The notes under the pieces were generated by a model. That model was not told the origin of the DNA. It did not search any database and worked only from the letters and a program-made list of their open reading frames with translations. A stretch of 36,784 nt of DNA from assembly GCA_015066345.1 (NCBI GenBank), contig SVOQ01000024.1:1-36784 (forward strand), given 5' to 3'. The DNA comes from Oscillospiraceae bacterium (GTDB lineage: Bacteria; Bacillota; Clostridia; Oscillospirales; Acutalibacteraceae). Position 1 is the stretch's first letter, and every line of letters begins with the position of its first letter. Of this stretch, positions 1 through 36,784 are shown in pieces. A program made the translations under genes and the position numbers.

Positions 1-11
1 TACTTGGAGGA

Positions 12-119
12 TTAATTATTTGCAACTACTTCGGCGGCTTTGAGCTCGCCGTTTTTGGCTTTGCTGAAGCCTTTTTCTTCCCCCGGTAGAACCGGGGGTT
101 TATTTCCACCCCTAAAGGG
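12..119. other. Structured edge segment, possibly the end of a repeat or mobile element
   Basis: This stretch lies beyond the terminator of the first gene and holds no complete gene. It contains a strong GC-rich hairpin (80-98: CCCCCGGT, loop AGA, ACCGGGGG) and smaller complementary pairs such as CCCCT/AAAGGG near 109-119. On the minus strand a frame is open from 140 down to a TAA at 12-14, but it has no ATG, GTG or TTG. It could be the tail of something or chance. Stacked hairpins at a contig-like edge would fit the end of an IS200/IS605-like or other repeated element, but no transposase is visible and this is only a guess. Confidence 0.25.
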
Positions 120-123
120 ACCA

Positions 124-167
124 AAAAAACACGGTGTTGCTCATAATTGAACAACACCGTGTTTTTA
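124..167 (-). terminator. Rho-independent terminator of the transglutaminase-dockerin gene
   Basis: A 13-bp perfect stem (AAACACGGTGTTG at 127-139 with CAACACCGTGTTT at 152-164) with a 12-nt loop. In the minus direction it is followed by a run of seven U. It begins directly at the TAA of the gene ending at 165. Confidence 0.9.
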
Positions 168-1586
168 TCCTATTACAATTTTTTGATTAGCACCACTTAT
201 AGCACGCTCAAGAATTGCAATATCTAATGCATCAATCACTCCATCAAAGTTAGCGTCACAGGCAATATCAAAATCCGTCGTTATTTTATCAACAGTAAAT
301 GCCTTGTTAACCGCAATAGAATAGTCAGATAAATCTGACGAACCATCACCATTACAATCGCCAATTAATATCATTTTCCAATTCTCTATTTCGTTGTTCT
401 TACCTGTCGGTGCTGTGAATTTTGCCGTAGTATAATAATCCTCTACAGCCATATACAGACCGTTGAAATAAATATAATTGTCCTCTCCATCATAAAAGGA
501 TAAAATAATTCTCCTATTATTTAAATCTGCATTATAGTTGTGAGTCATTCCAAAACCGCTGTACATATTAACGCTATCAAAAGCAGTGTTTGAATATGGT
601 AGTGCCGGCAAATATGGAGAACCATCCGAAACATGGGAAACATTAAAGGCGTCGCCTGTAAAATACGTATCTTTGGTTTCTAACCCTACTAAAAGGAAAT
701 CAGTGAAAATACCATTAGTATCCCGGTCATCCCATGTAACATCGATAAGATACCACTTGCCGTCATCCATCTGCACAGCATTCCACATATGTGCTTCACC
801 ATTAGCAATACCCGTTATGCAAACACAAGGGATTTTATATTTGTCGCAGAAAATTTTAAAGGTTTCCGCATATCCCTGACACACTGCCACACCATTAACA
901 AGGGTACCATAAGCGTCGTAACAGCTTGCATAATCATTGATATATTCAGCTTTATTACAAAGATAATCATGAAGTTGTTTAATGAAATAATAACGGGTAT
1001 TTGCATTAAAAGACACATTATTAATTTCATCCATCATTGCACTATAATAGTCAGAAATATTCGAAGTATTGTAAATAGCTTCGTTAGTCTGACCGTGTTT
1101 CTTAACAGCAATGTTATATTTTACACTAACAACAGCACCGTTTGAGGGATAATATGACTTAGTATATCCATAACCGTTGTAATAAAAAATCTCAGGATGA
1201 TCAAGACAAACGGCATACATAATTTTTGTAAAGTTAATGGATTCAAAATCGTTCTTGGGTAGTGCCGGTGAATATTTAACAGTAAAGCTTAAAACACCAA
1301 CATCTAAAGCAACAATTCTGTCATAGTATTCTTTCTCAAGATCACTAAGTAACGAATAGGAAGAATAAACGCTTCCATCTATTTCATTGGCACTGATATA
1401 ATTATTCATGCTTTCTGTAAAAGAATTGGTTACTTCGTTGCCACCATACTCATCACAATATTCCTCAAAATACTCGGTAACAATTACAGGTTCAACTGTG
1501 GCATAACACTCTAAAGCGAAAGAAAACATCAACAAAAAAACAATTAAAACAGATATAAATCTTTTCGTGATCAGCACCCCTTTCAT
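165..1586 (-). CDS. Secreted transglutaminase-like protein with C-terminal type I dockerin
   Basis: The frame runs up to a TTG at 1607; residues are numbered from there (480 aa). A basic then hydrophobic signal peptide (about residues 14-37, KRFISVLIVFLLMFSF) is followed by a region without a recognised domain and then a transglutaminase/protease-like core. The core shows a Cys-His-Asp triad: C243 (AVCQGYAE), H273 (EAHMWNAV) and D289 (YLIDVTWDD). Residues about 416-472 form a dockerin with two calcium-loop repeats (DCNGDGSSDLSD and DANFDGVIDALD). Dockerins bind cohesins, so the protein probably attaches to a cell-surface or cellulosome-like scaffold. The transglutaminase fold can act as a protease or in cross-linking; the substrate is unknown. 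The start is uncertain: the promoter at 1598-1626 places transcription start near 1590, after the TTG. An ATG at 1584-1586 is used here, but the Shine-Dalgarno-like AAAGGGG at 1577-1583 lies downstream of it, pointing to initiation near 1570. Confidence 0.85.
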   Translation of the reverse strand: MKGVLITKRFISVLIVFLLMFSFALECYATVEPVIVTEYFEEYCDEYGGNEVTNSFTESMNNYISANEIDGSVYSSYSLLSDLEKEYYDRIVALDVGVLSFTVKYSPALPKNDFESINFTKIMYAVCLDHPEIFYYNGYGYTKSYYPSNGAVVSVKYNIAVKKHGQTNEAIYNTSNISDYYSAMMDEINNVSFNANTRYYFIKQLHDYLCNKAEYINDYASCYDAYGTLVNGVAVCQGYAETFKIFCDKYKIPCVCITGIANGEAHMWNAVQMDDGKWYLIDVTWDDRDTNGIFTDFLLVGLETKDTYFTGDAFNVSHVSDGSPYLPALPYSNTAFDSVNMYSGFGMTHNYNADLNNRRIILSFYDGEDNYIYFNGLYMAVEDYYTTAKFTAPTGKNNEIENWKMILIGDCNGDGSSDLSDYSIAVNKAFTVDKITTDFDIACDANFDGVIDALDIAILERAISGANQKIVIG

Positions 1587-1597
1587 ACATACGCTAT

Positions 1598-1626
1598 ATG
1601 ATATCAATAATTATAAAAAAAGTCAA
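1598..1626 (-). promoter_or_regulatory. Promoter of the transglutaminase-dockerin gene
   Basis: On the minus strand TTGACT (1621-1626) and TATCAT (1598-1603) are separated by 17 nt. The predicted transcription start near 1590 lies inside the longest reading frame and so rules out the upstream TTG start. Confidence 0.65.
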
Positions 1627-1718
1627 TAAAAGTGTTATGAACCTAATTATTTTGCTATTTTATGTAATTTTGAATGAAAACTACAAAAATCTTAACTTAA
1701 TTATAACAAGTTTGCATA

Positions 1719-1747
1719 TTGCAAGTAGTGAAAAAAAGTTTTATAAT
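1719..1747 (+). promoter_or_regulatory. Promoter of the Nudix-sm_multidrug-thiN-HAD operon
   Basis: TTGCAA (1719-1724), 17-nt spacer, perfect TATAAT (1742-1747). Predicted transcript start is about 1754, giving a leader of about 35 nt. With the minus-strand promoter at 1598-1626 it forms the divergent control region between the two units. Confidence 0.7.
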
Positions 1748-1788
1748 CAAGAATAGATTTTTACGTTTTTTTGCGAGGTTAACTTAAA

Positions 1789-2538
1789 ATGTTAGGTAAA
1801 TTAATTCGGGTTGCGATTACCGAAGCGGTTGGTACGCCCTTACCTGACGGTGGTGTTTATAAACTTAACCACGGTACACCCATCGGTAAATTCCGCCCCA
1901 CTACATCCATAAGCGGTGTATTAATCCTTGGCATAGATAACCCTGTTAAACATTTTGACGGACGAGTTATTGCCATAATTAAATTCAAAGATAACGGTGA
2001 ACAAAAAATTGTTGCCGCCCCCAAATCTAAAAGGTTGATTGATTGGGAAATAAAAAAGCTTATAAGTTTCTATACTCAAAACAGACCTTTTGTGCTTGAG
2101 TGTTATTATGAGCGTTCCTGTGGTGCGGTTGTTTACAGAAACATAGGCGGTACTATCAGATATCTTCTTATAAAAAACAGACGCAGTTCGAACTGGAGTT
2201 TCCCAAAAGGCCACGTTGAAGACGGCGAAACTTTTGAAGAAACTGCTAAACGTGAGGTTTACGAAGAAGCAGGTATCAGAATAAAAATATTCCCCGGTTT
2301 TACAAGTAAGTCACAATACACTATTCAAAACAGAATACAAAAAACTGTTCTTATTTATGCAGCTACTACTGACGACGAACAGACCAGAATTCAACCCGAG
2401 GAAATTGAGGATTATATCTGGTTACCTTTCGAAAGTGCATATAACTGCCTTAAATTTGATAACGATAAATCTATTCTAAAGGACACCCGTGATTTCTTGA
2501 TAGAAAACAACTATATCAGCGAGGTAAAAAATGGTTGA
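1789..2538 (+). CDS. Nudix hydrolase with N-terminal inorganic-pyrophosphatase-like module
   Basis: The protein has 249 aa. The C-terminal half carries a complete Nudix box at residues 141-163: G141, E147, R155, E156, E159, E160, G162. The family hydrolyses nucleoside diphosphates linked to another moiety using divalent metal. The closest general type is the diadenosine-tetraphosphatase/MutT-like class; the exact substrate cannot be read from sequence. The first about 95 residues (GKLIRVAI, then LILGIDNPVKHFDGRVIAIIK, then IVAAPK) resemble the short clostridial inorganic-pyrophosphatase-like proteins, but the acidic residue usually before ILG is missing. That module may therefore be non-catalytic. 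It is the first gene of a four-gene run; its last 8 nt overlap the next gene. Confidence 0.85.
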   Translation: MLGKLIRVAITEAVGTPLPDGGVYKLNHGTPIGKFRPTTSISGVLILGIDNPVKHFDGRVIAIIKFKDNGEQKIVAAPKSKRLIDWEIKKLISFYTQNRPFVLECYYERSCGAVVYRNIGGTIRYLLIKNRRSSNWSFPKGHVEDGETFEETAKREVYEEAGIRIKIFPGFTSKSQYTIQNRIQKTVLIYAATTDDEQTRIQPEEIEDYIWLPFESAYNCLKFDNDKSILKDTRDFLIENNYISEVKNG

Positions 2539-3022
2539 AAGTATAGTAACGGCTTTCGTTGAATTTTTAGAAAGTCATAATATTCCCGCTCAGCTTATTC
2601 CCTTTATAGTTTCACTTTTTCCCGTGCTTGAATTACGTGGCGGTATGATTGCCGCACGTATTCTTGATATTGATTTTATTCAGGCTTTCTTGGTTTGCTA
2701 TCTTAGTAATATGATACCAATTCCCTTTATATTGCTTTTTATAAGAAAAATCTTCAAGTTAATGCGTAAAGTTAAATTTTTAGGTAAAATTGTTGACAAA
2801 CTTGAAGCAAGAGCAGACAAGAAAAAAGGAACTATTGAAAAATATAAGGAATGGGGCTTACTTCTTTTCGTCGCCATTCCCCTTCCCGGTACAGGCGGTT
2901 GGACAGGTGCTCTTATAGCCGCATTAATGGACTTAAGAATGAAGAAATGTCTTCCCATTATTGCCATAGGCGTTTTTATTGCCGGGCTTATTATGTCCCT
3001 TATTACTTACGGAATCTTTTAA
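2531..3022 (+). CDS. Small multidrug-export family membrane protein (PF06695/COG2426-like)
   Basis: A 163-aa integral membrane protein with about four to five hydrophobic segments. Family hallmarks are visible: a PVLELRGG motif at about residues 31-38 and a second Pro/Gly-rich motif, AIPLPGTGGWTGA, at about 115-127. The two halves look like an internal repeat of a re-entrant helix-loop motif. COG2426 proteins are named putative small multidrug export proteins, but the transported substrate is not established. The ATG at 2531 lies inside the end of the Nudix gene, so translation is probably coupled. Confidence 0.8.
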   Translation: MVESIVTAFVEFLESHNIPAQLIPFIVSLFPVLELRGGMIAARILDIDFIQAFLVCYLSNMIPIPFILLFIRKIFKLMRKVKFLGKIVDKLEARADKKKGTIEKYKEWGLLLFVAIPLPGTGGWTGALIAALMDLRMKKCLPIIAIGVFIAGLIMSLITYGIF

Positions 3023-3027
3023 TTTTT

Positions 3028-3054
3028 AACCGCTGTTCAAAACAGCGGTTTTAT
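3028..3054 (+). terminator. Hairpin between the exporter gene and thiN (terminator or attenuator)
   Basis: A 10-bp perfect stem (AACCGCTGTT at 3028-3037, AACAGCGGTT at 3041-3050) is followed by a short, imperfect U run (TTATA). It sits 15 nt before the thiN start with no promoter in between, so some read-through to thiN is likely. Confidence 0.6.
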
Positions 3055-3068
3055 ACTATGGTGATCAA

Positions 3069-3716
3069 ATGAAATCTTGTTTTATTTTCGGCTCAATGCC
3101 AATTGAAGAAATATCTGTTAAACCCTGTTACGGTGATTTAATAATTGCCGCCGACGCGGGTCTGAAGAACACAGAAAAACTTAACCTAAAACCCGATTAT
3201 ATAGTCGGTGATTTCGATTCTTTAGAGTATGTTCCCGATGGTAGTAATGTTATAAAACATCCTGTAAAAAAGGATGAAACCGACACGATACTCGCCGTTG
3301 ATGTTGCATTTAAAAAGGGCTACAACAACTTTATAATTTACGGTTGTTTAGGCGGTCGTCTGGACCAGACTGTTGCGAGTATTCAAACTGCATCTTATAT
3401 CACCGAAAAAGGCGGAAATGCGGTTTTTATTGATAATGAAACATACTTGACGGTTATAAAAAATAACGCTATTGGTTTTTCAAAGGACAACAAAGGTACT
3501 TTATCAGTTTTTTCGCTTTCCGAAAAATCATATGGAGTGTGCGAAAATGGTCTTTTATACGATCTCAAGGATGCGGATTTGACCTCTGATTATCCTTTAG
3601 GCGTCAGTAACGAATTCATAAAAAAAGACGCCAAAATTTCCGTTAATAAAGGAAAAATATGCATTATCTGGAACGGAAAGCACGGCAAATGGTCAGTTGG
3701 AGGTAATTATGATTAA
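3069..3716 (+). CDS. thiN: Thiamine pyrophosphokinase
   Basis: A 215-aa protein that transfers pyrophosphate from ATP to thiamine to make thiamine diphosphate, in the cytoplasm. The family motifs are present in order: an AADAG segment (about 27-31), GDFDS (47-51), KKDETD (67-72) and GGRLDQT (95-101). In many homologues the last motif reads GGRxDH; here Gln replaces His. The C-terminal beta domain ends with a conserved-looking LGVSNEF segment. Length is normal for the bacterial family. GGTGATC just upstream serves as ribosome-binding site for the ATG at 3069. No TPP riboswitch motif was seen ahead of it. Confidence 0.9.
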   Translation: MKSCFIFGSMPIEEISVKPCYGDLIIAADAGLKNTEKLNLKPDYIVGDFDSLEYVPDGSNVIKHPVKKDETDTILAVDVAFKKGYNNFIIYGCLGGRLDQTVASIQTASYITEKGGNAVFIDNETYLTVIKNNAIGFSKDNKGTLSVFSLSEKSYGVCENGLLYDLKDADLTSDYPLGVSNEFIKKDAKISVNKGKICIIWNGKHGKWSVGGNYD

Positions 3717-4380
3717 GGAAGAAAAAGTTTTATCAAATATCCAAGGTGCTATTTTTGACCTTGACGGTACATTGCTGGACTCAATGCACATCTGGAGCGA
3801 AATCGGTCTTAAATTCCTTCAGAATGAGGGTATCACTCCCCCTCCGGGTGCTTCTGAAGAATTTGTTAAATTAAGTCTTGTACAGGCGGCGGAATATTAT
3901 ATCAAACACTATGCCCCCGACAAGACAGTTATGGATATTGTTAAAAGCATCAATGCTCTTGTTGAGGATTTTTACTTCAAACAAGTTTTACTTAAAGACG
4001 GTGTAATCGAGTTTCTTGAATATTTAAAAAAGAAGAATGTTAAAATGTGCATAGCCACTGCCACCGATAAATATATGGTGGAAAAGGCTCTTGAACGCAA
4101 CGGAATACGTGAATATTTCTCTGAAATCTTCACCTGTACAACTGTTGGAGCAGGTAAAGATACACCGGTTATTTATGACAAAGCACTGGAACACTTAGGC
4201 ACTGACAAAAGCAATACTTTCGTTTTTGAAGATGCCCTTTACGCAATAGAAACCGCACATAAAGCAGGTTATAAAATAGTTGGTATAAATGATGTTTCTG
4301 AACCTGCGGACCCTGAAAAAGTAAAGGAATTCTGTTCTGTGTACATAAATGAATATTCAGAAATTTACAAATATTTTTAA
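3709..4380 (+). CDS. HAD-superfamily hydrolase, beta-phosphoglucomutase/phosphatase-like
   Basis: A 223-aa protein. HAD motif I is FDLDGTLLDS (nucleophile D17, acid D19), motif II is CIATATD, and motif III/IV is represented by GKDTPVIYDKAL and VFEDALYAIETA. The helical cap between motifs I and II places it in subfamily IA, with beta-phosphoglucomutase and phosphoglycolate-phosphatase relatives; the substrate is not determined. The reading frame opens at a TTG (3697), but GGAGG at 3699-3703 dictates the ATG at 3709. It overlaps the last 8 nt of thiN, so the two are translationally coupled. Confidence 0.85.
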   Translation: MIKEEKVLSNIQGAIFDLDGTLLDSMHIWSEIGLKFLQNEGITPPPGASEEFVKLSLVQAAEYYIKHYAPDKTVMDIVKSINALVEDFYFKQVLLKDGVIEFLEYLKKKNVKMCIATATDKYMVEKALERNGIREYFSEIFTCTTVGAGKDTPVIYDKALEHLGTDKSNTFVFEDALYAIETAHKAGYKIVGINDVSEPADPEKVKEFCSVYINEYSEIYKYF

Positions 4381-4390
4381 ACATTAAAAC

Positions 4391-4424
4391 ACCTCGTACT
4401 GCACATGCAATACGAGGTATTTTA
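4391..4424. terminator. Bidirectional terminator between the HAD gene and ftsH
   Basis: Stem ACCTCGTA (4391-4398) with TACGAGGT (4411-4418), flanked by A-rich sequence on the left and T-rich on the right, so it can stop transcription in both directions. It separates two convergent genes. Confidence 0.8.
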
Positions 4425-6395
4425 TTATTCATCTCTTTCAGAATTTTCTATATTTGTCTCTTGTTCTTCAACAATTACTTCATCAGAGATAACTTCTTCA
4501 ACAGGATTTTCTTCCTGTATTTCAGCTACTTCTTCCTCAACAGCAGGAACATAATTTTCATCCATAAGTCGGAGGAATTTATCTTTATCGATTTTCTCGT
4601 CCTTGATGAGAGTTTCTGCAATTAAAACGAGCTTATCATTGTGTTCCTTAAGAAGGTCGGCACAACGAGCCTCACACTCGGTTATAATGCGTTTAATCTC
4701 ATCATCAATTTGCTCAGCGTAGGAATCGGAGAAGTTCTTTGATTTTGAGGTCTCCATACCAAGGAATACCTCGTCATGGTCTTTACCATATACAACAGGA
4801 CCGAGTTTCTCACTCATACCGTAGCGGGTAACCATTGAACGGGCTATATCCGATGCTCTTGAAAGGTCGGAAGATGGACCAGACCATACATCCTCACTAA
4901 TGATTTTTTCTGCAATTCTACCACCCATAAAGCAAACAATTTCATCTAAAAACTCAGATTTGTTTTTATATGCAGCATCCTCATTTGCTCTCTGAAGTGT
5001 ATAACCACCAGCCATACCACGGGGAATAATAGAAATTTCGTATACAGGCGGGATGTTCTCGAGATAATAAGCCACAACTGCGTGACCTGCTTCATGATAC
5101 GCAGTAATCTTTTTATCACGCTCAGTATATTTATGAGATTTCTTCTCAGTACCTACTTCAACCTTTACAATAGCCTCGTCAATTTCGGTCATTGTAACCG
5201 CTTTTTTATTGCGTTTAGCCGCAAGTAAAGCTGCCTCATTAAGAAGGTTTTCAAGGTCTGCACCAACAAAACCAACTGTACCGTGAGCAACTGTTTTCAG
5301 GTCAACATCCGGTGCAAGAGGTTTATTTTTAGCATGGACTTTTAATATTTCTTCTCTGCCCTTAAGGTCGGGTCTTCCGACAGTTACCTGACGGTCAAAA
5401 CGACCGGGACGAAGTAAAGCGGGGTCAAGGATATCGGGGCGGTTAGTCGCGGCAATAATAATGATACCTTCATTATTACCGAAACCATCCATTTCAACAA
5501 GCAACTGGTTAAGTGTTTGCTCACGTTCATCGTGACCGCCACCCATACCTGCACCACGGTGACGACCAACCGCATCAATTTCATCAATGAAAATAATCGC
5601 AGGTGAGCTCTTTTTAGCCTGGTCGAAAAGGTCACGCACACGGGAAGCACCGACACCAACATACATCTCAACAAAGTCAGAACCTGAAATAGAGAAGAAA
5701 GGTACATCCGCCTCACCGGCTACTGCTCGGGCAAGTAAAGTTTTACCTGTACCGGGAGGGCCAACCAGGAGTACACCTTTAGGAATACGTGCACCAAGCT
5801 CAGTAAACTTACGGGGATCTTTAAGAAATTCAACAATTTCCTGAAGTTCTTCTTTTTCTTCGTCAGCACCCGCAACCTCTTTAAAGGTTGTTTTGCGTTT
5901 TTCATCCTTACCGAACTTAACACGGGCTTTACCAAAACTCATTGCACGGTTATTTTCAGACGTAATGGTATTATTCATTCGCTTCATAAAGATGTAACCG
6001 CCAACCGCAAGGAAAACAACCGCAAGTATTATTGGTATAAGCTGAAGCCAGAAAGAATATGAGGTACCCGAAACATAGTTAAACTTAATGGGTGTCTTAG
6101 GGTTAGCACGATTAAATTCAACAACATCATCATGCACATCTTCAAGGAAGAGGTTTACGTTGGGTACTGTGTATTTTTTAGAAGTACCATCATCCAATTT
6201 AAATTTAAGTGCACCTGTACCGATATTAAGTTCATACTCGCTGACTTTACCGCTATCAAAGTATTCAACAACCTGATAATACTCTAACTTGGAACTTTTG
6301 GTACTGTCACCTGAATATAACCCAATAAAAATTATAAGAACAACGGGTATAAGTATATAGGGCAATACTGATTTGATTTTTTCGCTGCTTTTAAT
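4425..6395 (-). CDS. ftsH: ATP-dependent zinc metalloprotease FtsH (apparent ATT start)
   Basis: A membrane-anchored AAA+ protease that degrades misfolded membrane proteins and regulatory proteins. Two N-terminal membrane segments flank an extracytoplasmic domain of about 90 residues. Then come Walker A (GPPGTGKT), Walker B (IIFIDEID), the second region of homology ([20 protein letters not shown]) and the zinc site HEAGH, about 434-438 counted from the ATT. The acidic C-terminal tail is Glu/Val-rich. The first standard start codon is a TTG at 6365, but it has no ribosome-binding site and would leave no charged residues before the first membrane helix. AGGTGAG at 6402-6408 precedes an in-frame ATT at 6393-6395 by 6-7 nt, with an in-frame TGA just upstream. 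The ATT start adds a basic KSSEKIKSV lead and gives 656 aa. It is the last gene of the rnj operon. Confidence 0.95.
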
Positions 6396-6442
6396 GACAG
6401 CTCACCTCGCTTTTATTTTAGAATGGATAAAATACATCCATA

Positions 6443-6997
6443 TTATTCGGAATAAACAGAACTTTTTAATACACCTATATAAGGTAAGTTTCTGTAAAAT
6501 TCATCGTAATCAAGACCATAGCCAACAATAAACTCGTTGGGTACGCCTGAACCAATATAATCGGCATATAAATCAACTTCACGTCTCTCGGGTTTATCAA
6601 AGAGAGTACATATTTTAATACTCTTGGGATTACGGGCAAGAAGAATTTCACGGATATAGTTCAATGTTCTGCCACTGTCAAGAATATCCTCAACAATAAG
6701 TAAATCCTTACCCTCGATTGAAGCATCAAGGTCCTTAATAATCTTAACAACGCCACTTGACTTTGTTCCTGAGCCATAACTCGAAACTGCCATAAAGTCA
6801 ATATTGCAAGGAATTTTAATTTCACGCATAAGGTCGGCCATAAAAATAACAGAACCTTTAAGAATACTTACGAGAAGTAAATCCTTATCTTTATAATCCT
6901 CACTGATTTTCGCACCTAAATCCTTAACAATTTTAGTAAGCTCATCCTCAGAAATCAGAACACGGTCAATATCATTAAACATATCTTTACCAATCAT
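6443..6997 (-). CDS. hpt: Hypoxanthine (guanine) phosphoribosyltransferase
   Basis: A 184-aa purine-salvage enzyme making IMP or GMP from hypoxanthine or guanine and PRPP. The PRPP-binding loop is VEDILDSGRTL (about 102-112), preceded by the SILKGSVIF and AVSSYGSGTKSSG segments typical of the family. The frame extends to 7099, but GGGGAG precedes the ATG at 6997, which gives the usual family length. Its first 11 nt overlap the end of tilS, so the two are likely translationally coupled. The tilS-hpt-ftsH order is conserved in Firmicutes including Bacillus subtilis. Confidence 0.93.
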   Translation of the reverse strand: MIGKDMFNDIDRVLISEDELTKIVKDLGAKISEDYKDKDLLLVSILKGSVIFMADLMREIKIPCNIDFMAVSSYGSGTKSSGVVKIIKDLDASIEGKDLLIVEDILDSGRTLNYIREILLARNPKSIKICTLFDKPERREVDLYADYIGSGVPNEFIVGYGLDYDEFYRNLPYIGVLKSSVYSE

Positions 6998-8354
6998 TAT
7001 TTTCTCCCCTAACAAAAATAATATTACTTGAATTGCCGTCGACACTACAACGAGCATCAACTCCAACAGAATAAACCCACAAAACGCCCCTATCATCACA
7101 TAAAACGGGTAATAAATCGCGTTTTTCCACAGGAATATTTAACTCACTAAACAACTTTTTTAAAGTTTTGGTAACTTTACGCTTAGGTAAAGATATTTTA
7201 TCCCCTTCGGCACGTGTACGCAAGAAAACATTTCCTACGATTTTATCACAATCTATTAAATTATCCAATACCTTTTTATTAATTTTTTCTGAACTTTGGT
7301 GAATATCGCTAATATTGATTATGTATTCACCAAATTGAAACTCAAAAGGAAAGTTTTCGACACAAACAGAATCAGGTTTTTCGGTAGTTTCATTAACGAA
7401 AAAGCGGAAACTACCTTTTACAACTTCTGCAAAAATATTGCCGTAAACCTGAATTCTCCCCGATTTTGTAAGTAAATCATAAAGTTCATCAATCTTTTTT
7501 CGCTCAAGTGTCTTATCGGACCAACCTACAAACAAAAGAACAAAAGCCTCACGCACTACAACGGGTTTATAACCAAGAAGTTTTTTGACATTATAAGTGC
7601 CGTCGCCGTTATGGGTTTTCTTAATAACTTCAAGAGCTTCGCTCTGAATATATTCAGTAACCTCACGGGCATTTGAACTAAAACGAGCAAAATTAGAAAC
7701 CGCTTCGGGATTTATCTCTTGTAAAACGGGTAAGACCTTATGTCGGATTTTGTTTCTCGTATAATCGTCACACAAATTTGTACTGTCGGTCACAAACTGA
7801 AGATTATTCTCGTGGCAATAGCCCTCAATTTCTTCACGTGTACAATAAATCAAAGGTCTTATAATAATACCTCTTACGGGTGGAATTCCACCGCCACCCT
7901 TAATGGTCGAGCCTCTTGCGATGTTAAATAAAACCGTTTCTGCATTGTCATTGGAATTGTGTGCAGTAGCAATTCTTTCATCGTAGTTTGCTAAACTGTA
8001 AAAAAAGTCGTATCTGATACGTCTGCCGCATTCCTCAACGCTTTCGCCCGTTTCCTTGGCTTTTTTCACACAGTCAGTGTCAAGCAATTTAAACTCAATA
8101 CCAAGTTTTTTACAGAAATCACGTGAAAATTCGGCATCTCTTAATGCCTCATCGCCGCGGATTCCGTGATTAACGTGAGCACCAATGATTTCAAAATTAA
8201 AATCATTCTTCAACGAGTTCAAAATATGTATTAAGCATACAGAATCTGCTCCGCCGGAAAAACCAACAACAACTTTTTTTACACCCTGTAACATTGAATA
8301 GTCTTCAATGGCTTTTAAAACCTTGGTTTTTATAGTAAGAGTAAAATTATTCAT
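6987..8354 (-). CDS. tilS: tRNA(Ile)-lysidine synthetase
   Basis: A 455-aa enzyme that attaches lysine to cytidine 34 of tRNA-Ile(CAU), switching it from AUG to AUA decoding. The N-terminal PP-loop ATPase motif is GFSGGADS (31-38), followed by AHVNHGIRG and by an IATAHNSNDNAET segment. C-terminal TilS substrate-binding domains follow, ending with KRKVTKTLKKLFSELNIP. The frame opens further upstream, but the ATG at 8354, preceded by GGAG about 7 nt away, gives the standard N-terminus. It overlaps dnaB by 8 nt. Confidence 0.93.
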   Translation of the reverse strand: MNNFTLTIKTKVLKAIEDYSMLQGVKKVVVGFSGGADSVCLIHILNSLKNDFNFEIIGAHVNHGIRGDEALRDAEFSRDFCKKLGIEFKLLDTDCVKKAKETGESVEECGRRIRYDFFYSLANYDERIATAHNSNDNAETVLFNIARGSTIKGGGGIPPVRGIIIRPLIYCTREEIEGYCHENNLQFVTDSTNLCDDYTRNKIRHKVLPVLQEINPEAVSNFARFSSNAREVTEYIQSEALEVIKKTHNGDGTYNVKKLLGYKPVVVREAFVLLFVGWSDKTLERKKIDELYDLLTKSGRIQVYGNIFAEVVKGSFRFFVNETTEKPDSVCVENFPFEFQFGEYIINISDIHQSSEKINKKVLDNLIDCDKIVGNVFLRTRAEGDKISLPKRKVTKTLKKLFSELNIPVEKRDLLPVLCDDRGVLWVYSVGVDARCSVDGNSSNIIFVRGENNDW

Positions 8355-9711
8355 CTCTGTACTCCAGGGTTGAGAATAAGGTGTACTGTGCATCCCAATG
8401 AAGTTTTACTCTTTCGGTTGCACCGTGTCTGTTTTTAGCAATATCAACGTCCGCCTGTGTCATATCGATTTCATCCGCATTCTGTGCGCTGTTTTTGTAG
8501 TAACCTTCGCGGTATAACATCATAACAATATCCGCGTCCTGCTCAATTGAACCCGAGTCACGAAGGTCAGAAAGCATAGGTCTGTTGGATGATTTACCAT
8601 TCTTTTCAGGTCCACGGGAAAGCTGAGCACAAACAACAACAGGAATTTTTAAATCTTTCGCAAGCATCTTAAGGCTTCGTGTGATTTCAGTAACTTCCTG
8701 AACTCGGTTTTCTTTCTTCTTTGCAGATTCCATAAGACCGAGATAGTCGATGATGATACAATCAACATCCTTGGCACGTTTTATTTTAGATTTGATTTCG
8801 GGTACTGTAATAGAAGCCGTATCATCAAAATAAAGATTACATCTTGTTAATCTGTCGGTAGCTTCCGCAAGACGTACCCACTCTTCGGATGAAATATCAC
8901 CCGAACGCAATTTATTGGACTCTACCCTCGCCTCAGTTGAAAGCACACGTGCCGCCAACTGCTCGTTAGACATTTCCAAGGAAAAGAAAATAACTTTTTT
9001 ACCTGTCATTGAAACATTACGGGCAATATTAAGAGCAAAACTCGTTTTACCCATCGCAGGACGAGCACCAATTAATATAAGGTCAGAGCGGTTAAGACCC
9101 GAGGTAATTTCATCAATCTTGGAAAAGCCCATGGGAATACCCTTGAACTCATCTGCATTTTCAGAAGTGATATTAACAAGATTAGGATAAACCTCGGCGG
9201 AAATAACATCACTTAATTTTTGGAGTGCACCTGTGGTTTTACCCTTTCTGATATCATAAATCTTCTGCTCGGCGGCATCAAGAATCTTGTCCGCCTCGGC
9301 ACCACCGTCTACTGCAGAATCAATAGTTTCCTTTGAAATGGTAATAAGAGAACGAAGGAAATACTTTTCTTTAACGATTTTACAGTAGTTTTCAACGTTA
9401 GCAGCGGACGGAACAATCTGCGCAAGTTGGAAAAGATAATTCTTCCCGCTTTCCATATCAAAGGAACTGTCGGAACTGAGTTTATCAAGAATGGTAAGAG
9501 CGTCAATTCTTGAGCCGAGAGTATCAAGAATTACAATTGCCTCCATAATGGATTTATGTTGGGGCAAGTAAAAATAATCGGGCTTTATATTTGAGAGAAC
9601 TACGCTCACACATTCGGGATTAATTAACACAGAACCGATAACCGCCTGTTCCGTTTCAAGGCTATAGGGCAGATTAATATTATCAAATGTCTGAAGACTA
9701 TTGTCAGCCAT
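8347..9711 (-). CDS. dnaB: Replicative DNA helicase
   Basis: A 454-aa hexameric helicase (dnaC in B. subtilis naming) that unwinds DNA at the replication fork. The N-terminal DnaB domain begins LPYSLETEQAVIGSVL, the linker includes the GIPMGFSKIDEITSGL signature, and the RecA-like domain has Walker A GARPAMGKTS (215-224), VIFFSLEMS, and Walker B CIIIDYLGLM. No intein is present. Two ATGs are possible (9717 and 9711); AAAGGA is 8 nt from the second and only 2 nt from the first, so 9711 is chosen. rplI lies 23 nt upstream. Confidence 0.95.
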   Translation of the reverse strand: MADNSLQTFDNINLPYSLETEQAVIGSVLINPECVSVVLSNIKPDYFYLPQHKSIMEAIVILDTLGSRIDALTILDKLSSDSSFDMESGKNYLFQLAQIVPSAANVENYCKIVKEKYFLRSLITISKETIDSAVDGGAEADKILDAAEQKIYDIRKGKTTGALQKLSDVISAEVYPNLVNITSENADEFKGIPMGFSKIDEITSGLNRSDLILIGARPAMGKTSFALNIARNVSMTGKKVIFFSLEMSNEQLAARVLSTEARVESNKLRSGDISSEEWVRLAEATDRLTRCNLYFDDTASITVPEIKSKIKRAKDVDCIIIDYLGLMESAKKKENRVQEVTEITRSLKMLAKDLKIPVVVCAQLSRGPEKNGKSSNRPMLSDLRDSGSIEQDADIVMMLYREGYYKNSAQNADEIDMTQADVDIAKNRHGATERVKLHWDAQYTLFSTLEYRDE

Positions 9712-9734
9712 AATCATATTCCTTTCAGAATAAT

Positions 9735-10178
9735 TTATTCTTCTGTAACCTGAACTTTAAAATCGGCAGTAACCTGAGGATGAAGTCTTACCTGAGCGTT
9801 ATATGTGCCGAAAGCTTTGATATCATCAACTGATATTTTTCTCTTATCAACTTTAACGGAGAATTTAGTTGTAACTATATTGGCAATTTCTTTAGCGGTT
9901 ACGGAACCGAAAAGTTTACCGTTAGCGCCACCCTTTGCTTTAATAACAACAGTTTGTCCGTTGATTTTTGATGCAAAATTCTTAGCCGCCTTTAATTCTT
10001 CGTCCGCTTTGAATTTCTGTGAAGATTCTTTGTTTTTAAGTTCAGACATAAGCTGAGCATTCATTTCCGCAGCAAGACCTCTGGGGAAAAGGAAATTACG
10101 AGCGTAACCTTCCGAAACACTTACTTTTTCGCCTTTTTTACCAAGACCTTTTACGTCACTTTTTAATAAAACTTCCAT
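9735..10178 (-). CDS. rplI: 50S ribosomal protein bL9
   Basis: A 147-aa ribosomal protein with the N-terminal 23S rRNA-binding domain ([19 protein letters not shown], then [13 protein letters not shown]), a connecting helix and a C-terminal domain ([13 protein letters not shown]). The frame opens 54 nt earlier, but GGAGGTAACA immediately before the ATG at 10178 fixes the start. It sits between gdpP and dnaB, as in other Firmicutes, rather than with rpsF-ssb-rpsR. Confidence 0.96.
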
Positions 10179-10200
10179 TATTGTTACCTCCGATAGAAAG

Positions 10201-12153
10201 TTATTTGTTTGATTTATATTGCTCAATAGCATTTAAGAGCATTATTTTTGCATTTTCAAGATTTGTACTCTTAACCTGTGCCGCCGCCATTGTATTATGA
10301 CCGCCGCCACCAAGAACTTCCATAATAAGTTGCACATTTTCTTCACCTAAGGAACGGGCAGAAATCTGAACTTTACCAACACTGAGTTTTGAAAGAACAA
10401 AAGATGCCCTTACCCCGTCAATGGACAACATATCATCCGCCGCAGAGGAAGTAATAATCCGTAAATTTTTACTGTCTGCTGAAGTAGTACTAATCATAAA
10501 ACCATCGTGAATTTCACCGTTTGATACTATCTGATTCTTTAACTCCGACATTTCGGAATCAATTGAGAACAGTTTCTTCACGGCAACCGTATCCGCATCA
10601 TTATCACGAAGGAAACCCGCCGCCTCAAATGTACGTTGGGACGTTCTAAGTACATAATCCTTAGTATCAAGAACTATACCCGACAACAAGCCCGTTGATA
10701 CAACGGAAGGTATACTGTCGAGAATAGTCGAATACTGAATTAACTCAGTTACCATTTCGCAGGATGAAGATGATGACGGAGATGTATATATAATCTCGGC
10801 ATCATCGATATAATCCTCGGAGCGTCTATGGTGGTCTATTACTATAACAGCACCTGCAAGTACATATAAATCAGGCTCGTCGAGTAAAGCTTGTCTGTGA
10901 GTATCAACCACAATAACAAGTGTATCGTCATCACAAGAGTCAAGGGCTTTATTAACGGATATAAAATGCTTATAACCGTTGTTATTTGCTAAAGTCACAA
11001 GTGGTGAAGCCAAAGTTGTTTTATTATCTATAACAACCTGAGCATTAACTCCATTTGCCTCGCAGAAAAACTGCATACCCATTGCGGCACCTACGGCATC
11101 ATAATCAGAATATTTATGACCCATAATATAAACTTTATCGTATTGCTTGATAAGAGTTGAAATATTAGCCGCGGTTCTTCGTGGTGAAACTCGGGAACTA
11201 TCATTAGCTCTGTTTGAAACACCACCAAAGTATATGTAGCCCTCATCGGTATGTACCGCCGCTTGGTCACCACCCCTACCAAGGGACATATCAAGGGCTT
11301 TACGTGCTTTTGCCTCACATTCGGAAAAAGATGTACCACTACCTACGCCAATTGAAAGAGTAGCATTCACAGGGGTGTCGGCATAGGTGTAGTTACGAAC
11401 TTTATTAAGGACGGAAAATTTATTTTCACATAAATTATCAAGATTACGTTTTTCACCAATTACGAGGAAATTACCATTGGCAATCTTCTTAAAAATAACG
11501 CTTTCGGTTTTAAGCCATTGTTCAATAAGACTTTCAATACCGCCCGAAACCATAGCAAACTTACTGTCAGTAAGGCTTCGGGAAAGTTCCTCAATATTAT
11601 CCACAAGCATCAACATAACAAAGGGTCTTGAGAAATAATATTCCTGAGAAATATTCTTAAGGTAAGTATCATCGAACAAATAAACACACATAAGGTTATT
11701 TTCAACAACTGAAAATGCCGTGAACTTTTTATCAGAAAAATGTGCATCCGATACTTTTTCTTCGGCAATTTTCGAAAACGAAAAATCCTCGAAAAAGTCG
11801 TTCATCGTAAGACTTTTGATTTCATAACCTTCAATAATATCATCGCAAAACTGTTTATTGTACCAGATAATATTACCTGATTTATCACAAACAACGGCAG
11901 CAAGCGGAAAATCCGAATTATTACCCTTAATATCGGGAAACAAAGTTTCCGAAAGATGTTTTACATATTTCTTGGTATTTTTAAACGCAAAAATTGTATA
12001 TACCAGTTGAGTAATAAGCACAACTATAAAAACAATACCAAGGCCAATAGCAATCTTATAATCAAAGTAACTGCTTATTAAAGTACTTAGCAAAAGCAAA
12101 GCAACGGTTATAAAACCAATGGGATTTTGTCTGAAAATAGCTTTAAACTTCAT
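10201..12153 (-). CDS. gdpP: Cyclic-di-AMP phosphodiesterase GdpP (YybT family)
   Basis: A 650-aa membrane-bound phosphodiesterase that hydrolyses c-di-AMP and so influences cell-wall stress, potassium and osmotic control. Domain order: two membrane helices (about 12-56), a PAS-like region (about 80-160), a degenerate GGDEF domain ending in [10 protein letters not shown] (291-300), then a DHH-DHHA1 module. DHH metal ligands are visible: H346, D350 and D352 in [12 protein letters not shown]417 in VVDTH and D440-H441-H442. The DHHA1 glycine motif is [12 protein letters not shown]. The start is the ATG at 12153 after GGGGGTAAAAA. It is followed 22 nt later by rplI. Confidence 0.94.
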
Positions 12154-12189
12154 TTTTTACCCCCTATCGGGATTTTAATATAAGAATAA

Positions 12190-14088
12190 TCAAACTCTCA
12201 TAAGAACAGGTAAAATCATAGGACTTCTTTTTGTTCTTTCGTACATAAGACGTGAAATTTCGTCTTTCAACTTAGTATTCATAGCATTAAGGTCATAACT
12301 GTAAGGCGGGAAACTATCAATAACGTGCATAGAAAGTGCAACTGCCTCTTTCATAAGAAGCTCCGCCTCTTTAACGTAAACAAAGCCTTTGGAAAGCACC
12401 TCGGGACCCGAAAGAAGTTCTCCCGAAGCACCGTCAATGGTAGCGGCAATTATAATTATACCGTCCTGACCTAAGTGAAGTCTCTCTTTCATAACGCGAG
12501 TACCTACATCACCCACGCCATAACCGTCAACATAAATTTTGCCGTTAGCAACAGTTCCCGAAACACTCATTGAGCGTTCACTTAAAGAAACTTCATAGCC
12601 ATTATCGGCAATAAGTATATTATGCGGGTCGATGCCTACACTCTCGGCAATTCGTGCGTGATAACGAAGATGCTTTTGCTCACCGTGAACAGGTATAAAA
12701 TAGCGGGGTTTAACAAGGGAAAACATAATTTTAAGTTCTTCCTGACAAGCGTGACCCGAAACGTGAACATCGTACATCTTTTCGTAAATCACCCTTGCAC
12801 CAAGACGCATCAAATCATTTATAACGCGGTAAACGGTCTTTTCGTTACCTGGAATGGGTCTTGCAGAAATTATAACGCAGTCATTATAGCCTATATTCAC
12901 TTTACGGTGGTTACCCGAAGCCATTCTTGACAAAGCGGACATAGGTTCGCCCTGACTACCCGTTGTAATAATAACAAGTTGTTCGTCAGTATATTTTTTA
13001 ACCTCGTCAATACCGATAAGTGTACCGTCAGGGATATTAACATAACCTAATTCAGAAGCGGTAGCAACAACGTTTTCAAGGCTTCTGCCCGAAAGAGCAA
13101 CCTTACGTCCTGTATGGGCGGCAATATCAATAATCTGTTGTACACGGTGAATATTTGAAGCAAATGTAGCGATAATAATTCGTCTGTCTCCAGCCTGAGT
13201 AAACAAGTTACGGAAAGTTTCGCCAACTTTACTTTCACTTTGGGTATAACCCGGCTGCTCAGCATTAGTGGAGTCGGAAAGCAAACATAAAACGCCTTCG
13301 TTGCCAAGTTCAGCGAATCTCGATAAATCAATAATACCGCCGTCAATGGGACTTGTATCTATTTTAAAGTCACCGGTTTGTACAACAATACCCGCATCAC
13401 ATTTAATTGCGAGAGCAACTGCATCGGGAATTGAATGGTTTACTTTTATAAACTCAACCCTGAAGTCACCGAGGATAATTTCATCACCGGCTTTAACGAT
13501 GTTAATTTTAACCTCGTGTTCAAGTTTGTGCTCGGAAAGTTTACCCATTATAAGACCCGCAGTGAGGAGTGTTGCATAAACGGGAATATTAATCTTTTTA
13601 AGAAGATAACAAAGAGCACCGATATGGTCTTCGTGACCGTGAGTAATTAAAACGCCCTTGATTTTATCAGCGTTACGCTCAACAAATGTAAAATCAGGTA
13701 TTACAAAATCCACACCCAACTGGTCGGACTCAGGGAAAGCAAGACCACAGTCAACAATAAGCATCGACTTGCCGTATTCGTAACAAGTCATATTCTTACC
13801 AACCTCGTTAATACCACCGAGGAATGAAATCTTAACGGGAGTATTACTTACCGGAGGCGTTACTTTTGAGTATAAACCGCCCTGTTTTTTGGTTGTATCT
13901 GTTTTCTTTTTGGACTGTTTATTCTGAGTTTTAGAAGTCTTTTTATTTTCAACAATTTTCTTTTCAACGGGAAGATTTTGTTTATTAGACTTACTCTTTT
14001 TAGAAGTTTCTTTTTTCTTGGTATTTGTTTTAGTCATTTTTTTCTTACCTTGTGGCACAGAATTTTTATTCTTAGTTTCTTTAGCCAT
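12190..14088 (-). CDS. rnj: Ribonuclease J
   Basis: A 632-aa metallo-beta-lactamase/beta-CASP nuclease acting as 5'-3' exoribonuclease and endonuclease in mRNA decay and rRNA maturation. The zinc site HGHEDH begins at H151 by count from the ATG (ITHGHEDHIGAL). The beta-CASP region (FASNIHRVQQIID) and the SGHACQEEL and PVHGEQKHL motifs follow. Residues 1-69 are an extremely Lys-rich, low-complexity extension before the fold begins at about 84; such extensions occur in some clostridial and actinobacterial RNase J proteins. AGGTG at a spacing of 6 nt supports the ATG at 14088 rather than the upstream GTG. It is the first gene of the seven-gene operon ending with ftsH. Confidence 0.94.
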   Translation of the reverse strand: MAKETKNKNSVPQGKKKMTKTNTKKKETSKKSKSNKQNLPVEKKIVENKKTSKTQNKQSKKKTDTTKKQGGLYSKVTPPVSNTPVKISFLGGINEVGKNMTCYEYGKSMLIVDCGLAFPESDQLGVDFVIPDFTFVERNADKIKGVLITHGHEDHIGALCYLLKKINIPVYATLLTAGLIMGKLSEHKLEHEVKINIVKAGDEIILGDFRVEFIKVNHSIPDAVALAIKCDAGIVVQTGDFKIDTSPIDGGIIDLSRFAELGNEGVLCLLSDSTNAEQPGYTQSESKVGETFRNLFTQAGDRRIIIATFASNIHRVQQIIDIAAHTGRKVALSGRSLENVVATASELGYVNIPDGTLIGIDEVKKYTDEQLVIITTGSQGEPMSALSRMASGNHRKVNIGYNDCVIISARPIPGNEKTVYRVINDLMRLGARVIYEKMYDVHVSGHACQEELKIMFSLVKPRYFIPVHGEQKHLRYHARIAESVGIDPHNILIADNGYEVSLSERSMSVSGTVANGKIYVDGYGVGDVGTRVMKERLHLGQDGIIIIAATIDGASGELLSGPEVLSKGFVYVKEAELLMKEAVALSMHVIDSFPPYSYDLNAMNTKLKDEISRLMYERTKRSPMILPVLMRV

Positions 14089-14138
14089 AATTATCACCTA
14101 AATAATCTATTAAAATTAATACTCGAGATATATGTAAC

Positions 14139-14157
14139 GCCGACTTAACAAGACGGC
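14139..14157 (-). other. Hairpin in the rnj 5' leader
   Basis: On the minus strand GCCGTCTT and AAGTCGGC pair with one internal mismatch around a 3-nt loop. It lies in the roughly 90-nt leader between the predicted transcript start and the rnj ATG. There is no U tract, so it is not a terminator. It could protect the 5' end or be part of autoregulation by RNase J, which is only a suggestion. Confidence 0.4.
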
Positions 14158-14183
14158 ACAATACGCTATTTTACTAATTATAT

Positions 14184-14212
14184 ATAATACTATTAATTGA
14201 TAATATTGTCAA
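14184..14212 (-). promoter_or_regulatory. Promoter of the rnj-gdpP-rplI-dnaB-tilS-hpt-ftsH operon
   Basis: Consensus TTGACA (14207-14212), 17-nt spacer, TATTAT (14184-14189). The -35 box contains the TGA stop codon (14209-14211) of the upstream gene on the same strand. Predicted transcript start near 14177. Confidence 0.8.
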
Positions 14213-16182
14213 TAGTTATAAAGACCACGTTCAGATATAAAACGGGTAAGATTTTCTACAATCTCCGTTGCCGTCTCCATTGAATGAGCCTTTGCTTTTA
14301 TTGAAATACCACCTTTTTGATTTTCTTTGATTTTCACACTGCTTAAGCCATCGTTAAAATATATTTCGTCTTTCCTGAAATCAACTTTATTCTCTTGGGA
14401 CAAATCCGCTGCGAGAATCTTTAAACGGCAAGAGTTTTCGATATTTTTCTCTGCAACATAAAATCTTGGCAAATCTTCAACAACTTCCTTTAAAGAGAGT
14501 TTTTCTTCAACTAATATTTTTATGATATAAAAACTCAACAAAACGCTATCAATTTTATAAATTTGATTGAAGTTTTCTAAGCCCGTTTTACGTTGAAAAA
14601 ATGAAACTATTTCCAGTAATTTGGAATAAGGATAAACAATTCCGTCACTTTGAGCCGAAACCTTAGTCCCCCACGGATTAATATTAAATACTACTCGGTT
14701 TTTGCCTGTTTTAAAACCGATTTTTGAGATCGCCAGTTCGGCTACGCTCAGAATCCGTTTGTTATCGCAATAAAACACGGGCATAAAATCAATTGATTCA
14801 TCAAATAAATTGGTAAGGTTTTGAATATACATCCTCTGCATTCCGTGAATCTGACGTATTTTTTTACACTCTTCTTTACCACATCTTGGTATATCCGCCG
14901 AGGATAAAACACTTTTCATATTATAAAAATCTGATTTTGACAATGCGGTTTCACCACTTTTAAATAAGCTTATCACCGTACCTTCATCATTACCGCTTAT
15001 AAATGCTGCACAATCAAGTTCGCAAAAATTCATAAAATAGTGTAGTGACGAAAAAAATGTATTACCGAAATCATAACAAGAGGCACCCGTTGTCATTAAT
15101 CCACCTAAAAATGCAAGTTTTAACGCGGTCGAATTCAATTCTCCGTCACTTGCAACGGCAATTTTGGGCATATCAAAGCAAAGACCCGTAGCAGCACCTA
15201 AAAGTGCGGCTTTTTCAGGAGTATATCCGTAAAAACCATCAGTGGAATTTGTTTCATCCACCTTGTAATTAACAAGCGGACTACTGAGTTCATCCACTCT
15301 TGAAAATGCTCGGATGAAACTATCTTTTTCTAAAACAGACTCTTCGCCAATTGTTACGTCTCGACACAAAACGCAACCATCAAACACCACACTGTTTCTT
15401 CTTAAAACTACGTTTTGTGAAAGCACCGAACCCTCCGTATGACAACCCGAAGAAATATAGGTGTTTTCACCCAAAAAACTATTTCTTACGTGACTGTTTT
15501 GGGCTATTAAACCACCATCCGAGATGACAGTACAAGGACCTATAACACTCCCTTTTTCAATCTGTACATCGTCACCGAAATAAACGGGAGGAATTAACAC
15601 AAAATCGCCTTCGGGAATATTGGATGAAGCGTATATTCCCTGTGCAATTTCAGGTAAACGGTAGGATACTTTACCTGAAAGCGTATCGCAACAAAAAGCC
15701 TTATATTTCAAGGGATTATCGATAATTTTCACATAACTGTTATAAATTTTTTCTTCTTTAACACATTTAAAAACACTTCGCAAATCATCGTCGTTTTCTA
15801 ATAAAATTTTCAAAAAATCCGTGCTTTTTAAAACGCATAAAAAACGTTCATTTTCGCTATTAATCAAACAAAAATTATTGTTTTTTGTTTCGATAAAATC
15901 CAAAAAATCATATTCACCAATGTATACATCCGAATACGTAAAAACAACATTTTCACAGGGGTGTTTTTCAAGATAAATCTTTAATTTATTAACTTCAGAA
16001 AGATATTGTGAGCCATTACTTTTTTCGGATATTTCAAAGATTTTTTGAAAGTCTTTAAAAACATTTTTATATTTTAAAAAGTGTTTTAGAGTTGTATCGA
16101 AAAAAGGAATTTCACAGACGTTATTAATACCAAAGCATTCTTTTAAGGATTTATTACACCTTTCAAGAATCACCGCAACCAT
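14209..16182 (-). CDS. Degenerate nucleotidyltransferase / beta-helix / phosphohexomutase-like protein, likely non-catalytic
   Basis: A 657-aa protein with the layout of NDP-sugar pyrophosphorylase-phosphomannomutase fusions. Residues 1-190 resemble a nucleotidyltransferase that starts VAVILERCNKSL where the family has a Gly-rich GGxGTRL loop. Residues about 195-290 are hexapeptide left-handed beta-helix repeats (IEKGSVIGPCTVISDGGLIA and similar). Residues about 335-655 match the phosphohexomutase fold. The active sites look lost: the phosphoserine TASHNP loop reads ISGNDEG (396-402), the metal DGDxDR loop reads FNINPWG (500-506), and the RPSGTEP phosphate loop reads KENQKGG. It is probably a sensor, scaffold or otherwise repurposed enzyme. 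The ATG at 16182 is preceded by GGGGG 7 nt upstream. It is divergent from rnhA and reads towards rnj. Confidence 0.7.
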   Translation of the reverse strand: MVAVILERCNKSLKECFGINNVCEIPFFDTTLKHFLKYKNVFKDFQKIFEISEKSNGSQYLSEVNKLKIYLEKHPCENVVFTYSDVYIGEYDFLDFIETKNNNFCLINSENERFLCVLKSTDFLKILLENDDDLRSVFKCVKEEKIYNSYVKIIDNPLKYKAFCCDTLSGKVSYRLPEIAQGIYASSNIPEGDFVLIPPVYFGDDVQIEKGSVIGPCTVISDGGLIAQNSHVRNSFLGENTYISSGCHTEGSVLSQNVVLRRNSVVFDGCVLCRDVTIGEESVLEKDSFIRAFSRVDELSSPLVNYKVDETNSTDGFYGYTPEKAALLGAATGLCFDMPKIAVASDGELNSTALKLAFLGGLMTTGASCYDFGNTFFSSLHYFMNFCELDCAAFISGNDEGTVISLFKSGETALSKSDFYNMKSVLSSADIPRCGKEECKKIRQIHGMQRMYIQNLTNLFDESIDFMPVFYCDNKRILSVAELAISKIGFKTGKNRVVFNINPWGTKVSAQSDGIVYPYSKLLEIVSFFQRKTGLENFNQIYKIDSVLLSFYIIKILVEEKLSLKEVVEDLPRFYVAEKNIENSCRLKILAADLSQENKVDFRKDEIYFNDGLSSVKIKENQKGGISIKAKAHSMETATEIVENLTRFISERGLYNY

Positions 16183-16275
16183 CAAACTACCCCCGAAAAT
16201 AAAAAATTAAATATATATCTTTAAAATGTTCCAAAAATATGTTAATATGTAAAAAACTTTTAAAGGATTTGAATT

Positions 16276-16713
16276 ATGAAGAAGGTAGAAATCTTTACTG
16301 ATGGTGCGTGTAGCGGCAACCCGGGTCCCGGTGGTTGGGGTGCGATTTTAAGATATAACGGTGTTGAAAAAGAACTTAGTGGTGGCGAAAAAGACACAAC
16401 CAACAACAGAATGGAATTAACCGCCGTGATTTCCGCTCTTAAAGCCCTTAAAATGCCCTGCGAGGCAGTTGTAACAACAGACTCAAAATATGTATATGAG
16501 TCTATCACGAAAGGCTGGGTTTATTCGTGGCAGAAAAACGGATGGCGAAAAGCAGACAAAAAACCCGCTTTAAACGTTGATTTATGGACAGAACTACTTG
16601 AATTACTTGGTAAACATCAGGTTACATTCAATTGGGTTAAAGGACACAATGAACACCCTGAAAATGAACGTTGTGACCGCCTTGCAGTAGCGGAATGTGA
16701 AAAATACAAATAA
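16276..16713 (+). CDS. rnhA: Ribonuclease HI
   Basis: A 145-aa enzyme that cuts the RNA strand of RNA-DNA hybrids. The four metal-binding acidic residues are present: D9 ([16 protein letters not shown]), E47 (NNRMELTA), D69 (TTDSKYV) and D134 (ERCDRLAV), with the catalytic His at 124 ([11 protein letters not shown]). Length is that of the compact bacterial RNase HI with no N-terminal hybrid-binding domain. AAAGGA precedes the ATG. Upstream, TTTAAA with a 17-nt spacer and TAATAT is a weak promoter possibility. Confidence 0.95.
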
Positions 16714-16718
16714 AAAAC

Positions 16719-16754
16719 AAGACTTGCTTCAGTTATAATTCCGAAGCAAGTCTT
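16719..16754. terminator. Bidirectional terminator between rnhA and the CBM9-like gene
   Basis: Perfect 12-bp stem AAGACTTGCTTC (16719-16730) with GAAGCAAGTCTT (16743-16754), A-rich on the left and T-rich on the right. The two flanking genes are convergent. Confidence 0.85.
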
Positions 16755-16758
16755 TAAT

Positions 16759-17304
16759 TTATTTCACGTAATCTTTCAAAAATAAGAAGTATTCAGGTGC
16801 GTGAAATTTCGGTAACATTGTAGGATTCAAGGAAAACAGGTGTTTATCCATTTCACCGCCATCGGTTTCAAGACGGTATGCGTTAAAATAGATTTCACCC
16901 TCACCGCTTAAAATCTTATCTGACGGAAAACTGACGGTAGCACTATAACCGTTTTCTCTCCTTTTAACTTTACTTTTTACGAAACAATCGTCTACAAAGT
17001 GGATATCAAGAATCGGTTCGTTATTTTCGTCAAATCCGTGATTAACCATTTCGGCTACCATAAGGTCATTTTGGGGACTTATTTCAATCTCATAATAAAC
17101 CTTACGTTCAGGGTCGGAGCCTATTAAAACCTCACAGGCATCCCCTTCCGAGTGGATTTTATTATATCCCGAATGAGGGCAATAAAATTCAGTATTTTCC
17201 GCATCAAAAGTGAATGTAACAACACCGTTATTTTCTGAAATATCAACGGTAGTTTTATATGTAGCCTCACTTCCGTCACGGCAATTTTTTAATTCATATA
17301 ACAT
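16759..17304 (-). CDS. Cytoplasmic CBM9/DOMON-like carbohydrate-binding protein
   Basis: A 181-aa protein with no signal peptide. It matches the pattern of carbohydrate-binding family 9-like (DOMON) proteins: an early ENTEFYCPHSGYNKI region, a central YYEIEISPQNDLMVAEMVN strand pair, then INAYR-like FNAYRLETDGGE and the C-terminal motif FSLNPTMLPKFHAPEYFLFL, which recurs in that family. Usually such domains bind sugars. It ends 12 nt from the next gene's stop side and is downstream of the TIM-barrel isomerase gene on the same strand, suggesting a shared transcript and sugar substrate. The specific ligand is unknown. Confidence 0.65.
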   Translation of the reverse strand: MLYELKNCRDGSEATYKTTVDISENNGVVTFTFDAENTEFYCPHSGYNKIHSEGDACEVLIGSDPERKVYYEIEISPQNDLMVAEMVNHGFDENNEPILDIHFVDDCFVKSKVKRRENGYSATVSFPSDKILSGEGEIYFNAYRLETDGGEMDKHLFSLNPTMLPKFHAPEYFLFLKDYVK

Positions 17305-17315
17305 TTAACTTTACC

Positions 17316-18086
17316 TTATTTGTTTTCTGCAGCGATGCGTTTAAGACCTTCGAAACCGATTTTAACACTGTCATAGGGGTCCTTATCGTAACAAAGGTCC
17401 TGCTCAATAACAATGTATTTTACACCGATTTCCTTACATGTGCGGTAACAAGCACCTAAGTCAAGGTTACCCGTGCCACACTCAGCAAAGCGTTGTTGGT
17501 TATTTACAATACGCATATCCTTAAAGTGGCAAACATCTACTCTGCCGTTGAGCTTCTTCATATACTCGGCAGGGTTAACGCCGCCAACCTGCATCCAATA
17601 TGTATCGGGTATAAAGCGGAGCTGAGGTACTTCCTCAATAAGTCTTTCAAAGGTACGTTTTCCATCGTAAACTTCAAACTCAAAAGCATGGTTATGGTAG
17701 TTAAGGAATTTACCCTTTTCGCCCATTTTAGCGGCAATTTCGTTGCATTTTGTGATAAATCCCGTTACACCCTCTGCAGTTTCGTGAATATTACCGGGCA
17801 TAGCACCGATACCGATATTATTACAATCAATCAAATCGTGCTCGTGAATAAGTTCATCCAAATCATTTTTCATTCTGTCGTAGGGTTTGTGTGTAACGCA
17901 AACATCCATTCTATATTTATCAACAAGCTCTGCAACTATGTCGGGATGAATATCACCTATTGCTGAAATTTGAATAACATTACAACCGATATCATCAAGG
18001 AATTTAAGTGTGGTCTCAAAATCCTCTGCATTCTGACACTTATCGCGTAAAGTATAAAGCTGAACACCAAGTTTAATTTCTGACAT
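17316..18086 (-). CDS. Sugar phosphate isomerase/epimerase family protein (xylose isomerase-like TIM barrel)
   Basis: A 256-aa AP-endonuclease-2/xylose-isomerase-like TIM barrel. The start GVQLYTLRD is the typical first strand. Putative metal and substrate residues sit in NYHNHAFEFE, FIPDTYWMQVGGVNP, VDVCHFKDMR and VIEQDLCYD. Such proteins isomerise or epimerise sugars, inositols or keto-sugars, and the sequence alone does not give the substrate. GGAGGTG lies just before the ATG at 18086. It is divergent from a YdjC-type deacetylase and upstream of a CBM9-like gene. Confidence 0.82.
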   Translation of the reverse strand: MSEIKLGVQLYTLRDKCQNAEDFETTLKFLDDIGCNVIQISAIGDIHPDIVAELVDKYRMDVCVTHKPYDRMKNDLDELIHEHDLIDCNNIGIGAMPGNIHETAEGVTGFITKCNEIAAKMGEKGKFLNYHNHAFEFEVYDGKRTFERLIEEVPQLRFIPDTYWMQVGGVNPAEYMKKLNGRVDVCHFKDMRIVNNQQRFAECGTGNLDLGACYRTCKEIGVKYIVIEQDLCYDKDPYDSVKIGFEGLKRIAAENK

Positions 18087-18110
18087 AAAAACACCTCCGT
18101 ATTTACGAAT

Positions 18111-18138
18111 ATTTTACCACACTTTTCCTTAAAGTAAA
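18111..18138 (-). promoter_or_regulatory. Possible promoter of the isomerase-CBM9 unit
   Basis: On the minus strand TTTACT (18133-18138), 16-nt spacer, TAAAAT (18111-18116). A moderate match only. Confidence 0.45.
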
Positions 18139-18140
18139 GA

Positions 18141-18160
18141 GTTTAATGAATATAGTAAAC
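18141..18160. promoter_or_regulatory. Imperfect palindrome, candidate operator in the divergent sugar region
   Basis: GTTTAATGAA and TATAGTAAAC form an imperfect 10+10 inverted repeat (7 of 10 pairs) between the two divergent promoters. A second one, ACTTG (18177-18181) and CAAGT (18194-18198), overlaps the plus-strand promoter. Either may bind a sugar-responsive regulator; no regulator gene is in the window. Confidence 0.35.
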
Positions 18161-18177
18161 AAAATTTTTCTACATAC

Positions 18178-18205
18178 TTGATTTATTTTTTACAAGTATT
18201 ATAAT
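18178..18205 (+). promoter_or_regulatory. Promoter of the YdjC-type deacetylase gene
   Basis: TTGATT (18178-18183), 16-nt spacer, perfect TATAAT (18200-18205). The spacer contains half of an ACTTG/CAAGT inverted repeat. Confidence 0.6.
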
Positions 18206-18252
18206 AATGTTAACAATTTATTTTTATTACCCACGGGTATGAAAGGATTATT

Positions 18253-19140
18253 ATGGCTAAATATCTTATTGTAAACGCAGACGACTACGGTATGTGTAAC
18301 GCGGCTAACGAAGCCGTTAACGAGCTTTTCCTCGGTGGTTGGCTTAAATCAGCAACCGTTATGATGCCCTGCCCCGCTGCGGCAGATGCAGTTGAATTCT
18401 CTAAAGCTCACCCCGAATACGCAATCGGTGTACATACCACTCTTACAAGTGAATGGGGTAAATACCGTTGGAAACCCCTTACAGACGGTAAATCCCTTAT
18501 TGACGAAGAAGGCTTTATGTGGCACGAAAGCGACCAGGTTGAGAAAAACGCTTCTTATGAAGATATCGAAAAAGAAGTCCGTGCACAGATTGACCTTGCT
18601 CACAGTATGGGTATGAAACCCTCACATATTGATAACCATATGGGTTCTCTTTACGGTCACTATACCGGAAGACTCGGTCTTTCAAAACTTGCACTTAAAA
18701 TATGCGGTTCTTATGGATACGCTTACAGACTTTATGTTAAGCACGACAAGAGAATCTGCCCCAACGGCACACCCTATATTGCTTACGCGGCAGTAACACT
18801 TCTCTCTAAGCATTGGGGTAAAAAATACAATGTTATTATCCCCGATTACCTTCTTTTCCCGGATTGGAACGACGATATGCGTGTAAGCTACGAAGTTTAC
18901 CGTGATACTATCCTTAAAATCTGGACTAATATTCCCGAAGACGGTGTTACAGAAACCTTCGTTCATCCTTCTGTTGAATGTGACGAACTTAAAGGTATTA
19001 CAGGCAGATGGCAGGACCGTGTATGGGAATATCAACTCATGAAAGATCCCTATGTTCACCAGTATCTCAAAGATAACGGTGTTGAACTTATCAGTTACCG
19101 TGAACTCATTAAAATGAAGGGCGGCACTGTTAAAGGCTAA
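18253..19140 (+). CDS. YdjC/ChbG-family carbohydrate deacetylase
   Basis: A 295-aa protein of the ChbG/HpnK (YdjC) family, related to polysaccharide deacetylases. In characterised members the enzyme removes acetyl groups from acetylated di- or oligosaccharides such as diacetylchitobiose. Metal-binding motifs are visible: NADDYGMC (8-15) with the paired Asp, GVHTTLTSEWG with a His at about 62, and HIDNHMG with His residues at about 124-128. No signal peptide, so cytoplasmic. The length fits the family. AAAGGA precedes the ATG. The codon choice is more C-ending than in neighbours, suggesting good expression. It is monocistronic, with its own promoter and terminator. Confidence 0.87.
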   Translation: MAKYLIVNADDYGMCNAANEAVNELFLGGWLKSATVMMPCPAAADAVEFSKAHPEYAIGVHTTLTSEWGKYRWKPLTDGKSLIDEEGFMWHESDQVEKNASYEDIEKEVRAQIDLAHSMGMKPSHIDNHMGSLYGHYTGRLGLSKLALKICGSYGYAYRLYVKHDKRICPNGTPYIAYAAVTLLSKHWGKKYNVIIPDYLLFPDWNDDMRVSYEVYRDTILKIWTNIPEDGVTETFVHPSVECDELKGITGRWQDRVWEYQLMKDPYVHQYLKDNGVELISYRELIKMKGGTVKG

Positions 19141-19147
19141 TGCTCAA

Positions 19148-19175
19148 AATCCCCGCAATTTGCGGGGATTTTTTA
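19148..19175 (+). terminator. Terminator of the YdjC-type deacetylase gene
   Basis: 10-bp perfect stem AATCCCCGCA (19148-19157) and TGCGGGGATT (19161-19170), 3-nt loop, followed by TTTT. Confidence 0.9.
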
Positions 19176-19187
19176 TATATAAAAGAC

Positions 19188-19216
19188 TTGAATTTTAAAT
19201 TTATATATGGTATTAT
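19188..19216 (+). promoter_or_regulatory. Promoter of the T-box/pheST operon
   Basis: TTGAAT (19188-19193), 17-nt spacer, TATTAT (19211-19216). The predicted transcript start near 19223 is just before stem I of the T-box at 19226. Confidence 0.7.
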
Positions 19217-19225
19217 ACAACAAAT

Positions 19226-19462
19226 GCGTTGAGCAAGAGAGTAGAAGTTAATTGATGTCACAGAGAGATGTGCCCTCGGCTGTAAGCACATTACGGATGT
19301 TTTCTTTGAAGTTCACTTGTGAGCAGCGCGACTGAACCACAGTAGGTCGCGACGGGTGTAACCGTTATATTACAGACGAGTGTTTGCTCTGAAAAGAAAG
19401 CAAAAATTAGGGTGGTACCGCGGAGTTTGTCTTCGTCCCTTTTGGGATGGGGGCTTTTTTTA
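19226..19462 (+). promoter_or_regulatory. T-box leader, tRNA-Phe responsive
   Basis: The conserved T-box sequence AGGGTGGTACCGCGG is at 19409-19423. The base of stem I pairs GCGTTG (19226-19231) with CAGCGC (19324-19329). A stem I distal region resembling the usual AG-bulge/loop lies around 19260-19290. UUC at 19312-19314 on the 3' side of stem I is the likely specifier codon for phenylalanine, which fits the genes downstream. The competing terminator is GTCTTCGTCCC (19429-19439) with GGGATGGGGGC (19444-19454), including G-U pairs, followed by seven T. Uncharged tRNA-Phe is expected to stabilise the antiterminator and allow pheST transcription. Confidence 0.95.
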
Positions 19463-19562
19463 ATGCAAAATTAAAAATGCAAAATGCAAAATTAAGGGGC
19501 ACTTCGTGCCGGTTTATAAATTTGCAAAACAATAAAGGTCACCATACAGCATTTCGATGCTG
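19463..19562. repeat. AT-rich direct repeats and two small hairpins between the T-box and pheS
   Basis: TGCAAAATTAA-type units recur at 19465-19496 (TGCAAAATTAA, then TGCAAAATGCAAAATTAA). They are followed by a hairpin GGCAC-TTC-GTGCC (19499-19511) and a second hairpin CAGCAT-TTCG-ATGCTG (19547-19562). This lengthens the gap between terminator and pheS to about 150 nt. The structure resembles short dispersed intergenic repeats seen in Clostridia, but no second copy occurs in this window. Confidence 0.5.
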
Positions 19563-19610
19563 ATTAAATTGTTTGAAAATTTTTATATATTAGCGAAAGG
19601 ATTGAACAAA

Positions 19611-20687
19611 ATGCTCGAAAAAGCACAGCAGTTAAAACTGCAATTCGAGGAAAAGGTAAATACTGCAAAAACTCCTGCAGACCTTGAACAGTTAAGAATT
19701 GAATTCCTCGGCAAAAAGGGTGCAGTAGCGTCACTTATGAGTGAACTCAGAAATGTGCCCAACGACCAGAAAAAAGAAGCAGGTCAGATTATTAACGAGG
19801 TAAAACAATTCGTTGAAAACACCATTAAAGAAAAGAATATTGAACTTCAGAAGCTGGAAGAAGAACGTCTTATTAACGCCGCAGAGGATTATGATGTTAC
19901 CTTCCCCATAACCGAGGAAAAGGGTTCATACCACCCCATTACTCTCGTTCAGCGTGAGCTTGAGGATATTTTTGCGGCTATGGGCTTCTCAATAGAAGAT
20001 TACGATGAAATTGTTGACGATTATCACTGCTTCGAGGCTCTTAATATTCCTAAGCATCACCCCGCTCGTGATATGCAGGACACCTACTACCTCAGCACTA
20101 ACCAGTTACTTAAAACTCACACATCTGCCGCACAGAATGCTATTCTCAAAAAATATACACCCGAGCTTGAGGCTGACCGCCCCATTCGTGTTATTTTCCC
20201 CGGTAGATGCTTCAGAAACGAAAAAATTGACGCTTGTCACGAAAACACATTCTTCCAGATGGAAGGTGTTATGGTTGATAAGGATATTTCCATCTCTAAC
20301 CTTATCTACTTTATGAAAACTATGCTTTCCGAAGTTTTTCAACAGGACATTACCGTCAGACTTCGTCCCGGTTTCTTCCCCTTCGTTGAGCCCGGTTTTG
20401 AACTTGACATTCAGTGCACAATCTGTGGCGGTAAAGGTTGCCCCTCTTGTAAAGATTCGGGTTGGCTTGAACTTTGCCCCTGCGGTATGATTCACCCCAA
20501 CGTACTTACTGCCGGTGGTCTCGACCCCGAAAAGTACACAGGTTTCGCATTCGGACTCGGTCTTACAAGACTCGCAATGATGCGTTACGGTATCAAAGAT
20601 ATCCGTGTTTTCAACTCCTGTAACCTCAAATCACTTTCACAGTTTGAAAACGCAACTTTCACATCACCCGACAAGGAGGTCAAATAA
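19611..20687 (+). CDS. pheS: Phenylalanine-tRNA ligase alpha subunit
   Basis: A 358-aa subunit of the alpha2-beta2 synthetase that charges tRNA-Phe. An N-terminal coiled coil (about 1-85) is followed by the class II catalytic core: motif 2 around VIFPGRCFRNEKIDACHENTFFQMEG and motif 3 in GFAFGLGLTRLAMMRYGI. The core also has CTICGGKGCPSCKDSGWLEL, a cysteine cluster that is also present in the B. subtilis enzyme. The frame opens at 19557, but AAAGGA before the ATG at 19611 and the family length support this start. pheT follows immediately. Confidence 0.96.
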   Translation: MLEKAQQLKLQFEEKVNTAKTPADLEQLRIEFLGKKGAVASLMSELRNVPNDQKKEAGQIINEVKQFVENTIKEKNIELQKLEEERLINAAEDYDVTFPITEEKGSYHPITLVQRELEDIFAAMGFSIEDYDEIVDDYHCFEALNIPKHHPARDMQDTYYLSTNQLLKTHTSAAQNAILKKYTPELEADRPIRVIFPGRCFRNEKIDACHENTFFQMEGVMVDKDISISNLIYFMKTMLSEVFQQDITVRLRPGFFPFVEPGFELDIQCTICGGKGCPSCKDSGWLELCPCGMIHPNVLTAGGLDPEKYTGFAFGLGLTRLAMMRYGIKDIRVFNSCNLKSLSQFENATFTSPDKEVK

Positions 20688-23051
20688 ATGTTTGTTTCAA
20701 TTAATTGGATAAAAGAATATGTTGACCTTGAGGGTCTTGATATTAAAAGGCTTATTAACAGTTTCACTCTCGCAACTGCCGAGGTTGAAGACATTATTGT
20801 TAAAGGCGAAGATTTACGCGACGTTGTTGTTGGTGAAATTCTTTCAATAGAAAATCATCCCAACTCAAAGAAACTCCATCTACTCAAAGTTGATGGCGGC
20901 GACAGAATTTATGATGTTGTGTGCGGTGCTCCCAACGTACGCGAGAATATGAAAATTGCTTTCGTTAAAGCCGGTGGCAGAGTACCCGCAGGTGAAATAA
21001 CAAAAGCAACTGTTGCAGGATATGAATCTGAGGGTATGTGTTGTTCAGCATTTGAGCTCGGTCTTTCTGATGACAAATCCGGACTTATGGAAATTGACGT
21101 TGATGCTCCTAACGGAACTGACCTTAAAGATATCTACCCCATTGAGGATATTATTTTCGAAGTTGACAACAAATCTCTCACAAACCGTCCCGACCTTTGG
21201 GGTCATTACGGTATTGCACGTGAATTCGCAGCCCTTACTGACAGAGAATTAAAACCCCTTCCCCTCTCTGATTTAGCCTACGACGGCGACGAAAAAATCA
21301 ATGTTAAAGTTAATCGTCCTGACTTAGTTTACCGTTATTCTTGTGTAAAAATGGATAACATTACAAAGAATGTCAGTCCTATGTCAATGCAGATAAGACT
21401 TTACTACTGCGGTATGCGTGGAATTAATCTTCTTGCCGACCTTACAAACTACATTATGCTTGAAATGGGTCAACCCACCCACGCTTTTGATGCCAATAAA
21501 ATTGATGAAATTGTTGTAGGCACACCTGAAGAGAATTGCAAATTCACAACTCTTGATAAAACAGAGCGTGATATCACAACCGATACTCTTCTTATCCAGA
21601 ACGGCTCAACTCCCGTTGCTATTGCAGGTATTATGGGCGGTCTTGATTCAGAAATCGTCGGTGATACAGATGCAGTTGTACTTGAATGTGCAAACTTCGA
21701 CGGTATCAGTGTAAGAAAATCATCATCAAGACTCGGTCTTCGTACAGATGCTTCGGCAAGATACGAAAAAATGCTTGACCCTGAAATGACTGTTACTGCG
21801 GCAAAACGTTTTGCTTACCTTCTTAAATCAATTGATGAAGGGGCAAAGGTTGCTTCACAACTTACAGATGAATATGTAAGAAAGTATCCCGAAATCACAA
21901 TTTCATTTGATAAAGCTTACGTTGACAAATACACAGGTATTGATATCAGTGAAGAAAGAATTGTAAAAACTCTTAAAGCACTCGGTTTCGGCGTAACAAA
22001 GAATGGAAATGATTTCATTGTAAAAGTACCCTCATACAGAGCAACAAAAGACGTTACAATTAAAGCGGATATTATTGAAGAAATCACAAGAATTTACGGT
22101 TATGATAACTTCAGTATCATAACAACAAAGAGCCCTCTTAAACCCGTTAAGAGTGCCCCTGTTCGTTCTGAAAGCAATGAAATTAAGGATATTCTTGTTA
22201 AGCACTATGACCTCCACGAAGTTCATTCATACATCTGGGGCGACGTAAGAAAATACAAGAAACTCGGTATTGAAGTTGAAGAAAACGTTAAAATACTCAA
22301 CATTGAAAGCTCCGATAACGGTACTATCCGTAACTCAATGATACCCACACTTTTACTTGCCGCATCCGAAAACAAGGATTTCGCAGAAAACTACGGTATC
22401 TTTGAAATCGGCAGAATTGTTAAGGGTATTAAAGCCGACGGTACTGCAAACGAACGCCGTAGTTTAGGTATTGTTCTTTATGATAAAAACGCAACTGAAA
22501 AGGATTTATTCTTCAAAGGTCTTACAATAGTTAACAATATCTTTACACAGATTAAGCATAAAGCTCCCACACTCAAGAAGGTTGCTCCCCTTCACAGTTG
22601 GCAACATCCCAAAAACACCGCCCTTATTTCTTGCGAAGGTGTTGATATGGGTATCATCAATACACTCCATCCCACTAACGCTACTAAGGTTGACAAGGTA
22701 GCAAAGGTAGTTTGTATTGAAATTGACATTGATGATTTCATCACTGTTAACGGTGCTAATATTTCATTCGTAGAGCCTTCAACTCAGCAGTCAACTTATT
22801 ACGACCTTTCGCTTATAATGAAAGAGGGTAAAACCTTTGCAGACCTTAGCAAGTGTTGGAACAAACTCGGTCTTAAGGAACTTGAAAATGTTAAGGTTAT
22901 CGACACTTACGACAATGGTGAAATCAAGAGTATAACAGTCCGCCTTATCTTCTCATCCAAAGAAAGAACTATTGAAATGGATGAAGTACAGGCTTGGATT
23001 GACGAAATTCTTAAGAATCTTAAAGAAATCGGTATTGAACTCAGAGCATAA
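20688..23051 (+). CDS. pheT: Phenylalanine-tRNA ligase beta subunit
   Basis: A 787-aa subunit. Order of domains: N-terminal fold and EMAP-type tRNA-binding domain (about 40-150, LHLLKVDGGDRIYDVVCGAPN), B3/B4 editing domain (about 210-370), B5 domain (about 400-470), a catalytic-like core (about 480-680), and the C-terminal ferredoxin-fold anticodon-binding domain (about 690-787). It hydrolyses mischarged Tyr-tRNA-Phe in the editing site. The ATG directly abuts the pheS TAA, and GGAGG is inside the end of pheS, so translation is coupled. No terminator was seen after it, and ireB has its own promoter 26 nt later. Confidence 0.95.
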   Translation: MFVSINWIKEYVDLEGLDIKRLINSFTLATAEVEDIIVKGEDLRDVVVGEILSIENHPNSKKLHLLKVDGGDRIYDVVCGAPNVRENMKIAFVKAGGRVPAGEITKATVAGYESEGMCCSAFELGLSDDKSGLMEIDVDAPNGTDLKDIYPIEDIIFEVDNKSLTNRPDLWGHYGIAREFAALTDRELKPLPLSDLAYDGDEKINVKVNRPDLVYRYSCVKMDNITKNVSPMSMQIRLYYCGMRGINLLADLTNYIMLEMGQPTHAFDANKIDEIVVGTPEENCKFTTLDKTERDITTDTLLIQNGSTPVAIAGIMGGLDSEIVGDTDAVVLECANFDGISVRKSSSRLGLRTDASARYEKMLDPEMTVTAAKRFAYLLKSIDEGAKVASQLTDEYVRKYPEITISFDKAYVDKYTGIDISEERIVKTLKALGFGVTKNGNDFIVKVPSYRATKDVTIKADIIEEITRIYGYDNFSIITTKSPLKPVKSAPVRSESNEIKDILVKHYDLHEVHSYIWGDVRKYKKLGIEVEENVKILNIESSDNGTIRNSMIPTLLLAASENKDFAENYGIFEIGRIVKGIKADGTANERRSLGIVLYDKNATEKDLFFKGLTIVNNIFTQIKHKAPTLKKVAPLHSWQHPKNTALISCEGVDMGIINTLHPTNATKVDKVAKVVCIEIDIDDFITVNGANISFVEPSTQQSTYYDLSLIMKEGKTFADLSKCWNKLGLKELENVKVIDTYDNGEIKSITVRLIFSSKERTIEMDEVQAWIDEILKNLKEIGIELRA

Positions 23052-23076
23052 TTTACCGAATCTTAATAAATTGTTG

Positions 23077-23105
23077 TTGTAATTTTTATAACTTTAGTTT
23101 ATAAT
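23077..23105 (+). promoter_or_regulatory. Promoter of ireB and the downstream small gene
   Basis: TTGTAA (23077-23082), 17-nt spacer, perfect TATAAT (23100-23105), then a short leader to AGGAGGTG before the ATG at 23133. Confidence 0.65.
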
Positions 23106-23132
23106 AGAAATATAGTTTTAGGAGGTGTATTT

Positions 23133-23378
23133 ATGACAGATAAAACAATCCAATTCACAATCAGTGATGACCATGAAAAAGAGATGCGTGAGATTCTTGT
23201 ATCAGTTTATAATTCTTTAGTTGAAAAGGGTTACAATCCTACCAGTCAGCTTGTAGGTTATATACTGTCTGAAGACCCCACCTACATCACTACCCATAAT
23301 AACGCAAGAAGCCTTATTAGAAAAATTGACCGTGATGAACTTCTTCAGGTTCTTCTTAAGTCCTATCTTCTCAACTAA
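23133..23378 (+). CDS. ireB: IreB family regulatory phosphoprotein (UPF0297)
   Basis: An 81-aa small protein whose length and motifs match the family: [17 protein letters not shown], then [21 protein letters not shown] and [17 protein letters not shown]. In Enterococcus IreB is phosphorylated on Thr by the PASTA kinase IreK and affects cephalosporin resistance; the Thr residues at [11 protein letters not shown] are the matching region. In many Firmicutes it sits between alaS and ruvX. Here those neighbours are missing and it stands downstream of pheT. GGAGGTG gives a strong ribosome-binding site. Confidence 0.92.
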
Positions 23379-23405
23379 GGTATTTTAAATTAAGGAGTGT
23401 TTAGT

Positions 23406-23699
23406 TTGGCTGATACTCAGGCAAGTTTTCTTACCTACAAAGGTAAACCCCTCGTTCGTAAGGGTAACACAATTTACTACGGTAATATGAGTGACCCCTT
23501 TGTTATAATGCTTTCCGTTGCTTCTTCTCACGAGGTTCACGGGGTTAAAATCGCAGACAAAGTTATTGTTCAGCTTTTAAATACCGACCCCAACATTAAC
23601 CCCCTTGAAGCAATCGTTAAAAGAACCGAAAAGAACGGTATGTACGCCGCAATTGATATTGCATCAATCTGGTTACAGAGAGCATTAAAAGCAGAATAA
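23406..23699 (+). CDS. Conserved-looking hypothetical protein, 97 aa
   Basis: I do not recognise a named function. The soluble protein has the start ADTQASFLTYKGKPLVRKGN, then TIYYGNMSDPFVIMLSV, ADKVIVQLLNTDPNINP, and a final AIDIASIWLQRALKAE. It has no membrane segment, Cys pair or nucleic-acid-binding motif, and looks like a compact alpha/beta fold. The frame opens at a GTG (23397), but AAGGAG at 23392-23397 lies 8 nt from a TTG at 23406, which is the likely start. It follows ireB by 27 nt on the same strand and shares its promoter and terminator, so the two may work together. Confidence 0.75.
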   Translation: MADTQASFLTYKGKPLVRKGNTIYYGNMSDPFVIMLSVASSHEVHGVKIADKVIVQLLNTDPNINPLEAIVKRTEKNGMYAAIDIASIWLQRALKAE

Positions 23700-23704
23700 A
23701 AATT

Positions 23705-23738
23705 AACAGTCCGAGCAAATCGCTCGGACTGTTTTATT
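23705..23738. terminator. Bidirectional terminator between the 97-aa gene and the metallophosphoesterase gene
   Basis: Perfect 12-bp stem AACAGTCCGAGC (23705-23716) and GCTCGGACTGTT (23722-23733), with T-rich sequence to the right and A-rich to the left. The genes are convergent. Confidence 0.88.
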
Positions 23739-24603
23739 TTGCTTTAAATTCAGCATATATAAGATGTGGATTACAGAAAACTCTTAACGGAAACATACTG
23801 TAACCGATACCCCTGCTTAAAACAAGTTGAGTATCAACCATCTTGTAAAGACCCTCCGTGTATGGCGGGAAAGTTACCTGATCAGGTGCCATAATGGCTT
23901 TACCGAAAAATGTAATCTGTCCACCGTGGGCATGACCCGAAAAAACCAAATCAAAATTATATTTATAGTATACAGATAAGGTTTCGGGATGATGTGCCAA
24001 AAGAACATTAAGTTCTTCATCATTTATATTGAGGTCATCGCAAAGAATTTCTGTCCTTTGAAAATCCTGTTCATATCCTCCGTAAAAATACGGGTCATCA
24101 ATACCGTGAAGATAAAAATAGTCCCCTGCTTCATTCCGGATTTTAACAGAAGAATTTCTTAACAACGTAACGCCCATATCACTTAATCCGTCAATCAGAC
24201 GATTAAACTCACTTTCATCAGAACGCCACACATTGGACTCGTGATTACCCGTAACATAATAAACAGGGGCAATTTCACAAAGTTTTCGTGTGAATTCTAA
24301 AGCAACGTCCACCTTAGTACTTTTACTATCAATAAGATCCCCTGTTATCACTATAATATCAGGTTGCTCCTCTTTAAGACTATCTAAAATCTGCTTATCA
24401 ACAATGGATGATGTACGGTTGTGATAGTCTGAAACGTGAGCTATCAGGTAATTATGAAAACTTTCGGGGATTTTATCGTTAAAAATGTGGATTTGTTGCA
24501 CATCAACGTAAAAATTCCCTATTAACAAAAAGACAGTGGACAATACGAGAATAAGTGCCGTGAGACTAAAAGCAATCTTCTTGATTAATTTCTTCTTATT
24601 CAA
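23734..24603 (-). CDS. Membrane-anchored metallophosphoesterase (YkuE-like)
   Basis: A 289-aa calcineurin-like phosphoesterase with an N-terminal membrane anchor (about 8-30). The five metal-site blocks are present in order: HVSDYHNR, ITGDLID, VTGNHESN, LLAHHPET and FSGHAHGGQ. Characterised relatives include UDP-2,3-diacylglucosamine hydrolase-like and lipid-linked substrate enzymes; the substrate here is unknown. The start is a TTG whose bases overlap the rpiB stop (TTGA, 24600-24603), with GGTGA five bases ahead, so translation is coupled. It is the last gene of the tsaE-tsaB-rpiB unit. Confidence 0.88.
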   Translation of the reverse strand: MNKKKLIKKIAFSLTALILVLSTVFLLIGNFYVDVQQIHIFNDKIPESFHNYLIAHVSDYHNRTSSIVDKQILDSLKEEQPDIIVITGDLIDSKSTKVDVALEFTRKLCEIAPVYYVTGNHESNVWRSDESEFNRLIDGLSDMGVTLLRNSSVKIRNEAGDYFYLHGIDDPYFYGGYEQDFQRTEILCDDLNINDEELNVLLAHHPETLSVYYKYNFDLVFSGHAHGGQITFFGKAIMAPDQVTFPPYTEGLYKMVDTQLVLSRGIGYSMFPLRVFCNPHLIYAEFKAK

Positions 24604-25046
24604 AGGATTTCACCGTTTTCAATAGCAGTAATCTGGTCAACGCGACGTTGATGTCTTCCGCCCTCAAACTCAGTATTAATAAAAACATCTACAAGTTCGC
24701 AAGCAAGACCTGCACCGATAACACGAGCACCCATACAAAGTACATTTGCATCATTATGCATTCTTGTAAACTTAGCACTGAAATAATCTGAGCAACAAGC
24801 CGCTCTGATACCCTTGACTTTATTTGCCGCCATAGAGATACCTATACCTGTACCGCAACAAAGGATTGCTTTATCTGCCTCTCCGTTTGTAACCTTAAGA
24901 CAAGCTACCTGAGCAAATTTTGCGTAATCAACAGATGCAGTAGAATCAGTACCGCAGTCTATGTACTCAATACCCTTTTCATCAAGGTAAGCCTTAATTT
25001 CTTCTTTAAGAGGGAAACCTGCGTGGTCTGACGCTAAAACTAACAT
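24600..25046 (-). CDS. rpiB: Ribose-5-phosphate isomerase B (RpiB/LacA/LacB family)
   Basis: A 148-aa enzyme interconverting ribose-5-phosphate and ribulose-5-phosphate in the non-oxidative pentose phosphate pathway. The signatures are ASDHAGFPLKEEI (about 5-17), the substrate/catalytic CGTGIGISMAANK loop with Cys, and RVIGAGLACELVDVFINTEFEGGRHQRRVDQI. Allose-6-phosphate isomerase or the galactose-6-phosphate isomerase subunits are the nearest alternatives in the same family. The ATG at 25046 with AAAGG upstream is preferred to the TTG at 25055. It follows tsaB closely. Confidence 0.92.
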   Translation of the reverse strand: MLVLASDHAGFPLKEEIKAYLDEKGIEYIDCGTDSTASVDYAKFAQVACLKVTNGEADKAILCCGTGIGISMAANKVKGIRAACCSDYFSAKFTRMHNDANVLCMGARVIGAGLACELVDVFINTEFEGGRHQRRVDQITAIENGEIL

Positions 25047-25059
25047 ATTAAACAACCTT

Positions 25060-25764
25060 TCAATTATTATTTTTCTTTTTTAATTCACGCTCCGCCTGTG
25101 AAAGGCGAAGATAATTGGGCAAAACATCATTTGCATCAAGAAGCTCCAAAGAGCCATTTTCACTTTTCTCGTACGCTAACAACGCAACATCTGCCGCACT
25201 TTGATAACAAATAGATGCGGGAGCCATTGAGACGCCATTTAATTTATCATAAATTTTATTATAAGTAATCCTTGCACCGTCACCGATAAGAACAATGTGT
25301 TTATTAATATCTTTAAGTTTTTCATACAACTCATCAATTGTAATTGCTTCATCAGGTGACATCCTGTTTAATCCGTCAGTACAATCGAAACGAGCCGTAT
25401 AAACCTGATTGCAACGGGCATCCATAACCGCAACTGCACAACAACCCGTGTTTTCAAGAGGCTTAGCAATAACCTCAAGGGTAGATATTGCCGCACATTT
25501 TTTATCTAACGGTTGAGCGATACCTTTTACTGCGGCAACACCTATACGAACACCCGTAAAAGAGCCGGGGCCGTTAGATATTGCAAACAAATCAATATCG
25601 TTAACAGAAACCCCCGCTATTTTAAGTGTACTTTCAATCATAGGTAAAAGAGTCTGGCTATGAGTAAGACCCGTATTTGAAAAATTAAGAGAAAGAACTT
25701 TACCGTCACACAAAACCGCGGCACTTGCGGCAGTAGCAGAACTGTCAACGCCAAGAATTTTCAT
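25060..25764 (-). CDS. tsaB: tRNA threonylcarbamoyladenosine biosynthesis protein TsaB
   Basis: A 234-aa protein of the ASKHA fold that acts with TsaD and TsaE in making t6A37 in ANN-decoding tRNAs. It shows KILGVDSSATAASAAVL at the N-terminus, GLTHSQTLLPMIE and the diagnostic NGPGSFTGVRIGVAAVKGIAQ. TsaD itself is not in the window. GGTGA precedes the ATG at 25764, which lies 20 nt inside the end of tsaE. The ATG at 25764 gives the standard N-terminus. Confidence 0.94.
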   Translation of the reverse strand: MKILGVDSSATAASAAVLCDGKVLSLNFSNTGLTHSQTLLPMIESTLKIAGVSVNDIDLFAISNGPGSFTGVRIGVAAVKGIAQPLDKKCAAISTLEVIAKPLENTGCCAVAVMDARCNQVYTARFDCTDGLNRMSPDEAITIDELYEKLKDINKHIVLIGDGARITYNKIYDKLNGVSMAPASICYQSAADVALLAYEKSENGSLELLDANDVLPNYLRLSQAERELKKKNNN

Positions 25765-26191
25765 AAATACTGTCACCACTCATTCTTAAAATACGACTAT
25801 CATCATTTTCACCGCGTGAAATTTCAATTTTGATTAACTTGTCCTCAGGGAGTGCGTTTTCGATATTCTCGCTCCATTCAACGGCGAGAACACCGCCCCA
25901 ATCAAGATAATCGTAAAAACCCGTAGAACATAAATCCTCAAAAGTAGATATTCTGTACATATCAAAATGATACAAATTCTTAACGCCCCTGTATTCGTGA
26001 ACAAGGGCGAATGTAGGGCTTGAAACATCCGTATCAATACCCATACCACGGGCAAGTCCCGCAGTAAATCGGGTTTTACCCATACCAAGACCGCCAAAAT
26101 ACGCTACGGTTTCGCCACCGGTAAGAACTTTACCAAGAAGTTCACCGAATACCTCGGTCTGTTCAGGAGAATTTGAAATAACCTCTACCAT
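25745..26191 (-). CDS. tsaE: tRNA threonylcarbamoyladenosine biosynthesis protein TsaE
   Basis: A 148-aa ATPase needed for t6A formation. The Walker A motif is GGLGMGKTRF (33-42), followed by SSPTFALVHEYRG and YHFDMYRI, and then the LDWGGVLAVEWSENI segment. All match the YjeE/TsaE family. GAGG lies 6 nt before the ATG at 26191. It is the first gene of the four-gene minus-strand unit, divergent from rodA across an overlapping promoter pair. Confidence 0.93.
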   Translation of the reverse strand: MVEVISNSPEQTEVFGELLGKVLTGGETVAYFGGLGMGKTRFTAGLARGMGIDTDVSSPTFALVHEYRGVKNLYHFDMYRISTFEDLCSTGFYDYLDWGGVLAVEWSENIENALPEDKLIKIEISRGENDDSRILRMSGDSIYENSWR

Positions 26192-26216
26192 AAATACCTC
26201 AAAAAAAGTAAAACAC

Positions 26217-26245
26217 TTGAAATAAAAATCTAATATATGTATAAT
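26217..26245 (+). promoter_or_regulatory. Promoter of rodA, overlapping that of tsaE
   Basis: TTGAAA (26217-26222), 17-nt spacer, perfect TATAAT (26240-26245). The predicted start near 26252 leaves a leader of about 30 nt to the TTG at 26282. Confidence 0.75.
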
Positions 26246-26269
26246 AACAATATTACATCTTAAAATCAA
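26241..26269 (-). promoter_or_regulatory. Promoter of tsaE operon, sharing its -10 region with rodA
   Basis: On the minus strand TTGATT (26264-26269), 17-nt spacer, TATTAT (26241-26246). Five base pairs of the -10 box are shared with the plus-strand TATAAT, so polymerase can occupy only one direction at a time. Confidence 0.7.
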
Positions 26270-26281
26270 GGGGGCAAAGCC

Positions 26282-27460
26282 TTGAAAAAAATATTTTCCC
26301 TTGCGAAACGCTTCATTTCAGAAACCAATAAACCACTATTCTTTCTGATTATGGCGGCTTCAATTTTTGGGATTCTTATGGTTCACAGTGCTACAATGTG
26401 TAACCTACAGGATGGTCAGTTTATATCCCGTGACGCTACGGTTATGATAATTGCCGCCGTTGCAGGACTTATAATAACCCTTATAATATCCGCTATTGAC
26501 TATGAATTGATAATGAAACTATGGCCTATTATCGGTATAGTCAGTATAGTTTTAATGGTTATCACCTTGCTATTTGGTGTTGCACCTGAATCCCGTCCCG
26601 ACGCCAGGTCCTGGCTTGCGTTCGGTCCCATTTATTTCCAGACTTCGGAACTTGTAAAAATCGGTTATGTAATAACCTTTTCAATGCATCTTGAACTCTG
26701 CAGAGACACCATCAACAAACCTCTTTCTGTTTTACTTTTAGGTATTCACGCACTTGTTCCCATCGGTTTGGTTGTGCTTACGGGTGATATGGGTTCGGCA
26801 CTCGTTTTCGTATTTATGACCATCGCAATGCTTTATTTTGCGGGGCTACACATCGGTTTCTTTGCCGGTGGCGGACTTTTAGCAGTTGCCGCATCCCCTC
26901 TTATATGGATGTATGTTTTCGACGATTATCAAAGAAACAGATTTCTGGCTCTTATAAAACCCGAAGAATTTGAAGCCGAAAGTTACCAACAATTAAAGGG
27001 TATGAACGCTTTAGGCTCCGGCGGTTTCTTCGGACAAGGTCTTTTTAATGGCACGTATACACAGGGCGGCATAGTTCCCGAAAGCGAAAACGACTTTATT
27101 TTCACTGCCATTGGTGAGGAAACGGGCTTTTTCGGTTGTTTAGTTGCCTTAGGCTTATTGTTCGCAATTTGCTTTATAATGATAAAAACAGGTAAAAATG
27201 CCAAAGATTTCTCATCCCAACTTGCCTGTTACGGCATCGCCTCAATGATAGCCGCACAGGTTGTTATCAATATTGGTATGTGCATTATGCTCTTACCCGT
27301 TATCGGTATTACGCTCCCCTTCTTCAGTGCAGGTGGTACAAGTACACTTTGTCTTTATGTCGGTGTAGGTCTTGTTTTCAGTATTTACCGATATAACCGC
27401 TCCCGTGAAGCAGTAAACTTCAGACTTACAAAAATCGCTTCACCTTTCTCAGAAATATAA
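26282..27460 (+). CDS. rodA: Rod-shape peptidoglycan polymerase RodA (SEDS family)
   Basis: A 392-aa polytopic membrane protein with about ten transmembrane segments. SEDS-family glycosyltransferases polymerise lipid II together with a class B PBP. Hallmarks seen are ARSWLAFGP, FQTSELVKIG, TGDMGSALVF, QQLKGMNALGSGGFFGQGL, and VPESENDFIFTAIGEETGF with the essential Asp. The last two fit RodA better than FtsW or SpoVE, though FtsW-like roles cannot be excluded. Start is a TTG at 26282 with a GGGGG ribosome-binding site 6 nt upstream. No partner PBP gene is adjacent. Confidence 0.9.
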   Translation: MKKIFSLAKRFISETNKPLFFLIMAASIFGILMVHSATMCNLQDGQFISRDATVMIIAAVAGLIITLIISAIDYELIMKLWPIIGIVSIVLMVITLLFGVAPESRPDARSWLAFGPIYFQTSELVKIGYVITFSMHLELCRDTINKPLSVLLLGIHALVPIGLVVLTGDMGSALVFVFMTIAMLYFAGLHIGFFAGGGLLAVAASPLIWMYVFDDYQRNRFLALIKPEEFEAESYQQLKGMNALGSGGFFGQGLFNGTYTQGGIVPESENDFIFTAIGEETGFFGCLVALGLLFAICFIMIKTGKNAKDFSSQLACYGIASMIAAQVVINIGMCIMLLPVIGITLPFFSAGGTSTLCLYVGVGLVFSIYRYNRSREAVNFRLTKIASPFSEI

Positions 27461-27467
27461 CAAAGCA

Positions 27468-27505
27468 AGGGACTGTAAACGAATTTGTTTACAGTCCCTG
27501 ATTTA
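27468..27505. terminator. Bidirectional terminator between rodA and the transporter gene
   Basis: Perfect 13-bp stem AGGGACTGTAAAC (27468-27480) and GTTTACAGTCCCT (27487-27499) with a 6-nt loop. The genes are convergent. T-richness is moderate on each side. Confidence 0.8.
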
Positions 27506-27513
27506 TATGTTTA

Positions 27514-29025
27514 TTAGTTATTGTTCATCTTTTCTTTTGCTGCGGTTTCAGCACGAGTACGCTCTAAGTCAAGATACATTCTGTCCCTTGTTTTCTGGTC
27601 AACATTATAGAAGAACATCGGTATAAGACTAATTAAATCCATAATAAGTCTCGGACCAAAAGCCGCTATAAACATTTTCCACATTGTATCTTCGGTCTGA
27701 ACAGCTGTAATACCCGACTGGAAACCTGCCCATCTTGCAAGTAGCATTGAGTTGATTTTAGTCAAAGCAATTCCCCTGACTTTATTTATGTAACCTGTCA
27801 AAAGATTAACTGTTGCCTCAACTCTGTAGCCATTCTGCCACTCGCAATAGTCAAGAACTTCGTAGTTAATTTCTGCGTCAACAATTTTCTTCGTAGCATA
27901 GAAAACCATTTCAACACTATTACCAATTGCCATTGCAATAGTCATTGGTAATTTCTTTTTATAAAAGCCTTTGCCTTTACCACCTATTAAACCGACTAAG
28001 AAGAATAGACCCTCGGAGAAAATAATTGAACTACGTTGAGTAATCCATAAAAATTTAGTTGAAAATCGTTTTCTGAACTTGGTAGCCCAAGGATAACTTG
28101 CATAAGAAATTGGCATACCCGGTATACCGGCAATAGTTGAAATCATATTGAATTTCAAAACACTGTCGTAATAAAGAGACTCGGATGTTTGTATATCAAT
28201 ACCATCTATAAAGCCTGAAAGTGTGTAAATTAAAAGAGGCTTATTTCTGAATACAGAGAACATACCCTTCACAACCTGGGGTGGTTTTTCAGACTGAGGA
28301 ACACGCTCTTTACTTACAAAAATCCATATAACCGCAGGAATTGTAGCAATCGCCCACCACCAGATTTTCATTCCTGAGAAGACTTTTGCAAGGTTAAGTT
28401 TGATTTTACCGTTTGCAACCAGGTCAAAAATGACACCCGCTAACTGCTCGGGCACTCGCCTGAACAAGTCACCCGCAAAACGGGAAGAAACAAGTAGTGA
28501 TGTTCTTTCGTTGGGGTTAGGTGTGAAAACATTGTCAATATATCCGCCGCCACCGAAAAACGCACCTACAGTTTCACTCACATAGGAGAGAATCATATAC
28601 AGGATAAGTCTTTGTGCGGCATTTAAATCATAACCATCACAAATAAGGGGCAAAATACAAGTAATAAAACCAACTATAAGGCTGGGCAAAAGAGATAAAT
28701 ATTGAAACGGCTTGAATTTACCCCAACGGGTACGCATCTTATCAATAATAACCGCGGAGAGAGGGTCATTAATCAAGTCGTAGATACCTAAACCAACTGC
28801 TGCGTTACCGTGAGCTTCCGCATTAAGTCCTAAGATTTTATACATAAAAAGTTCGGAACCCGTATCATATTTACCCATTGATAAATCAGCAGCTGCACAT
28901 TTTAAAATATAGGCAACTCGCTCTTTTGTAGAACAGAACATTCTGTTCATATACGCAAAATTATTATCAGGTTCAAAAACATATTCACGTTCGGTAACAG
29001 CTATATTTTTGTTATCTTCACTCAT
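27514..29025 (-). CDS. MFS transporter, GPH (glycoside-pentoside-hexuronide) type
   Basis: A 503-aa polytopic membrane protein. The GPH/MFS signature is GIYDLINDPLSAVIIDKMRTRWGKFKPF (about 79-106), shown here in two parts: GIYDLINDPLSAV and DKMRTRWGKFKPF. The following GGGGYIDNVFTPNPNERTSLL and a charged C-terminus (RTRAETAAKEKMNNN) fit the clostridial branch of this family, which carries sugars by cation symport. The N-terminal 30 residues are a charged soluble stretch (EREYVFEPDNN). Substrate unknown. Its ATG overlaps the stop of the upstream zinc-ribbon gene (ATGA at 29022-29025), with GGAGG in the end of that gene, so they are translationally coupled. Confidence 0.85.
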   Translation of the reverse strand: MSEDNKNIAVTEREYVFEPDNNFAYMNRMFCSTKERVAYILKCAAADLSMGKYDTGSELFMYKILGLNAEAHGNAAVGLGIYDLINDPLSAVIIDKMRTRWGKFKPFQYLSLLPSLIVGFITCILPLICDGYDLNAAQRLILYMILSYVSETVGAFFGGGGYIDNVFTPNPNERTSLLVSSRFAGDLFRRVPEQLAGVIFDLVANGKIKLNLAKVFSGMKIWWWAIATIPAVIWIFVSKERVPQSEKPPQVVKGMFSVFRNKPLLIYTLSGFIDGIDIQTSESLYYDSVLKFNMISTIAGIPGMPISYASYPWATKFRKRFSTKFLWITQRSSIIFSEGLFFLVGLIGGKGKGFYKKKLPMTIAMAIGNSVEMVFYATKKIVDAEINYEVLDYCEWQNGYRVEATVNLLTGYINKVRGIALTKINSMLLARWAGFQSGITAVQTEDTMWKMFIAAFGPRLIMDLISLIPMFFYNVDQKTRDRMYLDLERTRAETAAKEKMNNN

Positions 29026-29864
29026 TTTTTCGCCTCCTCTTTATTTAATTGGGCTTCCTTTTCCTCCTGCATTTTCGCAAGACGACGGTACATTTCCGCC
29101 CTGATTTCATCCTGAGGAACACCCTTTTCAACCATTTGGAAATATTCCTCAATCGGAATACCTCCAACAAAGCACGGTGCGTGTTTAACACTAATGCCCT
29201 TTTTAAATATTGCAATATCAACCGCAAAATTAACAATTAACAATAACAAATACACAAAAGGTGCAATTATAAAATCAATAGAAAAATAAGGGTTTTCAGG
29301 GATTGCAAAAAACATAACAGTTGATATAACACTCAACACAAGAAGAGTAATGTCAAATGCATAGCACATTGACTTACCCCTTTTTGAGCAACTCATAGTA
29401 AGACAGAAAAATCTGACCAAAAGCAGAACTACCGTCAATAAAATTAACACAACGGAGATTAAAAACACAATCAAAGGTATTTTGCCATCCGCTGTATTAA
29501 GAAGTGATAAGATATTATCAACATTAAACTTATCAAGTATATCTAAAAGAGAAAACAAACTGAAAAACCCCTTAAAGGATACAAAGGGTTCGTTAAATGT
29601 ACATTTAAAAAACGGTACAACAATTGCTAAAATCGGAATAAGACTTGTAAAAATCCTTATTACCGCAAGACGAGAACCCACAAAGGACGCTTTCAACCTG
29701 TCGATTTTCTTTTGAAAATGGTAATATTGCACTTCGGCAATATCCGCATCTTTCATCAATCGTTCCTGAATATCGTAAATTACGATATTACCGCCACAAT
29801 GAGGGCAATGTTGCTTCCAGTCGGTAACTTTTAAATGTTCTCCGCATTTAGGACAATTAGCCAA
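29022..29864 (-). CDS. Zinc-ribbon membrane protein of unknown function
   Basis: A 280-aa protein without a recognised family. Residues 4-23 have a CPKC...CPHC zinc ribbon (C4, C7, C20, C23). Four membrane segments follow at roughly 70-90, 125-150, 165-185 and 195-220. The C-terminal region has a GIPIEEYFQMVEKGV motif and a charged helix (RRLAKMQEEKEAQ). AGGTG at 6-nt spacing selects the TTG at 29864, though a GTG at 29873 is possible. The overlapping stop/start with the transporter gene suggests it accompanies that transporter, for example in assembly or sensing; this is inference. Confidence 0.7.
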   Translation of the reverse strand: MANCPKCGEHLKVTDWKQHCPHCGGNIVIYDIQERLMKDADIAEVQYYHFQKKIDRLKASFVGSRLAVIRIFTSLIPILAIVVPFFKCTFNEPFVSFKGFFSLFSLLDILDKFNVDNILSLLNTADGKIPLIVFLISVVLILLTVVLLLVRFFCLTMSCSKRGKSMCYAFDITLLVLSVISTVMFFAIPENPYFSIDFIIAPFVYLLLLIVNFAVDIAIFKKGISVKHAPCFVGGIPIEEYFQMVEKGVPQDEIRAEMYRRLAKMQEEKEAQLNKEEAKK

Positions 29865-29896
29865 AAAAATCACCTCTCAAACTAATACATACATTA

Positions 29897-29925
29897 ATAA
29901 TAACTATTTTTTTATCCGATGTCAA
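29897..29925 (-). promoter_or_regulatory. Promoter of the zinc-ribbon/transporter unit
   Basis: Consensus TTGACA (29920-29925), 17-nt spacer, TATTAT (29897-29902) on the minus strand. It begins about 4 nt beyond the stem of the pcrA terminator. Confidence 0.8.
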
Positions 29926-29964
29926 CAAAAAACCAAAACTCAACGATATTATGAGTTTCGGTTT
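29926..29964 (-). terminator. Terminator of the DivIVA-like/pcrA operon
   Basis: On the minus strand AAACCGAAACTCA (29964-29952) pairs with TGAGTTTTGGTTT (29942-29930), 13 bp with one G-U pair, followed by a U-rich run. It lies immediately after the pcrA stop. Confidence 0.88.
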
Positions 29965-29970
29965 AATTTT

Positions 29971-32412
29971 TTATAATTTCTTCAATTTTGCCATTTTTGC
30001 CATAATCTTTTTGGTACCGCAATTGTCAAAGGCAATCTCAAGAACCATATCACCACCAACGGAGTTGGCACTGATAATAAGACCTTGTCCGAAGGTTTTA
30101 TGTTCAACTGTATCCCCTACTTTATAATCAAGAGCGGGTCCACCTGTTTTTTCGGTTTTAGGAGCACTGCTGAATCCTCCACGAGAGAATCCATGAGCAC
30201 TCGAACCTGAATTTGATGCACGTTGATAGGAAGATATTTTGTCATTACTTGAATTATCGCGACCAAATCCGCCACCAAATGATGAACCGAAGGTGTTTTT
30301 CGCGGAATAACCACCGAAAAAGCCCTGTTGAGGCGAGTTAAGATTAGAGTCCATAAGTTCATCGGGTATTTCAGAAAGGAAGCGTGAGGGTCTTGTAAGA
30401 GAAGTATTGCCATATATCATTCTTGTACGGGCGTTGGTAATATAGAGTTTCTCTTTCGCACGGGTAATACCAACGTAGCATAAACGTCTTTCCTCTTCAA
30501 CCTCCGAGGGGTCATACATTACCTGATTTCCCGGGAAAAGACCTTCTTCCACACCAACAATAAACACAACGGGGAATTCAAGACCCTTTGCGGAATGTAA
30601 GGTCATCATAACTACCGATTCGTTTTCGGAGTTATAGTTATCAATATCGGTCATCAACGCAACTTCTTCAAGGAAGCCCGTAAGAGTGCCACCCTCATTT
30701 TCTTCCATATAACGCAAAAGGTTAGCGAGAAGTTCCATAACGTTGGCTTTTCGTTCTTCCGCCGTTTCCTTATCAAGTTCCAGGTACTGCATATATCCCG
30801 TCAAGGAAATTACATCCTCATAAAAATCCTGAATCTCTTTTTCTTCAAGGGATTCGGCAAGTGTATTAAGAAGATTTGTAAACTCAAGAAGTTTAGCGGA
30901 TGCTCTTGAAAGCATCGGATATTCATTCGCGTGGGAAATAACCTCGTAGAAAGTTAAACCAAGACCATCGGCAATTGATGCGGCGTTGTTAATTGTGGTT
31001 TCGCCTATTCCCCTTTTGGGTTCGTTTATAATTCTTCTCATTCGCACTGTATCGGAAGGATTGGCAATTACGGAAAGATAAGCAAGAACATCTTTAACTT
31101 CCTTACGGTCGTAGAACTTATGACCACCGAAAATCTTGTAAGGAACCGCATTATAAACAAGGGCACGTTCAATACTGCTTGATTGAGCATTCGTCCTGTA
31201 TAAAATAGCATAGTCGGAAAGCTTACGTCCCGTTGCTACTCCGTTGAGAATTTCGTCGGCTACAAATCTACCCTCGTCACGTTCATCCGTAAGAAGTCTT
31301 ACGCAGATTTTTTCGCCACCCTCTTTATCAGTCCAAAGAGTCTTTCCCTTTCTGCCCTGATTATTTTTAATAACCGCATTAGCTGCATCAAGAATAATTG
31401 AAGTTGAACGATAATTCTGCTCAAGACGAATAACAATACTGTCATCATACTGATTTTCGAAATCAAGTATATTTTCAATGGTAGCACCGCGGAATTTATA
31501 AATACTCTGGTCGTCATCACCAACTACGCAGATATTTCTGTAACCACTTGCAAGTAAAGAAGTAAGCACATACTGTGCGTGGTTGGTATCCTGATACTCG
31601 TCAACCATTACATACCTGAATCTTCTCTGATAATATTCGAGTACATCGGGGTTTTCCTTAAGAAGTTTAACAGTATTTACAATAATATCGTCAAAATCCA
31701 TTGCATCGGCTTTTTTGAGCATTTCTTCATACTTCGAAAAGGCTTGTGCAATTAATTTTTTATTTATATCGTAGCTAACCGAGTCCGCGTATTGGTCGGG
31801 AGTCATTAAAGAATCCTTTGCCTTACTGATTTCAGAAAGAACAAATTTTACGGGAAGTCGTTTTTCATCAATATCAAGAACGCGTAAAACTTCTTTCATT
31901 ACTCTTTTTGAATCATCAGTATCGTAAATTGTAAAATGTTTCGAGAAACCTATACGCTCCGCATCACGACGTAAAATACGTACGCAACAAGAGTGGAATG
32001 TACTCGCCCAAACATCGTTGCCCTTTTCACCGAGCATTGCTTCAAGTCTTGACTTAAGTTCATTAGCCGCTTTATTAGTGAAAGTAATAGCAAGAATCTG
32101 CCACGGTGCGGGTGCATCAACACTCAGAAGTCTCTGAACATCCTGAGGTAATTCACCCTTATTTTCTATATATTCTCTCAATGCAAGGCAATCTGCTTCA
32201 TTTGTTGCCCTATATGTAAAATCGGATTTATATGCGTTACCGTACTTTATAAGATACGCTATTCTGTTTACAAGTACGGTAGTTTTACCCGAACCCGCAC
32301 CGGCAAGAATAAGAACAGCGCCGTTAACGTTGAACACTGCTCGTTTTTGCATATCATTCATCCGAGAAAAGTCATTTTCAATTATCTGTTTTCTCAACTG
32401 TAAAAAATCCAT
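29971..32412 (-). CDS. pcrA: ATP-dependent DNA helicase PcrA/UvrD
   Basis: An 813-aa superfamily 1 helicase, 3'-5', acting in nucleotide excision repair and in removing RecA or conflicts between replication and transcription. The motifs are LAGAGSGKTTVL (Walker A), ITFTNKAANELKSR, MDFDDII, MVDEYQDTN, VGDDDQSIYKFRGA, QNYRST, MTLHSAKGLEFP and YVGITRAKEKLY. The Gly/Ser/Phe-rich linker (about 690-760) leads to the PcrA C-terminal domain, VGDTVEHKTFGQG, which binds RNA polymerase in B. subtilis PcrA. An insertion at about 55-90 (YKSDFTYRATNEADC) lengthens the first domain. No ligA follows. The ATG has AGGATG upstream. Confidence 0.94.
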   Translation of the reverse strand: MDFLQLRKQIIENDFSRMNDMQKRAVFNVNGAVLILAGAGSGKTTVLVNRIAYLIKYGNAYKSDFTYRATNEADCLALREYIENKGELPQDVQRLLSVDAPAPWQILAITFTNKAANELKSRLEAMLGEKGNDVWASTFHSCCVRILRRDAERIGFSKHFTIYDTDDSKRVMKEVLRVLDIDEKRLPVKFVLSEISKAKDSLMTPDQYADSVSYDINKKLIAQAFSKYEEMLKKADAMDFDDIIVNTVKLLKENPDVLEYYQRRFRYVMVDEYQDTNHAQYVLTSLLASGYRNICVVGDDDQSIYKFRGATIENILDFENQYDDSIVIRLEQNYRSTSIILDAANAVIKNNQGRKGKTLWTDKEGGEKICVRLLTDERDEGRFVADEILNGVATGRKLSDYAILYRTNAQSSSIERALVYNAVPYKIFGGHKFYDRKEVKDVLAYLSVIANPSDTVRMRRIINEPKRGIGETTINNAASIADGLGLTFYEVISHANEYPMLSRASAKLLEFTNLLNTLAESLEEKEIQDFYEDVISLTGYMQYLELDKETAEERKANVMELLANLLRYMEENEGGTLTGFLEEVALMTDIDNYNSENESVVMMTLHSAKGLEFPVVFIVGVEEGLFPGNQVMYDPSEVEEERRLCYVGITRAKEKLYITNARTRMIYGNTSLTRPSRFLSEIPDELMDSNLNSPQQGFFGGYSAKNTFGSSFGGGFGRDNSSNDKISSYQRASNSGSSAHGFSRGGFSSAPKTEKTGGPALDYKVGDTVEHKTFGQGLIISANSVGGDMVLEIAFDNCGTKKIMAKMAKLKKL

Positions 32413-32421
32413 AATAACATC

Positions 32422-32976
32422 CTAACTTTTAACAATCAATATCCTTTCCATCTCACAAAAAGTAATGTCTATGCTTTCTAAAAGCGAAAGATAAGCACAG
32501 TTTAACCCATAAGCAATCAAGGGTTGCTCCGATTCCCGTAAAGTAGTTCTGACATTTTTCAGAACCCGTTTTTTTACGCAATTACACAGATTCATACCCT
32601 CATCTATACTTTTGGAAACTTTATCAGTTTTCTTGGAAAGGAATAAAAAATCTACAACTTCATTTTGTTTTTGAAGTATATCACCAATTTGGTTTGCATA
32701 CAAAAAGGAACCGATATCAGCAAGTGAATTGTAATTATACAACTCATCAATCTGCCACAGTTCCTTGTTCATACAAAACGACAAATTATAAATATCACCA
32801 CGTTCTAACGGAGTGACAAAATCATCAATCAAATTATCGGATAATTCGTTTTTTAACCCTGAAAATTTAATTAAAGTCTTTTTAAAATCACCATTAGTTA
32901 CTGCTTTTATGTACACTGTATAAACGCAGTAAGACAACTCTTTTAACGTCTTAAAATAATCATAAGATTTTTTCAA
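32422..32976 (-). CDS. DUF47/PhoU-like protein, distant
   Basis: A 184-aa all-helical protein. The segment DNLIDDFVTPLERGDIYNLS (about 45-64) resembles the ITPIDREDIYEL motif of DUF47 (Pit accessory/PhoU-like) proteins, which bind metal or phosphate and accompany phosphate transporters. The rest is too diverged for a firm call. There is no phosphate transporter nearby. GAGG with 5-nt spacing points to a TTG at 32976 rather than the GTG at 32982. It lies 15 nt after the fumarase-type gene and 9 nt before pcrA, so it is in the same operon. Confidence 0.55.
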   Translation of the reverse strand: MKKSYDYFKTLKELSYCVYTVYIKAVTNGDFKKTLIKFSGLKNELSDNLIDDFVTPLERGDIYNLSFCMNKELWQIDELYNYNSLADIGSFLYANQIGDILQKQNEVVDFLFLSKKTDKVSKSIDEGMNLCNCVKKRVLKNVRTTLRESEQPLIAYGLNCAYLSLLESIDITFCEMERILIVKS

Positions 32977-32991
32977 GAGCACCTCGTAAAA

Positions 32992-33519
32992 TTATTTATA
33001 AAGGGTATCACCGTCGGAATCAATAGCAACAACGAGAGGGAAATCCTTTACTGTAAGCCTTTTAACTGACTCACAACCTAATTCCTCAAAAGCAACTACC
33101 GTACACTCCGAAACACATTGGGAATATAAAGCCCCTGCACCACCTATTGCAGCAAAGTACACGCAACCATACTTTTTCATTGCATCTACAACTTCGCAAG
33201 AGCGGTTACCTTTACCTATCATCCCTTTAAGTCCGCAGGAAATAAGACGAGGAGCAAAAATATCCATTCTCGAAGAAGTTGTAGGACCGATACTCCCAAT
33301 TGCAAGATTATTCTTTTCAGGCGTTGGTCCCGCATAATATATTACAGAATTACTTAACTCGAAAGGTAATTCATCACCGGATTGAAGTAATGAAGCTATC
33401 CTCTTATGAGCGGCATCCCTTGCGGTAAAAACTGTACCCGAAAGATAAACCTTGTCACCTGCTTTCAGATTACCGACCCATTCATTTATATTATCGGTGT
33501 TTAAATAATATTCGCTCAT
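32992..33519 (-). CDS. Fe-S fumarase/tartrate dehydratase beta-subunit homologue, solitary
   Basis: A 175-aa protein matching the C-terminal (beta) domain of class I fumarases and L(+)-tartrate dehydratase TtdB. The motifs are VYLSGTVFTARDAAHKRI, VIYYAGPTP, IGSIGPTTSSRMDIFAPRL and GMIGKGNR. In the two-subunit enzymes the alpha subunit carries the 4Fe-4S cluster and the beta subunit completes the active site. The alpha gene is normally next door, but the upstream neighbour here encodes a DivIVA-like protein. Its ATG overlaps that gene's stop (ATGA, 33516-33519). The catalytic partner must be elsewhere, or the protein has another role. Confidence 0.85.
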   Translation of the reverse strand: MSEYYLNTDNINEWVGNLKAGDKVYLSGTVFTARDAAHKRIASLLQSGDELPFELSNSVIYYAGPTPEKNNLAIGSIGPTTSSRMDIFAPRLISCGLKGMIGKGNRSCEVVDAMKKYGCVYFAAIGGAGALYSQCVSECTVVAFEELGCESVKRLTVKDFPLVVAIDSDGDTLYK

Positions 33520-34286
33520 ATATCTTCTTCACCGTGATTATTAAAATCGTACTCGATTTCACCCGAAACTTCAGTGGAAGCATCGGAAATAACACCTGTT
33601 TCAGAAATAAGGAGTTGTGCGGTTTTGCTCATATCCCCTGTAAGCGCTTTAATACGAAGTTCTACTTCTTCAACTGATTTCGTGAAAGCACGGGCAATTT
33701 CCCCGATACCGCCTGATAAATCATCAATTTTCACTGCAGTATCACCAATTGCCGCATAAACTGCTTTTGTTACATTATTAGCTCGTTCACGTGCCGCCTC
33801 AACAAGCTCCTCGGAATGAACTCTCGCATCAAGCATAGCTGCGCCAACCTGACGTTCCATATCTCTGGTGCGTTCGCACTCCGCTTTAAGTCTTTGAACT
33901 TCGCCACGTAAAAATTCGATTTCCGCCTCTGCGGCATCACTCATCATATTCTCACTTACTGTATTTTCCAATTTGAGGATTTTTTCATCTCTTTCGGAGA
34001 TTTCAGCAAGAAGATTTTTAATTTCAGTTTCTTTAAAATCAATTTGCGAACGCAACTCAGAATTCAAATTCTTTTCAGAAACAAGTTCACTTCTCAATGC
34101 ACCCATTTCTTCACATTTGCTTTTATATTCCGAAAGTTCCGCCTCAAGTTTAACATTGGAATCGTTAAAAGACGCAATAGTTTTATTAAGCTCACTCTTT
34201 TCAACAAGAAGTGCGTTAACATAGTCCATAACGTCTTTTTTGTTGTAACCGCCAAAGGCTTTTGTTTTAAAAACAATATCGCTCAC
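33516..34286 (-). CDS. DivIVA-like coiled-coil protein
   Basis: A 256-aa protein. The N-terminal FGGYNKKDVMDYVNALL (about 11-27) matches the DivIVA/GpsB lipid-binding start, followed by a long coiled coil (about 28-180), a GAAMLDARVHSEELVEAARERA segment and an acidic tail. DivIVA-family proteins recognise curved membranes and position division or wall-synthesis proteins. The usual DivIVA neighbours (ylmE-ylmH) are missing, so it is a divergent member rather than the core DivIVA. Start is a GTG with GGAGG 8 nt upstream. It is the first gene of the four-gene operon ending in pcrA. Confidence 0.75.
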   Translation of the reverse strand: MSDIVFKTKAFGGYNKKDVMDYVNALLVEKSELNKTIASFNDSNVKLEAELSEYKSKCEEMGALRSELVSEKNLNSELRSQIDFKETEIKNLLAEISERDEKILKLENTVSENMMSDAAEAEIEFLRGEVQRLKAECERTRDMERQVGAAMLDARVHSEELVEAARERANNVTKAVYAAIGDTAVKIDDLSGGIGEIARAFTKSVEEVELRIKALTGDMSKTAQLLISETGVISDASTEVSGEIEYDFNNHGEEDI

Positions 34287-34332
34287 TTAGATTACCTCCG
34301 TGTTGTGCATATTACACCATTGTACTTTTATA

Positions 34333-34361
34333 AGTATAACAGAACACAAAACATAAAACAA
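34333..34361 (-). promoter_or_regulatory. Possible promoter of the DivIVA-like/pcrA operon
   Basis: TTGTTT (34356-34361), 17-nt spacer, TATACT (34333-34338) on the minus strand. The -35 box is weak. Confidence 0.5.
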
Positions 34362-34405
34362 CAAAAATTTTCCTTTTTTCACTTTATTTTTCTTAACAAA
34401 TATTG

Positions 34406-34411
34406 TATAAT
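34406..34411 (+). promoter_or_regulatory. Possible -10 box of the alpha/beta hydrolase gene
   Basis: A perfect TATAAT 29 nt before the ATG at 34441; at the expected -35 distance there is only the weak TTTATT. Confidence 0.4.
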
Positions 34412-34440
34412 TAAAAAAAACGTTGAAAGGTCGCATCACA

Positions 34441-35415
34441 ATGAAAAAATCAACAAAAGTTTTAATAGGTGCAACAACCGCTTCTGCAGCTGCTTTTTTG
34501 GGATTTGGCTTATTGTCCAATAAGTTAGTACTCACAAGGACCTCAAAGCCAATCTTTGAAAAAATAAGTGAAACAAAAAAGAAAACCACCCTTACTCCTC
34601 TTGAAGAAAAAGCAGAAATACTCGATAAAGAAGGCGAAGAATGGTTTGACGCTCAGGAAAAAGAGCATGTTGTTATAAAAAACAGTAAAAACAGACCTTT
34701 ACATGGTTACATAGTAAAGGCTAAAGAGCCTTCGGACAAATGGGCTATATGTATACATGGTTATACCAGTAGCCCCAAAAGAGTGGGCAGTTATGCTTTA
34801 CATCACCATAACCGCGGTTATAATATCCTATTCCCTGTTTTACGCGGTCACGATATAAGCGACCATAAGCACATCACAATGGGGTGGCTCGACAGACTTG
34901 ATATGCTTGATTGGATTGATTATCTTGTAACAATATATGATAACCCCACCATTATACTTCACGGTGTTTCAATGGGTGCAGCAACTGTTATGATGACAAC
35001 GGGTGAAGAACTGCCCGAAAACGTAAAATGCTGTATCGCAGACTGCGGTTTCAGTAGTGTCTGGGATGAATTTGACCACGAAATGAAGGAGGAGTTTAAA
35101 TTCCCCGTACCGTTCACTTTACTCTCCCCCGCAACTATCACAAGCAAATTTGTTAACGGTTACACTTTCAAAGAGGCATCATCAATAAAACAGCTTGAAA
35201 AATCAAAAACCCCCACATTATTCATCCACGGTGAAGAGGATAAATTTGTTCCTTACCGTATGATGGACCTTAACTATAATGCGGCGGCTTGTCCAAAAGA
35301 GAAGCTCTCAATCCCCGATGCAGAACACGCAAACTCACACCTTATGCATCCTGAGATTTATTGGCCTAAAACATTTGAGTTTATTGATAAATATATCGAG
35401 AATGTCACAGTATAA
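34441..35415 (+). CDS. Membrane-anchored alpha/beta hydrolase
   Basis: A 324-aa protein. The N-terminal hydrophobic stretch (about 5-28, KVLIGATTASAAAFLGFG) is an uncleaved anchor or signal. The alpha/beta hydrolase fold has the oxyanion HGYTSSP region (about 106-112), the nucleophile elbow GVSMGA with Ser at about 177, the acid Asp in HGEEDKFVP and the His in DAEHANSHL. It resembles the YqkD/serine hydrolase group of Firmicutes, whose substrates are unknown. The frame begins at a TTG (34423), but the ATG at 34441, with GAAAGG about 10 nt ahead, gives the natural start. It is monocistronic, ending at a strong terminator. Confidence 0.85.
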   Translation: MKKSTKVLIGATTASAAAFLGFGLLSNKLVLTRTSKPIFEKISETKKKTTLTPLEEKAEILDKEGEEWFDAQEKEHVVIKNSKNRPLHGYIVKAKEPSDKWAICIHGYTSSPKRVGSYALHHHNRGYNILFPVLRGHDISDHKHITMGWLDRLDMLDWIDYLVTIYDNPTIILHGVSMGAATVMMTTGEELPENVKCCIADCGFSSVWDEFDHEMKEEFKFPVPFTLLSPATITSKFVNGYTFKEASSIKQLEKSKTPTLFIHGEEDKFVPYRMMDLNYNAAACPKEKLSIPDAEHANSHLMHPEIYWPKTFEFIDKYIENVTV

Positions 35416-35430
35416 TAAACAATTAAAATA

Positions 35431-35462
35431 AAAACGCTCTGAATATTCAGGGCGTTTTTTCA
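35431..35462 (+). terminator. Terminator of the alpha/beta hydrolase gene
   Basis: 13-bp stem AAAACGCTCTGAA (35431-35443) and TTCAGGGCGTTTT (35446-35458) with one T-G pair, followed by T residues. Confidence 0.88.
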
Positions 35463-35551
35463 TAATATATTACAAATATTATACACAATTCCCAAAAATT
35501 CCTTTGGGACTAAAAAAAGTGTTGATAAAACTATAATATTTAAAAAATTGC

Positions 35552-35580
35552 TTGAATTTAATCATAATATGATGTATTAT
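35552..35580 (+). promoter_or_regulatory. Promoter of pckG
   Basis: TTGAAT (35552-35557), 17-nt spacer, TATTAT (35575-35580), the same form as the pheST promoter. The predicted leader is about 50 nt. Positions 35463-35551 contain no feature I can identify. Confidence 0.65.
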
Positions 35581-35637
35581 ATCTATGATTACATAATCGG
35601 TAATTTTTGGATATTTTATTACAGGAGGATATGTATA

Positions 35638-36784
35638 ATGTCAGCATTAACATCAAACAAAAGCGTACTTTCCTGGATCGACGAAAAGGTTGAGCTTGTA
35701 AAGCCCGACAAAATCGTTTGGATTGACGGTTCACAAGAACAGATCGAAGAACTCAGAGCAACCGCTTGTTCAACAGGCGAACTCATCAAACTCAATCAGG
35801 AACTTCTTCCTGATTGCTACCTTCACAGAACTGCCGTTAACGACGTTGCTCGTGTTGAAGGCAGAACATTCATCTGTGCTTCCTCAAAAGAAGAAGCAGG
35901 TCCCACAAACAACTGGATGGACCCCGCTGAAGCTTATGAAATGCTTTACGACATTGCTCGTGACAGCTACAAAGGCAGAACAATGTATGTCATCCCCTAC
36001 TCAATGGGTCCCGTTGGTTCACCCTTTGCAAAAGTAGGTATTGAGCTTACTGACTCTATCTATGTTGTTCTCAACATGGTTATTATGACAAGAGTAGGCA
36101 AAGACGTTCTTGAAGTTCTCGGCGACAGTAACGACTGGGTTCGCGGTCTTCATTGCCGTTGCGATATCGACGAAGAAAAGAGATATATCTGTCAGTTCCC
36201 TCAGGACAACACAATTATCTCCGTTAACTCCGGTTACGGCGGAAACGTTCTTCTCGGTAAAAAATGCTTCGCACTCCGTATCGCTTCTTACCAGGGCTGG
36301 AAGGAAGGCTGGCAGGCAGAGCATATGCTCATCCTCGGTATTGAAAATCCTCAGGGAGAGGTTAAATATATCTGTGCTGCATTCCCCTCAGCTTGCGGTA
36401 AAACAAACCTTGCTATGCTTATTCCTCCGGAGCTTTATAAAGAAAAAGGCTACAAGGTATGGTGCGTTGGTGACGATATTTCCTGGATTCGTAAAGGTCC
36501 CGACGGAAGACTTTACGCTATCAACCCCGAAAACGGTTTCTTCGGCGTTGCTCCCGGTACTAACGTAAAATCCAACCCCAATGCTCTTGCTTCCACAAAG
36601 AAAGGCACAATCTTCACAAACGTTGCTCATAACCTTGACGATAACACAGTTTGGTGGGAAGGTCTTGACAAGAATCCTCCTGCAAATGCAGTTGAATGGA
36701 AGGGCAACCCCTGGAACGGTCAGGAAAGCGAAGAAAAGGGTGCTCATCCCAACAGCCGTTTCACAGCTCCTGCTGTTAACTGTC
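35638..36784 (+). CDS. pckG: Phosphoenolpyruvate carboxykinase (GTP), 3' end outside the window
   Basis: The open frame runs from the ATG at 35638, after GGAGG, to the right edge without a stop: 382 complete codons of a family of about 600. It interconverts oxaloacetate and phosphoenolpyruvate with GTP/GDP. The GTP-type signatures are a VWIDGSQEQIEEL start, NNWMDPAEAYEML, YVIPYSMGPVGSPFAKVGIE, the kinase-type P-loop FPSACGKTNLAML (about 250-262) with the family-specific reactive Cys, and GDDISWIRKG. In anaerobes it is used for CO2 fixation to oxaloacetate as well as gluconeogenesis. Codons are strongly C-ending, suggesting high expression. Confidence 0.95.
   Translation, partial: MSALTSNKSVLSWIDEKVELVKPDKIVWIDGSQEQIEELRATACSTGELIKLNQELLPDCYLHRTAVNDVARVEGRTFICASSKEEAGPTNNWMDPAEAYEMLYDIARDSYKGRTMYVIPYSMGPVGSPFAKVGIELTDSIYVVLNMVIMTRVGKDVLEVLGDSNDWVRGLHCRCDIDEEKRYICQFPQDNTIISVNSGYGGNVLLGKKCFALRIASYQGWKEGWQAEHMLILGIENPQGEVKYICAAFPSACGKTNLAMLIPPELYKEKGYKVWCVGDDISWIRKGPDGRLYAINPENGFFGVAPGTNVKSNPNALASTKKGTIFTNVAHNLDDNTVWWEGLDKNPPANAVEWKGNPWNGQESEEKGAHPNSRFTAPAVNC

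Follow-up and report, generated by a model that had tools for sequence, protein, structure and literature searches.

Background

The closest relatives of the protein described here are fusions of about 750–850 amino acids, in which a nucleotidyltransferase, a left-handed beta-helix and a phosphohexomutase-like part follow one another, and which are presumably annotated as mannose-1-phosphate guanyltransferase or NTP transferase, of the COG1208-COG1109 type. Nothing on this fusion or on its pseudo-mutase part was among the matches listed in our topic searches of the literature. Among better-described proteins, GMPPA has a beta-helix and no mutase part, and its ligand site is located in its nucleotidyltransferase part. 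An excerpt of PMC11228364 describes it as a paralogue without catalytic activity, which binds GDP-mannose and acts as an inhibitor of GMPPB, and for the phosphohexomutases an excerpt of PMC8573169 places the main contacts of B. subtilis GlmM with CdaA in domain 2. The gene analysed here lies in a 36,784-nucleotide stretch of DNA from an Oscillospiraceae bacterium ("the window").

The gene and its parts

The gene is a minus-strand open reading frame, 16182..14209, of 657 codons plus TGA and, as originally predicted, it is intact, with no internal stop. A G-rich stretch lies ahead of the ATG at 16182, which is likely the start codon. Its parts and neighbours are listed below; the names rnj (RNase J) and rnhA (RNase HI) are those we take these two genes to bear.

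14209..16182, minus strand: the whole gene (657 codons plus TGA), a syntenic orthologue of the nucleotidyltransferase/beta-helix/pseudo-mutase fusion, from the reading frame, synteny and profile match
15688..16182, minus strand: residues 1–165, eroded nucleotidyltransferase part, some 60 amino acids short of its length in relatives, without the catalytic motifs and least constrained
15283..15591, minus strand: residues 198–300, left-handed beta-helix (hexapeptide repeats, eIF2B-epsilon type LbH), from profile matches
14893..15222, minus strand: residues 321–430, mutase domain I, catalytic Ser loop replaced; the best-conserved mutase region in the short clade
14212..14892, minus strand: residues 431–657, remains of mutase domains II–IV, metal and phosphate loops replaced, domain III about 40 amino acids shorter than in genus relatives
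14184..14212, minus strand: promoter-like site TTGACA-17-TATTAT ahead of rnj, gdpP, rplI and dnaB, with the TGA stop inside its -35 box
12190..14097, minus strand: rnj (RNase J), next gene downstream, a conserved neighbour in the order by synteny
16276..16713, plus strand: rnhA (RNase HI), divergent upstream neighbour, conserved in the genus by synteny

Structure prediction for the window protein and one relative (L085) gave a mean pLDDT of 39, and the fold assignments rest on profile matches. The left-handed beta-helix is recognized by PF25084 (LbH_EIF2B) at 54.6 bits (cut-off 54), and its hexapeptide repeats by PF00132 at 35.8 bits (cut-off 27). A search of Rfam with positions 13900–16500 gave no match at E up to 1. 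We note that the RNase J (12190–14097) has, judged by eye, a Lys/Thr-rich N-terminal extension of roughly 75 residues.

Relatives and gene order

Relatives were found in 44 of the 60 genomes searched; within the window's genus 20 of the 22 genomes have a match, and the two that have none are 76% and 81% complete. Thirty-five loci around the matches were fetched for comparison of their neighbours. The next same-strand gene downstream is rnj in 29 of the 34 loci whose contig continues to a downstream gene (L051 has none and was left out of this count and of the rnj trees), and 30 of 34 is the better count because at L062 rnj lies behind a short opposite frame. Upstream, rnhA is divergently placed in 17 of the 19 fetched genus loci; the contig ends there at L054, and L056 has another gene. 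This fixed place between rnhA and rnj in the genus argues that the gene is the orthologue of the order's long protein and no fresh fusion. Profile-profile comparison of the nine short forms of the genus with 18 long forms aligned 585 columns (E 3.9e-84). By synteny and by this long profile match, then, the window gene is a syntenic orthologue of the 750–850 amino acid fusion, one without the intact nucleotidyltransferase motifs of that family.

In all, 65 proteins (rows) were compared: 30 from the phylum, 16 from the family and order, and from the genus four with intact motifs, six degenerate long forms and nine short forms; L054, which its contig end truncates, does not enter the counts of motifs and lengths. 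The phylum is represented by the 30 best-scoring rows from 159 matching genomes rather than by a random sample. Those 159, of 299 genomes in the phylum sample, match the long profile at E 1e-100 or better and all lie outside the window's class; the window's own gene falls short of this threshold, and the genomes listed without a long-profile match include two of its order and seven of its class. Within 1.5 kb in the 30 phylum loci no other gene of the window was seen; linkage to rnj therefore does not extend to the whole family.

Loss of catalytic motifs

The absence of a GGxGTR loop from the nucleotidyltransferase part was borne out. PF00483 is not among the six Pfam families listed for the window protein at E up to 10, the window locus is not among the five PF00483 matches of its genome, and the motif tables agree; for the 750–850 amino acid fusion, the best named match of the nucleotidyltransferase part is a mannose-1-phosphate guanylyltransferase model, at a score below that model's cut-off. 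GGxGxR and PKP are both present in every phylum (30/30), family or order (16/16) and intact genus row (4/4), that is in 50 of the 65, and both are missing from all six degenerate long and all nine short forms, so the 15 rows without them all belong to the window's genus. The GD motif with its metal-binding Asp (pattern [SN][GA]D[AGCS]) is found in none of the nine short forms, the window itself having SD there, and the metal-Asp column varies among the nine between D, N and S. The letters EKP occur in one of them, L041, at the WCDIGD position and outside the EKP column. The degenerate long forms may not be dead, since four of the six retain the GD motif and five EKP. Locus L048 (genome G017) has a degenerate form of 756 amino acids on a very long branch, with its own broken nucleotidyltransferase loop.

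For the mutase part the yardstick was the three mutases of the window's genome, which carry the three motifs or close variants. The original prediction, that the TASHNP, DGDxDR and RPSGTEP motifs had been replaced, agrees with this comparison: all three columns are altered, with S..GN in the SASHNP column, NPWGTK in the DGDADR column and IKENQKG in the RVSGTEP column, and no shifted copy of the motifs of either half was found. Domain I scores 19.9 bits against PF02878 (cut-off 22.5) with the protein alone and 22.9 bits, above the cut-off, in the genome search, and a profile of the short clade matches a solved mutase at E 2.7e-13. The part is also weakly similar to the GlmM model TIGR03990 (32.7 bits against a cut-off of 439).

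Replacement of the mutase motifs extends to every protein compared. Neither the catalytic Ser loop TASHxP, nor the metal loop by the pattern D[GAPT]DxDR, nor the phosphate loop SGTE is present in any of the 65 rows, and the phylum rows L106 and L112 have a partial metal loop ending in GDR. A pseudo-mutase is thus, to judge by these patterns, the state of the whole family as far as it was sampled. Since the mutase motifs are missing in all 65 rows and the nucleotidyltransferase motifs are kept in 50 of them, only the latter loss belongs to the genus; the nucleotidyltransferase motifs were lost within it. A non-canonical role of the mutase part would be old, as all 30 of the best-scoring phylum rows lack its motifs, and the alignments indicate that the loss of motifs is not one event that created a new protein. 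In a family this common (159 of 299 phylum genomes), with no mutase motifs in any row compared, annotations or pathway models that count it as a mutase would be doubtful.

Shortening and descent

The domain order foreseen in the original prediction stands; the full length that it claimed was wrong, since segment medians show that the short forms are shortened. Their nucleotidyltransferase part has a median of 168 residues, about 60 fewer than the 228 of every other group (184 in a single degenerate row), and the mutase domain III segment has a median of 44 residues in short forms, 84–85 in order and genus and 92 in the phylum, so that it is about 40 residues shorter than in relatives. From beta-helix to domain I the median is 123 in the short forms against 132–133. 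Between the Ser loop and the metal loop it is 140 in the phylum rows and 105–108 in the remaining groups, and the proteins of the order (L059–L074) are accordingly about 35 residues shorter there than phylum rows L086–L115.

The nine short forms fall on one side of a branch, with support of 99 in the gene tree and 92 in the rnj tree. L050, whose motifs are intact, clusters with the degenerate long forms, with support of 96 in the gene tree and of 88/87 in the careful rnj tree, and this suggests that the nucleotidyltransferase was lost independently, at least twice; an AU test on rnj did not reject a single loss (p 0.231, or 0.136 with L048, a long and poorly placed branch, included). Constraint on the gene has been much relaxed in the short clade, as the path between the window and L040 is 0.71 for the gene and 0.12 for rnj, a roughly sixfold faster rate; for L056 and L057, whose motifs are intact, the corresponding paths are 0.30 and 0.67, so that there the gene runs at about 0.45 of rnj.

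Selection on the short form

The fast evolution of the short form raises a reading that we hold unlikely but rank as the main rival, namely that the fusion is useless in this clade and is slowly eroding, its frame open only because the loss was recent or mild. The rate relative to rnj, the loss of motifs and segments in succession and the two genus genomes without a match, although these are incomplete, all speak for such a relic. So does the weak constraint on residues 1–165, for which dN/dS by the counting method is 0.40, and 0.81 against L042, compared with 0.16 overall. The nucleotidyltransferase part is the least conserved part in the short clade.

Several observations weigh against decay. 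There is no premature stop in any of the nine short frames, whose identity goes down to 23% (a TAA flagged in genome G006 is the gene's own stop, overrun by the match), whereas in a neutral simulation of the frame (300 runs) every run accumulated 14 stops or more at the lower divergence and 22 or more at the higher; the nine frames share ancestry and therefore are not nine independent trials. By maximum likelihood, dN/dS between the window and L040 is 0.042 overall and, by residues, 0.155 (1–165), 0.027 (166–300), about 0 (301–430, dS unbounded), 0.008 (431–535) and 0.066 (536–657); as dS is saturated in the short-form pairs, with some fits running to unbounded dS, these absolute values are unreliable and indicative only. 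The value dN/dS=1 was rejected in all 18 tests (three pairs by six regions), the smallest 2dlnL, 9.2, being that of residues 1–165 against L042. The unsaturated pair L052–L053, in which GGxGxR and PKP are already broken, gave 0.082, 0.030 and 0.033 for three parts. Twenty-nine positions are invariant in the nine short forms, 28 of them after residue 165, and ten lie within residues 198–300.

The beta-helix and mutase domain I are under the strongest constraint, and the short form, fast as it evolves, does not look like debris. Purifying selection, which the original prediction had read from the intact frame, is thus upheld by dN/dS and by the simulation. The second half of that prediction, a new role, is not shown, because the mutase motifs are already missing from every family member compared and the genus itself lost those of the nucleotidyltransferase alone. 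An older non-catalytic role, one that persisted after the enzymatic half was lost, fits equally well or better.

Possible function

Both halves have lost their catalytic motifs, and constraint lies on the beta-helix and domain I; the protein is therefore best read as a scaffold or regulator. We infer from the motifs that both enzymatic activities are absent, and give a non-catalytic role of this kind about an even chance. The window gene is one clade's orthologue of a bacterial fusion that joins a nucleotidyltransferase, similar to GDP-mannose pyrophosphorylase, to a left-handed beta-helix and a pseudo-phosphohexomutase. The nucleotidyltransferase reaction would no longer have been needed by the cell, so that this half decayed and the other was kept; the beta-helix would make the protein oligomeric, and the pseudo-mutase part may still bind a protein partner or a ligand, most obviously a sugar phosphate.

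A more specific form of this idea, which strikes us as rather improbable, is that the mutase part is throughout the phylum a non-catalytic sensor that controlled the attached nucleotidyltransferase or another process, and that when the enzyme half was lost in the genus, possibly more than once, sensor and beta-helix were freed and kept. If that were true, the place beside rnj and gdpP would reflect a link from sugar-phosphate status to RNA decay or to c-di-AMP signalling.

The scaffold or regulator might instead act on another nucleotidyltransferase in the same cell as its regulatory subunit, as GMPPA does on GMPPB. It shares domain types with GMPPA and has likewise lost the nucleotidyltransferase catalytic motifs, and other nucleotidyltransferases are retained in the genome: GlgC, GlgD, a GlmU-type half, an unassigned 304 amino acid protein and one fused to choline kinase. 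In the window's genome, however, no second enzyme of GDP-mannose-pyrophosphorylase type was found, and with it no obvious partner to regulate, and it is the nucleotidyltransferase part that is least conserved in the short clade; we regard such a subunit as improbable. The choline kinase fusion of this genome (L034:1291–3078) also contains a winged helix.

That the protein is still an active enzyme, with a non-canonical active site, appears very improbable, although domain I and the beta-helix are well conserved and the solved beta-helix proteins matched include acyltransferases and carbonic anhydrases. No nucleotidyltransferase or mutase motif is left in its column, and the variable metal-Asp column of the short forms also tells against activity. 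Seven of the nine short forms have a Ser where the former catalytic loop begins; this Ser might seem a remnant of the active site, but it aligns with the first letter of SASHNP and not with the catalytic third.

The promoter-like site ahead of rnj

The site TTGACA-17-TATTAT begins one base before the stop codon of the window gene, so that the TGA is part of the -35 box; this is the predicted promoter of rnj overlapping the stop, and it recurs in all 20 genus rows. Each of these has an exact TTGACA between -23 and +19, counted from the stop's first base, and a -10-like box follows after 17 bases. The score of the site was equalled by 0–3 of 200 shuffled copies in 18 rows; the two others are L040 (21 of 200) and L058 (10 of 200). 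The -35 box holds the TGA stop of four short forms (the window, L040, L044 and L045), and in several long forms the box is translated as the C-terminal Leu-Asp or Ile-Asp. In the order set TTGACA is found at most 32 bases from the stop in 26 of 36 rows, and seven of the ten rows without it still have rnj next. The rows with a promoter-like site at the 3' end of the orthologue are L040–L060, L062, L063, L070 and L071, and among them L059 does not have rnj as its next gene.

To judge by this recurrence, the site may help to hold the gene and rnj together, and it cannot account for a constrained frame of 2 kb. That the locus is kept merely for the rnj promoter in its end, the open frame being a by-product, is scarcely credible, for all that the boxes recur in every genus row and the gene order with rnj is conserved across the order, since tens of bases would suffice for a promoter, the 2-kb frame shows amino-acid constraint in every region, and L059 has such a site without rnj next to it.

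Comparison with known systems

The beta-helix of the window protein matches that of eIF2B gamma/epsilon (PF25084, LbH_EIF2B) barely above the cut-off; those proteins are subunits of a eukaryotic translation factor, whereas in the window gene there is no pointer to translation.

A role as stand-in for GlmU was considered and set aside, since both halves, a stand-alone acetyltransferase and a uridylyltransferase, occur in the window's genome, which thus has no need of the window protein as a substitute. GlmU itself looks split in the genus (genome G000, C30:34459–35106 and C8:42264–42995). A stand-alone acetyltransferase half is present in 19 of the 22 genus genomes, above the family cut-off only in G020, and a separate uridylyltransferase half passes 180 bits in three genomes only, G000, G006 (with a TAA) and G013. 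For the acetyltransferase half, genome G010 has a frame of 447 amino acids, and no clear one was seen in G011.

With GlmM-type phosphoglucosamine mutase, an inhibitor of the c-di-AMP cyclase CdaA, the protein shares a weak TIGR03990 match, and gdpP is the second gene downstream; it differs in that the stretch from Ser loop to metal loop is some 35 residues shorter in the proteins of the order. Inhibition of CdaA in the manner of GlmM is speculation only, because GlmM makes its main contacts through domain 2, which is reduced in the proteins of the order. In the GlmM of the window's own genome, position alone did not identify the counterparts of the B. subtilis contact residues.

Animal GMPPA is like the window protein in being an inactive nucleotidyltransferase kept for a non-catalytic role, and differs in having an active paralogue in the same cell, both as described in an excerpt of PMC11228364; no paralogue of that type was found in the window's genome, where other nucleotidyltransferases are present.

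The nearest system remains the 750–850 amino acid fusion itself, which is orthologous, syntenic in the order, and the same as the window form in domain order and in its pseudo-mutase part. It keeps GGxGxR and PKP in 50 of the 65 rows, and the window form has lost both, together with about 100 residues in two segments. Intact, degenerate and truncated versions of the gene occupy one fixed locus within one genus and mark stages in a fused protein's loss of its enzymatic half, a natural experiment on the purpose of the other half.
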